Shown here piece by piece: positions 1 to 64,000 of a stretch of 64,000 nt of DNA. The stretch is taken from assembly GCA_018402765.1 (NCBI GenBank), contig JAGYIE010000001.1:496001-560000 (forward strand). The letters run 5' to 3'. Positions within the stretch are counted from its first letter, which is position 1, and each line of letters starts with the position of its first letter. The DNA comes from Vicingaceae bacterium (GTDB lineage Bacteria > Bacteroidota > Bacteroidia > Flavobacteriales_E > Vicingaceae). The notes beneath the pieces are model-generated. The model was not told the origin of the DNA and ran no database searches. It was given only the letters and a program-made list of their open reading frames with translations. A program made the translations under genes and the position numbers.

Positions 1-1309
1 TTAATTCGTTTGTCGCAGTAAGCCATAACAAAAAGAATGGCAAAGCTTGTATTTTAAACCTTGCTAATGCGCCATAATTATAAGATGTAATACCCACTAA
101 AACACCAAAAATAATTGAGAATATCATTGAAAAAACAATTATGTTATGCTTTTTAAAAAAGGAAAACAATTGAAATCGCTGCTTGCTTAAAGCAACAATA
201 AAAAGGTACAAATAGAAATAGCTTTCCAATGCAGTAAGTAGCATTAATGGTGAATTAATTTGCCAAGGAAATGGTCCAAAGTAAGTAACTAAAAATGCCA
301 ATGGTGATTGTTGCAAAATGCCAACAATAGAATAATCTGTTATGCCTAAAGAGTAACTTGAACCACCAAGCTTAGTATGCCAATCATGAAACCCTTTGAG
401 CGTTTTTATCGCGTCATATTGAATGCTTAATATTTCACTTTGAAAGGATTGGAACCCAAAAAATAAAATACCCATCAAAACGGAAGAAAATATAAAATTG
501 AAGATATACCTGAAAACTTTATTCGTTTTTAATAGACTGCTATTGCTAACAATTAAACCATAATATGCTACCAATAAAGATCCAATAAGAGGAAAGAACA
601 CATATGGTTTCAAGTTTACAATAAAATAAGAGCAAATCATAAATAATAAAATTCTAAAAAAAATGAACTTATAATTTTTTAAGTCAAATACTTGAATAAA
701 AGAAATAACTAAACTACTACAGAAAATAAAAACATAGGTGTCTTTTAAAATTGCTGTTCCCCAAAAAAATAGTGATGGTATAAAAAGTATGTAATACAAC
801 TTCGGAGATTTAACTTTATCAAGATAAAAAGCCTTATTAACACTCTTAAACAACTTCCAATTAAAATAAAAACTTATATAAGATACCAATACACTAGAAG
901 CTAAAAAAGAATGAATTCCTAAAATTGAAATTAATGAGGTTACTCTCATCATAAGAAATGAATCAGAGTCATTCTGAAAATTCATTTGATCTAAAACCTG
1001 TAATGAATTGACATTAATACCCGGCAAGTCATTAAAAAGTATGCTCACTCCCTCAATAGGACTAGAAAATATATATTTCCCAAGAATACTCCCCCCTCTA
1101 AAATAATAGTAAGAATCTCCCCCCCCATAATAGAGTCCATAAACAAGACAGAAGAAAACAACCCCAAATAGATGAATAAAGAGTGAAGGCAGGTAGTACC
1201 TGTAATTGAGCTTCCCTTCTCCTATTTTCTGTCTGGAATACCACCAACCAATTAGCATTAGTATAAGAAAATAGAAGCTACCAAGAATTCCATCAAATAA
1301 GGTAATCAT
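1..1309 (-). CDS. Polytopic membrane protein, polysaccharide polymerase-like (partial, runs off left edge)
   Basis: An uninterrupted reading frame of 436 codons begins with the ATG at 1309 and reaches base 1 with no stop, so the 3' end is missing. The translation is strongly hydrophobic, with many Phe/Leu/Ile-rich segments separated by short charged loops. It ends near a segment reading TSYNYGALARFKIQALPFF, which resembles the last transmembrane region of EpsG/O-antigen polymerase-like proteins of Bacteroidota. Its role in polysaccharide assembly is inferred from this resemblance and the topology only. It is divergent from pckA and unrelated to it. A different multi-pass membrane family is possible. 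Confidence 0.75.
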   Translation of the reverse strand, partial: MITLFDGILGSFYFLILMLIGWWYSRQKIGEGKLNYRYYLPSLFIHLFGVVFFCLVYGLYYGGGDSYYYFRGGSILGKYIFSSPIEGVSILFNDLPGINVNSLQVLDQMNFQNDSDSFLMMRVTSLISILGIHSFLASSVLVSYISFYFNWKLFKSVNKAFYLDKVKSPKLYYILFIPSLFFWGTAILKDTYVFIFCSSLVISFIQVFDLKNYKFIFFRILLFMICSYFIVNLKPYVFFPLIGSLLVAYYGLIVSNSSLLKTNKVFRYIFNFIFSSVLMGILFFGFQSFQSEILSIQYDAIKTLKGFHDWHTKLGGSSYSLGITDYSIVGILQQSPLAFLVTYFGPFPWQINSPLMLLTALESYFYLYLFIVALSKQRFQLFSFFKKHNIIVFSMIFSIIFGVLVGITSYNYGALARFKIQALPFFLLWLTATNEL

Positions 1310-1448
1310 GTTCTAAAAATGAATTTCGTTGGTTATAAATTAATAATAATGTGGTTTAAAGTTCAAAACTAAAGGTTTTAAACAATAAACTATGAAAAAA
1401 ATTAAACCCTAAACCACTATTTTCTTTCTGTGTTCTAAAAAGTAGGGT

Positions 1449-1456
1449 TACTTTTG
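1449..1456 (+). promoter_or_regulatory. Putative -7 promoter element of pckA
   Basis: TACTTTTG matches the Bacteroidota -7 consensus TAnnTTTG and lies about 90 bases upstream of the pckA ATG. No clear -33 TTG is seen at the expected spacing. The implied leader is roughly 80 nt. Confidence 0.5.
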
Positions 1457-1545
1457 CAGGGTAAATTTTTAAAACAAATTAACGTAAGACAGAACTACTA
1501 ATAATATTGGCTGTCTGTTATTTTAGAAATCAAAACATAAATTTT

Positions 1546-3159
1546 ATGACTGAATTTGGATTAAAAGCCAAAGATGCTTCTATTGCTTCATTGGGATTAG
1601 GTAACGTTTCAGCAGCTTTTTGGAACTTAGAGCCAGCTCAACTAATTGAAGATACCATTTTAAGAGGTGAAGGTGCACTTTCATCAACGGGTGCTCTAGC
1701 TGTGGATACGGGAGAATTTACCGGGCGTTCACCAAAAGATCGTTTTATCGTAATGGATGAAATAACTAAAGATGCTGTTTGGTGGGGAGATATCAACATC
1801 AAATTCGATGCAGATAAGTTTGATAGCCTTTACAACAGAGTAGCTGCATACTTGGCTAACAGAGAAGTTTATGTTAGAGACGCGTATGCTTGTGCTAGCG
1901 ATAAATACAAAATGAATTTACGCGTTGTAACCGAGTTTCCTTGGTCTAATTTGTTTGCAAGCAATATGTTCTTAAGACCAACTGAAGAAGAAATTATGAA
2001 CTTTGACCCAGAGTGGTCAATCATCTGCGCACCCGGTTTTATGGCAGACCCTGAAATTGACGGAACTCGCCAACACAACTTTGCAATAATGAACTTCAGC
2101 AAAAAAATTCTTTTAATTGGTGGAACTGGTTATACAGGTGAAATCAAAAAAGGAGTTTTCTCTGCGTTAAACTTTATTTTACCACATCAAAAGAATGTTT
2201 TATCAATGCATTGTTCAGCAAATGTTGGTAAAGACGGAGATACAGCAGTCTTTTTCGGATTGTCAGGTACAGGTAAAACAACCCTTTCTTCAGATCCAAA
2301 CAGACGACTTATTGGTGATGATGAGCACGGTTGGGATGATGATTCTGTGTTTAATTTTGAGGGCGGATGCTACGCTAAATGTATTGATTTAACTAGAGAA
2401 AATGAACCTCAGATTTTTGATGCGATTAAATTTGGAGCACTTTTAGAAAATATTAATTTCGAAGATGGAACATCTGCTGTAGATTTTAAGGATTCAGAAA
2501 AAACAGAAAATACAAGAGTTTCATACCCAATACACTACATTGATAACATTCAAGAAGGATCTCAAGGTCCTGCACCTAAAAATATTTTCTTTTTAACCTG
2601 CGATGCTTACGGTGTTTTACCCCCGATCTCTAAGCTAACTCCAGGTCAAGCTATGTATCACTTTATTTCAGGTTACACGGCAAAAGTGGCAGGAACTGAA
2701 GCAGGTATTACTGAGCCAACAACTGCTTTCTCGGCTTGTTTTGGTGCGCCTTTTATGCCATTACATCCAACCAAATATGCAGAAATGTTAGGAAATAAAA
2801 TGCGTGAAAATGATGTAAAAGTTTGGTTGATCAATACAGGCTGGTCAGGTGGTGCTTATGGCACAGGTAAACGATTAAGTTTGAAGTATACCCGAGCGAT
2901 GATTACAGCAGCTTTAGAAGGCGAACTTAACAATGTGAATTATCAAACACATGAAGTATTTGGTCTTGCAATGCCAACTGAGTGTCCTAATGTACCTCAA
3001 GAAATTTTAAGTCCAAAAAATACATGGACAGATAAAGATGCATACGACAAAAAGGCCAATACATTGGCTGAAGCATTTACTAAAAACTTCACCAAATATG
3101 CAGACTATGCAAATGAAGAAATTATGGCAGGATCACCAAAAGCAGCTACAAACGCTTAG
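1546..3159 (+). CDS. pckA: Phosphoenolpyruvate carboxykinase (ATP)
   Basis: The 537-residue product converts oxaloacetate plus ATP to PEP, CO2 and ADP, the entry step of gluconeogenesis, in the cytosol. The family signature is unmistakable: a phosphate-binding loop GLSGTGKTTLSSDPNRR near residue 240, followed by GDDEHGWDD, which holds the metal-binding acidic residues, and the substrate-site motif FTGRSPKDRF near residue 60. Length is normal for the ATP-dependent family. I chose the ATG at 1546 (MTEFGLK) over an in-frame TTG 39 bases upstream because family proteins start at about this point. The gene stands alone with its own promoter and a strong terminator. Confidence 0.97.
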   Translation: MTEFGLKAKDASIASLGLGNVSAAFWNLEPAQLIEDTILRGEGALSSTGALAVDTGEFTGRSPKDRFIVMDEITKDAVWWGDINIKFDADKFDSLYNRVAAYLANREVYVRDAYACASDKYKMNLRVVTEFPWSNLFASNMFLRPTEEEIMNFDPEWSIICAPGFMADPEIDGTRQHNFAIMNFSKKILLIGGTGYTGEIKKGVFSALNFILPHQKNVLSMHCSANVGKDGDTAVFFGLSGTGKTTLSSDPNRRLIGDDEHGWDDDSVFNFEGGCYAKCIDLTRENEPQIFDAIKFGALLENINFEDGTSAVDFKDSEKTENTRVSYPIHYIDNIQEGSQGPAPKNIFFLTCDAYGVLPPISKLTPGQAMYHFISGYTAKVAGTEAGITEPTTAFSACFGAPFMPLHPTKYAEMLGNKMRENDVKVWLINTGWSGGAYGTGKRLSLKYTRAMITAALEGELNNVNYQTHEVFGLAMPTECPNVPQEILSPKNTWTDKDAYDKKANTLAEAFTKNFTKYADYANEEIMAGSPKAATNA

Positions 3160-3179
3160 TTATTTAAACATATAAAATT

Positions 3180-3217
3180 AAAAAGGTTGCAATTAACAAA
3201 TTGCAACCTTTTTTTAT
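3180..3217. terminator. Bidirectional rho-independent terminator between pckA and the histidine kinase
   Basis: A perfect 10-bp stem GGTTGCAATT/AATTGCAACC (3185-3194 and 3199-3208) with a 4-nt loop is flanked by A-tract and T-tract, so it can end transcripts from both converging genes. Confidence 0.9.
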
Positions 3218-3233
3218 ATACTCCTTTTTAAGT

Positions 3234-4592
3234 TTAAAACACTTCAATGCTTAAGGGTAAAGTAAAGTAAAAGTTAGAACCTTTGCCAACTTCACTATCA
3301 ACCCATATTTCGCCGCCCAATAATTTAATGTATGCTTTAGATATCGATAAACCCAAGCCTGCTCCTTCGTGCTTTCTCGCTAAGGATTCATTGCCTTGTC
3401 TAAACCGTTTAAAGATTAATTCTCTCTGCATTGGTGTAATTCCTTCCCCAGTATCTTTTACATAAAACTGTAATGAATCATTTACCTTATGAAATCCAAA
3501 AGAAATACTGCCTTCATGCGTAAATTTTACCGCATTGCTTAATAAATTGGAAATTACTGATACTAACTTATCAGCATCAGTTTGAATAATTTCTTTAGTA
3601 AATAAATCTCCATTAAATATTAAATCAATACCCTTATTTTCAGCATCCTCTTTATAAGTAGAATACAATTTAGAAAGCTCTTTATTTATATCGGTATCAG
3701 TAATTTCTACTTTAGCTTGGCCCGATTCAATTTGAGAAATAGTGACAATATCGTTGATAATATTCAGCATGCGCTGCCCACTCTTCTCTATGATTTCTAA
3801 GTACTCATTATGCGTTTCATCTGAAAATTCGGTTTCTTTAAGTAATCCCGCAAAACCCAGAATGCCATTCATTGGAGTTCTTATTTCATGACTCATATTG
3901 GATAGAAATGAGGTTTTTAACCGATCACTCTCTTCCGCCCTATTTTTAGCTCGAATAAGCTCTTGTGTTAATTTTTTCCGGTTGGTAACATTTACAAGCA
4001 TATCTGAAAATACTTTTAAAAGTACTTCTTCCTTTTCCGTATAAAAATGGTGCTCTTTTACAGAATCAAACCCCAAAAAACCAATTAACTCACCATTATT
4101 AAACATCGGCAACGTCATTAAACTTTTTATGTCTTGGGGTTCAAGAATCTGACGCACCCCGTCATCCTCAGATAATTCAAAAACATCAGGAATAAAAAGT
4201 GTTTTATTTTTAAAATGAGCTTCTGTCCACCAAGGTATTACATCAATAGGCACGCCTTGCAATTCATTAATCTGAGCCTCTATACCTTCCTCACACCATT
4301 CGTGTGTATTGTTACATATTTGATTTTTAAAGTCATAATCAAATATATAAACACGATCTGCGTTTACAAACCTTCCCAGTTCACCTAAGGATTCTTGTAT
4401 TCCTGATTCTACATCCTCTAATGAAATATTGATATACTTAGATGCAATCATCATTAGAATACGCTGCAGATCGGATAAGTAGGCTACTTCGTCCTCCACT
4501 TTCTTATGCGCTAGTAATTCTGATTCATGTAAATTTCTGAGCTGCTGCAACTCCTCTATTAACTGCTGTTTTGACTTATCTTCGTCTGACAT
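3234..4592 (-). CDS. GAF-domain sensor histidine kinase
   Basis: A 452-residue soluble sensor kinase with no membrane segment. Order: N-terminal coiled coil (about 5-40), GAF-type sensory domain (about 45-205), short coiled linker, HisKA dimerization domain with the phospho-acceptor His235 in MSHEIRTPMNG, and a HATPase domain with N-box (SNLLSNAVKFT), G1 (DTGEGI) and G2 (GAGLGLS). It should autophosphorylate in response to a cytosolic signal that the GAF domain binds. No response regulator is adjacent, so it is an orphan whose partner is elsewhere. The ligand cannot be predicted. Confidence 0.93.
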   Translation of the reverse strand: MSDEDKSKQQLIEELQQLRNLHESELLAHKKVEDEVAYLSDLQRILMMIASKYINISLEDVESGIQESLGELGRFVNADRVYIFDYDFKNQICNNTHEWCEEGIEAQINELQGVPIDVIPWWTEAHFKNKTLFIPDVFELSEDDGVRQILEPQDIKSLMTLPMFNNGELIGFLGFDSVKEHHFYTEKEEVLLKVFSDMLVNVTNRKKLTQELIRAKNRAEESDRLKTSFLSNMSHEIRTPMNGILGFAGLLKETEFSDETHNEYLEIIEKSGQRMLNIINDIVTISQIESGQAKVEITDTDINKELSKLYSTYKEDAENKGIDLIFNGDLFTKEIIQTDADKLVSVISNLLSNAVKFTHEGSISFGFHKVNDSLQFYVKDTGEGITPMQRELIFKRFRQGNESLARKHEGAGLGLSISKAYIKLLGGEIWVDSEVGKGSNFYFTLPLSIEVF

Positions 4593-4779
4593 TTTTTATT
4601 AAAATATGTTTAAAAATAGCTAAGTAAAAATAAGCCTTTCAAAATTTTATACTATAAAAATTGCTATAAAATAAGATTAATACAAATAATTGATATATAA
4701 TAAAATTAAGGTTAATCAAAAACATCCTTACTACAGTTAAGTAACGACCTTTTTAATCTAGTTTTTTAAAAATAAACAC

Positions 4780-5217
4780 TTACGTACTTAACACCATCTT
4801 ATAATGAAGTATATCACATTCCTCAAATTGCGCTCCTACCTTTATAAATCCTTGACGTTCGTAAAATGGTATGGCTTTTAATTGTGCATGTAGATATACC
4901 TCAAAATTAAACTCCTTTAGATCGACCAAAACTTTTTGAAGTAATTTACTTCCGAATCCAAGATTTCTATAATTAGAAAGTAAAGCAAATCGTTCGCACT
5001 TAATTTTTTTTCCTATAAACCTCCATCTTGCTGTTGCAATTGGTTGCCCATTTACCAAAAGTAAATAATGAGTGGATTCATCTTCAAATTCATCAAATTC
5101 TTCTTCGGGATTAACGTCCTGTTCATCTACAAAAACTTTTTTTCTTATGGCAACTATTTTTTCAAATAGCACTAATTCTGATGATTTTATGCGGTGAATT
5201 TTAAGTGTATCTTCCAT
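4780..5217 (-). CDS. GNAT family N-acetyltransferase (ElaA-like)
   Basis: A 145-residue single-domain protein of the GCN5-related acetyltransferase fold. The acetyl-CoA-binding region is seen as NYRNLGFGSKLLQKVL (about 82-97), and FYERQGFIKVG near 118-128 is the usual alpha4-beta7 segment of the family. The early VFVDEQDVNPEEEFDEFEDE stretch is characteristic of ElaA/YjcF-type members. The substrate amine is unknown. It stands alone between the kinase gene and the divergent moxR operon. Confidence 0.85.
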   Translation of the reverse strand: MEDTLKIHRIKSSELVLFEKIVAIRKKVFVDEQDVNPEEEFDEFEDESTHYLLLVNGQPIATARWRFIGKKIKCERFALLSNYRNLGFGSKLLQKVLVDLKEFNFEVYLHAQLKAIPFYERQGFIKVGAQFEECDILHYKMVLST

Positions 5218-5339
5218 ATATTTAATTAAGTATAAATAATGTTAAGTTCTAAAAACCGTTAACAATAATTAACAGCCCATATTCAGTGATTTAAGCCGTG
5301 TATTTATAATTTAGCCAACCTCAAAAATAGAACGATAAA

Positions 5340-6377
5340 ATGGAAGAATCAAACATTACAGAAGCAACAGTTAATGTTGGAAACGAAGCAATGGATATAA
5401 AATCCATTAATGAGAAAATTCAGAAAGAAAGTTCTTTTGTTGACCTATTAACCATGGAAATGGATAAAGTAATTGTTGGCCAAAAATATATGGTTGAACG
5501 ATTATTAGTAGGACTTCTTTCCGATGGTCATATTTTGCTAGAGGGAGTGCCTGGACTTGCAAAAACACTAGCAATTAATACCCTTGCAACATGTGTAGAT
5601 GCAAAATTTAGTCGAATCCAATTTACCCCAGACTTACTTCCTGCTGATTTAATTGGGACAATGATTTACAGCCAAAAGCAAGAAGAATTTAGTATAAAAA
5701 AGGGTCCTATTTTTGCCAACTTCGTTTTAGCTGATGAAATAAATAGAGCTCCGGCTAAGGTTCAAAGTGCACTGCTAGAAGCGATGCAAGAAAAACAAAT
5801 TACCATAGGAGAGGAAACATTTAAACTACCAAAGCCATTTTTGGTTTTAGCAACTCAAAATCCAGTAGAACAAGAGGGGACCTATCCATTACCTGAAGCA
5901 CAAGTAGATCGATTTATGCTTAAAGTAGTTTTGGACTATCCAAAGAAAGAGGAAGAGAAAAGAATTATTCGCAGCAACTTGGCAAAAGGTGGTATGCCTC
6001 AAGCCAACAAAATTATTTCACCTGACGACATCATTCGAGCTAGAGCAGTTGTTCGTGAAGTATATATGGATGAAAAAATAGAGCAATACATTGTCGATAT
6101 CGTTTTTGCAACAAGATATCCTTCTGAATATGGTTTAGAGCGTTTTAAAGACTTGATTAGTTTTGGAGGTTCGCCTAGAGCAAGTATAAACCTTGCACTA
6201 GCAGCTAAAGCTTATGCTTTTATTAAACGAAGAGGCTATGTAATTCCAGAAGATGTAAGGGCTATTTGCAAAGATGTTTTATGTCATCGAATCGGTTTGA
6301 CTTACGAAGCAGAAGCAGAAGAAATAACACGAGAAGATATTGTAAATGAAATTCTAAATGCAGTTGAAGTTCCATAA
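5340..6377 (+). CDS. moxR: MoxR-family AAA+ ATPase
   Basis: A 345-residue AAA+ ATPase of the MoxR class, proposed in other systems to act as a chaperone that inserts cofactors or remodels vWA-domain partners. Walker A is GVPGLAKT (69-76), Walker B is LADEINRA (about 132-139), and the sensor segment ATQNPVEQEGTYPLPEAQ is the typical MoxR box. It is the first gene of the Bat operon and is followed at once by a DUF58 and two vWA membrane proteins, the classical partners. An AT-rich 9-bp hairpin (6380-6403) lies in the 47-bp gap to the next gene and might tune downstream expression. Confidence 0.95.
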   Translation: MEESNITEATVNVGNEAMDIKSINEKIQKESSFVDLLTMEMDKVIVGQKYMVERLLVGLLSDGHILLEGVPGLAKTLAINTLATCVDAKFSRIQFTPDLLPADLIGTMIYSQKQEEFSIKKGPIFANFVLADEINRAPAKVQSALLEAMQEKQITIGEETFKLPKPFLVLATQNPVEQEGTYPLPEAQVDRFMLKVVLDYPKKEEEKRIIRSNLAKGGMPQANKIISPDDIIRARAVVREVYMDEKIEQYIVDIVFATRYPSEYGLERFKDLISFGGSPRASINLALAAKAYAFIKRRGYVIPEDVRAICKDVLCHRIGLTYEAEAEEITREDIVNEILNAVEVP

Positions 6378-6424
6378 CCTTTAATTGAAATTCATCAATT
6401 AAAAAATTCAATTGTTACAGTTAC

Positions 6425-7303
6425 ATGACAGATACCAAAACGCTTTTAAAAAGAGTTAGAAAAATCGAGATTAAAACCCGAGGTTTATCTACCCAAGTTT
6501 TTTCAGGTGAGTACCACTCGGCATTCAAGGGAAGAGGCATGGCTTTTAGTGAAGTAAGAGAGTATCAACCAGGTGACGAAATTAGAACCATTGATTGGAA
6601 TGTTACGGCTCGATTCAACAAACCATACATCAAAGTTTTTGAGGAAGAACGAGAGATGACTGTAATGCTCATAGTTGATGTTAGCGGATCGGAAAACTTT
6701 GGAAGTAAAGAAAAAACAAAAAAAGAACAAATCATCGAAATATGTGCAGTGCTCGCGTTTTCAGCAATCAATAATAATGACAAAGTTGGTATTGTTTTCT
6801 TTAGCGATAAAGTAGAAAAGTTCATCCCACCAAAAAAAGGTAAAAGCCACATTTTAATGATTATTAGAGAATTATTAGAATTTACCCCTACAAGTAAAGG
6901 AACGAATATTAAAGAAGCTTTAACCTACTTTAACCGAGTGATCAAGAAGAAGAGCACTACATTTATTATCTCTGATTTTATGGATGGTAATTTTGAAGAT
7001 GCAATAAAGATGACCAATAATAAACATGATTTAATCGCATTGAATATTTACGATAAATTAGAAGATGAACTGCCAAATGTTGGACTAATTCAGCTTAGAG
7101 ATGCAGAAACGGGAGAACAGCGTTGGATTAATACATCAGATAAATCAGTAAGAGTGAATTATAGAAAAGAGGTTTTAAAGAGAAAAAAGCTTTTAGAACT
7201 GTCTTTTAGAAAAAGTGGTGTAGATGTAGCCAATATTTCTGCCCATGAGTCTTATGTAGGGCCATTAATGAATTTATTTAAACGAAGAGAACACAGACGA
7301 TAA
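6425..7303 (+). CDS. DUF58 domain protein with vWA-like fold
   Basis: A 292-residue soluble protein. The N-terminal half carries the DUF58 hallmark GDEIRTIDWNVTAR (about 50-63) and the C-terminal half a von Willebrand A-like domain with a MIDAS-type DVSGS near residue 83. DUF58 proteins are almost always encoded next to MoxR, and a physical partnership is inferred from that linkage. The stop overlaps the next start by one base (TAATG), so translation is probably coupled within the Bat operon. The biochemical role is not established. Confidence 0.92.
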   Translation: MTDTKTLLKRVRKIEIKTRGLSTQVFSGEYHSAFKGRGMAFSEVREYQPGDEIRTIDWNVTARFNKPYIKVFEEEREMTVMLIVDVSGSENFGSKEKTKKEQIIEICAVLAFSAINNNDKVGIVFFSDKVEKFIPPKKGKSHILMIIRELLEFTPTSKGTNIKEALTYFNRVIKKKSTTFIISDFMDGNFEDAIKMTNNKHDLIALNIYDKLEDELPNVGLIQLRDAETGEQRWINTSDKSVRVNYRKEVLKRKKLLELSFRKSGVDVANISAHESYVGPLMNLFKRREHRR

Positions 7304-8265
7304 TGAGAAAATATGTGATCCTTTTCTTTACGCTTATCCTCACTGTATGCCAATCTTTTAGTCAAGAGTCTGTATCGGAGGTTATTGCTATTATGGATAG
7401 TAATAAAATCAAAGTTGGTGATCAAACACATTTATTGCTACAAGCTACTTTTCCTGCAGGAAGCACTGTAATCTTTCCCGTTTTAAAAGATACCCTAAAA
7501 GGTGGAATTTCGCTAGTAGAAATTGGTGAGATAGATACATCTTACGATGCTGATGACGTTAAGCAAAAGTTACTGTCACAGCAACTAACCATTACTGCTT
7601 GGGATAGTGGTTTATTCCCTATCGAGCCATTTTTTTTCATTATCAACGGAGATACCCTAAAAACAAAAGCATTGCTTTTAGAAGTTTCCAATGTCCAATT
7701 AGATCCAAATGCGGATATTAAAGATATCAAAGGAATCGCCGAAACCCCATTTTCATTTATTGAATTTTTAAAGGAAAACGGTCTTTATTTCTTAGGAGGT
7801 ATAATCCTGCTGCTTATCGCTGCATTTATCGCTAAATATTTAAGAAGCAGACCGAAACATAAATATGATCTTAAAAAGAATGAGCCCGCTATTCCGGCAC
7901 ACTTACTCGCACTTGAAGCGCTAGAGGCATTAGATAAAAAGAAACTTTGGCAGCAAGACAAAGTTAAAGCGTATTACTCTGAGCTAACACATATTTTAAG
8001 AGTTTACTTAGAACAAAGATTTGAAATTCACGCATTAGAGCAGACTTCGGATGAAATAATAGTCGCACTTAAATACACCGATATTCCTGAGTTAGAAAAA
8101 AAGAAAGTGATGAACGTATTATTGCTTTCTGACATGGTAAAGTTTGCAAAAGAGAAGCCAATTGGATCAGAAAATGTGGATGCATTGGCCGAAGTAAAGA
8201 AAGTAATCGAATTGACTATTTTAGATGAAGTTAAAGTTGAACCAACTAAGGAGGCAGAACGATGA
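7303..8265 (+). CDS. Bat operon membrane protein, BatD-like periplasmic domain with cytosolic tail
   Basis: A 320-residue protein. Residues 1-20 are a signal peptide ending in SFS-Q. Residues about 25-130 form a beta-rich domain like the first module of BatD (KIKVGDQTHLLLQATFP). A single transmembrane helix spans about 158-178, and a helical cytosolic domain (about 185-315) contains the segment LTHILRVYLEQRFEIHALEQT seen in DUF4381/BatD C-termini. It sits between DUF58 and batA, overlapping batA by 4 bp, a common position for this extra gene in Bacteroidota Bat operons. It may be a scaffold for the vWA proteins; that is inference. Confidence 0.8.
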   Translation: MRKYVILFFTLILTVCQSFSQESVSEVIAIMDSNKIKVGDQTHLLLQATFPAGSTVIFPVLKDTLKGGISLVEIGEIDTSYDADDVKQKLLSQQLTITAWDSGLFPIEPFFFIINGDTLKTKALLLEVSNVQLDPNADIKDIKGIAETPFSFIEFLKENGLYFLGGIILLLIAAFIAKYLRSRPKHKYDLKKNEPAIPAHLLALEALEALDKKKLWQQDKVKAYYSELTHILRVYLEQRFEIHALEQTSDEIIVALKYTDIPELEKKKVMNVLLLSDMVKFAKEKPIGSENVDALAEVKKVIELTILDEVKVEPTKEAER

Positions 8266-9266
8266 CAACTTGGTTTGATGAGATTCAATTTGCAAATCCA
8301 GGGTTTTTCCTGCTGTTTGCATTGCTTCCACTTTTAGTTTTATGGTACTTTTTAAGATTAAAGAAAAAGAACTCAGATCTGCGATTTTCTAGTCTAGCGA
8401 ATATCCCTATTAGAACTTCACTAAAAGTAAAGCTGAGACATTTGCCCTTTTTTCTAAAAGTAATTGCCCTTGCAGCTGTTATAACCGTGCTAGCTCGACC
8501 TCAGTCATCACTAAGCTATCAAAATGTAGTCAGTGAAGGAATTGATATTATGATTGCTTTTGATATTTCAGGATCGATGCTGGCGGAAGATTTAAAGCCA
8601 AATAGAATTGAAGCATCTAAAGAAGTGGCTATAAATTTTATAAAGGGTAGGCCTCAAGATCGAATTGGATTAGTTGTTTATAGCGGTGAAAGCTTCACGC
8701 AATGTCCATTGACAACAGATCATTCTGTTGTGGTAAATTTATTTAATGATGTAAAAAATGGCATGATTGAAGATGGCACTGCAATTGGGTTGGGCTTAGC
8801 TACAGCAGTGAATCGACTCCGAGAAAGTGATGCTAAAAGTCGAGTAATTATTTTATTAACCGATGGAAGTAATACAGCAGGTAGTATTCCCCCAATCACT
8901 GCTGCAGAGATTGCAAGAGAGTTTGATGTGCGGGTGTATACCATTGGAATTGGAACAAACGGAAAAGCTCCCTTTCCTGTGACGGACGTATTTGGGCGTA
9001 GATCATATGAAATGGTGGATGTAAAAATAGACGAAAAAACACTTACAGAAATTGCACAAACAACAGGAGGTAAATATTTTAGAGCAAACAACAATCGAAA
9101 ACTAGAATCCATTTACCAAGAAATAGATCAATTAGAGAAATCAAAAATTGAAGTAACCGAATACCGAAGAAAAAAAGAAGAATTTTTACCATTTGGCCTA
9201 ATTGCAGGTATTCTTCTTTTAGGAGCATATATTTTGAAAACAACCGTATTTAAATCGATTACATAA
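8262..9266 (+). CDS. batA: BatA, membrane-anchored vWA protein
   Basis: A 334-residue vWA protein with two N-terminal membrane segments (about 14-31 and 62-78), a vWA domain starting near residue 93 with an intact MIDAS motif DISGS (101-105), and a C-terminal transmembrane helix (about 308-328). The metal-dependent adhesion site suggests ligand or partner binding at the membrane. BatA was first described from the Bacteroides fragilis aerotolerance locus. The start overlaps the preceding gene by 4 bp (ATGA) and one base separates its stop from the batB start. Confidence 0.94.
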   Translation: MTTWFDEIQFANPGFFLLFALLPLLVLWYFLRLKKKNSDLRFSSLANIPIRTSLKVKLRHLPFFLKVIALAAVITVLARPQSSLSYQNVVSEGIDIMIAFDISGSMLAEDLKPNRIEASKEVAINFIKGRPQDRIGLVVYSGESFTQCPLTTDHSVVVNLFNDVKNGMIEDGTAIGLGLATAVNRLRESDAKSRVIILLTDGSNTAGSIPPITAAEIAREFDVRVYTIGIGTNGKAPFPVTDVFGRRSYEMVDVKIDEKTLTEIAQTTGGKYFRANNNRKLESIYQEIDQLEKSKIEVTEYRRKKEEFLPFGLIAGILLLGAYILKTTVFKSIT

Positions 9267-9267
9267 G

Positions 9268-10299
9268 ATGTTTAGATTTGAAAATAGTCTTTTTTTATGG
9301 GCATTAATCCTAGTACCCGTAATTATTTTGCTTCATTTTCTGTATAGTAAATGGCAAGTAAAAGCAAAGAATAAACTTGGTGTACTATCATCAGTAGAAG
9401 CTTTAATGCCCAACCAATCAAAATTAAAACAACGCTTAAAATTCTATCTGTTTCTTTTTGCCTTTATACTCCTTGTTATCGGTTTAGCCAATCCCCAAAT
9501 TGGAACAAAACAGGAAGATGTTAAAATGGAAGGTCTAGAACTCATGGTGGCAATTGATGTCTCCAACTCTATGCTTGCAGAAGATTTATCACCAAATCGA
9601 TTGACGGCAGCTAAGCTAGCTATGGAAAGGCTTATAGAGCGATTAAAAAATGATAAAATTGGGATGATTGTTTTTGCAGGTGAAGCCTATATTCAGTTAC
9701 CATTAACATCTGATTACTCTGCAGCTAAATTGTTTTTACAAACTATAAATACCAATATTGTCCCAACTCAAGGAACAGCGATCGGAGCTGCTATAAACCT
9801 TGCAACGGAATCATTTCCCGAGGAAGAATCTGCCAACAGAGCGTTAATTATACTAACCGACGGAGAAAATCACGAGGACGATGCAATTGCTGCAGCAGAG
9901 GAAGCAAGAAAAAAAGGAATTAAAGTATTCACCGTAGGTATGGGCAGCCCTTCAGGCTCACCAATACCAATAATTAAGGGTGGACAAAAAAATGGCTACA
10001 GGCAAGACAATGATGGCAATACAGTTGTCAGTAGCTTAAATGAAGAAATGTTAAAAGAAATTGCGTTTGCAGGTAATGGTCAGTATGTTAGAGCAACTAA
10101 TTCAGGCGCAGGAATTCCTCAAATAATTGAAGAATTAAGCAGCCTAGAAAAGAAAGAGTTTGAAAGTAAAATTTTTACAGATTTTGAAGACCGCTACCAA
10201 TTGTTTTTTGGATTAGCGTTTCTATTTATTTTGATTGAAGTTATTCTATCCGAACGAAAACCAAAATGGATAGAAAAAGTTAACCTTTTTGAAGACTAA
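9268..10299 (+). CDS. batB: BatB, membrane-anchored vWA protein
   Basis: A 343-residue paralogue of BatA with the same plan: membrane segments at about 8-25 and 58-75, a vWA domain from about 90 with MIDAS motif DVSNS (97-101), and a C-terminal transmembrane helix (about 313-330). The tandem duplication with batA is typical and the two products may form a hetero-assembly in the inner membrane. The last base of its stop codon region overlaps the batC start (TAATG). Confidence 0.94.
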   Translation: MFRFENSLFLWALILVPVIILLHFLYSKWQVKAKNKLGVLSSVEALMPNQSKLKQRLKFYLFLFAFILLVIGLANPQIGTKQEDVKMEGLELMVAIDVSNSMLAEDLSPNRLTAAKLAMERLIERLKNDKIGMIVFAGEAYIQLPLTSDYSAAKLFLQTINTNIVPTQGTAIGAAINLATESFPEEESANRALIILTDGENHEDDAIAAAEEARKKGIKVFTVGMGSPSGSPIPIIKGGQKNGYRQDNDGNTVVSSLNEEMLKEIAFAGNGQYVRATNSGAGIPQIIEELSSLEKKEFESKIFTDFEDRYQLFFGLAFLFILIEVILSERKPKWIEKVNLFED

Positions 10300-11051
10300 T
10301 GAGCATGAATAAACGAATTTATATTCTTTTTATCGGCTGCCTATTTCCCTTTTTAGGAATAGGACAAAGTGACTATGCTTTAAAAAGAACCGCCGATAAA
10401 CTGTATAAAGAAAATAAGTACGAAGACGCTGAAACGAAATATAGAAAAGCTTTAGAAGTAAATCCAAATTCAAAAGATGCTTTGTATAATTTAGGAGATG
10501 CGCTTTACCGTGCAGGAAAATTTGAAGAATCTGCCACCTATTTTGATCGAGCTGCTCAATCAGCTACCGATAAAAATGAAAAAGCCAATGCTTATCATAA
10601 CCTAGGTAATGCATTTATGAAAACTGAAAAATATAAAGAAAGTATAGAAGCGTATAAAAGAGCATTAATAAATCAGCCTAAAGACGAAAATACAAGGTAT
10701 AATTACGCTTACGCAAAACAAAAACTGCAAGAAGAACAACAGCAACAACAGGAAGAAAAAGAAGACGAAAACAAAGAAGACGAAAACAAAGAAGAGCAAG
10801 AAAATAAGGAACAACAAGAGCAAGAAAAAGAGGATAAAGAAGAAAATCAACAGCAGCAAGAGCAAGAAGAGCAGAAAAAGGAAGAGCAAGAGCAAGAGCA
10901 AAAAGAACAGCAAAAGCAGCAAAATGAATTATCAAAAGAAGATGCTGAGCGAATGTTAGAAAACTTGAATAATAGAGAACAACAAGTACAGCAAGATTTA
11001 CAAAAAAAGAAGAAAAAAGCAGTAAAAATTTCCATCGAGAAAGATTGGTAA
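10299..11051 (+). CDS. batC: BatC, TPR protein with acidic/Gln-rich tail
   Basis: A 250-residue exported protein: signal peptide (about 1-22), three tetratricopeptide repeats (about 28-140) such as KYRKALEVNPNSKDALYNLG, then a striking low-complexity segment (about 145-215) composed almost only of Glu, Gln and Lys with a few Asp and Asn. The TPR domain probably binds BatA/BatB in the periplasm. The tail length is likely to vary between strains because the codons are near-repetitive. Two starts three bases apart in frame (MSM) are possible; the first overlaps batB by one base. Confidence 0.92.
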   Translation: MSMNKRIYILFIGCLFPFLGIGQSDYALKRTADKLYKENKYEDAETKYRKALEVNPNSKDALYNLGDALYRAGKFEESATYFDRAAQSATDKNEKANAYHNLGNAFMKTEKYKESIEAYKRALINQPKDENTRYNYAYAKQKLQEEQQQQQEEKEDENKEDENKEEQENKEQQEQEKEDKEENQQQQEQEEQKKEEQEQEQKEQQKQQNELSKEDAERMLENLNNREQQVQQDLQKKKKKAVKISIEKDW

Positions 11052-11055
11052 AATC

Positions 11056-12855
11056 ATGAAAAAGCATTTAATCTACTTATTCATCTTTAGTGTTGGTTTC
11101 TTAACTAAAAGTTTTGGAAGCTCTATATCATTTAAAGCAACTGCAAGTAAAACAGAGATTTCAGTTGGTGAAAGGATCCAAATTACGTTTACAACGAATA
11201 CTTCACTGGAAAGTTTTGAAAAACCAAGTTTTGCAGGATTTCAATTGCTGCAGGGTCCAATGCAATCCTATCGCCAACAAAATGTAAATGGTCGAATCAG
11301 CACAGTTGTCAGCTTTACCTACATTATTCAATCGATTCGGGAAGGTGAATTTGAAATTGGACCTGCAAAGGGATATGCAGGAAATGAAGTTTTTACAACC
11401 GAACCGATTACAATTAAAGTAATTCAAAAAAGCGCTGAACAAGAACGCAAAGAAAGAGAAGAAGCGCAATTACAAGCCGCCAATCAAATGGCCGAAGATT
11501 TATTTATAGCGGCCAGAGTAGATAAAAGTAATGTAACCATTGGAGAGAAACTTACTGTTACTTATGTATTGTATACCCGTTACAACTTAGCAAATCTGGC
11601 AGTGAACAAAACTCCTGATTTAAATGGCTTTTGGAGTAAAGATATCAAATCTCTGTATGACAATAAATTAGAACAAGAAATTACCACTTACAATGGTAAA
11701 CAGTACACCACCTTTGACCTCAAAACAACTATACTTTACCCACAACGCTCAGGTAAGCTCACAATTGATCCCATTGAACTTAATGCAATTTATCAAGTTC
11801 AAAGTGGCAGATCAAGAAGTATGCTTGATCAAATGTTAGGAAGGGGAATCGAAAATAAAGAGGTCTTGTTAAAAAGTAAACCAATACAAATAAATGTAAA
11901 TGCTTTACCTAACAACAAACCGGATGATTTCAATGGAGCTGTTGGAAGTTTTAATGCCGATATGCAGGTTAATAAAACGGATATAAAAGCAAATGAAGCG
12001 ATAAACTTAAAGATCATAATTTCCGGAAAAGGAAACCTTCACTTATTACCTGCACCAGAAATTATAAAACAACCAGATTTAGAAATCTATGATCCAAAAA
12101 TAAAAGACCAGTTTACGACCAATTTAAGTGGAATATCTGGTAAGCGCGAATTCGACTTTTTGATTATACCGCGCCATGAGGGAACATTTACTTTACCTCC
12201 TTTCTCATTTAGTTATTATGATTTAAATAGCAAACAATATAAACAAGCCCAAACAGAAGCAATTGTTTTAAATGTAGCAAAAGGAGAAGCTGAGGCGGTG
12301 GTAAGCTTTTCTCCTACTAACAAAGAAGAAGTGGAATTGCTAAATGATGACATTATTCACATTAAATCATCTAGCGAAGCGTTGACTATTAAAGACAATC
12401 ACTATTTTGGATCTTTCTTATTTTATCTACTTTCTATACTTCCATTTGTATTTTTAGGTCTCGGAATAAACTATCGCTCGAAAAGAAAAGAACGGTATAA
12501 TAACAAATCTTTGCTAAGAAAAGCTAAAGCAAATAAGGTAGCAACCAAACGTCTAGCAAGTGCTAAGAAACATTTGGAAAAAAATGACTTAATAGCATTC
12601 TATCAGGAAATAGGAAAAGTTATATTCGATTATTTTGCTGACAAGTTTAGTATTCCACGAGCAGATTTATCAATTTCTATTATAAGCGACACACTTTCAA
12701 GCAAAGAGATCGAAGCAGAAACGATTAAGGAAGTAGAAAACTTAATAACACATGCTGAAATGGCTAGATACGCTCCAAATGCAGACATTCCTGCCGACTC
12801 CGTTTACACCTCATGTGCAGAATTGATTAGTAAAATTGAAAATAAAATCAAATGA
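11056..12855 (+). CDS. batD: BatD, large BatD-family membrane protein
   Basis: A 599-residue protein with a signal peptide (about 1-21), a long beta-rich periplasmic region with repeated Ig-like modules (for example ASKTEISVGERIQITFTTNT and DKSNVTIGEKLTVTYVLYT, which look like internal repeats), a transmembrane helix near 450-470 and a cytosolic helical domain at the end. This is the canonical BatD/oxygen-tolerance family architecture. It starts 4 bases after batC and overlaps batE by 4 bp. It probably forms the extracytoplasmic platform of the Bat complex. Confidence 0.93.
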   Translation: MKKHLIYLFIFSVGFLTKSFGSSISFKATASKTEISVGERIQITFTTNTSLESFEKPSFAGFQLLQGPMQSYRQQNVNGRISTVVSFTYIIQSIREGEFEIGPAKGYAGNEVFTTEPITIKVIQKSAEQERKEREEAQLQAANQMAEDLFIAARVDKSNVTIGEKLTVTYVLYTRYNLANLAVNKTPDLNGFWSKDIKSLYDNKLEQEITTYNGKQYTTFDLKTTILYPQRSGKLTIDPIELNAIYQVQSGRSRSMLDQMLGRGIENKEVLLKSKPIQINVNALPNNKPDDFNGAVGSFNADMQVNKTDIKANEAINLKIIISGKGNLHLLPAPEIIKQPDLEIYDPKIKDQFTTNLSGISGKREFDFLIIPRHEGTFTLPPFSFSYYDLNSKQYKQAQTEAIVLNVAKGEAEAVVSFSPTNKEEVELLNDDIIHIKSSSEALTIKDNHYFGSFLFYLLSILPFVFLGLGINYRSKRKERYNNKSLLRKAKANKVATKRLASAKKHLEKNDLIAFYQEIGKVIFDYFADKFSIPRADLSISIISDTLSSKEIEAETIKEVENLITHAEMARYAPNADIPADSVYTSCAELISKIENKIK

Positions 12856-13607
12856 AAAAGCTAGTCCTATTTTTAAGTATGATTTTTAGTTTCTCTTCTT
12901 GGGCTAATTCTGATATAGAAACAAAGTTTAAAGAAGCGAATAATGCCTACGAAAAAGGTAAATATGAAGTGGCTATATCAGCGTATCAAACACTTTTAAA
13001 CTCAGGAATAGAAGGATTTAATTTGCATTTTAATCTAGGCAATAGCTTTTATAAAATAAAGGAATATCCATTAGCTATATTACATTATGAAAAGGCATTG
13101 AAAATTGAACCTTCTAATGAGGACGTAAAAAATAATCTAAAACTTGCCTATGCCAAAACCACCGACAAGATAGAACCTGCAAAAGAGCTAGTGATTAACA
13201 GGTGGTATTCTGAAATCATTAATCTTAACAATGCCAATCAATGGGCTATTTACAGCACCCTACTTCTATTTTTAGCACTACTTTTGGGATTATTATATTT
13301 ATTTGGTGGAAATTCAATATTTAAAAGAGTTGGCTTTTTTAGCGGAATACTTTTACTCATTTTATCGTTCATATTTATCACTCTTGCTTTTCAGCAAAAT
13401 ACTTATCAAGCTACAGCGAAATCAGGTATTATTTTCACTCCTACAGTAAGTATTAAAAGTGCACCCGGAGAGAGCGGGACCATTCTTTTTGTATTGCATG
13501 AAGGGACTAAAGTACAGTTACTTGAAACAAGCAACGAATGGTTAAACATTAGTCTGCCCAATGGGAATAAAGGATGGATTAAAAGTGAAGACTTGAGAGA
13601 AATCTAA
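12852..13607 (+). CDS. batE: BatE, TPR and SH3 protein
   Basis: A 251-residue protein: signal peptide (about 1-18), tetratricopeptide repeats (about 22-110), two membrane helices (about 133-150 and 159-178), and a C-terminal bacterial SH3-like domain (about 188-250; VSIKSAPGESGTILFVLHEG, GNKGWIKSEDL). SH3b domains often contact cell wall or peptides, so the product may tie the Bat complex to the envelope. It is the last recognizable bat gene. The ChaN-like gene follows 17 bases later and may be read through. Confidence 0.93.
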   Translation: MKKLVLFLSMIFSFSSWANSDIETKFKEANNAYEKGKYEVAISAYQTLLNSGIEGFNLHFNLGNSFYKIKEYPLAILHYEKALKIEPSNEDVKNNLKLAYAKTTDKIEPAKELVINRWYSEIINLNNANQWAIYSTLLLFLALLLGLLYLFGGNSIFKRVGFFSGILLLILSFIFITLAFQQNTYQATAKSGIIFTPTVSIKSAPGESGTILFVLHEGTKVQLLETSNEWLNISLPNGNKGWIKSEDLREI

Positions 13608-13624
13608 ATCAATCTATTTTAATT

Positions 13625-14485
13625 ATGTCTACATTACTTAAATCTATTTTATTAATTGTTTTAATGGCAATTAATTTTCTTTCATTCTCTCAAATGGATG
13701 CTTACCAAATTTATACCGCCAAAGGCAAAAAGACCACTTATAAAAAATTGGTAAAAGCAGCCGACAAAAGTGACATCATCCTATTTGGTGAGCTACACAA
13801 CAATGCCATTGCACATTGGTTGGAATTGGAAGTTTTGAAAAGTATTGCAGAAACAAAGTCAGTAACTGTTGGTGCTGAAATGTTTGAAGCCGACAATCAA
13901 GAGCCGTTAAATCTATACCTCTCCGACTCTATTGATGTTAAAGGCTTAGATAGCACCGCACGTTTATGGAACAACTTCAGAACGGATTACCAACCTTTAG
14001 TTGACTTTGCCAAAAGCAAACAGTTTCCATTTATTGCCACGAATGTGCCTCGCCGTTATGCGTCTAAAGTTTACAAAGGCGGGTTTGAAAACTTGGATTC
14101 TATTTCTGTGTTAGAAAAAACATGGATTGCTCCTTTGCCGATTGCTTATGATTCGTCATTAAGTGGATATGTAGAAATGTTAAAAATGATGGGCGGACAT
14201 GGGGGAGATAATCTTCCAAAAGCACAAGCACTAAAAGATGCGACCATGGCCCATTTTATATTAGCCAACTATAACCCAAATAGCACGTTTATTCACTACA
14301 ATGGGTCTTACCATTCTGATGATTTCCAAGGAATCTTGTGGTATTTAAAATTGCAAAAAATCGAATTAAATTACTTAACGATTACAACCGTAACGCAAGC
14401 AGATATTTACAAGTTATCGGATGAAGCAAAACAAAAAGCGGACTTTATTATAGTGGTGGATAAGGATGTGACGGAGACGTATTAA
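13625..14485 (+). CDS. ChaN-like (TIKI/DUF399 superfamily) secreted protein
   Basis: A 286-residue protein with an N-terminal signal peptide (about 1-22). The mature part matches the ChaN/DUF399 family: FGELHNNAIAHWLELEVLK (about 56-74), GAEMFEADNQ (about 86-95) and FIHYNGSYHSDDFQGI near 225-240, with the conserved Glu/His positions retained. ChaN of Campylobacter binds haem and is linked to iron uptake; TIKI relatives are metalloproteases, so either a haem-binding or a hydrolytic role is open. Its position 17 bp after batE suggests co-transcription. The stop overlaps the convergent araC-type gene by 4 bases. Confidence 0.82.
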   Translation: MSTLLKSILLIVLMAINFLSFSQMDAYQIYTAKGKKTTYKKLVKAADKSDIILFGELHNNAIAHWLELEVLKSIAETKSVTVGAEMFEADNQEPLNLYLSDSIDVKGLDSTARLWNNFRTDYQPLVDFAKSKQFPFIATNVPRRYASKVYKGGFENLDSISVLEKTWIAPLPIAYDSSLSGYVEMLKMMGGHGGDNLPKAQALKDATMAHFILANYNPNSTFIHYNGSYHSDDFQGILWYLKLQKIELNYLTITTVTQADIYKLSDEAKQKADFIIVVDKDVTETY

Positions 14486-15402
14486 ACACCCATCACCGAC
14501 TTCTTGAACTGCTGTGGCGTCATTAACTCCATCTTTTTAAATTGGCGATTAAAGTAGCTCGTATTGTTAAAGCCAGATTTATATGCGACTTCGGCTATTT
14601 GCAATTTCTTGTTTCGTTTAATCATGCTTTTTGCAAACTTGATCTTTTCAGAGTTGATGTAATCGATTGGGGAGAAACCCAATGTATTCTTGAACTTTTT
14701 ATGAAAGTGAGAAGCACTCATGCATGCCTTTTCGGCCAACTGCTCCACAGAGAGGTCTTTCTTGGTTAAATTCTCTCGGATGTATTTAATCACCATTCCC
14801 ATTCGAGTATCCGTCAACATATTTTCATGATCATTTAAAATAATGGCTTTCGCTTTTGTCTGTAGCAAACGAACCACCAACTCTTGAATCATCAAGTCCA
14901 ACAATACATCTTTAGATTTATTGTTATTGGTAAATGTGTAAACTAATCGCTCAACCAATTGGTTAACAGCTATATTATTCGTTAAATGAGAGGCTAGATT
15001 ATCCAATTGCCAGTTTCCATTTTCTTCTTCTATCGCTGTATGCTGATTAAAATGAACAACAATATCATTTATCTTATTGGTATCAATCCCTAATGCCAAA
15101 CATTGGGTAGGATCCGATTTAGTAGCTATTGGAAAATCAATCACCATCTCCTTTCTAGTTGGCATCACTACAGACTGTCCCGGATAGAAATCAAAACTAT
15201 CTAATCCGTCGATATGCATAACCTTTTTACCGGTAAGCATGCTTGCTATAACAGGAAAATCAAATGTAAGCGCAACCTTATCAGCCACTTCAAACGTTTC
15301 AAAGATGTTCAGTTCTGCATATTCAGCACTATAAACAGTTCTGTTCTCTACTAATTGATTCAACTTCCTTTTGTGGTGATGTAAACTTAACAACTGACTC
15401 AT
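14482..15402 (-). CDS. AraC-family transcriptional regulator
   Basis: A 306-residue regulator. The N-terminal two thirds is an AraC_N-type ligand/effector domain (about 20-190), and the C-terminal about 100 residues carry two helix-turn-helix motifs (LSVEQLAEKACMSASHFHKKF and IAEVAYKSGFNNTSYFNRQF, with the family signature through LMTPQQF). It is divergently transcribed from the aldehyde dehydrogenase gene and almost certainly controls it, as AraC-type genes commonly pair with exaC/aldB-like dehydrogenases plus DUF779. A 21-bp-spaced direct repeat in the intergenic space is the likely operator. The inducer could be an alcohol or aldehyde. Confidence 0.92.
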   Translation of the reverse strand: MSQLLSLHHHKRKLNQLVENRTVYSAEYAELNIFETFEVADKVALTFDFPVIASMLTGKKVMHIDGLDSFDFYPGQSVVMPTRKEMVIDFPIATKSDPTQCLALGIDTNKINDIVVHFNQHTAIEEENGNWQLDNLASHLTNNIAVNQLVERLVYTFTNNNKSKDVLLDLMIQELVVRLLQTKAKAIILNDHENMLTDTRMGMVIKYIRENLTKKDLSVEQLAEKACMSASHFHKKFKNTLGFSPIDYINSEKIKFAKSMIKRNKKLQIAEVAYKSGFNNTSYFNRQFKKMELMTPQQFKKSVMGV

Positions 15403-15439
15403 AGCGCATTAATTATTATATCTAGAATTATGATAGAAC

Positions 15440-15469
15440 TGTTCAATTTAATAATAAATATGTTCAATT
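15440..15469. promoter_or_regulatory. Direct repeat TGTTCAATT, candidate AraC-type operator
   Basis: The 9-mer TGTTCAATT occurs at 15440-15448 and again at 15461-15469, with start-to-start distance of 21 bp, two helical turns. This spacing and head-to-tail arrangement fit binding by a dimer or by the two HTH motifs of an AraC regulator. It sits between the divergent regulator and dehydrogenase genes. Confidence 0.55.
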
Positions 15470-15560
15470 GTTACTAATATTGATGAAGTATTTTTAAGAA
15501 ACTATTTAATCGCAAACTAAATTGCGTGTAAAAAAAATACTAACCATTAAATATTTTATC

Positions 15561-17060
15561 ATGAGTTATTCAAAACCCAAATTTAAAGACACCTACCACA
15601 ACTTCATCAACGGGAAATTTGTTGCCCCAATCGGTGGTGAATATTTTGACAATACGTCACCTATTGACAATTCATTTATAGCAAAGTATCCACGGTCACA
15701 AAAAGAAGATGTAGAACTTGCATTAGATGCAGCTAATGCAGCGAAAGAAGCTTGGGGAAACACATCCGTAACTGAACGTTCAGCCCTACTTAATAAAGTA
15801 GCCGACATTATAGAAGCGAATCTAGAAGAATTCGCATTAGTAGAAACCTGTGATAATGGAAAACCCATTCGTGAAACCTTAAATGCGGATGTGCCACTTT
15901 CAATTGATCATTGGCGCTACTTCGCCTCTTGTATACGTGCAGAAGAAGGGGGCGCAAGCGAATTGGATTCCAATACCCTTTCAATGAACATTAAAGAGCC
16001 ACTTGGTGTTATTGCACAAATTATTCCATGGAATTTTCCCTTATTAATGTTGTCATGGAAACTTCCTCCGGCATTGGCTACAGGAAACTGCGTAGTATTA
16101 AAGCCTGCAGAGCAAACGCCTTCCTCGGCGACTTTACTAATGGAAAAGATTGCCGAAGTTTTTCCTCCTGGAGTTTTGAATATCGTTCACGGTTTCGGAC
16201 CAGAAGCAGGAAAACCATTGGCATCTAGCTCAAGAGTTGATAAAGTAGCATTTACAGGTGAAACGACCACTGGACAATTGATTATGCAATATGCTTCTAA
16301 AAACTTAAATCCAGTAACGATGGAACTAGGTGGCAAATCTCCAAACATTTTCTTTAACTCAGTTATGGATGAAGACGATGCGTTCTTAGACAAAGCCATC
16401 GAAGGTGCAGTATTGTTTGCATTTAATCAAGGTGAAGTATGTACTTGTCCTTCTCGTATTTTAGTGCAAGAAGATATCTACGACAAGTTTATGGAACGTG
16501 TAATTGCAAGAACAAAATCGATTATCCAGGACAATCCTTACGACATAAGTACACAAGTGGGTGCTCAAGCATCAAACGATCAATATGAAAAGATTCAGTC
16601 CTATTTAAAAATTGGTGTAGAAGAAGGCGCTATAGTTCTAGCAGGTGGGGCGGCTTGTAAATTAAGCGGTGATTTGGCCAATGGGTTCTACATACAACCA
16701 ACTATTTTAGAAGGCCACAATAAAATGCGGGTGTTTCAAGAAGAGATCTTCGGGCCTGTAGCTTGTGTAACCAAATTTAAGGATGAAGCGGAGGCATTAG
16801 AAATTGCTAACGATACATTATACGGATTAGGAGCAGGTGTTTGGACAAGAGATGCGCACCAATTGTATCAAATCCCTAGAGCTATAAAGGCAGGAAGAGT
16901 TTGGGTTAATTGTTACCACGCGTATCCTGCGCATGCACCTTTCGGGGGATATAAGAAATCAGGCTTCGGAAGAGAAAATCACTTAATGATGATGGATCAT
17001 TACCGCCAGACCAAGAACATGTTAATTTCTTATGATAAAAATAAATTAGGGTTCTTTTAA
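15561..17060 (+). CDS. NAD-dependent aldehyde dehydrogenase (ExaC/AldB-like)
   Basis: A 499-residue aldehyde dehydrogenase that oxidizes an aldehyde, probably acetaldehyde or another short one, to the acid with NAD(P)+. Visible motifs: [10 protein letters not shown] (NAD site), [19 protein letters not shown] (cofactor-phosphate contact), the general-base Glu in MELGGKSPN, and the nucleophile Cys in [11 protein letters not shown], which has the extra cysteine typical of the ExaC/AldB subgroup. I chose the ATG at 15561 (MSYSKPKF); an in-frame TTG 39 bases earlier lacks family support. It is followed by a DUF779 gene, its usual companion. Confidence 0.95.
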
Positions 17061-17079
17061 TCGAACCATTTTGCAATAC

Positions 17080-17110
17080 AAAGGCTGAATAGATCTATTC
17101 AGCCTTTCAT
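17080..17110 (+). terminator. Terminator-like perfect palindrome after the dehydrogenase gene
   Basis: Bases 17080-17107 form a perfect 28-bp palindrome centred on AGATCT, with the outer bases AAAGGCTGAA pairing to TTCAGCCTTT. The trailing T-run is short and interrupted, so it may attenuate rather than stop transcription into DUF779. Confidence 0.6.
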
Positions 17111-17126
17111 TTAAATTAGCCTAAAT

Positions 17127-17483
17127 ATGAAACGTATCGATATTACGAAAGAAGCACTTAAAGTAGTGGAAGAATTAAAAGAAAAATACGGAGAGCTGAT
17201 ATTTCACCAAAGTGGCGGTTGCTGCGATGGTTCTGCTCCTATGATTTTCGAGAAAGAAGATATGTATCTCGATGAAAGTGACATTTTACTTGGCGAATTA
17301 GGAGGTGTTAATTTCTACATGAATAAAGATCAGTTTGAATATTGGAAACATACCCACTTAACTGTTGATATCACTAAAGGCAGAGGCGCTAGCTTTTCAT
17401 TAGAAATACCTCTTGGTTTGCGTTTCTTAATTCATTCCCGCTTATTTACTGATGAAGAAAATAATGCATTAGGGAATTATTGA
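17127..17483 (+). CDS. DUF779 domain protein
   Basis: A 118-residue soluble protein of the DUF779 family. The hallmark is HQSGGCCDGSAPM (about 27-39) with its vicinal cysteines, followed by LLGELGGVNFYM and a conserved C-terminal FLIHSRLF. DUF779 genes lie next to ExaC/AldB-type aldehyde dehydrogenases in many bacteria, as here. A role in protecting or maturing the dehydrogenase active-site cysteines is an attractive guess but unproven. A leaky palindrome separates the two genes, so the pair could be expressed at different levels. Confidence 0.9.
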   Translation: MKRIDITKEALKVVEELKEKYGELIFHQSGGCCDGSAPMIFEKEDMYLDESDILLGELGGVNFYMNKDQFEYWKHTHLTVDITKGRGASFSLEIPLGLRFLIHSRLFTDEENNALGNY

Positions 17484-17491
17484 GTACTTAG

Positions 17492-18538
17492 TTAATTCTC
17501 TTTCTCGTAATAGATTTTATAAAACTTTCGTCCATCAGGCTCTACTCCTTTTTCGATTAAATCTTTATCTCCATGGATGTATACATGAAAATTTTTATCT
17601 AGTTTAAGAATACTCTTAAACAGCTTCGATTGCTTTTTAACCGCAGATTGCGATATATCAAACTCATCTTTAATTTCTAATTCGTGCGCTGTTCTATAAC
17701 TATCGTTAAATGATCGAAATGAATTGATCACATTTTTATCCTGAAATACTGTTTCCTCAAACTCTTCCTTATTAAAAGCATCTTTGGTTTTAAAATATTC
17801 AACGGAACGATTTAAAATATCTATTTGGTCTGTTTTATCTATTGCAAAATCCTCTGACATTTTATCCTTTACATACGATTTAGCTATTGAAAGAAAGTCT
17901 TTGGTGTTATGATAATCGTCACTACATGGTTTAAGATTTAGAAATAAATCTTTCCAATAATGAGCTTCCTCACCCTTATTCGACTTATCAATTATACATA
18001 CTCTAAATCCTTTATCCTGATCTCGGTTAAAGATTAAACAACCTTTATCAAGTTTGTCTATATTGATTCCATTATCATGACTTAGTGAGATCTCATCTTT
18101 GTTTTCATCAATTGTGATAAATGACTGTTTGTTTTCTGATTTAAAAATTCCAATAACTTCTGTTAATTGATCATTTAATCGAACACCGCCTAACTCAGCA
18201 ACAAATAAATCACCTGATTTTATATTTGGGTGATTTGAGACGTCATATAAATACTGAGCTATTTTCATGCTCACTTCATGAAGCGAGAGATTCTTGCTAA
18301 ATACAGATTGAGTGTACGTAAAAAGCGGATTTAATTCAAACGTTCCATTGGAAAAAGTGAAATTGTAAAACTCTTCACCTGTAAACGGCTTAAGAAAATA
18401 CTGCATTAGTAAACCATTAAGCTCATTATCATCAATATCAATTGGATTATCAGACAAATATAATGTTTCATCATTTGCCTTATTTCCTATACGATGAGCA
18501 GATAATTTTGTGATGTCACAGTTTCCAAAAGAGATCAT
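17492..18538 (-). CDS. Nucleoid-associated protein, NdpA/YejK (NA37) family
   Basis: A 348-residue protein matching the 37-kDa nucleoid-associated family. The early HRIGNKANDETLYLS, the central FVAELGGVRLNDQLTEVIGIFKSE (about 109-132), the acidic DKGCLIFNRD segment and a C-terminal region with lysine-rich elements fit the family layout. Homologues bind double-stranded DNA and are also found in mobile elements and defence neighbourhoods, but no such genes flank this one. It converges on DUF779 with an 8-base gap. A TACTTTCG promoter element lies 27 bases upstream. Confidence 0.8.
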   Translation of the reverse strand: MISFGNCDITKLSAHRIGNKANDETLYLSDNPIDIDDNELNGLLMQYFLKPFTGEEFYNFTFSNGTFELNPLFTYTQSVFSKNLSLHEVSMKIAQYLYDVSNHPNIKSGDLFVAELGGVRLNDQLTEVIGIFKSENKQSFITIDENKDEISLSHDNGINIDKLDKGCLIFNRDQDKGFRVCIIDKSNKGEEAHYWKDLFLNLKPCSDDYHNTKDFLSIAKSYVKDKMSEDFAIDKTDQIDILNRSVEYFKTKDAFNKEEFEETVFQDKNVINSFRSFNDSYRTAHELEIKDEFDISQSAVKKQSKLFKSILKLDKNFHVYIHGDKDLIEKGVEPDGRKFYKIYYEKEN

Positions 18539-18564
18539 AGAAAAAAAGTTTTAAAATTTAAAAA

Positions 18565-18572
18565 CGAAAGTA
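18565..18572 (-). promoter_or_regulatory. Putative -7 element (TAnnTTCG variant) of the nucleoid-associated protein gene
   Basis: On the minus strand this reads TACTTTCG, one base off the TAnnTTTG consensus. The same TTCG variant occurs at 44300 and 48839 in the same position relative to genes. Confidence 0.4.
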
Positions 18573-18603
18573 CATTTAGTATATAATCTATAGCTAAAAT
18601 ATA

Positions 18604-18637
18604 ATAAAAAAAAGGCCATCCTTTATAGAATAGCCTT
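18604..18637 (-). terminator. Rho-independent terminator of the MORN-repeat gene
   Basis: On the minus strand, AAGGCTATTC and GGATGGCCTT pair over 10 positions (with G-T wobbles) around a 6-nt loop and are followed by a run of eight T. It lies 26 bases after the MORN gene stop. Confidence 0.85.
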
Positions 18638-18662
18638 GCCTTAAAAATTCTAATTAATGCTC

Positions 18663-19124
18663 TTACTTATCTTCTAAAGTAGACAAATAGTTATTGATTT
18701 CCGTCACTTCACTTATAACAGTAGTTAACTCTCCTTTTATATATTGCTTAATATTTTTGATTGTCCCATCTACATTATAAGAAATAATGTCTCCATCTTC
18801 GTTACCATCTTTCCAAGTTCCAATTACTCTTAATTGACCACTAATATAATAGTATTTTTGAACCCCTGATCTTCTGCCTTTTTCATTAAAGTAGAATTCT
18901 TGGCTAATGTTTCCATTTTCAAAGTATCGAATAAAGTCTCCATAATTTTTACCATTTGACCAAGTCCCTTTTTCTTGAACAAAACCATTTTCATAATAGA
19001 CAATGTATTCATCACTAGCTAGAACACGATTAAAAGAAACATTTTCTATTGAAGAATCTGCTGCACTTGAATAAGCTATTATTAAGAATTGAAATACAAC
19101 TAATTGAAATAGTTTAAGCTTCAT
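18663..19124 (-). CDS. Secreted MORN-repeat (YwqK-like) protein
   Basis: A 153-residue protein with a signal peptide (about 1-22) and three to four MORN-type repeats (about 40-130): YYENGFVQEKGTWSNGKNYG, YFENGNISQEFYFNEKGRRSG and YYISGQLRVIGTWKDGNEDG. This is the form often called toxin-antitoxin MORN repeat or YwqK. No partner toxin is adjacent, so that label should not be taken as function. It has its own terminator and a long non-coding region upstream, and so is monocistronic. Function unknown; extracytoplasmic location is likely. Confidence 0.82.
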   Translation of the reverse strand: MKLKLFQLVVFQFLIIAYSSAADSSIENVSFNRVLASDEYIVYYENGFVQEKGTWSNGKNYGDFIRYFENGNISQEFYFNEKGRRSGVQKYYYISGQLRVIGTWKDGNEDGDIISYNVDGTIKNIKQYIKGELTTVISEVTEINNYLSTLEDK

Positions 19125-19963
19125 GTTTTAATTTTTTTATCTTATTAACTATTCTGACTGAATTAATTTTATTAATAACTGAACTTTAATGCGGTAATGT
19201 ATATTAAAAGCCGTTAATCAATAATGAAATTGTAGGCTTTAAGTAACTAATCTTCGTTAATTGTATTAGGATTGATTACAAATAACTACCAAAGCATTTC
19301 ACTTAAACATTTTATTCGGGCAAACTATTTACAATTTAGCTTAACGACATTTAAAAGCAAATTTTCTAAAATCAGGCTCCTCTGAAAGAAATCAAATTAA
19401 AACCACAAGGAATTAACTTTACTTAGCATTGTATTTAAAGTAAACACAACAAAACGTGATAAATAAAAATAAGGATATGGTAAGTAGTTCGCCAATATTT
19501 TTAAACAAATGAATGAATTTTATCATGTTGGGTAGATTTATGGTTTAGAATAAAGTATTTCAATATGCATCGATTTTAAACGACCCATGTATTGTATATA
19601 ACTAAACAAAGGAAAAATAATGTAATTAATGTAATGAAAATTGCCTCCTGATTAGTTGTTTTCATTTTTAAAACTATTTTGTTTACCTCAAATTTGCTAA
19701 GAAAAAATCCATTTTAAAAATATAAACCAAACTATTCGGGAAATTGCGGACCTATTATTATTTTTTGAGAGAATCCTTCGGAATTTGGCATAAAAACAAA
19801 AAAGCCAATACATTTTGATTGTATTGGCTTTTCTACTATAGGTTTAGTTAAGAGCTATCTATTCAAATCTTAACTTAAGGGGTCATAGGAATAAAATTAC
19901 GTTTAATGTAGTGTAACCTTTTTTTTGTTCGGAGAATGTATAAGATATTTCGGTAAACTACCA
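19125..19963. other. Long intergenic region, no gene seen
   Basis: About 840 bases of AT-rich sequence between the MORN gene start and the LytTR gene stop. All frames are broken by frequent stops. The only clear element is the hairpin at 19793-19832. A short tandem TAATGTAAT/TAATGTAAT occurs near 19619. I see no tRNA or riboswitch-like fold. Confidence 0.6.
19793..19832 (-). terminator. Rho-independent terminator downstream of the LytTR gene
   Basis: A perfect stem AAAGCCAATACA/TGTATTGGCTTT with a 7-nt loop (stem 19801-19812 and 19820-19831). On the minus strand it is followed by a T-rich run, so it suits the two-gene phosphorelay operon ending at 19964, although 130 bases away. Confidence 0.8.
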
Positions 19964-20650
19964 TTAAATTAAGTTTACTTTTTCTAACAATTCTAGTCTG
20001 TGCATTCGACTAATTGGTATTCGTGAATCATTAATCTTAACAAAACCCTCTTCTATACTCGATATTTTGGCAATATTTACAATATAAGACCGATGAATCT
20101 TCAAGAAATTTGTTCCTTCCAATTTTTTCGCCATATTTTTCAGCGTGGAATGAACAACATGTTTACTACCATCATGCATTCTAAATACAACATAATCGTC
20201 CATCGTTTCAATAAATAAAACTTCTGAGAAACCAATTCGTACTAATTTTCCAGCGCTACGAACATAAATTTCATTTCGATCTAAACCAGTGGCCTTCTCA
20301 GTTATAAATTTCCTTACACGATTATACGATTTTAAAAACCTTGGTAATTCTATAGGTTTAACTAAGTAATCAATTACTTCATTTTCAAAAGCCTCCACAG
20401 CCATATCATCTCTTCCTGTTGTAAAAATTACGGGAGGTAAGGTTGAAACACTTTTTACCATATCCATACCCGAAAGCTCAGGCATCATGATGTCAAGAAA
20501 CATAAAATCGACAGATTTTGTTTTGAGTATATTTAATGCTTTAAAGCCATCATTACAAACAGCAACTACTTCTAAGTCGTCAACTTTTTTGCAAAGGCGC
20601 TGCAGGTTAAGACAAGAAAGCTCATCATCATCAACAATTATACATTTCAT
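19964..20650 (-). CDS. LytTR-family response regulator
   Basis: A 228-residue two-domain regulator: receiver domain (about 1-115) with the acidic pocket IIVDDDE and phospho-acceptor Asp in FLDIMMPELSG (about 54), then a LytTR DNA-binding domain (about 130-228; EVLFIETMDDYVVFRMHDG, FLKIHRSYIVNI). It lies 2 bases after the hybrid kinase gene, so the pair is one operon. LytTR regulators usually bind direct repeats at their target promoters; none was identified here. Start MKCIIVDD is well supported. Confidence 0.94.
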   Translation of the reverse strand: MKCIIVDDDELSCLNLQRLCKKVDDLEVVAVCNDGFKALNILKTKSVDFMFLDIMMPELSGMDMVKSVSTLPPVIFTTGRDDMAVEAFENEVIDYLVKPIELPRFLKSYNRVRKFITEKATGLDRNEIYVRSAGKLVRIGFSEVLFIETMDDYVVFRMHDGSKHVVHSTLKNMAKKLEGTNFLKIHRSYIVNIAKISSIEEGFVKINDSRIPISRMHRLELLEKVNLI

Positions 20651-20652
20651 AA

Positions 20653-23067
20653 TTAAAGTTTTAGGTTTGTAAGTTTTCTTATAATAGCATTTTTTATAGT
20701 CTCCTTATCCTTAAGCAATATAGCTAAATATTTTTTACTTTCTATCGTTTCTTTTTTCGATGTGTGCTCTAGTTTGTAGGCTATAGCAGCATGTTTTTTA
20801 AGACCTACCATTTCGAAGTTTGATTTTAACGAGTGAGCAGATAAGTGGAGCATTTCAAAGTTATCTGCATCTATAGCTTGTACTAATTTTTCTAACTCAA
20901 CATCTATTCTATCTAAAAATTTCTCAAATATATCAATCTGAAATGGAATATCATTATCATAATAATCTTTCAAAAAATCTTCATCTAAAGGATTTTCATA
21001 AAGAGTGGTATTCGCTATTACAGATCCAATAGCCTGCCTAAGTTGAATAGGAGAAAATGGTTTTGATAAGTACTCATTCATCCCTGATGATAAGGCTAAC
21101 TTTCTGTCACCGACTAGTGCTGATGCTGTCAACGCTATTATGGGTGTTTCTTTATTCAGATTTTCTTCATTTCTAATTTTTCTAGAAACTTCATTTCCAT
21201 CCATTAACGGCATTTGTATATCCATTAATATGATATCAAACTTTCTTTTTTTTGCCATTTCTAAGGTTAACTGTCCATTATCGCAAATTACAAATGTGGC
21301 TTGCATCTTTTGAAGCACCTTAGAAACAAATCGTTGATTCATTATATTATCCTCTGCAACTAATACAGATAAACCAGAAAAATTAAACGCTACTGTTGGC
21401 TCTTCTATGAGTGCTGCATTCGAACTTCTACTATTATGGTCTTTCTTTACCTTTTTAAACAAAATGGTAAATTCAAAAGAAGTACCCTTTCCTATTTGAC
21501 TCTTTACAGTGATCTCGCCACCGTGAAGTTCCACTAAGTGTTTAGCAATTGATAAACCTAGACCGGTACCTCCAAATTCGCGGACGGTCGACCAGTCCGC
21601 TTGTTGAAAATTGTCAAAAATCAAGGACAGTTTTTCTTTTTGTATGCCTATTCCTGTATCAATAATCTTAAAAAGTATAAAGGTATAATCAGAATTTTCA
21701 GACAACAAATCAACAGAAACTGTTATATTTCCTTGTTTAGTAAATTTTGCAGCATTTCCGAGAATATTTAAAATAATCTGAGATATAAACAACTTATCGC
21801 CAAGCACTTTACTATTTAACTTACTCGACCAATTTAAGTTAACCCTTATCCCTTTAGCCTCTAGACGATGTGCAAAGGTGGCTTCTATAGATTTTAAAAG
21901 TTCATATAAATCAAATATAGACTCATGAAAATCTACTTTCCCCGCCTCTATTTTTGACAAATCGAGAATACCACTAATAATAGTTAATAAAATATCTGAC
22001 GAACTTCTAATAGCTTCTAAGTATTCTTCTTGCTCTTTTGTTGGCTCTGTCGCTAATAATAAATGTGTCATGCCTAATACAGCATTTAAAGGAGTTCTTA
22101 TTTCATGACTCATATTTGCCAAAAAAATTTCCTTTGCTTTTGAAGATTCTTCAGCGATTGCTTTCGCCTTTTCCAATTCTTCCAACAACTCCTTTTGTTT
22201 AGTAATATCTAGGTGTACACCTATAGAACCAATAAAATTTCCCTCAGTATCAAATCTTGGAGCGCCTGAAACTAACAACCAAAGCGTTTCTCCATTTTTT
22301 TTTACACATTTTACTTCATAAACACTCGCCTTTCCATTCTTTCGGTCTTCTGTTTTATCAAGAATTACCTTTCTTGTAGATACATCCGTTATTAGATCAG
22401 ATGGGTCGTTTCCTACAAATTCTTCCTCCGTATAGCCTGTCATTTCGCAAAACCGCTCGTAAACTCGAACTGCCTTTCCATTGGCATCCACTTCCATAAT
22501 ACCCAGCTGCATATCTTCAATAATCCTGCGGTATTTCTCCTCATTAAACCGCACCAATTCTTCTGCACTTTTTCGTTCTGTTATATCTCTTGCTACTGCC
22601 GAAACACCTATAATACGTTCATTTCTTACAATAAGATTCACAGATTGGCCAATCCAAATATGTCTCTTATCCTTCGTAAGGACCTTAAATTCAGAATAGG
22701 TACTTTCTTTTAAATTAGAAATTTGATCATTATAAAACTCTATGACATGTTTCTTATGATCCTCAGAAATAATCATAGAAAAATGCTTTCCGATAAGTTC
22801 TTCTTTGTTATAACCTAATGTGCGTTCAGCTGCTTTATTAACAAACGTATATCGCCCATCATTATCTACGCTAAATATGATATCATTCGCCTGCTCTACT
22901 AAAGTTTTATACCTAACTTTTATAGATGTATTTAGCTCAACTAGTTCTTGATTAGTTTGATATAACTTTAAAGAACGTTCCTCTAATATTCGTTCAGTTT
23001 CCTTGCGGGCTTTTCTCTCCTGCTCAATAATTTCTTTTAACGCAGCTATTTCCTCTTCTGGCTTCAT
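20653..23067 (-). CDS. Hybrid sensor histidine kinase (PAS-PAS-HisKA-HATPase-REC-HPt)
   Basis: An 804-residue soluble kinase. Order: coiled coil (about 1-45), PAS (about 48-165), PAS/PAC (about 172-292), coiled linker, HisKA with MSHEIRTPLNAV (His near 330), HATPase (about 430-552; GGTGLGLSIAKHLVE), a receiver domain (about 575-690; VLVAEDNIMNQ, ILMDIQMPLMDG) and an HPt domain (about 710-800; HLSAHSLKSNFEMVG). It therefore contains every phosphorelay module except the output, which the adjacent LytTR regulator can supply. No membrane helix, so it senses a cytosolic signal, possibly redox or a small ligand through PAS. Confidence 0.95.
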   Translation of the reverse strand: MKPEEEIAALKEIIEQERKARKETERILEERSLKLYQTNQELVELNTSIKVRYKTLVEQANDIIFSVDNDGRYTFVNKAAERTLGYNKEELIGKHFSMIISEDHKKHVIEFYNDQISNLKESTYSEFKVLTKDKRHIWIGQSVNLIVRNERIIGVSAVARDITERKSAEELVRFNEEKYRRIIEDMQLGIMEVDANGKAVRVYERFCEMTGYTEEEFVGNDPSDLITDVSTRKVILDKTEDRKNGKASVYEVKCVKKNGETLWLLVSGAPRFDTEGNFIGSIGVHLDITKQKELLEELEKAKAIAEESSKAKEIFLANMSHEIRTPLNAVLGMTHLLLATEPTKEQEEYLEAIRSSSDILLTIISGILDLSKIEAGKVDFHESIFDLYELLKSIEATFAHRLEAKGIRVNLNWSSKLNSKVLGDKLFISQIILNILGNAAKFTKQGNITVSVDLLSENSDYTFILFKIIDTGIGIQKEKLSLIFDNFQQADWSTVREFGGTGLGLSIAKHLVELHGGEITVKSQIGKGTSFEFTILFKKVKKDHNSRSSNAALIEEPTVAFNFSGLSVLVAEDNIMNQRFVSKVLQKMQATFVICDNGQLTLEMAKKRKFDIILMDIQMPLMDGNEVSRKIRNEENLNKETPIIALTASALVGDRKLALSSGMNEYLSKPFSPIQLRQAIGSVIANTTLYENPLDEDFLKDYYDNDIPFQIDIFEKFLDRIDVELEKLVQAIDADNFEMLHLSAHSLKSNFEMVGLKKHAAIAYKLEHTSKKETIESKKYLAILLKDKETIKNAIIRKLTNLKL

Positions 23068-23245
23068 TATACAGTTAAACGTTTATTAAACTAATGAATT
23101 TTAATTTAGTGATATATTACTATTGCATCAGGTCTTTTATTAATGTGCTTCTAGATTCTTGTCTACCTGCAACCCTATTTACGGTATTCTGTGCCATTCA
23201 CTTTTGTTTGCTGCTTAATGGCATGACTCATTTAAAATGAACATA

Positions 23246-24079
23246 CTAAAATAGCTGATTAAATTTGAATGTTTCCTTAAATCGCACCCCTTTTTCAGTT
23301 TGTTCTACAGTAATTATTTCATTTGAAGCATCATGTTCTAAAAACATAAAGATATTTTCATCAGCGCAACGGTTTAAAAATACACGTTTTTCTTCCAGAG
23401 TTAGAAGTGGTCGAGTGTCGTACCCCATAACATAAGCCAAAGGAATATGACCTGCAGATGGCAATAAATCAGCCATAAATGCAATTCTTTTGTCTTGGTA
23501 ATTTATAACGGGAATCATTTGCGCATCTGTATGACCATTGGCATAGAAAATTTCAAAAGCATCAAAACCATCTTCTACAAATTTCAGTTGACCAAGCTCC
23601 TCCATTGGTAGCAAATTTTCTTTTAAAAAAGATGCCTTTTCTCTTGCATTAGGCTCAGTTGCCCATTTCCAATGTTTTCTATTGGTCCAATAGGTAGCAT
23701 TTTTAAATGTTGCATCAAATTTGGTTTTGTCCGCATTCCATCGAATTCCACCACCACAATGATCAAAATGTAAATGCGTAAGAAATACATCAGTAATTTG
23801 ATCCAATCCAAAACCAAGCTGTTTTATAGACTGCTCCAATGTTGCTGAACCATGAAGGTAATAATGGCTGAAAAATTTTTCAGATTGTTTCTCACCTATT
23901 CCATTATCAATTAAAATCAATCTATTGCCATCTTCTATAAGCATGCAACGCATTGCCCAAGTGCATAAATTGTTTTCATCAGCGGGATTGGTTCTGCTCC
24001 ATAAACTTTTAGGTACAACTCCAAACATTGCACCCCCATCAAGCTTAAAATTTCCTGTTTCTATTGGATATATCTTCAT
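23246..24079 (-). CDS. Metallo-beta-lactamase fold hydrolase
   Basis: A 277-residue enzyme with the binuclear metal motif THLHFDHCGG (His102, His104, Asp106, His107), later ligands in ANGHTDAQMI and FMADLLPSAGHIP, and no signal peptide. It resembles quinoprotein/AHL-lactonase-like MBL hydrolases; the substrate cannot be stated. It is the last gene of a four-gene minus-strand run (transporter, DinB-like, CsaA, this) with one-base separation from csaA, so it is probably co-expressed. Confidence 0.9.
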   Translation of the reverse strand: MKIYPIETGNFKLDGGAMFGVVPKSLWSRTNPADENNLCTWAMRCMLIEDGNRLILIDNGIGEKQSEKFFSHYYLHGSATLEQSIKQLGFGLDQITDVFLTHLHFDHCGGGIRWNADKTKFDATFKNATYWTNRKHWKWATEPNAREKASFLKENLLPMEELGQLKFVEDGFDAFEIFYANGHTDAQMIPVINYQDKRIAFMADLLPSAGHIPLAYVMGYDTRPLLTLEEKRVFLNRCADENIFMFLEHDASNEIITVEQTEKGVRFKETFKFNQLF

Positions 24080-24080
24080 A

Positions 24081-24413
24081 CTAGCTAATTTTTATTCCAT
24101 TTTCTACTGCCCTTTCTGTTTGCAAAACAACAACTTTCCCATCTGCACCAACGGCCCCTAAGACCAGACATTCTGACTGAATATTTGCAATTTGCTTAGG
24201 TGAGAAATTCACTATAGCAACTATTTGCTTTCCTATCAAATCTTCACATAAATAGTAATCCGTAATTTGAGCAGAGGATTTCTTTATTCCTAATATTCCG
24301 AAGTCTATGTGCAGAATGTAAGCAGGTTTATTGGCTTTCTCAAATTTCTCAGCAGAAATAACCGTACCTGCGCGCATGTCTATCTTTTCAAAATCAGTCC
24401 AATCAATTGGCAT
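24081..24413 (-). CDS. csaA: CsaA-like tRNA-binding-domain protein
   Basis: A 110-residue OB-fold protein. The segment DFEKIDMRAGTVISAEKFEKANKPAY followed by DFG and SSAQITDYY is diagnostic for CsaA, a chaperone-like protein that in Bacillus suppresses secretion defects and has the same fold as the tRNA-binding domain of MetRS. Length equals that of the family. The start overlaps the end of the DinB-like gene by 11 bases and the stop is one base from the hydrolase gene start. Confidence 0.93.
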   Translation of the reverse strand: MPIDWTDFEKIDMRAGTVISAEKFEKANKPAYILHIDFGILGIKKSSAQITDYYLCEDLIGKQIVAIVNFSPKQIANIQSECLVLGAVGADGKVVVLQTERAVENGIKIS

Positions 24414-24915
24414 ATCGAGTATTTAAAATAGATAAATGGTGAATTGCATGTCCCAATAAGATCCAACCTAATCCATTAACTGTAAATTCTACATTGTTAG
24501 CTGTTCCCTTGCGATTTAGTTCTTCTATTGAAAAATTTATCATCAAATGAATTGTACCAAAACGAATCAATTCAAACTCTTTTAGAAGACCTTCGATTGT
24601 TTTATTAGACAAATCAGCCTGTTCAACATAGGCATCATGATCAAAACCTGGGATAGCTTTTTTTTCATTTCTACTGAACATGTGCATTCTACTAACAAGC
24701 ACGCGCTCCACGTCTATAATGTGCGACAATAGCTGAATGACTGTCCACTTATCATCTCCATACGTATGAGTTGGATTTTCACTAAAAGCCTGAAAATCTC
24801 TTTTTAAAGCATTAAAATTGGTCTCCATTAATTCAACATAATTCCCTAAAGGGATAAGTTGAATGTATCCTCTGTAATAATCAGGAACTTTATCTAAACT
24901 AATTAACTGAATCAT
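24403..24915 (-). CDS. DinB/DUF664-like four-helix protein
   Basis: A 170-residue protein of the DinB/YfiT superfamily. Three histidines typical of the metal site are visible: LLSHIIDVERVLVSRMHMFSR (about 59-80) and GHAIHHLSI near the C-terminus. Family members are often thiol-dependent transferases or metal-dependent hydrolases acting in thiol homeostasis. I chose the ATG at 24915, which overlaps the transporter stop as ATGA; a start 63 bases further upstream would run through the transporter's final codons and lacks family homology. Confidence 0.85.
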   Translation of the reverse strand: MIQLISLDKVPDYYRGYIQLIPLGNYVELMETNFNALKRDFQAFSENPTHTYGDDKWTVIQLLSHIIDVERVLVSRMHMFSRNEKKAIPGFDHDAYVEQADLSNKTIEGLLKEFELIRFGTIHLMINFSIEELNRKGTANNVEFTVNGLGWILLGHAIHHLSILNTRYAN

Positions 24916-26135
24916 AAAACGATGTAATAAATGTAAGCACTTCCAAAAAGGAACAAAAAGATAAGACCAATTATGCAAGATATAAAGAGAATAACCCTTT
25001 TATTTCTATTAATCATGGGCACCCTCTTAAAAAGCAGCAAGTACAAAATGGCTAATACCGGTGCTGTAAGAAACGAAATGCTTGTAGCGAAATCCACGAG
25101 ACTACTTAGTGAAGACATTCCAAATTTTAAAATCATTACAGTAATGAACAAGATTAGTCCCAAATTTATTTTTTCAATTTTACTAGATTGTACAGAAGTT
25201 AGTGACCACAATGAAGCTGTTACTTTAGGAATAACACGACTGTAGGCATCTATAACGGTAATTAAGGTAGAAATCATGGTAGCGATAGCCGCAAATGTAA
25301 TAAAAGGATATGCGTATTCACCAATGGTACTTGTATATAGCTGTATGAGTTGATTTATAAATCCGACTGCAGAATTTTCAAAAACTTCTTCCTGCTTGAA
25401 CAAAACTAACGTACCTAAAGCTGCAAATACGATTGCTAATAGCGCCGTTCCCCAATACCCTAAATTAAAATCAATAAGTGATTCTTTAAGTGTTGGTTTA
25501 GAAACAAGATGTTGCTCAATAGTCCATTCACTTTGCCAAGCAATAATATCTAATGGAGCAGGCATCCAACCAATAAGCGCTATTAAAAAAAGTACATCTA
25601 CTTGGTTATAAAAAGAAAACTCACCCACCAAACCTCCAATCAACTCGGCTTTATTGAATGCAAATATCAGCGCAAAAAGACTAGCAATGGTTAGCAATAC
25701 AATAATGAATTTTATTAGGCTACTTAACCGTTTAAATTTTCCATAATGAACAAGGTAGATTACTGTGGCAATCAAAATCAAACTTAATACCCAAATCGGT
25801 AGCGAAAGGTTAAACGTTGAAATAAACAAAGAAGCACAAATTAGGGCGATAACCGCTATTGTGGTATAAAGTGTAGCGAGGGTGATTAACAAATATACCC
25901 ACTCACTCCACTTTCCCAACTGTTTAAATCCGTCCAATAAACTTTGCTCTTTATGATATGTATAGAGCGGACCTAAAAGAAAAAAAGGATATTTCAATAA
26001 ATTTATAAGCAGAATAATGACCACCATTATCCATCCATAACTGGCTCCTGCTCTAGATGATTGCACTAAGTGTGAAACACCTACGGCGGCAGCTGCATAA
26101 AACAACCCCGGACCTATTTTTTTAAAAATGAGCAA
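24912..26135 (-). CDS. Nramp-like divalent metal transporter with altered metal-site motifs
   Basis: A 407-residue membrane protein with about 11 hydrophobic segments and the Nramp layout. The TM1 frame GPG...AGASYG is conserved, but the metal-binding DPGN is replaced by GVSH (19-22). In TM6 the MPH motif reads MPAPLD (191-196), keeping Met191 but losing the His. Canonical Mn/Fe-transporting Nramps use the TM1 Asp and Asn and the TM6 Met as metal ligands, so substrate or mechanism is probably changed. It is the first gene of an operon with DinB-like, csaA and the MBL hydrolase. It may move another ion or act as a symporter for something else. Confidence 0.82.
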   Translation of the reverse strand: MLIFKKIGPGLFYAAAAVGVSHLVQSSRAGASYGWIMVVIILLINLLKYPFFLLGPLYTYHKEQSLLDGFKQLGKWSEWVYLLITLATLYTTIAVIALICASLFISTFNLSLPIWVLSLILIATVIYLVHYGKFKRLSSLIKFIIVLLTIASLFALIFAFNKAELIGGLVGEFSFYNQVDVLFLIALIGWMPAPLDIIAWQSEWTIEQHLVSKPTLKESLIDFNLGYWGTALLAIVFAALGTLVLFKQEEVFENSAVGFINQLIQLYTSTIGEYAYPFITFAAIATMISTLITVIDAYSRVIPKVTASLWSLTSVQSSKIEKINLGLILFITVMILKFGMSSLSSLVDFATSISFLTAPVLAILYLLLFKRVPMINRNKRVILFISCIIGLIFLFLFGSAYIYYIVL

Positions 26136-26243
26136 ATTGGAATCTTTAGTTTAAGGAAGTTTAACACTCATTTATTATGCTTGCATACATAATAGTTGTA
26201 TATTTAAAAAATTAAACTATATTACGGCAAACAAAAAAATATT

Positions 26244-26387
26244 ATGGCGAAAGGTAAAAAAGAAAAAGTATTACAGCCAAAAATTAAAGTAAAATTAGAT
26301 CGCAACACAATCATATATGTGAAAGATGAAAAGGCTTTGGAGATATGGCTTCCAAAGTATCCAGATTTAAAAATACTACCAATGTAA
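26244..26387 (+). CDS. Small basic protein of unknown function (47 aa)
   Basis: An ATG frame of 47 codons with a normal start context and a strong terminator right after the stop. The product is Lys-rich at the N-terminus (MAKGKKEKV) and then reads DRNTIIYVKDEKALEIWLPK, which looks like real coding sequence rather than chance. I do not recognize a family. It lies between the divergent transporter operon and the convergent 95-residue gene. Confidence 0.6.
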   Translation: MAKGKKEKVLQPKIKVKLDRNTIIYVKDEKALEIWLPKYPDLKILPM

Positions 26388-26425
26388 AAAAAGCCTCGTT
26401 TAATTTTGTAAACGAGGCTTTTTTT
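26386..26425. terminator. Bidirectional rho-independent terminator
   Basis: A perfect 11-bp stem AGCCTCGTTTA/TAAACGAGGCT (26392-26402 and 26409-26419) with a 6-nt loop, flanked by six A on one side and seven T on the other. It serves the small gene to the left and the convergent gene at 26441. Confidence 0.92.
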
Positions 26426-26440
26426 GTTGTTTCTTAGTGA

Positions 26441-26728
26441 TTAGCTTTTGTACAAAGCATCTACTTCTTTATTAAATTCTTGTGCTACAGTTTCTAGCTC
26501 ATTTTCAATACCTGCAAAGTATTTTTTTACATCTGAACGCTTACCTTTCTTAGGGTAGTTGTTTACTTTAGCAACTAAATCAAACCACTTATCTGCGATT
26601 TTTTCAATTAACTGATCTGCCTTTTCGTCATTATCACCTGGGTGATTTAATGTGTATGAAAATGCGTCTTCCATTAGCTGGTTAGTTCTGTATTTGATGG
26701 CTTGTTTTAATTCTCTTTTGTTTGACAT
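26441..26728 (-). CDS. Conserved-looking hypothetical protein (95 aa, helical)
   Basis: A 95-residue, hydrophilic, predominantly helical protein (MSNKRELKQAIKYRTNQL..., ending NKEVDALYKS) with no signal peptide or membrane segment. Aromatic and hydrophobic residues repeat about every 3-4 positions, consistent with a small helical bundle. I do not recognize its family. Normal codon use and the shared terminator argue that it is real. Confidence 0.75.
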   Translation of the reverse strand: MSNKRELKQAIKYRTNQLMEDAFSYTLNHPGDNDEKADQLIEKIADKWFDLVAKVNNYPKKGKRSDVKKYFAGIENELETVAQEFNKEVDALYKS

Positions 26729-26792
26729 ATTAAACTATTTATTGGATGTTTTACTTATTTATACAATCAATTCATATTGAAATGATAAATTT

Positions 26793-27326
26793 GTGCAAAA
26801 ATACAGATTGTTTGCTATAATTGACATAGAAACTACTGGCGGAAATGCCAAACAAGGTAAAATAACTGAAATTGCTATCTTCATTCATGATGGAACTAAA
26901 GTTGTACATGAATTTTCTACGCTTATAAATCCTACTATTCCAATCCCTCCTTTTATACAACGATTAACAGGAATTACTGATGATATGGTGCTTAGTGCTC
27001 CTAAATTTTATGAGGTAGCAAAAGAAATTGTTCAAATTACCCAAGGCACAACCATTATCGCTCACAATTCAAAATTTGACTATTCTTACATTAAAGAAGA
27101 GTTTAAAAGCTTAGGCTTTCGCTATGAACGAAACCATTTGTGCACAGTAAACTTGAGCAGAAAATATATTCCTTTTAGGGATTCATATAGCCTTGGTAAA
27201 TTGTGCAAAGATTTGGGTATCGAACTAAAAGGAAGGCATCGCGCAAAAGGTGACGCCGAAGCAACGGTAAAGCTGTTTGAACTTATATTAAAAGAGAACC
27301 CGGGCGAAATTGTAAGACTTAACTAA
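26793..27326 (+). CDS. DnaQ-like 3'-5' exonuclease (DEDDh)
   Basis: A 177-residue exonuclease domain. Exo I is IIDIETTGG (Asp11, Glu13), Exo II is AHNSKFDYSYI (about 89-99) and Exo III is HRAKGDAEAT (His near 155, Asp near 160), giving the DEDDh set. It could proofread for DNA polymerase III or act alone as an RNase T/exonuclease. It lacks the C-terminal UvrC-like part often fused in this phylum. Start is GTG at 26793; an in-frame stop 15 bases upstream leaves no ATG alternative. Confidence 0.92.
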   Translation: MQKYRLFAIIDIETTGGNAKQGKITEIAIFIHDGTKVVHEFSTLINPTIPIPPFIQRLTGITDDMVLSAPKFYEVAKEIVQITQGTTIIAHNSKFDYSYIKEEFKSLGFRYERNHLCTVNLSRKYIPFRDSYSLGKLCKDLGIELKGRHRAKGDAEATVKLFELILKENPGEIVRLN

Positions 27327-27461
27327 ATGAGCAACCAAAAGGCCAACAATAAAAGCTCGTGGTTAAAGCGAATCGGTTGGGCAGGATTCCTATTTTTTCT
27401 AATTAAAGGGCTTGTTTGGATCGCTGTATTCTTCGGTTTAGGAGAATTAGTAGGTTGTTAA
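27327..27461 (+). CDS. Small single-pass membrane protein (44 aa)
   Basis: An ATG frame of 44 codons starting immediately after the exonuclease stop, so it is probably translationally coupled. The product has a positively charged N-terminus (residues 1-15) followed by one long hydrophobic segment (about 18-40; GWAGFLFFLIKGLVWIAVFF) and a short tail. I recall similar tiny membrane proteins next to other genes in Bacteroidota but cannot name a function. Confidence 0.65.
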   Translation: MSNQKANNKSSWLKRIGWAGFLFFLIKGLVWIAVFFGLGELVGC

Positions 27462-27668
27462 TTGTTTAATATCTATCCTTAACTATTTTACTTACAGATT
27501 ATTTTCAGATTAGGAAAAATTTATATGCTACTTCACATCACTATTGACCGATAAAAAAATACTTTTAATAAAACCAATGATTATTCGAAAATTGGTCCTC
27601 GAATTTATTTTTTAAAGAATGAATGCTTTTTAACTGTTCTTTTGTCATCCCGCCTTTTGAATAGAGAC

Positions 27669-27711
27669 GGGCAGGGTCCAAAGTGAACCAACCTGCCTTG
27701 CCGCAGGCAGG
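27669..27711. repeat. REP-like interleaved inverted repeats
   Basis: GGGCAGGG (27669-27676), CCTGCC (27692-27697) and GGCAGG (27706-27711) can pair in two alternative ways; the right pair forms a 7-bp stem with a 6-nt loop. The patch is clearly richer in G+C than its surroundings. The minus-strand frame across it reads FPACGKAGWFTLDPARLYSK, a string I remember from many short spurious proteins of Bacteroidota, which suggests a dispersed genomic repeat rather than a gene. Confidence 0.55.
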
Positions 27712-27898
27712 AAACTCAAGGCTGTGAAAATTATTCTTCCAATTACTCTTTAAGCCTATTTTCAATTTCTATTTTTATTAAAACTATAGTTTTAACTGAA
27801 CATTTTATAACGGTTTTTAGACGAAATGGCCTTAGTCAGAATTGCAAACAAATCGCAGCCATCTTAACATTAAAGAATAACTTCAATAAGTGGTTTGT

Positions 27899-28108
27899 GC
27901 CATAACCTGGTTGAAATTTCTTACTCCCGACAAGAAAAAACATCTTGCAGACATATAAGACTTTAACGGCATAATTGCATTTGGATAAGAGCTTCACAGC
28001 AAAAAAGCAAACCGATTTATTGAATGGTTTACATACAGTAACTAGAGCATAGGCGAAAAAAATAAAACAAAGGTTTACACCTTATATGAGAGCTCATTTA
28101 TCTCCTAA
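27899..28108 (+). pseudogene. Probable remnant of a Fic/DOC-family protein N-terminus
   Basis: One frame reads, with in-frame stops at 27956, 27986 and 28043, ...DFNGIIAFG, then ELHSKKANRFIEWFTYSN, then SIGEKNKTKVYTLYESSF before a final stop at 28106. The segment IEWFTYSN.SIG..K.K.Y.LYESSFI closely resembles the N-terminus of Fic-type (cell filamentation) proteins as I remember them. The HPFxxGNG catalytic part is absent. Stops are single substitutions in an otherwise coding-like frame, so this looks like an old inactivated and truncated gene. Identification rests on memory of the family, not on a search. Confidence 0.4.
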
Positions 28109-28191
28109 AAATAACCTAAAAATAATATACTTCTTACAAAGTACTAAAAATTTAAAATTAACTTCAAAATTCATTTTATCTACAAACAGGA

Positions 28192-28617
28192 ATGAACAAA
28201 CTGAAATATTTACTTGTACTGTCTTTATCCATTATAACAGTTTTATCGGGCTGTGAAAAAGAAGAAGAAAATAACAAAATTGATCCGTCCGACAGGTTAG
28301 ACCAATATAGTATTCTCGGGAAATGGAAGCTCCAAGGATTGACAATTGGCGGAATTACTGATATGTCAATTCGTTTTGACACCCTCGAATTAATAGGAGA
28401 TAGTGAATTAGATGATTTAAAAGGAGAATTTACAAGAACACAATACGGACCTGATATCAATGGCACATTTGAACTTGATACTGCAAATAGTATAATTCAT
28501 TTTGATATTAACAATACTCAAAGGTCATTTGTATTTGCTGTTTCATATAACTATTTGACCTTTAAGTATTATGAAGATTCTGTAGAAATTATAGAAGATT
28601 GGAGAAAAGAAGAATAA
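28192..28617 (+). CDS. Lipoprotein, lipocalin-like
   Basis: A 141-residue lipoprotein: signal peptide with lipobox VLSGC (Cys near 21), a short acidic linker EKEEENN, then a beta-rich domain beginning DQYSILGKWKLQGLTIGG, the typical opening of lipocalin-like lipoproteins of Bacteroidota. Later strands GTFELDTANSIIHFDI and YNYLTFKYYEDSVEI fit the fold. Membrane-anchored on the periplasmic side; ligand unknown. It sits between two decayed regions and is probably monocistronic. Confidence 0.8.
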   Translation: MNKLKYLLVLSLSIITVLSGCEKEEENNKIDPSDRLDQYSILGKWKLQGLTIGGITDMSIRFDTLELIGDSELDDLKGEFTRTQYGPDINGTFELDTANSIIHFDINNTQRSFVFAVSYNYLTFKYYEDSVEIIEDWRKEE

Positions 28618-28621
28618 AAAA

Positions 28622-28881
28622 CGATCGTTAAATAACACCTATACGAAAGCAGGGGTTTCACGTGTAGGCTTCGTAGGAGAGGAAAGTAGTAAAATTAAAG
28701 TTCAGTTCTTCGTAGGAAGTTCACAGCCGTGCTACACGTATCAATACAAGAACATTCTCCAGCCAATTTTAAAAATCACAGTGCTATTGGATTCTTCAAA
28801 GTCACTCATGTGCAGGAAAGCAAATTTATTGATAAAGCCAAGAGAGCAGTGCAAGAAGGAAGGCAATTAAACGCTAAATAA
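28622..28881 (+). pseudogene. Possible decayed coding remnant, family not recognized
   Basis: Two overlapping open frames without a good start. The first (from about 28637) reads TYTKAGVSRVGFVGEESSKI; the second, open from 28699 to the stop at 28879-28881, reads ...SIQEHSPANFKNHSAIGFF and ends KAKRAVQEGRQLNAK. The composition looks coding and would join through one frameshift near 28700-28725. I do not recognize the product. The stretch from the lipoprotein stop to 28960 holds nothing else. Confidence 0.25.
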
Positions 28882-28925
28882 ATCATAAAAGATGTTTTTT
28901 GACCCTTATAAATAAAGGTTTTAGT

Positions 28926-28933
28926 TAATTTTG
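28926..28933 (+). promoter_or_regulatory. Putative -7 promoter element of the acyltransferase gene
   Basis: TAATTTTG matches TAnnTTTG exactly, with a TTG at 28899-28901 as a possible -33 element (24-bp spacer, slightly long). The gene's ATG follows 28 bases later. Confidence 0.5.
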
Positions 28934-28960
28934 ACTGACCTATAATTTCATAACCTTTCT

Positions 28961-29827
28961 ATGGCAATTCACTACAAAATAAAATATGCACCAATCTACG
29001 CCCTTTCATTATTGCCGCTGCCATTTTTGTATATAATTTCTGATTCCGTTTACATAATATTGTATTATCTTATAGGCTATCGAAAAAAGGTTATTAGCAC
29101 CAACCTTAAAATTGCTTTTCCTGAAAAGTCAGATGAAGAAATAAGGGAAACAGGTAAAAAGTTCTTGCGTTTTTTTTGCACGATGATGATTGAATCAGCA
29201 AAAACATTAACGATGTCAGAAAAATCAATCAATAACCACTTTAAGGTAAAGAATCCGGAACTAATTCAGCGGTATTTTGATGACGGTAGAAGTATCACTT
29301 TATACACTGCACATCAAGGAAATTGGGAATGGCTAGCATTTTTGCCAAAGTTTGTTCCTCATCAAGTAACCTCATTTTACCAGCCATTGAGCAATAGCTA
29401 TTTTGATGGATTAATGTTAAAAATTAGAAGCCGATTTGGCGTTGAGTGCATACCATCTGATAAAGGCTACCGTACAATTACAAAAATGGATCAAGAGGAG
29501 ATATTAACATTGAATATAATAATTGGAGATCAACGACCTAAAGGAAAAAGTTCTTCACATAGGATACCTTTTTTTGGAAAGGAAACCAACTTCCTAATTG
29601 GAGCCGATCGCATAGCAAGCAAAGGAAAGCATGTAGTTATTTTCCCTGCGTTTACACGCACAAAAAGAGGTTATTATGAATTAGAATTTAAACTAATTAC
29701 TGATCAACCTATCCCGAAAAATAACTTCTTCGTAATCGATGAATATGCTCAACAGTTAGAAGAAGCCATAAAATCAGCCCCTGTTATGTGGCTGTGGAGT
29801 CATAAACGGTGGAAACAAGTAAAATAG
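28961..29827 (+). CDS. Lysophospholipid/lipid A acyltransferase (LpxL/HtrB-like)
   Basis: A 288-residue membrane-associated acyltransferase. An N-terminal hydrophobic helix (about 12-38) anchors it. The catalytic H-x4-E motif is AHQGNWEW (about 113-120), and the later GDQRPKG and RIPFFGKETNFLIG segments match the acyl-acceptor region of the LpxL/HtrB family. It probably adds a secondary acyl chain to lipid A or to an aminolipid on the cytosolic face of the inner membrane. It converges on the tolC gene with a 7-base gap and is monocistronic. Confidence 0.9.
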   Translation: MAIHYKIKYAPIYALSLLPLPFLYIISDSVYIILYYLIGYRKKVISTNLKIAFPEKSDEEIRETGKKFLRFFCTMMIESAKTLTMSEKSINNHFKVKNPELIQRYFDDGRSITLYTAHQGNWEWLAFLPKFVPHQVTSFYQPLSNSYFDGLMLKIRSRFGVECIPSDKGYRTITKMDQEEILTLNIIIGDQRPKGKSSSHRIPFFGKETNFLIGADRIASKGKHVVIFPAFTRTKRGYYELEFKLITDQPIPKNNFFVIDEYAQQLEEAIKSAPVMWLWSHKRWKQVK

Positions 29828-29834
29828 ACAATTT

Positions 29835-31235
29835 CTATTCTAATAATCCAAATGCATACGTCGTTTTTAATCGTGCCTTATGATTTTTTGTCAGAATTTC
29901 AATCTGCTTTATTTGCGCACCAATAAAACCTAACTCTCTAGCATTAACCATAAATAATGAACTCTCACCTGCATTAAACAGTTGACGTTCTCCAGAAAGC
30001 AATCGTTCGTAGTCAATTACTGTTCTGGTATATAAATCCAATTGATCTTTGGTTGCTTCCCAATCATTTAAAGCCGAATTGATTTTAAATAATATTTCAG
30101 CTATTTGATTGGTATAATCGAGTTCCGCTTCTTGTAATTTGTAATTGGCTAATCGAAGTGCTCCACGTTCTTTTCTAAGTAAAATAGGCATTGAAAACTC
30201 AACTCCCCAATTATAATTATTGGAATTGTATTCTTCTAGTGGGGAATCATTTATTGCCTCACTTAATGCATTGTATTTCAAGTTTAAAGTAGGTTTAAGC
30301 TGTTCTCTTTTCAGTCGTTGATCAATGGCAATTTGATCTAATTTCAATTGGTACTGTTGTAATTTTGGGTGTTGCATCAGTAAGGTATCTCGCTGAGCTA
30401 AATAATACGCATCAACATCGCGACCAACGACATTTTCATTAACCTCAGGCGTTGCATTTTCGGCAAGCTCTAAAGGCACTGTTCCATCTACCCATAGATA
30501 AACCGCCAACATAGCAGTGCTATTTGCGTAATCTAACTGTGATTGTCGTAAGGCCAGCTGTCTATTCTGTAACTGAATGCCTGCCTCAACTGTATCCATA
30601 AAAGGTTGGTCTCCTAAAATAGCATTTTGTTTTACTGCCTGATAACGTTGATTGGCCAAAACAACAGCCTCTGTATATACAGTAAGCACATTATACGCTT
30701 GAAACCATTCCCAATAGGCGCTCCCTGATTTATACAGTAGTTCATTGATTAATAACTGCCTTTCAGAAACAGTCATTTCTTGAAATAGTTGCGCCTTTCT
30801 AAGCTCTGCTCTTCGCTCATCTATAAATAAACCTGCACCAACAGGCAAAGTTACACCTGCATACCACAATCCATTGGTTGGCGTATTCTTTTCAGGATTT
30901 AAATAAGTACCTTGATTTTGCTCATAGCCTCCCTTCACCTCTATTCCAAACCAAGTTGGAATCTTTACACCTGCATCAATTAGACTATAATAGCTTTTAT
31001 CATCAAAATACTTTTGAGTTAAATCATTAAACAACTTGGGATCAAAATTACCTCGTGATTGCAATACAGTGGCATCACCTTGCTTTAGTCGAATATCGGC
31101 TTGCTTAGCCACAGGGTGATGCGCTCGAACAATTGCCATATATTGATCAAAAGAAATTACCTTAGGTATTGATTTCTGAGCAGTTAAAGCAGAACAAAAA
31201 ACCAAAAAAAGGAAAGATAAAACAGTTCTTCTCAT
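29835..31235 (-). CDS. TolC-family outer membrane efflux protein
   Basis: A 466-residue outer membrane channel protein with signal peptide (about 1-19) and long amphipathic helices in two repeats, as in TolC (QLLINELLYKSGSAYWEWFQAYN, KGDATVLQSRGNFDPKL near the start). It is the last gene of a TetR-ABC-HlyD-TolC operon; its start overlaps the HlyD stop by one base. It should form the trimeric outer membrane exit duct for the substrate of this type I-like pump. Confidence 0.92.
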   Translation of the reverse strand: MRRTVLSFLFLVFCSALTAQKSIPKVISFDQYMAIVRAHHPVAKQADIRLKQGDATVLQSRGNFDPKLFNDLTQKYFDDKSYYSLIDAGVKIPTWFGIEVKGGYEQNQGTYLNPEKNTPTNGLWYAGVTLPVGAGLFIDERRAELRKAQLFQEMTVSERQLLINELLYKSGSAYWEWFQAYNVLTVYTEAVVLANQRYQAVKQNAILGDQPFMDTVEAGIQLQNRQLALRQSQLDYANSTAMLAVYLWVDGTVPLELAENATPEVNENVVGRDVDAYYLAQRDTLLMQHPKLQQYQLKLDQIAIDQRLKREQLKPTLNLKYNALSEAINDSPLEEYNSNNYNWGVEFSMPILLRKERGALRLANYKLQEAELDYTNQIAEILFKINSALNDWEATKDQLDLYTRTVIDYERLLSGERQLFNAGESSLFMVNARELGFIGAQIKQIEILTKNHKARLKTTYAFGLLE

Positions 31236-32593
31236 TATTTATTTTTGCTTATTTCTGTTGTAGCTTGATCGATAGTTTTATAGTAATCAGGAGGAAATCC
31301 ATTAATTTTTCGCCATAATTCATACCAAATAGGAACATCCTTTAAAAGCAGCATACTAGAAGTTCCTGCTCCTACTCGAAGAGCGTTAGGCCAAGTTACA
31401 TCATTGATATCCGGCGCCACAAGTATACGATACATACCATTTGGACTAATATAATTATCAATAGCATAAACAGTTCCTCCATAAGTACCATAACTGACAT
31501 TTGGCCAACCAGAGAATACAATTGCGGGCCAACCGTCGAACTGAATTCGCACATGCTGCCCTTCCTCAAGTAATGGAATATCTATTGGTTTTACATACAT
31601 TGCTATTGCTAAATCATAAAGTGCAGGCATTATAGTAACAATTTCGGCTCCTTCCTTAATCGTTTCTCCTATGCCCGACTGCAGCGTTCGAATGATGTAT
31701 CCATCTTGAGGTGCAGTGATAAAATAAAGTCCCGAACGAACAGAGTAATTCATAAATTGATTCTGTAGTTTAGTTACAGCACCCTCGGCGTCATACATAT
31801 TAGACAAAGCAGTAAATTTTTGAGATTCTGCCTTTGACACTTCGTCACGATATTGAGCTGTTATTGAAGTTAATTCGACTTTGGCATTTAACACCTCATT
31901 CCTAGTAGTCAATAATTTATTTTCATAAGATATGCGCTCTGCTCGAGTTTTTTGCAAGGTTAATTTTCGTTTTTCAAGGTCTGTTAATGATTTCAAACCA
32001 TCATTGTACAATTGCTCCATACGTTTGTATTGCTCTTCTGCAACTTGGTAATTGATTAAAGATGCTTGGTAATCCATGCTATCACTAATTACCTTTAAAT
32101 TTGCTTGCTTTAATTTATTTTGCGCTTGCTCATACTTTAATCGGCCTGTTTGTGAAAGTGCATCAATTTGATTATCCAAGGACTTTACCTTTTCCATATA
32201 TGAGTTAACAGACATTTCTTTTGCTTTAAGCTGATCCTGAGTTCTACTTAGCAATTGTGGATCAAAATAATCATCTTTAACTTCAGAAAGGAATAAGATG
32301 GTATCTCCCTTTTTTACGTTATCTCCTTCTTGAACGAACCACTTCTCAATCCTACCAGGAATAATTGAATGAATAGATTGTTGTCGCTGATTAGGCTTCA
32401 ATGTAGTTACATCGCCTCTAGATCGAATGTTTTGTGTCCAAGGTAGGAACAATATTAAAAATCCTACAATCCCAAAACTGATCATGACACGAATTAAGCG
32501 GCGACTAGATTTTTTAGACTCTACGTAATCTAAAGAACTAAATTTCCCTTTCTTAAGGTTTGGGTCTAATGAATTTGATGATATATTTAACAT
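31235..32593 (-). CDS. HlyD-family membrane fusion protein
   Basis: A 452-residue adaptor: cytosolic N-terminus, one membrane helix (about 33-50), an N-terminal biotinyl-lipoyl half (PGRIEKWFVQEGDNVKKGDTILFL, about 89-112), a long coiled-coil hairpin (about 125-285) and the second lipoyl half with beta-barrel (FITAPQDGYIIRTLQSGIGETIKEGAEIVTI). It bridges the ABC subunit and the TolC channel. It starts 4 bases after the ABC gene. The substrate is not evident; no toxin or bacteriocin gene is linked. Confidence 0.93.
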   Translation of the reverse strand: MLNISSNSLDPNLKKGKFSSLDYVESKKSSRRLIRVMISFGIVGFLILFLPWTQNIRSRGDVTTLKPNQRQQSIHSIIPGRIEKWFVQEGDNVKKGDTILFLSEVKDDYFDPQLLSRTQDQLKAKEMSVNSYMEKVKSLDNQIDALSQTGRLKYEQAQNKLKQANLKVISDSMDYQASLINYQVAEEQYKRMEQLYNDGLKSLTDLEKRKLTLQKTRAERISYENKLLTTRNEVLNAKVELTSITAQYRDEVSKAESQKFTALSNMYDAEGAVTKLQNQFMNYSVRSGLYFITAPQDGYIIRTLQSGIGETIKEGAEIVTIMPALYDLAIAMYVKPIDIPLLEEGQHVRIQFDGWPAIVFSGWPNVSYGTYGGTVYAIDNYISPNGMYRILVAPDINDVTWPNALRVGAGTSSMLLLKDVPIWYELWRKINGFPPDYYKTIDQATTEISKNK

Positions 32594-32597
32594 CTAA

Positions 32598-34319
32598 TTA
32601 TAAGTTTATAAAGTTGATGATGTCTTTCATTTCTTGATAAGTACCTTTTTTGCCGACTTTACCTTTTTCTAAAGCAATTATTTTGTCGCAAGATTTTGCT
32701 AAATAAACATTATTAGATACAGCTACTAATGTCCAATTATTTGATTTATCAGAAAGAAAATCAAAGATTTTTTTCATCTCTAGATCATCTAAACTATCAA
32801 AAGCATTCTCGAGTAAAAGCAAACTTGGTTTACTAGCTATACTCCTAGCTAACAGCAATTTACGAACAACACTCCTTGGTAACTTATTACCCAAAGGATC
32901 TAAATGTGTATCAAAACCTTTAGATAAAGTTTTAATAAATTCAGCCAACCCCAAGTTTTCCACTGCCCACCTTACCTTATCGAAGGTAACATTCTCTCTA
33001 CCTACAGTTATATTTTCCAAAACCGTTCCTTCAAATAGCTGTTCCTCACTAAGGCAAGAACCAATTTCAATTCTTAAAGAGTTAACTTGCAAATTATCTT
33101 TAGCTAATCCATTGTAGGATACAGTTCCTTGTTGAACATCATACAATCCTGATATCAAATTAAGCAAAGTGCTTTTGCCTGATCCATTAGCTCCGGCTAT
33201 CATATAACAATTTCCTTGGGTCAACTCTAATGTGAGGTCTTTAATCGTTTGTTTATGAAAACCAGGGTAAGAAAAAGAAACCTTATCTAAATTGATAGTC
33301 AATCCTTTTCCACTAGTTTCATCACATAAGTTTATCCCATCATTATTATCCAAATCCATATCCGTTACCTGCCCTACTTTTTCTAAAGAAGTCAATACAT
33401 CATAGATTGTTTCTAAACTCAATACTAATTTTTCTACTGAATTAATTACTAAAAGTATAATAATTTCTGCAGCTACGAATTGCCCTATATTCATTCGTTG
33501 CTCCATCACCAAAATTCCCCCGATTAACAATAATCCTGCAGCTACAATAACTTTAAACAAGACCATAAAGGAGAACTGTTGGACTAAAATTTTAAAGTGT
33601 TCTTGACGAGCTTCAACATATTCACCAACATGCCCATTAACCTTAATCATAGGCAAATCAGAGTCTCCGGCCAATTTAAAAGTAGTCGCCGTTCTTGCCA
33701 ATTCCTCTAACCAATGAGCAACTGCATATTTATGCTTTGACTCTTTTAAACTTGTTTCTAAACCCTTTTTGGAAGTATATCTAAAGATAATGTACACTAA
33801 TATGACAAGTACAAAACTAAATATAACAAAAAATGGATGATAGAACGAAAGTAGAATCAACCCAAAAACTACTTGTAGAGCTGCAGCAGAAAAATCGATT
33901 AGTATTTTAGAAAGGCCTTTTTGAACTGAAACAATATCAAAAAACCGATTCATTAGCTCTGGAGCATAATGCCTGTAAATTCTTTCCATTTTAATCTTAG
34001 GAATCCGGTAAGCAAATTCAAATGCAGCTCTAGCAAAGATCTTCTGTTGGATGCTCTCTGTAATGTGCAATTGAAAAATTTGAAGTAACCCTGACATTCC
34101 AACACCAAGGACAACAAAAAATACTAAAATAATCCATGAAGTACTTACCTGACCACCCTGAATTAAATTAATAATAGCCTGAATACCTAACGGTAGGGAT
34201 AGATTAATTAGACCATTAAATATGGAATAAATATAGACATTGCGAATTTCCTTTTGATCCGGTTTTAGCAATTTCCAAAATCGCTGTGTGGGTGTTAAAG
34301 TTGAGTTATCCGTTATCAT
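32598..34319 (-). CDS. ABC exporter subunit with degenerate ATPase motifs
   Basis: A 573-residue fused ABC exporter: transmembrane domain with about six helices (25-310) and a nucleotide-binding domain (340-573). Walker A is intact (GANGSGKST, 376-384), but the Q-loop Gln is Ser425, the LSGGQ signature reads LPRSV (480-484), the Walker B Asp-Glu pair is Glu504-Asn505, and the H-loop His is Asn536. There is no peptidase domain. By textbook criteria the ATPase would be weak or inactive, yet the gene is intact and in an operon with HlyD and TolC. I chose the ATG at 34319; an in-frame start at 34355 would overlap the TetR gene by 29 bases. Confidence 0.92.
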   Translation of the reverse strand: MITDNSTLTPTQRFWKLLKPDQKEIRNVYIYSIFNGLINLSLPLGIQAIINLIQGGQVSTSWIILVFFVVLGVGMSGLLQIFQLHITESIQQKIFARAAFEFAYRIPKIKMERIYRHYAPELMNRFFDIVSVQKGLSKILIDFSAAALQVVFGLILLSFYHPFFVIFSFVLVILVYIIFRYTSKKGLETSLKESKHKYAVAHWLEELARTATTFKLAGDSDLPMIKVNGHVGEYVEARQEHFKILVQQFSFMVLFKVIVAAGLLLIGGILVMEQRMNIGQFVAAEIIILLVINSVEKLVLSLETIYDVLTSLEKVGQVTDMDLDNNDGINLCDETSGKGLTINLDKVSFSYPGFHKQTIKDLTLELTQGNCYMIAGANGSGKSTLLNLISGLYDVQQGTVSYNGLAKDNLQVNSLRIEIGSCLSEEQLFEGTVLENITVGRENVTFDKVRWAVENLGLAEFIKTLSKGFDTHLDPLGNKLPRSVVRKLLLARSIASKPSLLLLENAFDSLDDLEMKKIFDFLSDKSNNWTLVAVSNNVYLAKSCDKIIALEKGKVGKKGTYQEMKDIINFINL

Positions 34320-34326
34320 AAATCCT

Positions 34327-35022
34327 TTAATTAGTTGTAATTTCAATCGCTCCAATGGCCTTTAACACCATATCCTTGTAGAATGTTGTTATTGCATCTT
34401 CACCTTTAATTATGTCAGTCAATCGAGGTAAATGAGCAGCAAAGTAATGTTGATGATGCGCTCCTTCTATTACTGTTGAAATAAGCATATGAGGATATTT
34501 AAACGTTGGGTTAATCTCCAAAATAATATCACTTATTTGTTCTACTAACTGCTTGTAAACTGAATAAGCTCCTTCTTCGTTGTCACTATCGACCTCCTTT
34601 GTTAAGTATGCTTTAGAGGATTCGCAAATGACAACTTGATTTAATTTAATCATATCAATATGAGTAGACGTTAAATTCTCTTTTATCTTTTCAGTAAGTA
34701 AAGCTATTGATCTAGAAAGTCTTTCGATTGGAGAAGATACATTTGTTGTGCAAAAAATTAAACGATACTCCATCCAGCCCCAATACCATGAAGTAAGGTA
34801 TAACAGTAACTTATGCTTGCTTTCAAAGTATCTATAGATAGAAGCTTCTGTTGATTCAATGGAGTTGGCTAATTTTCTAAAAGTAAACGTATCGAAACCA
34901 ATTTCATGGATTAAATCAAGAGAACCTGATACAATCTTTTTACCTAACTCGCTAGAATCAGGCTGCTTAATGAATAAATTTTCGTTTACCCGTATTTCGA
35001 TTTTAGTGAAAAAATCCTCCAT
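34327..35022 (-). CDS. TetR-family transcriptional regulator
   Basis: A 231-residue regulator: N-terminal HTH (about 20-68; GFDTFTFRKLANSIESTEASIYRYFESKHKLL split across helices 2-4) and a helical ligand-binding domain. It is the first gene of the efflux operon, 7 bases before the ABC gene, and probably autoregulates the operon in response to the exported compound or a membrane signal. I chose the ATG at 35022: an in-frame ATG 90 bases upstream would lie above the -7 promoter element at 35049-35056 and adds a non-conserved leader. Confidence 0.9.
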   Translation of the reverse strand: MEDFFTKIEIRVNENLFIKQPDSSELGKKIVSGSLDLIHEIGFDTFTFRKLANSIESTEASIYRYFESKHKLLLYLTSWYWGWMEYRLIFCTTNVSSPIERLSRSIALLTEKIKENLTSTHIDMIKLNQVVICESSKAYLTKEVDSDNEEGAYSVYKQLVEQISDIILEINPTFKYPHMLISTVIEGAHHQHYFAAHLPRLTDIIKGEDAITTFYKDMVLKAIGAIEITTN

Positions 35023-35048
35023 ATTTTTCCTTTGAAATATTAAAAGTA

Positions 35049-35056
35049 CAAATATA
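35049..35056 (-). promoter_or_regulatory. Putative -7 promoter element of the TetR-ABC-HlyD-TolC operon
   Basis: On the minus strand this reads TATATTTG, an exact TAnnTTTG match, 27 bases before the TetR ATG. It decides the start choice for that gene. Confidence 0.55.
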
Positions 35057-35258
35057 ATAGTATTACTATTGATTTGGGTAGCAAATACTCTACCTTTAGT
35101 ATAATTTAACACTTAATTAATCTACTAAATTTTTCGCGTTAAGTATTTTAAAATTAACTACTTATTTTTTTATTGAATTATAGGTTATTTAATGTCCTTA
35201 AATTAAGTCAATCTACTTCAAACCAAAAAAGTAACTTCGAGAAATAATTCATTTTACT

Positions 35259-36170
35259 TTGCAAAAATTATCACTTCAAAACATACCGAACAAAAACTCA
35301 TGCCACGCTATTATTACAGGAGCTAATGATGGACTAGGTTTTGAGACGACCAAATTCTTCATAAAAAAAGGAATAGCGGTCACAATGGCCTGCAGAAACC
35401 TACAAAAGGCAGAACAAGTTAAAAATGAGTTATTAGCCGAATATCCTAAGGCAGAATTAACGATTATTGAAATCGATTTGAAAAATTTAGATTCAGTTCG
35501 TTCATTTGCAAAAGAGTACAAATCTAAGTTTAACTCATTGGATATCTTAGTGAATAATGCGGGGATAATGATACCTCCTTTTGAACGAACTAAAGATGGA
35601 TTTGAAAGCCAGATGGCAGTAAACTATTTTAGTCATTTTTTATTAACCAGTTTATTGATTGATCTACTTGAAAAAAGTGAAGAAGGAAGAATTGTTTCCC
35701 TCAGTTCTATTGCTCATAAATCAGGTAAAATAAACTTTGAAAATCTAAACTTTACAAAGAATTACAACAAGATGGCGGCTTATTCACAAAGCAAATTAGC
35801 ATGTTTAATGTTTGCTTATGAATTAGATAGAAGGTTAAATAAGCATAATTCTACTGTAAAGTCAGTAGCAGCACATCCAGGAGTATCGGCAACCAATTTA
35901 TTTCAAAATCTACCGAAATGGATTCAGATAATTTCTCCGCTGTTGACTCCATTCCTATCTCACTCTCCTGATAAAGCTGCACAACCTATAATCATTGCCG
36001 CTTTGCATGAGCAAATAAAAAGTGGAGATTATATAGGGCCATCAGGATTTAGCGAAATGAAAGGAGATCCCGGATTTGCAAGCTCAACCAAATACGCAAA
36101 AGATAAAGAGATTGCAGCCAACTTATGGTCTGCCTCTGAAAAGTATACAAAAACGACCTTTTTCAATTAA
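35259..36170 (+). CDS. Short-chain dehydrogenase/reductase (retinol dehydrogenase-like)
   Basis: A 303-residue SDR. The nucleotide motif is TGANDGLG (about 20-27), the structural motif NNAGI is near 103, and the catalytic set is SSIAHKSG then YSQSK (Tyr and Lys, about 177-181). Its length and AACHPG-like AAHPGVSATNLF segment resemble RDH/WW-oxidoreductase-type SDRs acting on lipids or retinoid-like alcohols with NADP(H). Start is a TTG; no in-frame ATG precedes the Rossmann motif. The TTG overlaps TACTTTG, which resembles a promoter element with a one-base-short spacer, so the true start is uncertain. Confidence 0.88.
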   Translation: MQKLSLQNIPNKNSCHAIITGANDGLGFETTKFFIKKGIAVTMACRNLQKAEQVKNELLAEYPKAELTIIEIDLKNLDSVRSFAKEYKSKFNSLDILVNNAGIMIPPFERTKDGFESQMAVNYFSHFLLTSLLIDLLEKSEEGRIVSLSSIAHKSGKINFENLNFTKNYNKMAAYSQSKLACLMFAYELDRRLNKHNSTVKSVAAHPGVSATNLFQNLPKWIQIISPLLTPFLSHSPDKAAQPIIIAALHEQIKSGDYIGPSGFSEMKGDPGFASSTKYAKDKEIAANLWSASEKYTKTTFFN

Positions 36171-36177
36171 TACAATT

Positions 36178-36819
36178 ATGATAACATACAACGAAGTCTT
36201 TGAGAATAATAAAAAATGGATTCAGGAAAGGAAAGCCACAGACAAGGATTTTTTTAAAAAATTAGCTGAAGGCCAAACCCCAAACTTTCTATATATCGGT
36301 TGTAGTGATAGTAGAGTAACTGCAGAAGACTTAATGGGAACAGAGCCAGGAGAAGTATTTGTGCATAGAAATGTAGCCAATATAGTTAGTAATATAGATC
36401 TTAATGCCATGAGTGTAATAGACTATGCAGTAGGAACATTGGAAGTTAAACACATCGTCGTTTGTGGTCATTACTTTTGTGGTGGTGTTAAGGCAGCCAT
36501 GCAAGCCAAAGACCTGGGTTTGCTAAACCCATGGCTGCGAAATATTCGAGATGTATATCGACTTCATAGAGAAGAACTAAATGCAATTACTGACGAAGGT
36601 AAAAAACACAACAGATTGGTGGAGTTGAATGTAGAAGAGCAATGCATTAATGTAATCAAAACGGCAGTTGTACAAAAAACCTACATGAGTGGCGGATATC
36701 CTACCGTTCACGGGTGGGTATTTGATGTGCAAACAGGAGAGTTAATCGATTTAAAAATTGATTTTGCAGAAAAACTTCACGAAATACAAGAGATATATAA
36801 TTTAGGGTCAGCAGAGTAA
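36178..36819 (+). CDS. Beta-class carbonic anhydrase
   Basis: A 213-residue enzyme hydrating CO2 to bicarbonate. Zinc ligands are visible: Cys42 in GCSDSRV with the Asp44-Arg46 dyad, His98 and Cys101 in GHYFCGG. Length is normal for the class. It begins 7 bases after the SDR stop, so co-transcription is likely, although no functional tie is evident. I chose the ATG at 36178 (MITYNEVF); a longer in-frame reading would overlap the SDR gene and is not conserved. Confidence 0.95.
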   Translation: MITYNEVFENNKKWIQERKATDKDFFKKLAEGQTPNFLYIGCSDSRVTAEDLMGTEPGEVFVHRNVANIVSNIDLNAMSVIDYAVGTLEVKHIVVCGHYFCGGVKAAMQAKDLGLLNPWLRNIRDVYRLHREELNAITDEGKKHNRLVELNVEEQCINVIKTAVVQKTYMSGGYPTVHGWVFDVQTGELIDLKIDFAEKLHEIQEIYNLGSAE

Positions 36820-36954
36820 TTACTAACTTAATTCTCCACTAAAATAAACATCAATTTTAAGCAGATAAAAAGAACATCTGTTTAGTTTTGGTGTTTTTTT
36901 ATGCAGAAGAAAATCAATAATTATAGGTCATTCGTAGTTTAACAAAAAGGAAAT

Positions 36955-37749
36955 ATGATTCATAAGGAAATAATAGAAATAGAAGTAGAAATTAAAGAAT
37001 TGCGTCAAGAACTTACTCACCATAGACTTTACAAAGAATTAGATAACATTTCGGATATTCAACTATTTATGGAGTCTCATGTTTTTGCAGTTTGGGATTT
37101 TATGTCTTTATTAAAATCGCTTCAAGCGCAATTGACTACACTTTCTACTCCTTGGGTTCCTGTTGAAAACCCAACATTATCACGATTTATAAATGAGATT
37201 GTTTTTGGCGAAGAAAGTGACTTAAATGAGGTTGGTGAACCTAAAAGTCATTATGCAATGTACTTGGATGCAATGAAGCAAATCGGTGCAAATACGTCAT
37301 CAATTAATGCTTTTATTGACGAAATTAAGAGTGGAACACCTGTTAGAGAAGCCTTAAAAGATGCAACCAAAGAACAATCAGTTATTGACTTCGTAAATTA
37401 CACCTTTGATGTAATTGATCGGAATAAACCTCATGAAGTAGCAGCTGCTTTTACATTCGGTAGAGAAGACTTAATTCCTGATATGTTTATTGAAATTGTA
37501 AACAAAGCAGAAGAAAATAACGAGCATATCTCTTACAACAAACTAACTTATTACTTGCATAGACATATCGAAATTGATGGTGACGAGCATGGGCCACTTT
37601 CATTGCAAATGGTAACCGAATTATGTGGCGATGATGCCCAAAAGTGGCAAGAAGCTAAGATTGTAGCTAAGGAAGCACTTAGACAGCGAATTTTACTTTG
37701 GGATGGTATTGCGAATATGATAGCTAAAAATTCACTAAGCCTTGCTTAA
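36955..37749 (+). CDS. DUF3050 protein, haem-oxygenase-like fold, possible diiron site
   Basis: A 264-residue, helical, soluble protein of the DUF3050 family. Conserved blocks: [10 protein letters not shown] (20-29), [17 protein letters not shown] (38-54), [13 protein letters not shown] (95-107) and [16 protein letters not shown] (200-215). Family and fold place it with haem-oxygenase-like/TENA proteins. The acidic and histidine residues Glu40, His99, Glu206, Asp208 and His212 (Asp-x3-His) resemble the metal ligands of haem-oxygenase-like diiron oxygenases. A metal-dependent oxidase role is inference. A hairpin terminator overlaps its stop. Confidence 0.85.
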
Positions 37750-37757
37750 TGAATTTT
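37729..37757 (+). terminator. Terminator overlapping the DUF3050 stop codon
   Basis: AATTCACTAAGC and GCTTAATGAATT pair over 12 positions with one mismatch around a CTT loop, followed by five T. The stop codon TAA lies in the right arm. Confidence 0.6.
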
Positions 37758-37763
37758 TAGCTT

Positions 37764-38996
37764 CTAGGCTAACTCTTCAATTTTAAAACCAATCTTATCT
37801 AAAGCTTCCCAAAATTTTGGAAATGACTTATTTACAACTTCCGCATTATTAATTACCAAGAAATTTTGCTTAAGCGATAACCCTGCGAAGGACATTGCCA
37901 TGCGGTGGTCACCATAAGTTTCAATCGGAAGGTCAGTAGAATGAAAATCTTGCGATTTTAGTTCAAAAGATTCTTCATCAAATGGCAGTAAATCAATACC
38001 AAATTTGGCGATTTCAATTTTAAGGGCTTCTACCCTATCTGTTTCCTTAATTTTTAGACTTTTAATCCCAGAAAATATAGTAGGTAATTGTCGCTGAGCT
38101 ACAATAGGCACAAACGTTTGCACCAAATCTGGACACTCAAAAAAGTTATAGTCAAACTGCTGGTAGGGATTATCAGGAATCTCTTTTCTCAATTTGATTC
38201 CCTTTTTCAAATAGGAGACTTTTACGCCAAATTGTTCAAACAGATTTGCAACAATACTGTCCCCTTGAATACTTTCCTTGTTTAAACCATTTAAAGTTAA
38301 CTCACTTGAAGAAGCCAATGCGGCCATTTGAAAAAAGTAGGAAGCCGCACTCCAATCAGGCTCAACAATAACACTCAAAGGCTTATATTTTTGTGAGGGA
38401 ACTGTTATGATATTTCCTTTCCATAAATAACTTATTCCCATTCGCTTCATTAATTCTAATGTCATCTGAATGTAGGGCTTGGAAGCAATCTCCCCTTTTA
38501 ACTGCAGCGTTAGACCTAAATCTAATCGAGGTGCAATTAACAATAAAGCAGATATATACTGACTACTTATACTCCCATCAATAGTAATCTCTCCTCCTTT
38601 CATTTTTTTACCTCTAATAGCGATTGGAGGAAAGCCATCTTGATCCAAATATGCGATATCTGCACCTATCTCTCTTAGCGCATCTACCAATACTTTTATT
38701 GGTCGCTCCTTCATTCTACTGCTACCGGTTAGAATTTTCTCCCCTTCTTGAAGTGCATAAAAAGCGGTTAAGAACCGAAAAGTTGTTCCTGCATCTTCTG
38801 CATCGATTACATTCCTATCGCTTGCTAGAATATCTACTAAAAGCTCTGTATCTCGAGCATTACTTCTATTTATAATCTCAAAAGGCTGATCACAAAGCTG
38901 TTGAATTATCAATAATCGATTACTTATACTTTTAGATGGCGGCAAATCTACTTTACCGAATAAAAATTTAGTTGGATGGCTGATTTTTAGTTTCAT
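37764..38996 (-). CDS. aroA: 3-phosphoshikimate 1-carboxyvinyltransferase (EPSP synthase)
   Basis: A 410-residue enzyme joining shikimate-3-phosphate and PEP in the shikimate pathway. Motifs: LPPSKSISNRLLI (17-29) with the conserved Lys, DAGTTFRFLTAFYAL (about 67-81), KETDRVEALKIEIAKFG near 320, and YGDHRMAMSFAG near 360. It is slightly shorter than Escherichia coli AroA (427). The start overlaps the aroB stop by 4 bases, so the two are translationally coupled. Confidence 0.96.
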   Translation of the reverse strand: MKLKISHPTKFLFGKVDLPPSKSISNRLLIIQQLCDQPFEIINRSNARDTELLVDILASDRNVIDAEDAGTTFRFLTAFYALQEGEKILTGSSRMKERPIKVLVDALREIGADIAYLDQDGFPPIAIRGKKMKGGEITIDGSISSQYISALLLIAPRLDLGLTLQLKGEIASKPYIQMTLELMKRMGISYLWKGNIITVPSQKYKPLSVIVEPDWSAASYFFQMAALASSSELTLNGLNKESIQGDSIVANLFEQFGVKVSYLKKGIKLRKEIPDNPYQQFDYNFFECPDLVQTFVPIVAQRQLPTIFSGIKSLKIKETDRVEALKIEIAKFGIDLLPFDEESFELKSQDFHSTDLPIETYGDHRMAMSFAGLSLKQNFLVINNAEVVNKSFPKFWEALDKIGFKIEELA

Positions 38997-40069
38997 ACAC
39001 TTATTCGGTTATGGTAATTTATTAAAGCTAGGTTTAATTCTTCGGATGATGCAATTTGATTGATTATGCCCTCCCCAATTTTAGTAAGAAGAGTACAGTT
39101 TATTCCGCTTGACTCATTCTTTTTGTCTTGGTAGGTCAATGTAATTATAGAAGGCCAATCTTCTGTAGGAAAACTATTTAATTTGAAAAACGGTTGGAAA
39201 TTCGCATAAATTGTAGTTAAATCCTCAATAGAAAGCAGACCTTTAATTAACGACAACTCTGCTTCTATCAGCATGCCTATTGCAATAGCTTCTCCATGAA
39301 GCAGGCTTTCAGCGCTTCCTAAATAAAAACTTTCTATCGCATGACCGATTGTATGTCCATAATTCAATAGTTTACGATTTCCCTTTTCATATGGATCTGA
39401 TTGGACAATTTCATTTTTAATTCGAATACTAGTAGCAACGATTGTTTGAAAATCAATATCATAAAGTGTTGCATTTACTGCTTCAACGTATGCGCTGTCA
39501 GCAATTAATCCATGCTTGAAGACTTCAGCCATTCCAGATACCAATTGTCGTTTGTTTAGTGTTCGCAAAAAATCAATGTTAATAAACACTGCAACAGGAT
39601 TTTGAAATGCACCCAATAGATTTTTATATCCCATAAAATCGATACCGGTTTTCCCTCCAACACTTGCATCAACTTGTGCTAACAAACTAGTAGGTAATTG
39701 AATAAAATCAACTCCACGTTTATAAATTGAGGCAACAAATCCACCCAAATCTGTCACAACACCACCACCTAGGTTAATAATTAGGTCTACTCTAGAAAAG
39801 TTAATATCGGTAAGGGTTTCCCAAATAGATTCGCAAATCAGTAAATCCTTACTTTGTTCCCCTGGTTCTAACTCTATCACTTCAGCATCAGCTAATGAAG
39901 AAACTTCTTTTATCAATGAAGGAAGGCAATGTTCCAATGTATTGGTATCAGCAATAATCACTTTCTTGGCGTTTGGATAATTGAATTCTATATAATTACT
40001 GAACTCAGAAAGTACTGATTGATCACCAACTGTAATGGAATAATCGACTGCATCTATTTTGTGTGCCAT
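38993..40069 (-). CDS. aroB: 3-dehydroquinate synthase
   Basis: A 358-residue NAD- and metal-dependent enzyme forming 3-dehydroquinate from DAHP. Motifs: LGGGVVTDLGGFVASIYKRG (about 99-118), LPTSLLAQVDASVGGKTGID (about 124-143) and GHTIGHAIE with HGEAI for the metal-binding histidines. First gene of an aroB-aroA pair. A TAATTTG sequence just upstream (40086-40092, minus strand) is a weaker promoter candidate because its spacer is one base short. Confidence 0.96.
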   Translation of the reverse strand: MAHKIDAVDYSITVGDQSVLSEFSNYIEFNYPNAKKVIIADTNTLEHCLPSLIKEVSSLADAEVIELEPGEQSKDLLICESIWETLTDINFSRVDLIINLGGGVVTDLGGFVASIYKRGVDFIQLPTSLLAQVDASVGGKTGIDFMGYKNLLGAFQNPVAVFINIDFLRTLNKRQLVSGMAEVFKHGLIADSAYVEAVNATLYDIDFQTIVATSIRIKNEIVQSDPYEKGNRKLLNYGHTIGHAIESFYLGSAESLLHGEAIAIGMLIEAELSLIKGLLSIEDLTTIYANFQPFFKLNSFPTEDWPSIITLTYQDKKNESSGINCTLLTKIGEGIINQIASSEELNLALINYHNRISV

Positions 40070-40135
40070 AGTTCACAAAAATGAACAAATTATACTGATT
40101 TTGCTAAGCCCGTTTTTTATAAATACTTTAGAGGT

Positions 40136-40630
40136 GTGAAAAGAATAGGATTACTTTCAGATACACACGGCTATTTGCACCCTGCAGTTTTCAATCATTT
40201 TGAAGAATGTGACGAAATATGGCATGCAGGAGATATTGGGACCATTGAATTAATGGATCAATTAGCTGACTTTAGACCTGTGCGAGCAGTCTATGGCAAT
40301 ATTGATGACTATAATGTGAGAAAAGTATATCATTTACATAACCGATTTATTTGTGAAGGTGTAGATGTATGGTTGACTCACATTGGTGGATATCCTGGCA
40401 GATATAACCAAGCCATACGGAAAGAAATTAATGATAACCCACCAAAATTATTTATCTGTGGCCATTCACATATTTTAAAGGTTGTAAACGATCCAAAATT
40501 ACAATTGCTGCATGTAAATCCTGGTGCGGCTGGGAAGCATGGCTTTCATAAGGTACTCACACTCGTTCGGTTTACGCTAAGCAAAGGTGTCATTTCCGAT
40601 TTACAGGTAATTGAATTGGAAAATAAATAG
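40136..40630 (+). CDS. YfcE-type metallophosphoesterase
   Basis: A 164-residue calcineurin-like phosphodiesterase: SDTHGYLHP (Asp and His ligands, about 8-16), HAGDIG, YGNID, LTHIGG and GHSHILK, the full binuclear metal set. Family members cleave phosphodiesters such as cyclic nucleotides or artificial substrates, and the natural substrate is unknown. Start is GTG at 40136, just after GAGGT; no in-frame ATG exists. Divergent from aroB. Confidence 0.92.
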   Translation: MKRIGLLSDTHGYLHPAVFNHFEECDEIWHAGDIGTIELMDQLADFRPVRAVYGNIDDYNVRKVYHLHNRFICEGVDVWLTHIGGYPGRYNQAIRKEINDNPPKLFICGHSHILKVVNDPKLQLLHVNPGAAGKHGFHKVLTLVRFTLSKGVISDLQVIELENK

Positions 40631-40677
40631 CATTTATTTCCTTGCTCGTTAATCTATAAAGAAATTGTCTTTTCTAA

Positions 40678-40824
40678 CTTCCGAAAGTTCCTGAAAATTT
40701 TAAAGTTCCTTTTGGATTCTTTGGAAAGATTGCATAGCGATTATTACTCAAAAAATACATGACCAATTTTTTAAGGGTAAGAAATGCAGCTATTAAAGAA
40801 GCAGCTGAAAAAGAAGGATTCTAG
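40678..40824 (+). pseudogene. C-terminal remnant of a SRPBCC-family protein
   Basis: The frame reads PKVPENFKVPFGFFGKIA, an in-frame TAG at 40735-40737, then RLLLKKYMTNFLRVRNAAIK and EAAEKEGF before a stop at 40822-40824. FKVPFGFFGK...LLLKKYMTNFL..RN resembles the last beta strand and C-terminal helix of SRPBCC/polyketide-cyclase-like proteins common in Bacteroidota. The 5' part is gone (stop at 40675), so the gene is truncated as well as interrupted. The rest of 40631-40935 holds only the promoter of the next gene. Identification is from memory of the family. Confidence 0.5.
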
Positions 40825-40849
40825 AGGATTAATTCCTTTCTATTTCGAT

Positions 40850-40857
40850 TATCTTTG
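40850..40857 (+). promoter_or_regulatory. Putative -7 promoter element of the DUF4199 gene
   Basis: TATCTTTG matches TAnnTTTG exactly. It lies 78 bases upstream of the chosen ATG and overlaps an in-frame TTG that could otherwise be taken as a start. Confidence 0.55.
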
Positions 40858-40935
40858 CCATCTAAAATCACTGCTGTTATTTTAGCTAAGTGGATTAGAA
40901 AAACAAAGCTAATTTTAATCAAAATTATTACCATT

Positions 40936-41418
40936 ATGATATTAAGAAACAGAACAATCGAGCTAAAATGGGCATTTTTCTTCATCATTATGATGCTCTT
41001 ATGGATGGTAATGGAACGTTTGCTAGGCTTACATGATGTACATATTGATCAACATGCAATCTATACCAACTTTGTAGCGATACCTGCTATTTTGATTTAT
41101 TTCTTTGCTTTACGCGATAAGCGAGAAAGTTTCTATGGAGGGAAGATGACCTATACCCAAGGGTTAGTATCAGGTTTAGTAATTACGGCTGTTGTAACGT
41201 TAATTACTCCTGCAAGTCAATTTATCACATCTACTTTTATTACACCAAATTACTTTGAAAATGTGACAGCTTACACAGTTGAGCAAGGTTTAATGTCAAA
41301 AGAAGCGGCTGCTGAATATTTTAACCTAAAAAGTTATATTATTCAAGCAACTATTGGAGCTCCAATTATGGGAATTGTTACTTCTTTAATTGTCGCTGCT
41401 TTCACTAAAAAAAGCTAA
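40936..41418 (+). CDS. DUF4199-like integral membrane protein
   Basis: A 160-residue membrane protein with about four helices: ELKWAFFFIIMMLLWMVMERL at the start, VAIPAILIYFFALRDKRES, LVSGLVITAVVTLITPASQF and a final hydrophobic helix. The loop FYGGKMTYTQGL followed by FITPNYFENV fits DUF4199, a Bacteroidota membrane family of unknown role. I chose the ATG at 40936 because the promoter element at 40850 excludes the longer TTG reading. It overlaps the convergent formyltransferase-fusion stop by 4 bases. Confidence 0.8.
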   Translation: MILRNRTIELKWAFFFIIMMLLWMVMERLLGLHDVHIDQHAIYTNFVAIPAILIYFFALRDKRESFYGGKMTYTQGLVSGLVITAVVTLITPASQFITSTFITPNYFENVTAYTVEQGLMSKEAAAEYFNLKSYIIQATIGAPIMGIVTSLIVAAFTKKS

Positions 41419-43025
41419 AATAATCTACCCAACTTTCGTTTTAATTCTCTTACAAAACCTGCCCAAACAAATCGGTAGGTTTTCCCATCAAGAATTGCTT
41501 GCTCATTAACAAAACTAAATGTATGAAGTGCACTGCTGTACAAACTTTCGTTATTGGGCATAATAGCACCTACTGTTTCTTCTTTGTAAGTAGTAGTTGT
41601 CAAATTTGTTATATGGTTCAAAGATATAGATCCCCCATAAGTCTTTGTTGAATTTTGGCTTGGGCGAATTAATCGATTCTCTTCATCAATAAATAATTTA
41701 CCACCTGGTCGTGCACTTGAGATATCCACTTTAACTGGATTTAGCGGGTGAGCTGTGTATTCTCCTAATAATGAATTAGAGAAAAACAAATGCAACTCTT
41801 CATTTGATTGTTGCTGAGGAGAGCAAAACAACCAAAAAAGTCCATCATGCTCATGTAATGTTGCATCTACCCACTCCCCTTTTAGTACTATCTTTTGGGG
41901 AATCAGCTGATTATTTTGAACCTCATAAACACAGACATTAGCGGCCTGGTATTGTTCAGGAATACAATATTTAACGCCATTTTTCTCCCAAAGAAATGGA
42001 TAGGAATAATGCACCTCAGTAGACAACACGGTTTCTAAGTCGCTCCAAGAACTGCCTTGAAATTTTCGTTTTGCAATACAGCCCTTTCCTGTTTTATAAT
42101 TATAGTGTTCAAAATAAACTGTTCCATCTGAATCCATAAATGGATCGGCTTGATAAGTGTATGAGTTAACCTTAGGAGCCCATACAACCTTCGACAAATC
42201 ATGTTTAGGTGCAACTCCAATGTTCCAAATTTCAAATTGGAACAGTTGCCGATAGTGAAAGGCTAGTTTGTTTCTAAAAAGTTTTAGATAAAATAAAATC
42301 ACTTTTAGATTGGAAGGGACTTTATATATGGGGCCTTTTTTGCCTAATGAATGGCCAAATAAATTAGGCTGTTTATTTCTAATTGCATCTGCTACCCAAC
42401 GCGGAAAATCGATACCTGCTGCATACAAACGGTCATTATGCGCTAAAAACGAATGTGAAATACGTTTAATCTCAGCTTTACGGAGAATTACACCTGCATC
42501 TAACTCATTAGTCAACCTTTGTAGAATTAACCCATTGGTAGGATTCTCGTTAAAAAACTCCCAAAATGCTGGTGGCCCTCCCCTATAGATCTCTGGATTT
42601 CCATGATGAAATGACCAAACACCATAAGTAGGGATATCGAGAACTTCACCTCTTATTATTCCAAATCCAAAACGAAGAATAACATCTAAATTATAGGATT
42701 TAATCAAATCAATACCTTCCGCTGCCAAATATGTTGAATATCCCTTTTTTAAAATGGCTAGTTGTTCTTTAGGGATTTTTTTAAAAATATCATTTATCTT
42801 AACTGACTGTAATAAAGAAATTTTTCTAAGTTGACGCTCAATAAATCGAAACCCAATTGGCAAATTACTCACTTTATATGTTGGAGTATTACTTGGTAAA
42901 AAAATTACAGCTAGCTCATTTCCTTCTACCTCCTGTAAACGCTCAATAGTCTTCAACTGCCAATTCTTCAATTGCAGCTGATCAACCATTATCCCAAATC
43001 GAATGAGTTGTGGTTTAGTTTTCAT
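41415..43025 (-). CDS. Formyltransferase-like domain fused to a GINT1-type beta-propeller domain
   Basis: A 536-residue two-domain protein. Residues about 75-240 form a formyl/methionyl-transferase-like fold with GVWSFHHGNPEIYRGGPPAFW (136-155) in place of the usual NxHPSLLPxYRG, and NELDAGVIL (173-181) as the conserved Asp-containing loop. Residues about 270-536 look like the beta-propeller domain found in glucosamine inositolphosphorylceramide transferase-like proteins (WAPKVNSYTYQADPFMDSDG). It may modify an amino sugar or transfer a sugar in surface glycan assembly. It overlaps the upstream glycosyltransferase gene by 4 bases, so both should act in one pathway. Confidence 0.75.
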   Translation of the reverse strand: MKTKPQLIRFGIMVDQLQLKNWQLKTIERLQEVEGNELAVIFLPSNTPTYKVSNLPIGFRFIERQLRKISLLQSVKINDIFKKIPKEQLAILKKGYSTYLAAEGIDLIKSYNLDVILRFGFGIIRGEVLDIPTYGVWSFHHGNPEIYRGGPPAFWEFFNENPTNGLILQRLTNELDAGVILRKAEIKRISHSFLAHNDRLYAAGIDFPRWVADAIRNKQPNLFGHSLGKKGPIYKVPSNLKVILFYLKLFRNKLAFHYRQLFQFEIWNIGVAPKHDLSKVVWAPKVNSYTYQADPFMDSDGTVYFEHYNYKTGKGCIAKRKFQGSSWSDLETVLSTEVHYSYPFLWEKNGVKYCIPEQYQAANVCVYEVQNNQLIPQKIVLKGEWVDATLHEHDGLFWLFCSPQQQSNEELHLFFSNSLLGEYTAHPLNPVKVDISSARPGGKLFIDEENRLIRPSQNSTKTYGGSISLNHITNLTTTTYKEETVGAIMPNNESLYSSALHTFSFVNEQAILDGKTYRFVWAGFVRELKRKLGRLF

Positions 43026-44191
43026 TTATTTAACGCTAAATTGTAAAATTCTAAAAACTGATGACCAATAACTTCTTCACTAAATTGTTCTATAGCCAAA
43101 CTTCGAATCTTGTTAGTATCATAATCGTTAAATGAATGACACATCTGAACTAAAGCAGCTTCAAATGCAGAAATATCTCCTGTAGGAATCATAATACCAA
43201 CTTCGGAAGTTAAGCGTTCTGCAATACCGGGAATATCAGGAGCGATAACAGGAATACCACAAGACATTGCTTCATTAAGTACACACGGTTGATTTTCAAA
43301 CTCGCTAAACAAAACCAAAAAGTCTGACTTCCCCATTACTTCTGCTATACCTTTCCTTGTTAAAGTTCCTTTTAGTTTAATCGAATCGTTAAGAGCTAGT
43401 TTTGAAATTAATTGTTCACAAGCATTTTTGTCTTTCCCCTCCCCATAAATGGATAATTGAAAAGTGATCTTCTTATCATGAAGCACTTTCATGCTTTTAA
43501 TGATATCAAAAATACGCTTAGGAGATTGTAGTAAATTCCCTACAAAGATAATTTCAATAAGAGTATTGCTTTTTTTTGTTGGTTTAAATAGTTTGGCATC
43601 AACAACATTTGGAATAATTCTATAATCACCAACCAACTTATGATTAAGCATTGCATCTTTAAGTTGTGCAGAAACAGAAGAAATTCCATTTGAATATTTT
43701 ACAGCGATTTCTGTTGCTAGTTTTTTGATAAAACCGCGATATCCCCCGTTAACTGGCAAATAACCGGACCAATGCTCCGTTACAACGTAAGGAATTTTCA
43801 GTGTAAATTTTAGGTATAAGGCCAAAAAAACAGTTCGCGTAAGAACGTGAATGTGCGCAATATTTGGTCGACTAGATTGTTTTACTAAATGTTTATAACC
43901 AACCAATTGAGCCTTAAAATACCGAATCATCGTTACAATTTTCCGTATGATAGAGAGACCTGTATCGGGTTTCTTAAAAAACACTCTAATTTCATTCACC
44001 TCTTGGTTAACAGACTGAACTAATGCATACTCATTTTCCTTTTTCTCCTCTGAATGAACAAAAATAACGGAAACCTTAGCGACTTTACTTACAGCATGTG
44101 CATGATTTTCAACGAAATTGCCATCAAAATGATCCAATTTATTGGGATACCATTTGGGCAAAAATAATACATGAATCGGCTGCTGCTTCAA
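43022..44191 (-). CDS. Glycosyltransferase family 4
   Basis: A 389-residue GT-B glycosyltransferase. The N-terminal HVLFLPKWYPNKLDHFDGNFVE is the typical opening of this family, the linker EIIFVGNLLQSPKRI marks the second Rossmann domain (about 215), and ENQPCVLNEAMSCGIPVIAP (about 298-317) is the donor-binding E-x7-E region. It probably adds a sugar to a surface or capsular glycan. Start is TTG at 44191: a stop lies three codons upstream and no ATG precedes the conserved opening. Confidence 0.9.
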   Translation of the reverse strand: MKQQPIHVLFLPKWYPNKLDHFDGNFVENHAHAVSKVAKVSVIFVHSEEKKENEYALVQSVNQEVNEIRVFFKKPDTGLSIIRKIVTMIRYFKAQLVGYKHLVKQSSRPNIAHIHVLTRTVFLALYLKFTLKIPYVVTEHWSGYLPVNGGYRGFIKKLATEIAVKYSNGISSVSAQLKDAMLNHKLVGDYRIIPNVVDAKLFKPTKKSNTLIEIIFVGNLLQSPKRIFDIIKSMKVLHDKKITFQLSIYGEGKDKNACEQLISKLALNDSIKLKGTLTRKGIAEVMGKSDFLVLFSEFENQPCVLNEAMSCGIPVIAPDIPGIAERLTSEVGIMIPTGDISAFEAALVQMCHSFNDYDTNKIRSLAIEQFSEEVIGHQFLEFYNLALNK

Positions 44192-44299
44192 GTAATCTTA
44201 ATTTATTGGATACTGCCAAAAATAGGACTTCCCATTGGCTGTTGCAAACAATTGTAAATGCTTTAAACGATCATTTACTGCATTCCGTATGGCAATGAT

Positions 44300-44307
44300 T
44301 ATCTTCG
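44300..44307 (+). promoter_or_regulatory. Putative -7 element (TAnnTTCG variant) of the lipoprotein hydrolase gene
   Basis: TATCTTCG is one base off TAnnTTTG and ends 12 bases before the ATG. Confidence 0.4.
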
Positions 44308-44319
44308 TAAAAAAATTGC

Positions 44320-45231
44320 ATGAGATTCTATTTAATTTTCATCCTAATCCTATTTTTTTTTGCATGCGGTAACACTTCCACCCCCGCTAAAATCACTGGG
44401 GAATTCGCTAATACAACAAGTACTGATGAATTTGAAATTCATTATGCAAAAAATGAAGTCGCTACGTTATTTCTATTTCCATGTTTCTCTTGCACAGCAG
44501 AGCAAACAAAGCAAGATTTTGAAATACTTGATAGCGCATATAGCCATGGCATCTCAGTTGTTCTTTTAAATTATAATTTTCAATTGACTATAGATAGCAA
44601 TGAATCAGAAGCATTGCGGATTTATATAAATGAAATTATTAATTATTATCAGTTACCAACAGAAAACATCTACTTTGGAGGCTATTCAAGCGGTGGAAAT
44701 ATAGCATTATTACTATCTAACTATTTAATAGAAAAGCAAAACACTTACCAACCTGAAGGCGTTTTTGTAGTAGATCCACCAATTGATTTATGGAATATTT
44801 ACCAATCATCACTACTGAATATTGAACGAAACTTCTCAGCTCCTTCCGTTCAAGAATCTGAAATGATTATTACCATTTTAGATAGTATCTCAGGTAAAAA
44901 AATAACAATGCCCGAAGCACTCAAAGCCTTCTCGCCAATTATCAACCAGCTTCATTATTATAACAATATCGACCAATTAACAAATTTGAAGGTAAGACTC
45001 TATTCGGAGCCCGACAGTGTTTGGTGGAAAGAGAATAGACAAGCAGATTTTAATCAGACGAATGCTTATTCATTGCAGCTTTTAGTCAAAAACTATGGAA
45101 ATTCTTTTAACTACTTAGAACTCATAGAAACCAAAAATAAAGGTTACAGACATAATGGCGAGCGTCATCCACATTCATGGAGTATTATAGACGTTAACGA
45201 TTTAATTAATTGGATCAATACCCCTAAATAA
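44320..45231 (+). CDS. Lipoprotein with alpha/beta-hydrolase fold
   Basis: A 303-residue lipoprotein: signal peptide with lipobox FFACG (Cys16), then an alpha/beta hydrolase domain. The nucleophile elbow is GGYSSGGN (about 125-132), Ser in the middle, an acidic residue follows in VDPPIDLW, and a C-terminal HPHSW supplies the histidine. It is probably an esterase or carboxylesterase-like enzyme on the periplasmic or surface side. One base separates it from the DUF1697 gene. Confidence 0.82.
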   Translation: MRFYLIFILILFFFACGNTSTPAKITGEFANTTSTDEFEIHYAKNEVATLFLFPCFSCTAEQTKQDFEILDSAYSHGISVVLLNYNFQLTIDSNESEALRIYINEIINYYQLPTENIYFGGYSSGGNIALLLSNYLIEKQNTYQPEGVFVVDPPIDLWNIYQSSLLNIERNFSAPSVQESEMIITILDSISGKKITMPEALKAFSPIINQLHYYNNIDQLTNLKVRLYSEPDSVWWKENRQADFNQTNAYSLQLLVKNYGNSFNYLELIETKNKGYRHNGERHPHSWSIIDVNDLINWINTPK

Positions 45232-45232
45232 T

Positions 45233-45781
45233 ATGACTACATATATCGCTTTATTGCGCGGAATAAACGTGAGCGGAAAAAATAAAATTCTCATGAAGCC
45301 GCTCGCAATAGCTCTTGAACCATTAAACATAAAACAAATAACGACTTACATCCAAAGTGGAAATATCGTATTTCAGTCTGCTAAAAAATCTACAAAAGAA
45401 TTAGAAAAAGAAATTGAAATTCGAATACTCGATTGCTTTGAACTAACAGTTTCTGTTATAGTTATGACATTGGATGAATTAAATTCTATAGAAAAAAACA
45501 ATCCTTACCATCTTTTAGGTATTGAAATAGATAAGAAATACGGCTGCTTTTTAAAGTCGTTACCTGATGAAATAGGAATGGAAAAATTGTCGAGATTCAA
45601 TAGTCAAAATGATGAATATACTATTGTTAATCAGTTTATTTACCTCAATTACTTTGATAGGGCAGGAAATTCTAAATTGACAACAAACTTAATAGAGAAT
45701 AAGATGAACGTTGTCGGGACTGCACGCAATTGGAAAACCATTCTCAAGCTAATAGAAATCGGCAATGCTGTATCGCTATAG
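45233..45781 (+). CDS. DUF1697 protein
   Basis: A 182-residue protein of the DUF1697 family, identified by the opening MTTYIALLRGINVSGKNKI and YIQSGNIVFQSAK (about 41-53), with a C-terminal TARNWKTILKL. The structure of family members is a two-domain ferredoxin-like fold, but no activity is established. It follows the lipoprotein gene by one base and precedes rluF by 44 bases. Confidence 0.92.
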   Translation: MTTYIALLRGINVSGKNKILMKPLAIALEPLNIKQITTYIQSGNIVFQSAKKSTKELEKEIEIRILDCFELTVSVIVMTLDELNSIEKNNPYHLLGIEIDKKYGCFLKSLPDEIGMEKLSRFNSQNDEYTIVNQFIYLNYFDRAGNSKLTTNLIENKMNVVGTARNWKTILKLIEIGNAVSL

Positions 45782-45825
45782 CTCAATTTTACCGTTCTTT
45801 GCAAACTGAATAAGGTGGAAATAAG

Positions 45826-46557
45826 ATGGAAGAAATACAATCGACAAGAATCAATAAATACTTAAGCGAAGTGGGCTACTGTTCTCGTCGAGCGGCAGAC
45901 AAACTAATAGAAGAAGGAAGAGTAACTATCAATGGGAAAGTACCAGAAATGGGAACCAAAGTAGCTCCTGGAGATGAAGTTTGTGTAGATGGCAGCAATG
46001 TATCTCCAAAAAACGAATCGTTTGTCTATATAGCACTAAATAAGCCTGTAGGAATTGTCTGTACAACTGATACAGGTGTAGAAAAAGATAATATCATCGA
46101 TTTTATTAATTATCCAAAGCGTATTTTTCCTATTGGGCGACTAGATAAACCAAGCGAAGGACTGATTTTATTAACCAATGACGGTGATATAGTAAATAAA
46201 ATTCTAAGAGCAAGAAATAATCACGAAAAGGAATATCTCGTCACAGTAGATCGACCAATAAATCCATTTTTCATCCGTAAAATGAGCAATGGAGTGGAGA
46301 TTTTAGATACAGTTACACGAAAATGTTATGTCGAAAAAGTAAGTGAATTTGAGTTTAAAATCATTCTTACGCAGGGGTTAAACCGTCAGATTAGACGAAT
46401 GTGTGATGCTTTAGAATACAGAGTAACAAAGCTTAAGCGAACTAGAATAATGAACATCCACTTGGATATGCCTATTGGCAAGTGGAGAGACCTTTCAAAA
46501 GAAGAATTAAGCGAACTCAATGAACTTTTAATTGACTCAAATAAAACCATTAACTAA
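45826..46557 (+). CDS. rluF: 23S rRNA pseudouridine synthase RluF-like
   Basis: A 243-residue pseudouridine synthase of the RsuA/RluF group. An S4 RNA-binding domain (about 5-60; [27 protein letters not shown]) precedes the catalytic domain with the active Asp in [17 protein letters not shown] (about 101-117) and [14 protein letters not shown] near 183-196. It isomerizes uridine in 23S rRNA or, in dual-specific members, tRNA-Tyr. RluF versus RluB/RsuA assignment is by sequence feel and could be wrong. Confidence 0.88.
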
Positions 46558-46573
46558 ATATATTTTAAATTAA

Positions 46574-48766
46574 TTGAAAGACATTTTACTAATCACCCCG
46601 CCTTTTACTCAGCTGAATACACCCTATCCAGCAACTGCATATTTAAAAGGTTTTTTGAATACTAAGTCAATCTCGTCTTTTCAGGTAGATTTAGGTATAG
46701 AAGTGATTAATGCACTATTTACAGCAAATAGGTTAAGTGAATTATTTAATTTTAATACTGATCAAAAAGAAGTTACCGACAAAAACATCAGCAGAATTCT
46801 TGCTTTAAAAGAATCCTATATCCAAACAATAGAGCCCGTAATTGAATTCTTACAAGGAAAACAACCCAATTTAGCTCGTCTAATTTGTAATGGAAATTAT
46901 TTACCAGTAGCTAATCGATTAGCAGCCGCTTTAGACCTTGAATATGCATTTGGTGAAATGGGTATGCAAGATCAAGCAAAACACTTGGCAACGCTTTACC
47001 TAGAGGACTTGTCAGACTTTATAGTGCATTGTGTAGACGAAAATTTTGGCTTTAGCAGGTATGCTGAACGACTAGGGAGAAGCGCAAATTCTTTTAATGA
47101 ATTGTACGCTTGTTTGCAATCACCTTTATCGGTTATTGATCAAATCACGATGAAATTATTAGACCAACGAATTGAAGAGGTTCAACCTAAACTAGTGTGT
47201 CTTTCTGTGCCTTTTCCAGGAAATTTATTCAGTGCTTTTAGGTGCGCGCAACACTTAAAAAAGAAGTATCCTGAAGTTAAGATCGCCATGGGTGGAGGTT
47301 TTCCAAATACAGAATTAAGAAGCCTTACCGATACTAGAGTTTTCGATTTCTTTGATTTTATAACGTTGGACGACGGAGAATTACCAATTGAACTGCTCTA
47401 TCAATACATAAAAAATAAAAACACGAATATACAAACCCTTAAAAGAACCTACCTAAAGTTAAATGGGAAGGTTCTTTATAGCAATAATTCCACTTTAAAC
47501 GACTACAAACAAAGTCAAATAGGTACACCAGATTACACAGACTTAGATCTAGATAAGTATATTTCAGTTATTGAAATTACCAATCCAATGCACAGTTTAT
47601 GGAGCGATGGAAGATGGAATAAATTAACAATGGCACATGGTTGTTATTGGGGAAAATGTTCGTTTTGTGATGTCAGTTTAGATTACATTAAACTATATGA
47701 ACCGGTAACTGCCAAATTATTGGTAGATCGAATGGAAGAGCTAATTTTATCCACAGGAGAAAGAGGTTTTCATTTTGTAGATGAAGCTGCACCTCCCGCT
47801 TTAATGCGTGAAGTAGCCTTAGAAATAATAAAAAGAAAGCTTACAGTTACTTGGTGGGCAAACATCCGCTTTGAAAAGAGCTTTACGAGTTCTCTTGCTA
47901 AACTATTAAGTATATCGGGCTGTATAGCAGTTTCGGGCGGTTTAGAAGTTGCATCAGATAGACTATTAAAACTCATTGAAAAAGGTGTAACCGTTGAGCA
48001 AGTTGCACAAGTGACTCGAAACCTAACTGAATCAGGTATAATGGTACACGCTTATTTAATGTATGGCTACCCTACTCAAACCATTCAGGAAACGATTAAC
48101 AGTTTAGAAATGGTACGCCAACTTTTTGAAGCAGGTGTTTTAAAATCAGGATTTTGGCATCAATTTGCATTAACAGCACATAGTCCAATTGGATTAAATC
48201 CTGAAAAGTATGGAATAAAGCCTCATTTAACTGAAATAACTTTTGCAAATAATGATGTAGAATTTACCGACTCTAAAGGAATTGATCACAACATGTTTAG
48301 CGAAGGATTAAGAAAATCGCTCTACAATTATATGCACGATATCGGTTTTGAATTGCCGCTTCAAGAATGGTTTACTTTCAAAATACCTTTTCCTACTATT
48401 TCAAAAAGATATATTAAAGACTGTTTACTTGCTGAAAATGATTGGGTCATAAAGCCAACAGCAAAAGTATACTGGTTAGGAAACAATGTAAATGGTAGAC
48501 TAATTGAGATGACTAAGAAAGGTAAAAAAAATACCAATTATTCGTTCACCATTCAAACCATAAGCACTTCTGAAACAATTCATTTTGAGATAAAAGTTGG
48601 TAAATGGATGGAAAAAACTTTAGAAAAAACTTCAATTTACAACCCATTTATCTACACTTTTGAGCAACTCAAAGCTGATTATGAGCAACACTTCGAAAAC
48701 TTTGAACTTTTTTGGTTTTCAAAGCCTGTTGAAATACTAAAAAATATAGGATTAATTCACTTATAA
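46574..48766 (+). CDS. B12-binding-domain radical SAM protein
   Basis: A 730-residue enzyme. The N-terminal about 300 residues contain a cobalamin-binding Rossmann-like domain (LLITPPFTQLNTPYPATAYLKG early, then VCLSVPFPGNLFSAFRCAQHLKK and KIAMGGGFPNTELR). The radical SAM core follows, with the cluster cysteines in HGCYWGKCSFCD (355-366), spaced C-x4-C-x2-C. A GGLEVASDRLLKLIEKGVT segment and a C-terminal about 130-residue domain of unknown type complete it. It probably performs a radical methylation or rearrangement; substrate unknown. Start is TTG, as a stop lies directly upstream. The gene is isolated functionally. Confidence 0.9.
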   Translation: MKDILLITPPFTQLNTPYPATAYLKGFLNTKSISSFQVDLGIEVINALFTANRLSELFNFNTDQKEVTDKNISRILALKESYIQTIEPVIEFLQGKQPNLARLICNGNYLPVANRLAAALDLEYAFGEMGMQDQAKHLATLYLEDLSDFIVHCVDENFGFSRYAERLGRSANSFNELYACLQSPLSVIDQITMKLLDQRIEEVQPKLVCLSVPFPGNLFSAFRCAQHLKKKYPEVKIAMGGGFPNTELRSLTDTRVFDFFDFITLDDGELPIELLYQYIKNKNTNIQTLKRTYLKLNGKVLYSNNSTLNDYKQSQIGTPDYTDLDLDKYISVIEITNPMHSLWSDGRWNKLTMAHGCYWGKCSFCDVSLDYIKLYEPVTAKLLVDRMEELILSTGERGFHFVDEAAPPALMREVALEIIKRKLTVTWWANIRFEKSFTSSLAKLLSISGCIAVSGGLEVASDRLLKLIEKGVTVEQVAQVTRNLTESGIMVHAYLMYGYPTQTIQETINSLEMVRQLFEAGVLKSGFWHQFALTAHSPIGLNPEKYGIKPHLTEITFANNDVEFTDSKGIDHNMFSEGLRKSLYNYMHDIGFELPLQEWFTFKIPFPTISKRYIKDCLLAENDWVIKPTAKVYWLGNNVNGRLIEMTKKGKKNTNYSFTIQTISTSETIHFEIKVGKWMEKTLEKTSIYNPFIYTFEQLKADYEQHFENFELFWFSKPVEILKNIGLIHL

Positions 48767-48838
48767 TAAGTAGATTAACTCATAAAGAATCGTGACTTTC
48801 TAGCTCTTGAAGCAAATACATAAATATGTTTTTTTTTA

Positions 48839-48846
48839 TACTTTCG
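48839..48846 (+). promoter_or_regulatory. Putative -7 element (TAnnTTCG variant) of the small lipoprotein gene
   Basis: TACTTTCG, identical to the element at 18565 on the minus strand. It lies 42 bases before the lipoprotein ATG. Confidence 0.4.
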
Positions 48847-48888
48847 TAGAATATTTAAAAACAAATAATTAACCCAATTCTTATTTTA

Positions 48889-49095
48889 ATGAAAAAGACC
48901 ATGACCTTTTTAAGCGTATTATCAGCTATTGTAATTAGCTGCGGATCTCCAACAGTAGAAGAAACTATTGATACCACTACAATAGAAGCGACAGAGAATG
49001 CTAAAATGGATTCTATCGCAAACGAATTGGACCAAACAGCTAAAGAAATAGACGCTGCTGCTGAAGAGTTAGATAATATCATCAACGAACTGTAA
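48889..49095 (+). CDS. Small coiled-coil lipoprotein
   Basis: A 68-residue lipoprotein with lipobox VISCG (Cys18), then a Thr/Glu-rich linker and a heptad-like helix DSIANELDQTAKEIDAAAEE (about 41-60). The acidic Ala-rich helix resembles that of the gene that follows 10 bases later, so the two may be co-expressed and possibly interact. A role in envelope stress protection is inference. Confidence 0.75.
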   Translation: MKKTMTFLSVLSAIVISCGSPTVEETIDTTTIEATENAKMDSIANELDQTAKEIDAAAEELDNIINEL

Positions 49096-49105
49096 AAATA
49101 ACATC

Positions 49106-49735
49106 ATGAAAAAAATACTTACACTAACAGCAGTAGCTGCATTTGGCTTATTTTATGCCACTGTTTCTGCTCAATCAGGCATGAACATTGGAAAAGAAGC
49201 AGAAAAAATGACGAAGTCTGCAGCAAGTGATGCAAAAGATGCATCAAAGAAAATAGCTTCAGAAGTTAAAGAGTCTGCAACTGAAAAAGCAGTTGAAGTA
49301 AAAGAAAAAGCCGAAGAAATTGGAAAAGAAAAAATGGATGCGGTCAAGTCTAAAATTTCTGAAAAGAAAAACAGTAGTGAATCAGCTTTAACTGATGCTA
49401 AAGAAGAAAGCACAGAAATAGCAGATAATGCAATTAAAAGGACTGAGGTATCTACAAAACTGTTATCTGAAGAAGTAACTGAAGAGAACATGACATCAAC
49501 TCAAAAGCTAGCTAAGAAAGAAGCTAAACTTGATGCATCAATAAATAATGGTGATGCTAAAGTTGCAGAAGCAAAAGCAAAAATTGACGCTGCTCTTGAA
49601 AAGCTTAATTTAGATAAAGCTGCAGGAAAAATTAATGCTGCTGACTATGCTGCTAAAAATGAAAAAATTCAAAAAGCAATGACCCAAGCCACTACTTTAG
49701 AAGAGAAACTCACAAAAGCAAAAAAGTTGAAGTGA
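49106..49735 (+). CDS. Secreted LEA-like alanine/lysine/glutamate-rich coiled-coil protein
   Basis: A 209-residue exported protein: signal peptide (about 1-22, VSAQ), then a highly hydrophilic region of Ala, Lys and Glu with 11-residue-like periodicity (AASDAKDASKKIASEVKESA, AEEIGKEKMDAVKSKISEKK), as in late-embryogenesis-abundant-like proteins. The region from about 130 is more ordinary helical, ending TLEEKLTKAKKLK. Such proteins can protect membranes or proteins on drying or freezing; here that is a composition-based guess. It forms a pair with the upstream lipoprotein gene. Confidence 0.8.
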   Translation: MKKILTLTAVAAFGLFYATVSAQSGMNIGKEAEKMTKSAASDAKDASKKIASEVKESATEKAVEVKEKAEEIGKEKMDAVKSKISEKKNSSESALTDAKEESTEIADNAIKRTEVSTKLLSEEVTEENMTSTQKLAKKEAKLDASINNGDAKVAEAKAKIDAALEKLNLDKAAGKINAADYAAKNEKIQKAMTQATTLEEKLTKAKKLK

Positions 49736-50505
49736 TAATTTTTTATTAATTGGTTTTTAATAAGTTAATTACCTACAGTAAATGCTGCTCTTATTTTGGA
49801 GCGGTATTATTTTAAGCTTCATTTTAATTAAAATTCATTGTGAAGCCAATATCAATATATAGTGTTACTAAATCGAATCAATAATAGCCATCTAAACCTT
49901 TATTATTTGTTTCCATTGTTGACCGATTAAAATTTAGAATTAAAGACAAGTGCTAATTTTAATGATGTCCCTTGAATTTTTTTTTTGGAAAATAAAATGA
50001 ATCTTTAGAGAAACCGGAAACATTAGTTCAATGTGACCTTAAATAGAAAGAAAAGCCACATTAAAGCTCCAATCTGTGATTGGAGATCACCCGGCTGAAC
50101 TTAGGATTTTAAAACAGTACCTTTTTTTGTTTAGCTCACGACTTGTTTTCTTTTGGATGTTCGTGAATCTTGGGTTTCGTTTTTTTGGCGGACAAAAAAA
50201 TGAAAAATATAAATCAAAAAAAGTAAGCCCCAATCTAATATTAATTGAATGGGTACTTAATTTTTAATGAATAATCCATTGATTTAAAATTATATATATA
50301 TTTTAAATATTTATTTTAATTCGATATACTTTTATTTTTTATCGGACAGTAGTGATTTATTTCTTTGACCAACAACTATTTTTTTATTAGCAGGTTTTTT
50401 TTTATTAAGTTAAAGTCAATGTAGATTAAGCTATTTTTATAGATAAATTTTGCCACGAGTTCTACATAGTTTATTGGATGTAGTAATCAGCCTAAGCAAA
50501 AAATA
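49736..50505. other. Long AT-rich intergenic region with one hairpin
   Basis: About 770 bases with no convincing gene. A 63-codon plus-strand frame at 50076-50267 has no family resemblance and odd composition, so I leave it out. The only structure is the inverted repeat at 50067-50085. Confidence 0.6.
50067..50085. repeat. Short perfect inverted repeat, possible dispersed element
   Basis: CTCCAATC, loop TGT, GATTGGAG gives a perfect 8-bp stem with no flanking T-run, so it is not a terminator. It is followed by the GC-richer ATCACCCGGCTGAAC, out of character with the surroundings, as for a REP-like insertion. Confidence 0.4.
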
Positions 50506-50841
50506 TTACTTTGAGCCTTCATTAATGGATTGCTGCTCAATATCATCATAAAAATCCAACAACTTTACATTTAGTTTATTGTATCGATAAATACCAACAA
50601 TTAAAAGCACTACCGTTAAAGTAAGGGAGGTGTAGCCAAGGAATTTAATTTGCTGAAAGTCTTCTAATTTTAGTAATGCAATTCCGCCTAACAATAAATA
50701 TAAAGAAGCTCTTATATAAGACAATAAGGTCCGTTCATTTGCTAACTTAGTTCGTTCTAAAGCTAAAAAGTCTCTAAGAATAATGTGTTCTCGGTTTTTA
50801 AACTCAGTTCCTAAATTTGGAATTAATTTATTGATTTTCAT
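50506..50841 (-). CDS. DUF202 (YidH-like) membrane protein
   Basis: A 111-residue protein with the DUF202 hallmark FLALERTKLANERTLLSYIRAS (about 25-46) and two hydrophobic helices (about 46-63 and 70-89). Inner membrane; function unknown. I chose the ATG at 50841 (MKINKLIPN), 11 bases after the transporter stop, over an upstream in-frame start inside the transporter gene. The pair is probably one operon. Confidence 0.88.
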   Translation of the reverse strand: MKINKLIPNLGTEFKNREHIILRDFLALERTKLANERTLLSYIRASLYLLLGGIALLKLEDFQQIKFLGYTSLTLTVVLLIVGIYRYNKLNVKLLDFYDDIEQQSINEGSK

Positions 50842-50852
50842 TACACTACGTA

Positions 50853-52616
50853 TTAAAAGGGAAAAAACAAAGATATTATAAACGAAGCTGCTACCCAAAT
50901 TAAAATATTTAAAGGAGTGCCTATTTTTAAGAAATCATTGAACTTATAATTTCCTGAAGCGTAAACCATTGTATTAGTAGGGTAACTTACTGGAGTCATA
51001 AATGTTAAGGATGATGCAAACATCACTGCTACAAGAAAGGGCTTATAACTAATTTCCATCGCTGAAGCTAAACTGATAACAATTGGAGCCATTAACGCTG
51101 CAGTTGCTTTACTAGAAAGTACATTAGTAGACAAAAAAGTAACCAGAAAAATCGCGCTTAGTGTTACTCTAGGATCTAAACTTCCCAAATGTTCAAAAAC
51201 AAAATTTGAAATAATATCTGCTCCTCCGGTTTTCTCTAAGGCTGTTCCCATAGAAAGAACCCCTGCCATCATAAAAATCACCTTCCACTCTATTGCATCG
51301 TAAGCATCTTTTGGTTTTATGATGCGCGTAGTTACTAAAAGTAAACATCCAATCATTCCACTCATTAAAATAGAGGTAATCCCGGTTGCTGCCGCTGTTA
51401 CTACACCTATTGCTATTAAAAGTGCAGGAATGGCCTTCCTTAGATTAATTTTTTTCTCACTGTACTCTGATAAAATAATCAGAAACTTATTTTTTAAAAG
51501 TTTATTGATACTTTCCTTTGTGCCAATAGCTAAAAGCATGTCACCTTCATTTATTATTGCTGATGATAAATTACTTGTTAAAGTCTCCTCTTTTCTTTTG
51601 ATAGCAATAACTGAAAAATTTGAATTGTTACCAAAATTCATTTCTTCAATACTATTGCCGGCTAGTAATGAACCTGCAGGAACCATCATTTCATATACTT
51701 TTTGCGAAATGTTATTAATCGCACCTTGACTATCGCTGCCAATAACCTTATATCGAGTTTGATTTTTAAGTTCAGCCAATTTAGTAGGTGTAATTAAAAT
51801 TCGAATTCGATCTTTAACTTCAATTTTATCTGTATTTAAAAAGTCATTTATCCAGATCTCTTTACGATAAATTCCCAATAATTGCACCTCATAATCCTTC
51901 AATAACCTACTCTTTTCAAGTGCTAATCCAATATCTTTGCAGTGCTCAGTAATTTCAACTTCAGTAATATAATTTTCTGCCTCTTTTAATAAATTTTCAT
52001 CTATGAATTTTCTATTAGGCAATAAAATTGGACCAAGAAAGAAAATATACGTAAGACCTATTCCCATTAGCAATAGCGCGGGAAGGCTAAATTCAAACAT
52101 CCCAAAAGGTTCAAGACCACTTTTTTGGGCGATACTACTCACTAAAATATTTGTTGAAGTGCCTATTAATGTGCAAGTTCCACCAAAAAGAGCAGCAAAC
52201 GAAATTGGGATCATTAACTTTGACGGAGCTATTCCTGTTTGACGGCAAACAGAAAGTGCCATTGGAATTAAAATAGCAACAACCGCTGAATCATTAACAA
52301 AGGCTGAAAAAATGGCGGCAATCAAGCAAAACACTACCAGGGCTGCAGTGTAGTGAATCTTTGCAAGTAGCACAATTTTACTACTTAAACCATCGATTAA
52401 GCCAGAATTAAAAACCGCTGCGCTTATCACGAACATGCAACCCAAAGTTATAGTAGCAGGATGATTAAATCCCGAGAACCCTTCCTCAGGACTTAACACC
52501 CCTGTAGCAATAAACAATGCCATAATAAGGATAGAAGTTGTATCAATTGTAAAATAATCTTTTACAAAAAGAAAAATGCTAATGATGATAATTGCAATCG
52601 TAAAATATAGCTCCAT
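50853..52616 (-). CDS. SLC13/DASS-type anion transporter with RCK_C domains
   Basis: A 587-residue membrane protein. The first half has about five membrane helices with the divalent anion:Na+ motif NDSAVVAILIPMALSVCR and FGGTCTLIGTSTNILVS (about 107-160). Two cytosolic RCK_C (TrkA_C) domains lie in the middle (about 205-375; AGNSIEEMNFGNNSNFSVIAIKR). The rest has about six helices with LSTNVLSSKATAALMAPI (the second Na+/substrate motif). It should move sulfate, phosphate or a dicarboxylate with sodium. The middle domains may sense nucleotide. Confidence 0.92.
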   Translation of the reverse strand: MELYFTIAIIIISIFLFVKDYFTIDTTSILIMALFIATGVLSPEEGFSGFNHPATITLGCMFVISAAVFNSGLIDGLSSKIVLLAKIHYTAALVVFCLIAAIFSAFVNDSAVVAILIPMALSVCRQTGIAPSKLMIPISFAALFGGTCTLIGTSTNILVSSIAQKSGLEPFGMFEFSLPALLLMGIGLTYIFFLGPILLPNRKFIDENLLKEAENYITEVEITEHCKDIGLALEKSRLLKDYEVQLLGIYRKEIWINDFLNTDKIEVKDRIRILITPTKLAELKNQTRYKVIGSDSQGAINNISQKVYEMMVPAGSLLAGNSIEEMNFGNNSNFSVIAIKRKEETLTSNLSSAIINEGDMLLAIGTKESINKLLKNKFLIILSEYSEKKINLRKAIPALLIAIGVVTAAATGITSILMSGMIGCLLLVTTRIIKPKDAYDAIEWKVIFMMAGVLSMGTALEKTGGADIISNFVFEHLGSLDPRVTLSAIFLVTFLSTNVLSSKATAALMAPIVISLASAMEISYKPFLVAVMFASSLTFMTPVSYPTNTMVYASGNYKFNDFLKIGTPLNILIWVAASFIISLFFPF

Positions 52617-52794
52617 CGTATGACTTTAAAAGTATGTAAAATAACAATTATCTTGGGTTTAATAATTAAATGAGGTTTTCCTTTTTCAAAATTAACTGTA
52701 GTTGACTTATGCAGTTTTATTGGCCAATTAGTTACCTCAATTAAATGATTTGTATATCTAATTTCCAAAATTCAATTAATTCAAACAATCCACC

Positions 52795-52802
52795 TACCTT
52801 TG
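52795..52802 (+). promoter_or_regulatory. Putative -7 promoter element of rhlE
   Basis: TACCTTTG matches TAnnTTTG exactly and ends 17 bases before the ATG, implying a very short leader. Confidence 0.55.
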
Positions 52803-52819
52803 CACTTTAATAAAAATAT

Positions 52820-54109
52820 ATGACATTCAAAGAATTAGGGGTTATCGAACCCATTCTTAAGGCCTTAGACGCCGAAGGATACACACATCCTACTCCAATA
52901 CAAGAACAATCGATTCCAAAACTGCTAGAAAAAAGAGATTTATTAGGCTGTGCGCAAACCGGAACAGGTAAAACCGCTGCTTTTACAATACCTATTTTAC
53001 AACATTTATATCAGTCAAAAACCAATCAAAATAGAAATAGACCAATTAAAGCGTTGATAATTACACCAACGCGAGAATTAGCCCTACAAATTGGCGAAAG
53101 CATCGAATCCTATGGTAAGCATACTGGATTGAGGAGCACTGTTATATTTGGTGGTGTAAAACAAGGAAAGCAAACGGCTGCATTAAGCCAAGGTATAGAT
53201 ATTTTAGTTGCCACCCCGGGTCGTTTACTCGATTTAATAGGACAAGGTTTTATTAGTCTTAGCGGAATTGAATACTTCGTCTTAGATGAAGCAGATCAAA
53301 TGCTTGATATGGGTTTTATTCACGACATCAAGAAGTTGTTGGTTAAACTACCTTCTAAAAGACAATCGCTATTCTTCTCGGCTACCATGGCACCTGCTAT
53401 TGTAGATCTTTCAAATAAAATATTGGGAAATCCCGAAAAGGTAACCGTTAAGCCTGAACAAGCAACTGCTGAAAAAGTAGATCAAGGTGTTTATTTTGTA
53501 AGTAAAGGAGATAAACCAAATTTACTTGTTCACTTAATCGAGCAAAAGTCTGTTAATTCTGTACTTGTGTTTTCTCGCACTAAACATGGTGCCAATAAAA
53601 TTGTGAAACAACTCGCAATGGCTGAGATTACTGCTGAAGCAATTCATGGTAATAAATCACAAACGGCAAGAGTTAAGGCCTTAAATAACTTTAAGGATGG
53701 TGTTACCAAAGTACTTGTAGCTACTGATATTGCGGCAAGAGGAATAGATATTGATGAATTGGAACTAGTGGTAAATTATGATCTGCCAAACGTTCCTGAG
53801 ACATATGTACACCGAATTGGTAGAACAGGAAGAGCAAAGGCTAGCGGTGAAGCAATTAGCTTCTGTGATGGTGAAGAAAGAGTATTTCTAAAAGATATTC
53901 AGAAACTGATAAAGCAAGATGTGCCTGTAATCACCGATCACCCCTTTCCTGATGACGGTAAAATAGAGCCTACTGAAAAGAAAAAACCACAACAAGGAAG
54001 AAACGCAAATCGGGGTCCTAAGAAACCATTTAGAGGTGGGAATAAATCCAATAGCTCAGGAGGAAGTAGTCGTGATGGAAATCAATCAAGACGTCGATCT
54101 GAACGCTAG
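52820..54109 (+). CDS. rhlE: DEAD-box RNA helicase, RhlE-like
   Basis: A 429-residue helicase with every DEAD-box motif: Q ([13 protein letters not shown]), I (AQTGTGKT), Ia (PTRELALQ), Ib (TPGRLLD), II (DEADQMLD), III (SAT), IV ([12 protein letters not shown]), V ([11 protein letters not shown]) and VI (HRIGRTGRA). The basic, Gly/Arg/Ser-rich C-terminal tail (about 390-429) is typical of RhlE and probably binds RNA non-specifically. It acts in ribosome assembly or mRNA decay. It is followed by a small YjbR-like gene. Confidence 0.95.
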
Positions 54110-54136
54110 TTAAATGTATTGCTTACTTGTACAGGT

Positions 54137-54508
54137 ATGAACATTGAAGAATTAAGAGATTTTTGCTTGTCGTTGAAAGGGGTTTCAGAAGAAATGCCTT
54201 TTGACGATAAAGTGTTAGTTTTTAAAGTTATGGGGAAGATATTCTGTCTAACCAATATCGAGCATTTTGAATCAATTAATGTAAAATGTGATCCAGAAAA
54301 AGCAATCGAACTAAGGGAAACTTATAAGGCTGTGCGGCCAGGCTATCATATGAACAAAAAGCATTGGAACACCATTCAGTTAAACGATTCTATTTCTGTG
54401 GCCCTGCTTGAAGAGTGGATTATTGATTCTTATCAATTAGTAGCAAATTCTCTTACCAAAAAACTTAAAGAAGAGATGGCTTCCTTATTAGCCCCCATTC
54501 TACGTTAA
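54137..54508 (+). CDS. MmcQ/YjbR-family protein
   Basis: A 123-residue protein of the MmcQ/YjbR-like double-wing DNA-binding fold (MNIEELRDFCLSLKGVSEEMPFDDKVLVFKV at the start; VRPGYHMNKKHWNTI near 80-94). Function unknown in most members. I chose the ATG at 54137 with GGT upstream over an in-frame TTG six codons earlier. 27 bases after rhlE. Confidence 0.9.
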   Translation: MNIEELRDFCLSLKGVSEEMPFDDKVLVFKVMGKIFCLTNIEHFESINVKCDPEKAIELRETYKAVRPGYHMNKKHWNTIQLNDSISVALLEEWIIDSYQLVANSLTKKLKEEMASLLAPILR

Positions 54509-54637
54509 AAATAATATAAACAACTTATTATTTACTTACTAATTAATTGATATAAAATTAAATAAACTTGTCGTTCTATTAATTAGATGTTGTAACATTA
54601 AATGTTAATAAATCTATACTACCTCTCTTTTAAAACC

Positions 54638-54645
54638 TAATTTTG
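54638..54645 (+). promoter_or_regulatory. Putative -7 promoter element of the MFS transporter gene
   Basis: TAATTTTG matches TAnnTTTG exactly, 62 bases before the ATG. Confidence 0.5.
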
Positions 54646-54707
54646 TTGCTTGTTTTCAATAAAAATTATCCCTACAACCTATGTGTACTAAGGCATAGAC
54701 CACAGTA

Positions 54708-55913
54708 ATGAACAAAGAAAAAGCTTTATTATACACACTCGCAGTTATTCAATTTTCGCACATTACGGACTTTATGATACTCATGCCTCTTGGTCCAAGA
54801 TTGATGGAGTCATTTTCTATAGTACCAAGTCAATTTGCTTTATTGGTATCTGCTTATACGTTTAGTGCCGGTATCTTTGGATTCATAGGTGCTTTTTTCA
54901 TTGACAGATTTGATCGGAAGAAACTACTGATGATTATGGCCTTAGGATTTGCATTGGGAACTCTTACCTGCGGCTTTTCCAACAGTTACTATATGCTACT
55001 ATTTACGCGGGCTTTCACTGGATCATTTGGAGGAATTCTCAGTGCCTTAATCTTATCCATAATTGGAGATGTAATTCCTAATGAACGAAGAGCCGGCGCT
55101 ATGGGTTTAGTTATGGCTTCATTTTCATTAGCCTCAGTAGTTGGCGTTCCTTTGGGACTGTATTTAGCGACACTTTCCGATTGGCATTTTCCGTTTTTAT
55201 CGTTGGGTATAATAGCCTTGTTAACGTTGATCCCAATTTATCGATTTATTCCAAAACTTAGCGATCATGTTGTTAGCAATGCAGACCGTGAATCTCCATT
55301 GCAAATAATCAAAAATGTAGTCACCAGCAAGAATCAACTGTATGCCTTACTATTTGGTATTGTATTGATGTTTAGCCACTTTTCAGTAGTTCCCTTTATA
55401 AGCCCCTATTTGGTAACAAATGTTGGTTTCTTAGATGCTGAGCTTACTTATATTTATCTAATTGGTGGTGGGTTAACTATTTTCACAGCCCCACTTATTG
55501 GAAAATTAGCTGATCGATTTGGACGGCTTAAGGTATTCACTATTATAGTAGTATTGGTAACTATACCCATCTATTTATTGACCAACCTGACAGAAACTCC
55601 AGTTCCATTCGTGCTGATTATCACGTCACTATTTTTTGTATTCGGATCAGGTAGAATGATTCCATCTACAGCTATGATTACCTCTTCTGTTTTACCTAAA
55701 AATAGAGGAAGTTTTATGAGTTTTAATTCAGCTTGCCGGCAACTAACCAATGGGTTTGCAGCTTACATTGGCGGATTAATTATTACTGCCGGTCCTGATG
55801 GATTGTTACAAAACTATGATGTGGTAGGCTACATTGCTATCGGTATGGGCGTTCTTTCTCTGTGGATAGCTCGAAAAATTAAAGTAGTAGACGATACAGG
55901 GTTTACGAATTAA
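54708..55913 (+). CDS. MFS transporter (arabinose efflux/drug efflux-like)
   Basis: A 401-residue protein with about 12 hydrophobic helices. The loop 2-3 motif GAFFIDRFDRKKLLMIMA (about 66-83) is the major facilitator signature and GKLADRFGRLKVF (about 263-275) is its second-half copy, and GVPLGLYLATLSDWHFPFL near 147 is motif C. Probably an inner-membrane efflux carrier; substrate unknown. Monocistronic with its own promoter. Confidence 0.92.
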   Translation: MNKEKALLYTLAVIQFSHITDFMILMPLGPRLMESFSIVPSQFALLVSAYTFSAGIFGFIGAFFIDRFDRKKLLMIMALGFALGTLTCGFSNSYYMLLFTRAFTGSFGGILSALILSIIGDVIPNERRAGAMGLVMASFSLASVVGVPLGLYLATLSDWHFPFLSLGIIALLTLIPIYRFIPKLSDHVVSNADRESPLQIIKNVVTSKNQLYALLFGIVLMFSHFSVVPFISPYLVTNVGFLDAELTYIYLIGGGLTIFTAPLIGKLADRFGRLKVFTIIVVLVTIPIYLLTNLTETPVPFVLIITSLFFVFGSGRMIPSTAMITSSVLPKNRGSFMSFNSACRQLTNGFAAYIGGLIITAGPDGLLQNYDVVGYIAIGMGVLSLWIARKIKVVDDTGFTN

Positions 55914-55992
55914 TCCACTAATTAATAGTAATTATACCGTTTGGAGAAATTACTTCAGAAGCTCTGCTTCATCAACTAATACAATTGAACTT

Positions 55993-56478
55993 ATGAGCGA
56001 ATCATCATCTATTTGTTTAGCTTGCGGCCTTTGTTGCGATGGTACATTAATCGGTTTCGTACAATTAAACCCCGATGAAAAACCAAAGCTAGACGGCTTA
56101 TTTGATGAAAATGGAATTTTTCTACAACCTTGTAAAAAATATTGCAATGGATGTACCATTTATGAAGAACGACCACTACAATGTGGCTTATTCAAATGTG
56201 GTTTATTAAAATCTGTTGAACAAAAAGAAGTAACCTTTGATGCCGCTGTTGAATCTGTAAAAGAGATAAAACTGCTTAAAGCAAGCATAGAGCTTGAACT
56301 TGCATCATTAACTATTGCATTAGATTCTAAATCATTTTTTTATAAGATTCTTGAGCTTAAAAAATTATTTAACTTGAATAAAATAAAACCTGAAAACATG
56401 GAAGACTTTGTTCAATTAAAGTTGGTGATGCAAAAATTAGATGATTTATTGCTGAAAGAATTCGATTTAACTTTCTAA
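55993..56478 (+). CDS. YkgJ-family cysteine-cluster protein
   Basis: A 161-residue protein with two cysteine groups: LACGLCCDG (about 8-16) and CKKYCNGCTIYEERPLQCGLFKC (about 48-70). This is the YkgJ/UPF0153 zinc- or iron-sulfur cluster pattern. The C-terminal 80 residues are helical. Function unknown. It starts 79 bases after the MFS stop on the same strand. Confidence 0.85.
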   Translation: MSESSSICLACGLCCDGTLIGFVQLNPDEKPKLDGLFDENGIFLQPCKKYCNGCTIYEERPLQCGLFKCGLLKSVEQKEVTFDAAVESVKEIKLLKASIELELASLTIALDSKSFFYKILELKKLFNLNKIKPENMEDFVQLKLVMQKLDDLLLKEFDLTF

Positions 56479-56800
56479 AAAATCGATAAAAATAATCGCA
56501 AATACTTGTGTAAGCTCTCCCCCCTGTTTTATTTATTCTATTTTTTAGTCTTTGTTTAATTTCCTATTTGAGCTAAAAAAATTTGGTAATCAACGAGTTG
56601 TTTTAGAATTAATTATAGTAGAGACTTTTGAAACTAAAATCATCTATTTCGACTAATTAATCAATTGAGTTAATATAATAATTAACTTTTTCATGGCTAG
56701 ATTTGAACCAGTATCTCCAACCAAAATTTTTAGAAATACAAATTCTGCAATAAAATGGTCGAATGATCAATTATCAATTTATGAGAATATCAATAAAATC
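56479..56800. other. Intergenic AT-rich stretch between the Cys-cluster gene and rluD
   Basis: About 320 bases. I see no terminator with a good stem; a possible 38-codon frame at its right end is listed separately. Confidence 0.5.
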
Positions 56801-56809
56801 TTAAGCTAA
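56693..56809 (+). CDS. Possible small protein (38 aa)
   Basis: An ATG frame reading MARFEPVSPTKIFRNTNSA then IKWSNDQLSIYENINKI. Composition looks coding, but no ribosome-binding site, promoter or family is evident, and its end overlaps the rluD stop by 9 bases. May be chance. Confidence 0.3.
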   Translation: MARFEPVSPTKIFRNTNSAIKWSNDQLSIYENINKILS

Positions 56810-57883
56810 TTCTTTGCCGCTATCATCGATTTCTTCTTCATTAAGGGATCTATTTACAATGTAGTTTTTCCAACGCGAAATGACTTGCTGCATATCATCG
56901 GGTAATTCTGAATTAAACTCCATAAACTCATTTGTTTCCGGATGAGTAAAGCCTAATGTTTTAGCATGAAGAGCTTGTCTTGGTAAAATGTCAAAGCAAT
57001 TATTAATAAACTGCTTGTATTTAGTAAATGTAGTTCCTTTTAAAATCCGATCACCACCGTATTCAGGATCATTGAATAATGGATGACCAATATATTTAGA
57101 ATGTGCGCGAATTTGATGCGTTCTACCTGTTTCTAATTTATACTGCACCAAAGTAACATATCCAAACCGCTCTAACACTTTGTAGTTTGTAATTGCCACT
57201 TTGCCAAAATCTCCATCAGGAAAAATATCCATCAGCTTTCTGTTCTTTAAACTTCTTCCTATATTTCCTTCTATTCTGCCACTATCCTCTTTCATATCCC
57301 CCCAGACTAAAGCTTGATAGGTTCTACTAGATGTTCGATCTGCAAATTGCTTCGCTAAGTGCGTTAATGCACGTTCTGTTTTAGCGATAACCATAATTCC
57401 TGTTGTGTTCTTGTCTAATCGATGAACTAAACCGGGTCTTCCCTCATTTCCATCTGCTTCGGGCAAGTTATTAATGTGATAGATTAATGCATTTACCAAG
57501 GTTCCTTCATAGTTTCCATAACCAGGATGAACTACCATATTAGATGGTTTATTCAAAACCAACAGCGTATCATCTTCATATAAAATATCTAATGGTATAT
57601 TCTGAGGAATCAAATCAATAACTCTTGGAGGATAAGGTAAAACGATCGAGATCTCATCCAGTGGTTTAACCTTGTAGTTTGGTTTAACTACCACACCATT
57701 AACGACAACATTTCCATCATTAGCAGCATCTTGAATCTTATTTCGAGAAGTATTGGGTAATCGATCATTCAAAAATTTATCGATTCTTAGAACAGTCTGT
57801 CCTTTATCTGCAATATATTTATAATGCTCAAAAAGCTCTTCATCATCTTGGCCATCTATCAACTCTTCGTCTTCTTCTCTCAT
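56801..57883 (-). CDS. rluD: 23S rRNA pseudouridine synthase RluD
   Basis: A 360-residue synthase with an N-terminal S4 domain (about 33-95; LRIDKFLNDRLPNTSRNKIQ) and the catalytic domain holding GLVHRLDKNTTGIMVIAKT (about 157-175, active Asp) and YKLETGRTHQIRAH (about 237-250). RluD modifies helix 69 of 23S rRNA and supports ribosome assembly. It is the last gene of a PASTA protein, T9SS protein, RluD run and its start overlaps the upstream stop by one base (TAATG). Confidence 0.95.
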   Translation of the reverse strand: MREEDEELIDGQDDEELFEHYKYIADKGQTVLRIDKFLNDRLPNTSRNKIQDAANDGNVVVNGVVVKPNYKVKPLDEISIVLPYPPRVIDLIPQNIPLDILYEDDTLLVLNKPSNMVVHPGYGNYEGTLVNALIYHINNLPEADGNEGRPGLVHRLDKNTTGIMVIAKTERALTHLAKQFADRTSSRTYQALVWGDMKEDSGRIEGNIGRSLKNRKLMDIFPDGDFGKVAITNYKVLERFGYVTLVQYKLETGRTHQIRAHSKYIGHPLFNDPEYGGDRILKGTTFTKYKQFINNCFDILPRQALHAKTLGFTHPETNEFMEFNSELPDDMQQVISRWKNYIVNRSLNEEEIDDSGKELA

Positions 57884-60123
57884 TAGTGGGAAACTATAAT
57901 TCGTTTTGTTTGTACTGATCCATTTTTATCTACTACTCTAAGCAGATATATTCCATTTTCAAAACTACCCAAATCCAATTGAGTATTCTCCGAATGAGTT
58001 ATTTGCTCAACAACTTTACGTCCTTGGATACTGTAAACTTGCATAATTAACCCTTTTGCTGTTATTGGAGAATCCAATTCAATCGTTAAAATACCTTTCG
58101 TAGGGTTTGGAAATACATTGATCCCAAAAGAATCAATCGTTTTATTTTGAACCGATACTTGATTGTTATTTACTCTAAAGTAAGGTCGAATCATCGCAGT
58201 ACCTGGCTGAATAGCTGCACTAGTTGAAAAAAATGAAACACCAGAATTTAAGGAATAAAACAGTTTATCTTTCTTATCATTTTTAAAATCGTAACCTACA
58301 TTTAATGAACGAAATCCATTTTGCTCAAATCCAACATAAAATGTACCTGAAACAATAATAGAGCTATCGAGTAGATAAGTTAAATACCCATTTTTATCTC
58401 CATAATAAATTTGTTCTTGCGCAGGAGACCTGTAAATTAAACCATTGGGAGAAAGGTCTGTCCAAACACAAATAGTAAACTTTTGACCTTCCATATCCAA
58501 CCCTTGAGGCAAAAAGTAAATACCAACTGCATTCAAGGTATCATCAATGAACGTTCTAAATTCTTGAGCTACCATTGCTCTTTTACCAAAAGTAGTGTCT
58601 ACTATGTTAACTCCATAACCTGCTTCTGCCGATCCATTATCGTATGCAAGATAATGATCAAAACGCTGCTCATGGTATAACGTGTCATTCTCGGGAAAAT
58701 CGTCATCAGTTCCAATATTACTTGATTGAGCTATAAAGGAAGTAATGAATGTGTTTGCGGTATCCATATCGGAAATAGGATATTTAAAATTAACAGGAGA
58801 GTCAAATAAAGGAAGTTCTCTATTCTGGTTGCCTTTTCCTACTATAGATGTAGAAGTATTTGTACTTGCAGGAAATGGAAAAGAAGGATAATAGTTTCCT
58901 TGTGGATTAGAAATAAAGTACCTAAAAAATACAGTCCTACTCGATTCATTATTGTTTAGCATATATTGAGAGATAGTATCCTTCATTACTGCAGAAGAAA
59001 AAGCTGCATATTGCCAAAATGGAATCGATGTATATTCCTTGAGCATGCTTGTAAAAGATCTTCCAATAGCAATATCGCTAACTAAGGTATCATTTGAATT
59101 TCTATTTTTATTTAGGTACACATAATCCAAGTTCCATGTATCGTAGGCTCCTGACCTATTTCCTTTAGATTTAAATCTAAATTGGAATCCATTCTGCAAA
59201 AACTCATCAGCTAATTTAACCAATTGAAGCTGGAAAGGCGATTTTCTGAAACCTCTGGTACCCCAAGCTAATTTCCATTTTGATTCAAATGGATTAAAAA
59301 ACTCTAATACTAAAGAGTCTTCAGACTCCGGTGCGTCTCTACCTAGGCCTTGAGGTTGATAATAGAAACTTAAAAAAACAGAGTCTGATTCTTGAAGATA
59401 ACCAATGTTAAAAGGAACAGAAGTTAAATAATCTGTCACACCGTAAGTATTTAATGATTGATTATCATACGCTCTACCTTCTCGATCTAAGCCGTCAAAT
59501 GTAGCTACTCCGTATGATGGCGGGTTCCATGCATAATCATCGTTGATCAGCACATAATCATTTTGCCAAAGTGAATTTCCATCGGCAGGAACAATGTATT
59601 TTATTACTGAATCTTGTTTGTAAACAAATGAAGTAGGAATCGTATCAATAGGCTTACCCAAAGTGTCGTAAACATTAAATGCAGGGTAAACTGTTAGAAT
59701 TTGAGTTGTATTTGGATATACGGTATAATTATTAAGCGTTAATTGAACACTTGGTAAATCAGTAGTGTCAATTGCGGTACTATCGGGATTAAATCGATAT
59801 AGTTTAGTCGGTAAATTAGTGTATCTATCTGTTGTATCTACTTTTTGATTACCAATAAATAATCTGTAAAATGTAGTATCAAAAACTCCTGGATCTGTAG
59901 CTTTTGCAGACAACTTTTTCAGCTTATTTCTTGTGAAATCATCCTTAAACGGAATATCTATTGGATTAAATAGATAAATAAAAGAGTCAATAAGTTCAGT
60001 TTTATCAGAATTTATTGATAATGATTTAAACTGACTAGGTCTTGAATTTGGTACAGTTAGATAATCTTGTCCTATACTGTGCAACACTGATAAAAAGAAA
60101 ATAACGAATACTATACCTCTCAT
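57883..60123 (-). CDS. Secreted protein with T9SS type A sorting domain
   Basis: A 746-residue exported protein: signal peptide (about 1-18, SIGQ), a long beta-rich ectodomain without an obvious catalytic motif (no recognizable hydrolase signature), and a C-terminal about 80-residue sorting domain: INVFPNPTKGILTIELD (about 669-685), then VYSIQGRKVVEQ and NGIYLLRVV, ending KRIIVSH. This is the T9SS type A signature of Bacteroidota, so the product should be exported across the outer membrane and attached to the surface. Its position between the PASTA gene and rluD is recurrent in the phylum as I remember it. Confidence 0.9.
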   Translation of the reverse strand: MRGIVFVIFFLSVLHSIGQDYLTVPNSRPSQFKSLSINSDKTELIDSFIYLFNPIDIPFKDDFTRNKLKKLSAKATDPGVFDTTFYRLFIGNQKVDTTDRYTNLPTKLYRFNPDSTAIDTTDLPSVQLTLNNYTVYPNTTQILTVYPAFNVYDTLGKPIDTIPTSFVYKQDSVIKYIVPADGNSLWQNDYVLINDDYAWNPPSYGVATFDGLDREGRAYDNQSLNTYGVTDYLTSVPFNIGYLQESDSVFLSFYYQPQGLGRDAPESEDSLVLEFFNPFESKWKLAWGTRGFRKSPFQLQLVKLADEFLQNGFQFRFKSKGNRSGAYDTWNLDYVYLNKNRNSNDTLVSDIAIGRSFTSMLKEYTSIPFWQYAAFSSAVMKDTISQYMLNNNESSRTVFFRYFISNPQGNYYPSFPFPASTNTSTSIVGKGNQNRELPLFDSPVNFKYPISDMDTANTFITSFIAQSSNIGTDDDFPENDTLYHEQRFDHYLAYDNGSAEAGYGVNIVDTTFGKRAMVAQEFRTFIDDTLNAVGIYFLPQGLDMEGQKFTICVWTDLSPNGLIYRSPAQEQIYYGDKNGYLTYLLDSSIIVSGTFYVGFEQNGFRSLNVGYDFKNDKKDKLFYSLNSGVSFFSTSAAIQPGTAMIRPYFRVNNNQVSVQNKTIDSFGINVFPNPTKGILTIELDSPITAKGLIMQVYSIQGRKVVEQITHSENTQLDLGSFENGIYLLRVVDKNGSVQTKRIIVSH

Positions 60124-60126
60124 GCC

Positions 60127-60948
60127 TTATGGAAAAACGAATTCAGTGGTATCAACGGCAAAGTCAACTACTTTATTCTTATCTGTAGTTAAAAAAAGAT
60201 TGACTAGACTACCTGCGTTAACAGTTACATTTTCATTATAGGCAGGAATTTGTCTATAAACAATTGCATTGGCTGTGTCTTCTGCAGTAATGACCGTTTC
60301 ATCGTACTCTATATACCCTAATGTTAATAAATTAACTCGTAAATTTACCTTAGCATTTTCCGCATCAAGTTCATACAAATAAGGAATTTTCACTAGTTCA
60401 TCCCCTAAGCCCTTACCCAAAACTAAGTCAATTTTACTTCCTTTTTTTAGTTGCATTCCTGATTGAATATCTACTCCTGCAACTTGTTGTTTAAGCACAC
60501 AATTAGAGCAAGGATCGGGTTCGTATGTAACTTCACCTAGAACTAATCCGTAAGCTACAAGCATCGCTTCTGCTTGACGCAAAGATCGATCTACTAAATT
60601 GGGAACTGTGGTTTGAGGTGGGTTTAATGAAGTAATGGTTAAATATACTTTTCTGCCTTTCTTTACAAAATGACCTTCTCTTGGTTCCTGATCAATTACA
60701 GCTCCTGAAGGTTTGTCCTTTATGTAAATAGAGTCATTAATTATATAGTTCAATTGTGCACGATTAAATACATCATCTAGCTGATCAACCTTATAATTTT
60801 CAAAACTTGGCACCTCTATGCTTTCACCATGCATAGTGTAGTTATTTAAATATTTGGAAACCAAAAAGAATGAACCAATTAGAAAAGCAATAGCGATTAA
60901 TAAATTAATCACAAAAACTTTAGAAAATATAAATTTTAACAATTGCAT
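60127..60948 (-). CDS. PASTA-domain membrane protein
   Basis: A 273-residue single-pass protein: a short cytosolic N-terminus, one transmembrane helix (about 10-30), then three PASTA-like repeats in the periplasm (about 40-108, 113-185, 190-262; recurring TVPNLVDRSLRQAEAMLVAYG-type openings, here split by loops). PASTA domains bind muropeptides or beta-lactams. There is no kinase domain, unlike PknB/StkP. It begins the minus-strand run, with a TATCTTTG promoter element just upstream, and is divergent from ddl, supporting a cell-wall role. Confidence 0.9.
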   Translation of the reverse strand: MQLLKFIFSKVFVINLLIAIAFLIGSFFLVSKYLNNYTMHGESIEVPSFENYKVDQLDDVFNRAQLNYIINDSIYIKDKPSGAVIDQEPREGHFVKKGRKVYLTITSLNPPQTTVPNLVDRSLRQAEAMLVAYGLVLGEVTYEPDPCSNCVLKQQVAGVDIQSGMQLKKGSKIDLVLGKGLGDELVKIPYLYELDAENAKVNLRVNLLTLGYIEYDETVITAEDTANAIVYRQIPAYNENVTVNAGSLVNLFLTTDKNKVVDFAVDTTEFVFP

Positions 60949-60968
60949 TTGTTGACAGTTATAATAAA

Positions 60969-60976
60969 CAAAGATA
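60969..60976 (-). promoter_or_regulatory. Putative -7 promoter element of the PASTA-T9SS-rluD operon
   Basis: On the minus strand this reads TATCTTTG, an exact TAnnTTTG match ending 20 bases before the PASTA gene ATG. Confidence 0.55.
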
Positions 60977-61114
60977 TTAAAATATAAACTGGTTAACGGA
61001 CAGGTGTCACTCTATTTATATAAACGAGCACTATGTTAATAATTAGATTCATTCACTATGAATATACGGCTGATATCTATTAATTTGGTTTTTTGATTAG
61101 TTCAAAACACGATT

Positions 61115-62104
61115 ATGGAAAGCATTAAAACAGTTGCAATTATAACTGGCGGTAATTCTTCAGAGATAATAATTTCTCGAAAAACAGCGGAAAATATTTA
61201 TCAAAATTTGGATCGTTCTATTTACAGGCCCATCATCATTACGATTATAGGCAAAGAGTGGATGGCAGTGGTCAATGAAAAAGAGTATTCTGTTGACAAA
61301 AATGACTTTTCTGTACTTACTACAGAAGAACGAATCGAGTTTGATTGTGCATTTATAGCTATTCACGGCACACCGGGTGAAGATGGCAAGCTCCAAGGAT
61401 ATTTTGATTTACTTCAAATTCCGTATACTACGCCTAGCCTGCTGAATACTGCTATAACTTTTAGCAAATGGCATTGCAATACATTACTAAAGCAAATGAA
61501 TGTAAAATGTGCAAATGCTATTTTATTAAGAAAAAAAGATGAAATACATGCTTCTAAAATAGCCGAAACAACTGGTTTTCCTTGTTTTATAAAACCCAAT
61601 AATGCCGGAAGCAGCTTTGGAATTAGCAAAGTGAAAACAATGGATGAAATTCTTCCGGCTATAAAAAAAGCCTTTAATGAAGATAATGAGGTGCTGATTG
61701 AAAGTGCAATGATTGGTCGAGAAGTAACTTGCGGAGTGCTTAACTACAAAGGAAAAATTATGGCTTTGCCGATTACAGAAATTATTTCAAATAATGAATT
61801 CTTTGACTTTGAAGCAAAATATAACGGTGCTTCTCAAGAAATTACGCCCGCTGACCTATCAGAAGAATTAGCAAAAACTATACAAGCCATCGTAGTTGAT
61901 ATCTATCATCGATTAAACATGACAGGTATAATCCGAATTGATTTTATTTTACAAAAAGACGGTCCTTACGTCATTGAAATAAATACAGTTCCAGGACTCA
62001 CAATTGGTAGTTTGATTCCTCAACAAGCAGAAGCAGCCGGAATAGGCTTAACTGAACTATTTAATAATGCAATTGAGCAAGCAATTAAAAATAGCACGTA
62101 TTAG
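61115..62104 (+). CDS. ddl: D-alanine--D-alanine ligase
   Basis: A 329-residue ATP-grasp enzyme joining two D-Ala for peptidoglycan precursor synthesis. Seen: GGNSSEIIISRKTAE (N-terminal domain, about 12-26), IAIHGTPGEDGKLQG (about 88-102), KPNNAGSSFGISKV (about 166-179) and the metal-binding EINTVPGLT (about 288-296), all expected for Ddl. TAATTTG just upstream (61081-61087) is a weak promoter candidate. It is divergent from the PASTA gene cluster, a common order in Bacteroidota. Confidence 0.95.
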   Translation: MESIKTVAIITGGNSSEIIISRKTAENIYQNLDRSIYRPIIITIIGKEWMAVVNEKEYSVDKNDFSVLTTEERIEFDCAFIAIHGTPGEDGKLQGYFDLLQIPYTTPSLLNTAITFSKWHCNTLLKQMNVKCANAILLRKKDEIHASKIAETTGFPCFIKPNNAGSSFGISKVKTMDEILPAIKKAFNEDNEVLIESAMIGREVTCGVLNYKGKIMALPITEIISNNEFFDFEAKYNGASQEITPADLSEELAKTIQAIVVDIYHRLNMTGIIRIDFILQKDGPYVIEINTVPGLTIGSLIPQQAEAAGIGLTELFNNAIEQAIKNSTY

Positions 62105-62145
62105 CAACTAATCATTTTTTTGCTAAAAAGATGCACCGATAACTT

Positions 62146-63417
62146 ATGAAAAAAGTCTTAATTATATCTTACTATTGGCCACCAAGTGGTGGTGCAGGTG
62201 TGCAACGATGGTTAAAACTTTCATCAAGCCTTGCAGACCTCGGTGTTGATGTGCATATTCTTACAGTAGATGAAAAAAAAGCCAGCTATATGCAATGGGA
62301 TGAATCATTACTCGACGATGTACATCCTGATGTTAAGGTATATAAAACGAACTCTTTTGAACCAATCAATTATTACGCGAAACTAGTTGGTAAAAAAAAT
62401 GTTCCAACTGCAGGATTTTCAAACGTTGATAATTCAAATTGGAAACAAAAATTAATCAATAGTGCGCGCAGCAATTTTTTTATCCCTGACCCAAGAATTG
62501 GTTGGAAAAAACATGCTATTAGAAAAGCCAAAGAATTAATTAAATTACATGATATACCTATAGTTATAACTACAAGTCCGCCCCACTCTACACAATTAAT
62601 AGGACTAAAACTTAAAGCAAAATTTCCCGATATAAAATGGATAGTAGATTTTAGAGATCCTTGGACAGATATCTATTATTATGATTTACTTGGTCATACT
62701 TCACTCTCTAAAAAGCTTGACAGCAAATATGAAAGACAAGTGATTAACAAATCAGATCAGTTAATTACTGTAGGTGAAAAATTTGCTGAATCTTTTAAAT
62801 CTAAAACCAAAAAAGACATTTCGTCCAAAATAGCGGTTATTCCGAACGGATTTGATCCAAATGATTTTGGAATAACTTGTCCACAAAATGAACGATTTAC
62901 AATCTCATACACAGGGACAATGTCAGACTATTATCAGCCGGAAGTATTTTTTGAAGCGTTGGCTGAATTAATCGAAAAATACAGCACGGAGGCTATTGAT
63001 TTCGTTTTTATCGGGAGCCTTTCAGCTAACTTAAAAAAATTTATTTCTGATAAGATTGGAGATCATTCAACATTTTTAGCACCTGTACCACACAAAAAAA
63101 TTGTGAACTACATGATGCAATCGCATGTATTACTTTTGGTAACGCAAGGCACCGAAGGGACAATTCCGGGGAAGACATTTGAATATTTAGCTGCTAAAAG
63201 AACCATTGTTTGTATTGGAAAAGGAGATGCTGCCGACGCTATAGAAAAATGCAATGCAGGCGAAAGTTTTGATAGAGATGAAAAGGATAAGATTACTGCC
63301 TACTTAGAAACGTGCTTTCAAGCATTCAAAAATGGAATAAAGCAAAAAACTATTGATAGTGAAATTGAAAAACTCTCTAGACCATATCAAGCAAAGCAAG
63401 TATATAAATTACTCTAA
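62146..63417 (+). CDS. Glycosyltransferase family 4 protein
   Basis: A 423-residue GT-B enzyme. N-terminal domain opens IISYYWPPSGGAGVQRWLKL (about 5-24), with WIVDFRDPWTD (about 165-175). The C-terminal domain opens FTISYTGTMSDYYQPEVFFEAL near 250, and EGTIPGKTFEYLAAKRTIVCIG (about 339-360) is the donor-binding site. This subgroup often acts in capsule or exopolysaccharide assembly. It follows ddl by 41 bases and may be co-transcribed. Confidence 0.9.
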   Translation: MKKVLIISYYWPPSGGAGVQRWLKLSSSLADLGVDVHILTVDEKKASYMQWDESLLDDVHPDVKVYKTNSFEPINYYAKLVGKKNVPTAGFSNVDNSNWKQKLINSARSNFFIPDPRIGWKKHAIRKAKELIKLHDIPIVITTSPPHSTQLIGLKLKAKFPDIKWIVDFRDPWTDIYYYDLLGHTSLSKKLDSKYERQVINKSDQLITVGEKFAESFKSKTKKDISSKIAVIPNGFDPNDFGITCPQNERFTISYTGTMSDYYQPEVFFEALAELIEKYSTEAIDFVFIGSLSANLKKFISDKIGDHSTFLAPVPHKKIVNYMMQSHVLLLVTQGTEGTIPGKTFEYLAAKRTIVCIGKGDAADAIEKCNAGESFDRDEKDKITAYLETCFQAFKNGIKQKTIDSEIEKLSRPYQAKQVYKLL

Positions 63418-63511
63418 GTTCATGTTTTTATAAATGTAAGTTCAAGTAATAAATGCAACAAAAATAATTTGATAAATTTATAGCACTAAATTTTATATAA
63501 CCGATTGTTTA

Positions 63512-63961
63512 TTAGTAATGGTCAAGTATTTTCATCTCATTGCTTTTAAAAACAATCTCATCTCCGGTTGTTTTTTTATTCAAAAGTTGTCCCATTGGAG
63601 AAGCTAATGAAATAATAAAGTATTCGTCTTGCTCTATAACTATTTTTCCGAAAGGAACTGCAATAAAATAGTTTCCCTTATTGGTTTCTACTAAACTGCC
63701 AATAGCAATAGATGTATTTGGCATTAAGGAGATGGCATTGATTTCGTTCAATAATTTTGCGGTTTTAGCCGCTTGATTTTCTAGATTATTTAGTTCAAGC
63801 TGAACCATTTCTCGCGACGTTTCAAATTTGTCACCCGCACTACTTTTGGTGTCACTATCTCTAGCTTCTTTTGTTTCTTTTATATGCTGACTTAAATCGT
63901 TTAGTTTGTCTGTTAATAAACTTGCAATTGTATTTATTAGGTTTTCTTTTTTAATTTTCAT
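63512..63961 (-). CDS. GreA/GreB-type transcript-cleavage factor-like protein
   Basis: A 149-residue protein with an N-terminal coiled-coil hairpin (about 8-72; conserved SSAGDKFETSREM near 41-53) and a C-terminal FKBP-like domain (about 82-148; IAIGSLVETNKGNYFIAVPFG, then ISLASPMGQLLNKKTTGDEIVF, the usual S-P-x-G-x-x-L/G-D signature). Similar proteins are often mislabelled 3-oxoacyl-ACP synthase in databases. Whether it cleaves stalled RNA or only binds RNA polymerase is unknown. Confidence 0.85.
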   Translation of the reverse strand: MKIKKENLINTIASLLTDKLNDLSQHIKETKEARDSDTKSSAGDKFETSREMVQLELNNLENQAAKTAKLLNEINAISLMPNTSIAIGSLVETNKGNYFIAVPFGKIVIEQDEYFIISLASPMGQLLNKKTTGDEIVFKSNEMKILDHY

Positions 63962-63964
63962 AAG

Positions 63965-64000
63965 CTATTCTTCATCAGGCCCTGGACGATACTTTAGTTG
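63965..64000 (-). CDS. C-terminal tail of a further gene (partial)
   Basis: The minus strand reads ...QLKYRPGPDEE then TAG (63965-63967), running off the right edge. The stop lies 3 bases before the Gre-like start, the tight spacing of an operon. No family can be named from 11 residues. Confidence 0.4.
   Translation of the reverse strand, partial: QLKYRPGPDEE

Follow-up and report, generated by a model that had tools for sequence, protein, structure and literature searches.

Degenerate and deleted ATPase domains in an ABC exporter family of HlyD-TolC operons: candidate proton-coupled tripartite exporters

The window analyzed here, a 64,000-nucleotide stretch of the genome of a Vicingaceae bacterium, encodes an ABC exporter-like inner-membrane protein, P0001, in which every ATPase motif except Walker A is replaced. 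Relatives with the same losses are under purifying selection and are encoded next to genes for HlyD and TolC, and one clade of the family has no nucleotide-binding domain (NBD) at all. On balance, we favor reading P0001 as the inner-membrane subunit of a proton-coupled tripartite exporter that derives from ATP-driven exporters and has abandoned ATP hydrolysis.

Results

P0001 is encoded on the minus strand, as are all features of the window described below, at positions 32598 to 34319 of the window, and its reading frame is intact (573 amino acids from ATG). The protein has the architecture of a type IV ABC exporter: an ABC_membrane transmembrane domain (residues 12 to 330, positions 33330 to 34286; modeled by AlphaFold with six long helices) and an ABC_tran NBD (residues 342 to 564, positions 32628 to 33296), both scoring above the Pfam cut-offs (44.9 and 69.7 bits, respectively). 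The first gene of the group encodes a TetR-family regulator (P0004, positions 34327 to 35022), and P0001 is followed by a HlyD-family periplasmic adaptor (P0002, 452 amino acids, positions 31235 to 32593) and a TolC-family outer-membrane channel (P0003, 466 amino acids, positions 29835 to 31235), all three assigned by Pfam. Because the genes are separated by gaps of only 7 bp and 4 bp and then overlap by 1 bp, tetR, P0001, hlyD, and tolC read as a single operon. The original prediction of a full-length gene with intact HlyD and TolC partners thus agrees with our data. It had also placed an exact TAnnTTTG promoter element ahead of the operon. The string is indeed present upstream of tetR (TATATTTG, a possible Bacteroidota -7 element, positions 35049 to 35056), but the pattern occurs 104 times in the window compared to 103.8 expected from shuffled sequence; because this frequency is at chance, the motif alone is no evidence for a promoter, and we did not use it as such.

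The AlphaFold model of P0001 (17 sequences) has a mean pLDDT of 77.6; most of the NBD scores about 90. The best PDB match of the model is PCAT1 (8vox, TM score 0.67), and other type IV exporters, including TM287/288, also match; the HlyB/D complex 7sgr is found among the top 50 structural matches at ranks 40 and 50. Sequence matches in the PDB include ABCB4, P-glycoprotein, and PCAT1. In keeping with type I secretion systems, P0001 shares its operon with both HlyD and TolC; its best score against type I secretion permease/ATPase models is 188 bits, with a cut-off of 693. P0002 matches the EmrA model at 48.5 bits, which is below the cut-off.

Can P0001 hydrolyze ATP? We assigned its motif positions from an alignment that included eight canonical exporters. 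Of the motifs, Walker A is intact (GANGSGKST, residues 376 to 384 with K382; positions 33168 to 33194), and the other four motifs are replaced, as had been predicted: the Q-loop Gln is Ser424 (positions 33048 to 33050), the LSGGQ signature is LPRSV (residues 480 to 484, positions 32868 to 32882), the Asp-Glu pair that ends Walker B is Glu504-Asn505 (positions 32805 to 32810), and the H-loop His is Asn536 (positions 32712 to 32714). P0001 therefore has none of the four features expected of a functional ATPase beyond Walker A. The motif loss is not a genome-wide decay: in the five other full-size exporters of this genome, a pattern search found LSGGQ in four, a D-E-A-x-S-x-x-D Walker B in four, and H-R/K in all five, so that they look canonical apart from one signature and one Walker B that did not match the pattern. 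P0001 is very unlikely to hydrolyze ATP, because in a homodimer each of the two composite sites would be missing the signature, the general base, and the His.

Searches with P0001 matched 25 of 60 relatives (E ≤ 1e-60), 102 of 395 genomes of the phylum (E ≤ 1e-38), and 20 loci of a genome contig collection, 16 of them close relatives. Before counting, we left out L001 and L002 (the same genes as P0001 and L028) and eight loci duplicated at L143 to L150. Mechanical rules sorted the 123 aligned rows into 78 of class D (with the Walker A lysine but without the Walker B Asp-Glu pair), 25 of an intermediate class I (Walker B Asp-Glu present, not fully canonical), 8 canonical (class C), 4 without Walker A (class W), 6 without an NBD (class N), and 2 fragments (L022 and L024, dropped), with L129 sorted as D although it falls in the intermediate clade, L018 sorted as I although it falls in the D clade, and L025 sorted as D although its Walker A is not real. 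L027 was dropped from the trees.

Walker A is retained in P0001 and most of its class. The Walker B pair is missing from all class D rows by definition, but the remaining losses are not built into the class: the H-loop His is absent in 77 of 78 rows, the full signature is found in none of the 78, and the Q-loop Gln persists in only 12. The closest comparison is a same-genus relative from Acidiluteibacter ferrifornacis (L028), which is 78% identical to P0001 and shows the same motif losses. Canonical motifs in close relatives would have pointed to a decaying copy; what we found instead is a conserved TetR-ABC-HlyD-TolC variant, in line with the original prediction. The exact strings LPRSV and LEN, whose conservation across genera was named there as support for a real variant, are not conserved; it is the loss that is conserved, together with loose patterns. 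The Walker B position mostly carries Glu followed by Asp or Asn (60 and 67 of 78 rows), the signature position mostly reads L-[P/S]-x-[S/T], and the replacing residues differ between close relatives. In the intermediate class (L109 to L134), Walker A, Walker B, and mostly the His are kept, and the signature is largely lost along with the Q-loop Gln.

The operon is conserved along with the degenerate gene. Among loci with enough flanking sequence, hlyD follows in 56/56 D, 4/4 W, 6/6 N, and 22/24 I loci, and tolC is present in 52/52 D, 3/3 W, 6/6 N, and 21/24 I testable loci. Because tetR adjoins 41 of 54 D loci compared to 1/4 W, 1/6 N, and 0/24 I, the regulator is a class D feature and not a family-wide one. 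The original prediction offered a second ABC protein as a possible source of activity. Our survey does not support this: no operon examined contained a canonical ABC gene, nor did any supply the complementary partner subunit, usually adjacent, of a degenerate-site heterodimer. Nearby canonical ABC exporters were flagged in class D only for L028, after tolC, and for L067, about 4 kb away; the A. ferrifornacis gene (L028:10994-12724) follows the tolC of its operon, and none was seen beside the operon of the window.

Several features vary across the family. Many relatives (for example, L017, L116, and L157) carry an N-terminal extension of about 160 to 200 amino acids before the membrane domain, in which we found no Pfam match; it is missing from P0001 and from the NBD-less clade. 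Some genomes (G653, G534, G752, and G050) hold two or more family copies, and G752 has two NBD-less copies and one full-length copy. In Riemerella anatipestifer, a plasmid roughly 100 kb in size carries a version of the operon with a degenerate cassette (L221:3953-8307).

In six genomes of the phylum sample, the gene encodes only the membrane domain (334 to 360 amino acids) and is followed by hlyD and tolC. A query with one of these (L106) matched 114 of 250 genomes of its order, with the short form in 73 genomes (75 places) and the long form at 42 places, the two being told apart by open-frame length. A second family gave matches in 76 of 81 genomes, with the short form in 27 genomes (28 places). 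Together with one further genome of the phylum search, the NBD-less gene is present in 101 genomes, most of them counted by open-frame length and 54 distinct places checked at the sequence level. In the 56 NBD-less loci inspected (54 distinct; L103 to L108 and L163 to L212), the stop codon falls 0 to 21 residues past the aligned membrane domain, and hlyD is the next gene in all 56. The sole NBD match nearby was a generic 286-amino-acid ABC ATPase further downstream in L103. A quick tree, for which thinning at 80% identity left 80 of 120 rows, placed the six N rows in one clade (SH-aLRT 99) with a sister, L157, that has a degenerate NBD. A search of the six N genomes with L157 revealed no dedicated stand-alone NBD; each genome has several stand-alone ABC ATPases or exporters, and the stand-alone NBDs are only about 24 to 31% identical to the sister NBD, that is, generic. 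In the two of five N pairs that gave a finite dS, the membrane domain shows purifying selection (omega of 0.030 and 0.015, the second pair being dS saturated).

The conservation of the two domains is inverted relative to canonical exporters, the membrane domain being more conserved than the cassette. With L129 and L018 left out, mean pair identities were 0.54 (membrane domain) versus 0.348 (NBD) in class D, where the NBD was the higher in only 2 of 2,926 pairs, 0.50 versus 0.442 in class I, and 0.335 versus 0.472 in class C. The degenerate cassette is still under purifying selection: the dN/dS check called for in the original prediction gave an NBD omega of 0.024 to 0.139 wherever NBD dS was finite (10 of 14 D pairs), values that are rough because dS is saturated in several D pairs. 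NBD dN exceeded membrane-domain dN in 13 of 14 pairs.

The membrane domain carries a set of conserved charges. Glu285 in TM6 (positions 33465 to 33467) is near-invariant in the family (86/87 D/W/N rows and 23/24 I) and absent from class C (0/8). Lys134, Lys138, Lys197, His241, and Lys314 are conserved to a similar degree, and position 256 in TM5 is mostly Lys or Arg. By the AlphaFold helices, Glu285 would lie one helical turn deep in TM6, counted from the periplasmic side, the Glu296-Lys297 pair around mid-helix, and Lys256 within TM5, depths that are estimated from helix ends in a model that is weak at residues 276 to 289. Because class I rows share the charges, they predate the loss of the ATPase. 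ICL1 (NRFFD...QK) is kept in NBD-less members. Coupling helix 2 retains R209, F214, and K215 in D and, for the most part, in I, and these residues are changed in N; three of five conserved positions are lost there in N compared to 18/92 elsewhere (Fisher P = 0.066), so that a loss of coupling-helix-2 residues with the NBD is only suggestive.

Relatives outside Bacteroidota come from a plasmid collection only, in which 3 of 10 matching records were from Sphingomonadales (Alphaproteobacteria); 15 Sphingomonadales records were found at ≥50% identity. In the eight that we fetched, Walker A, Walker B, and the His are all gone, and the family's signatures in TM6 and ICL1 are kept. Genes for an adaptor (HlyD; biotin/lipoyl-binding in one) and TolC follow in 7/7 annotated records, the eighth (L219) being without gene annotation. 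The eight rows form one clade (100) that groups with class I (99) and not with D, and because of this placement the Sphingomonadales cassette, judged from the tree, died independently. Three of the 15 records are annotated as "transmembrane domain-containing" and not as ATP-binding. On plasmid pHAL16 of Sphingobium sp. KCTC 72723, a DUF2309 gene lies directly before the dead-cassette ABC gene (L218:1138-3690).

Discussion

ATP hydrolysis is very probably not the power source of this machine. We propose that a P0001 dimer, the HlyD adaptor, and a TolC duct would form a tripartite exporter under TetR control, descended from ATP-driven type IV exporters that gave up hydrolysis. Transport would proceed by alternating access of the membrane-domain dimer, with the conserved charged residues of its helices providing the coupling to the proton gradient. 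The cassette of P0001 may persist as a folded, perhaps ATP-sensing scaffold docking on coupling helix 2, and it would have been deleted altogether in one clade. The cargo may be a small toxic molecule or peptide that is exported and sensed by TetR. Coupling to the proton gradient would be the simplest powered mechanism, and it has precedents: the MsbA membrane domain without its NBD carries out ethidium efflux on delta-pH (excerpt of PMC4979069), the LmrA membrane domain, which also transports ethidium on an ion gradient, is described as a secondary-active translocator in which TM6 residue E314 is needed for proton-coupled transport (excerpt of PMC6155054), and SbmA is described as a proton-driven, inferred descendant of an ABC transporter that lost its NBD (excerpt of PMC13316013). 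Three observations sit less easily with this mechanism. Glu285 and most of the other charges also occur in class I and may bind substrate or stabilize the dimer, nucleotide may still act in P0001, which has kept Walker A, and NBD-less members keep ICL1, unlike SbmA, whose coupling helices are lost. The original prediction of a pump that binds ATP without fast hydrolysis may hold for P0001 in that nucleotide binding is possible, but binding is dispensable in the family, since Walker A is missing from some relatives and the whole NBD from others.

Does the inner-membrane subunit need to supply energy at all? A regulated channel or facilitated-diffusion exporter, ATP-gated or ungated, would need neither hydrolysis nor a proton path; ATP on the Walker A of P0001 would be its switch, and in NBD-less members the adaptor and substrate alone would set the gate. 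We regard this alternative as unlikely. Retention of Walker A in P0001 and most of its class, a cassette that is well folded in the model, and the extreme conservation of the membrane domain are all consistent with it, yet a TolC leak across both membranes would be costly, the buried conserved charges look more like those of a coupled transporter than of a pore, and the loss of Walker A or of the NBD in relatives removes the proposed switch. The intact Walker A and folded cassette, together with purifying selection on the NBD, could also be those of a slow or unconventional ATPase that uses Glu504 or the Asp/Asn at position 505 with other residues, the Glu-Asp/Asn pair being a possible new consensus and the NBD-less clade a later, separate specialization. 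This is unlikely, given that Q-loop, signature, Walker B, and His are all altered, which leaves no complete composite site either in a homodimer or with a canonical partner, and that the replacement residues differ between close relatives.

Another potential explanation, that some other cellular ABC ATPase serves the membrane domains as a shared, docked motor, draws on the conservation of ICL1 in NBD-less members and on the several stand-alone ABC ATPases or exporters in each of the six genomes searched. It is nevertheless quite improbable: the operon has no NBD in the 56 inspected loci, the stand-alone NBDs of the six genomes are generic, R209, F214, and K215 are kept in NBD-bearing rows and changed in NBD-less ones, and in P0001 the protein's own cassette fills the docking site. 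That P0001 is simply a decaying gene is hardly credible. Multiple catalytic residues are lost and the NBD evolves faster than the membrane domain, as decay would have it, but the frames are intact, omega is far below 1, the same losses recur in the same-genus relative and across class D, and the operon is conserved; we rejected decay on these grounds.

More broadly, the family may represent a natural and repeated conversion of ABC exporters from ATP-driven to ion-driven transport within a tripartite machine that spans the envelope, its successive stages still present today, a reading for which we see the case as evenly balanced. The series would run from intermediates that keep Walker B and His, to dead cassettes with Walker A (P0001), to cassettes without Walker A, to deletion of the NBD (about 100 genomes), with the independent cassette death in Sphingomonadales added to it. 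Besides RND, MFS, and ATP-driven ABC pumps, tripartite efflux may include a further energy class. It is misleading to annotate genes of the P0001 family as "ABC transporter ATP-binding protein". Evidence for ABC membrane domains working without an ATPase has so far come largely from engineered truncations and SbmA importers; natural exporters with and without an NBD in the same operon context make the idea directly testable. A literature check by title and start of abstract, a limited test with subscription papers and bioRxiv preprints outside its scope, found no description of the family.

How does the family compare to known systems? It resembles HlyB-HlyD-TolC and PCAT-type exporters (HlyB, PCAT1) in fold and in the adjoining hlyD and tolC genes. 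It differs from them in that its ATPase motifs are lost or its NBD is absent, and P0001 has no room for a C39-like domain before its membrane domain and no recognized secreted-protein gene alongside. With the SbmA/BacA transporters (SLiPTs), it shares a type IV ABC membrane domain, loss of the NBD, and conserved acidic residues in the membrane domain; as described in the excerpt of PMC13316013, SLiPTs are importers with an inferred YddA-like ancestor, extra TM0 helices, and lost coupling helices. The P0001 family, in contrast, is found in HlyD-TolC operons and keeps ICL1. P0001 itself has an NBD, ICL1, and coupling helix 2, so that its coupling helices are not lost, and only the inspected NBD-less relatives share the absence of an NBD with SLiPTs. 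The model of a member without Walker A (L042; mean pLDDT 67.4, pTM 0.47) was too weak for interpretation. The LmrA and MsbA membrane domains can transport alone on ion gradients, although, in the excerpts of PMC6155054 and PMC4979069, they are engineered laboratory truncations of proteins whose native forms have working NBDs. Heterodimeric exporters such as TM287/288, TAP, and TmrAB also have degenerate catalytic motifs in an NBD, but their partner restores one good site (excerpt of PMC7756269). P0001, in contrast, is a single chain that is altered in all motifs except Walker A, with no partner gene in its operon.

EmrAB-TolC is a proton-driven inner-membrane pump with a HlyD-type adaptor, TolC, and a repressor in the operon, and its pump is an MFS protein. 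The operon of P0001 has the same kind of adaptor, outer-membrane channel, and operon repressor, with an ABC membrane domain in place of the MFS pump. ABC-derived transporters without an ATPase are already known from SbmA/BacA; what appears to be new is to find them as the inner-membrane component of HlyD-TolC operons, where the losses are graded and cassettes have died independently at least twice.
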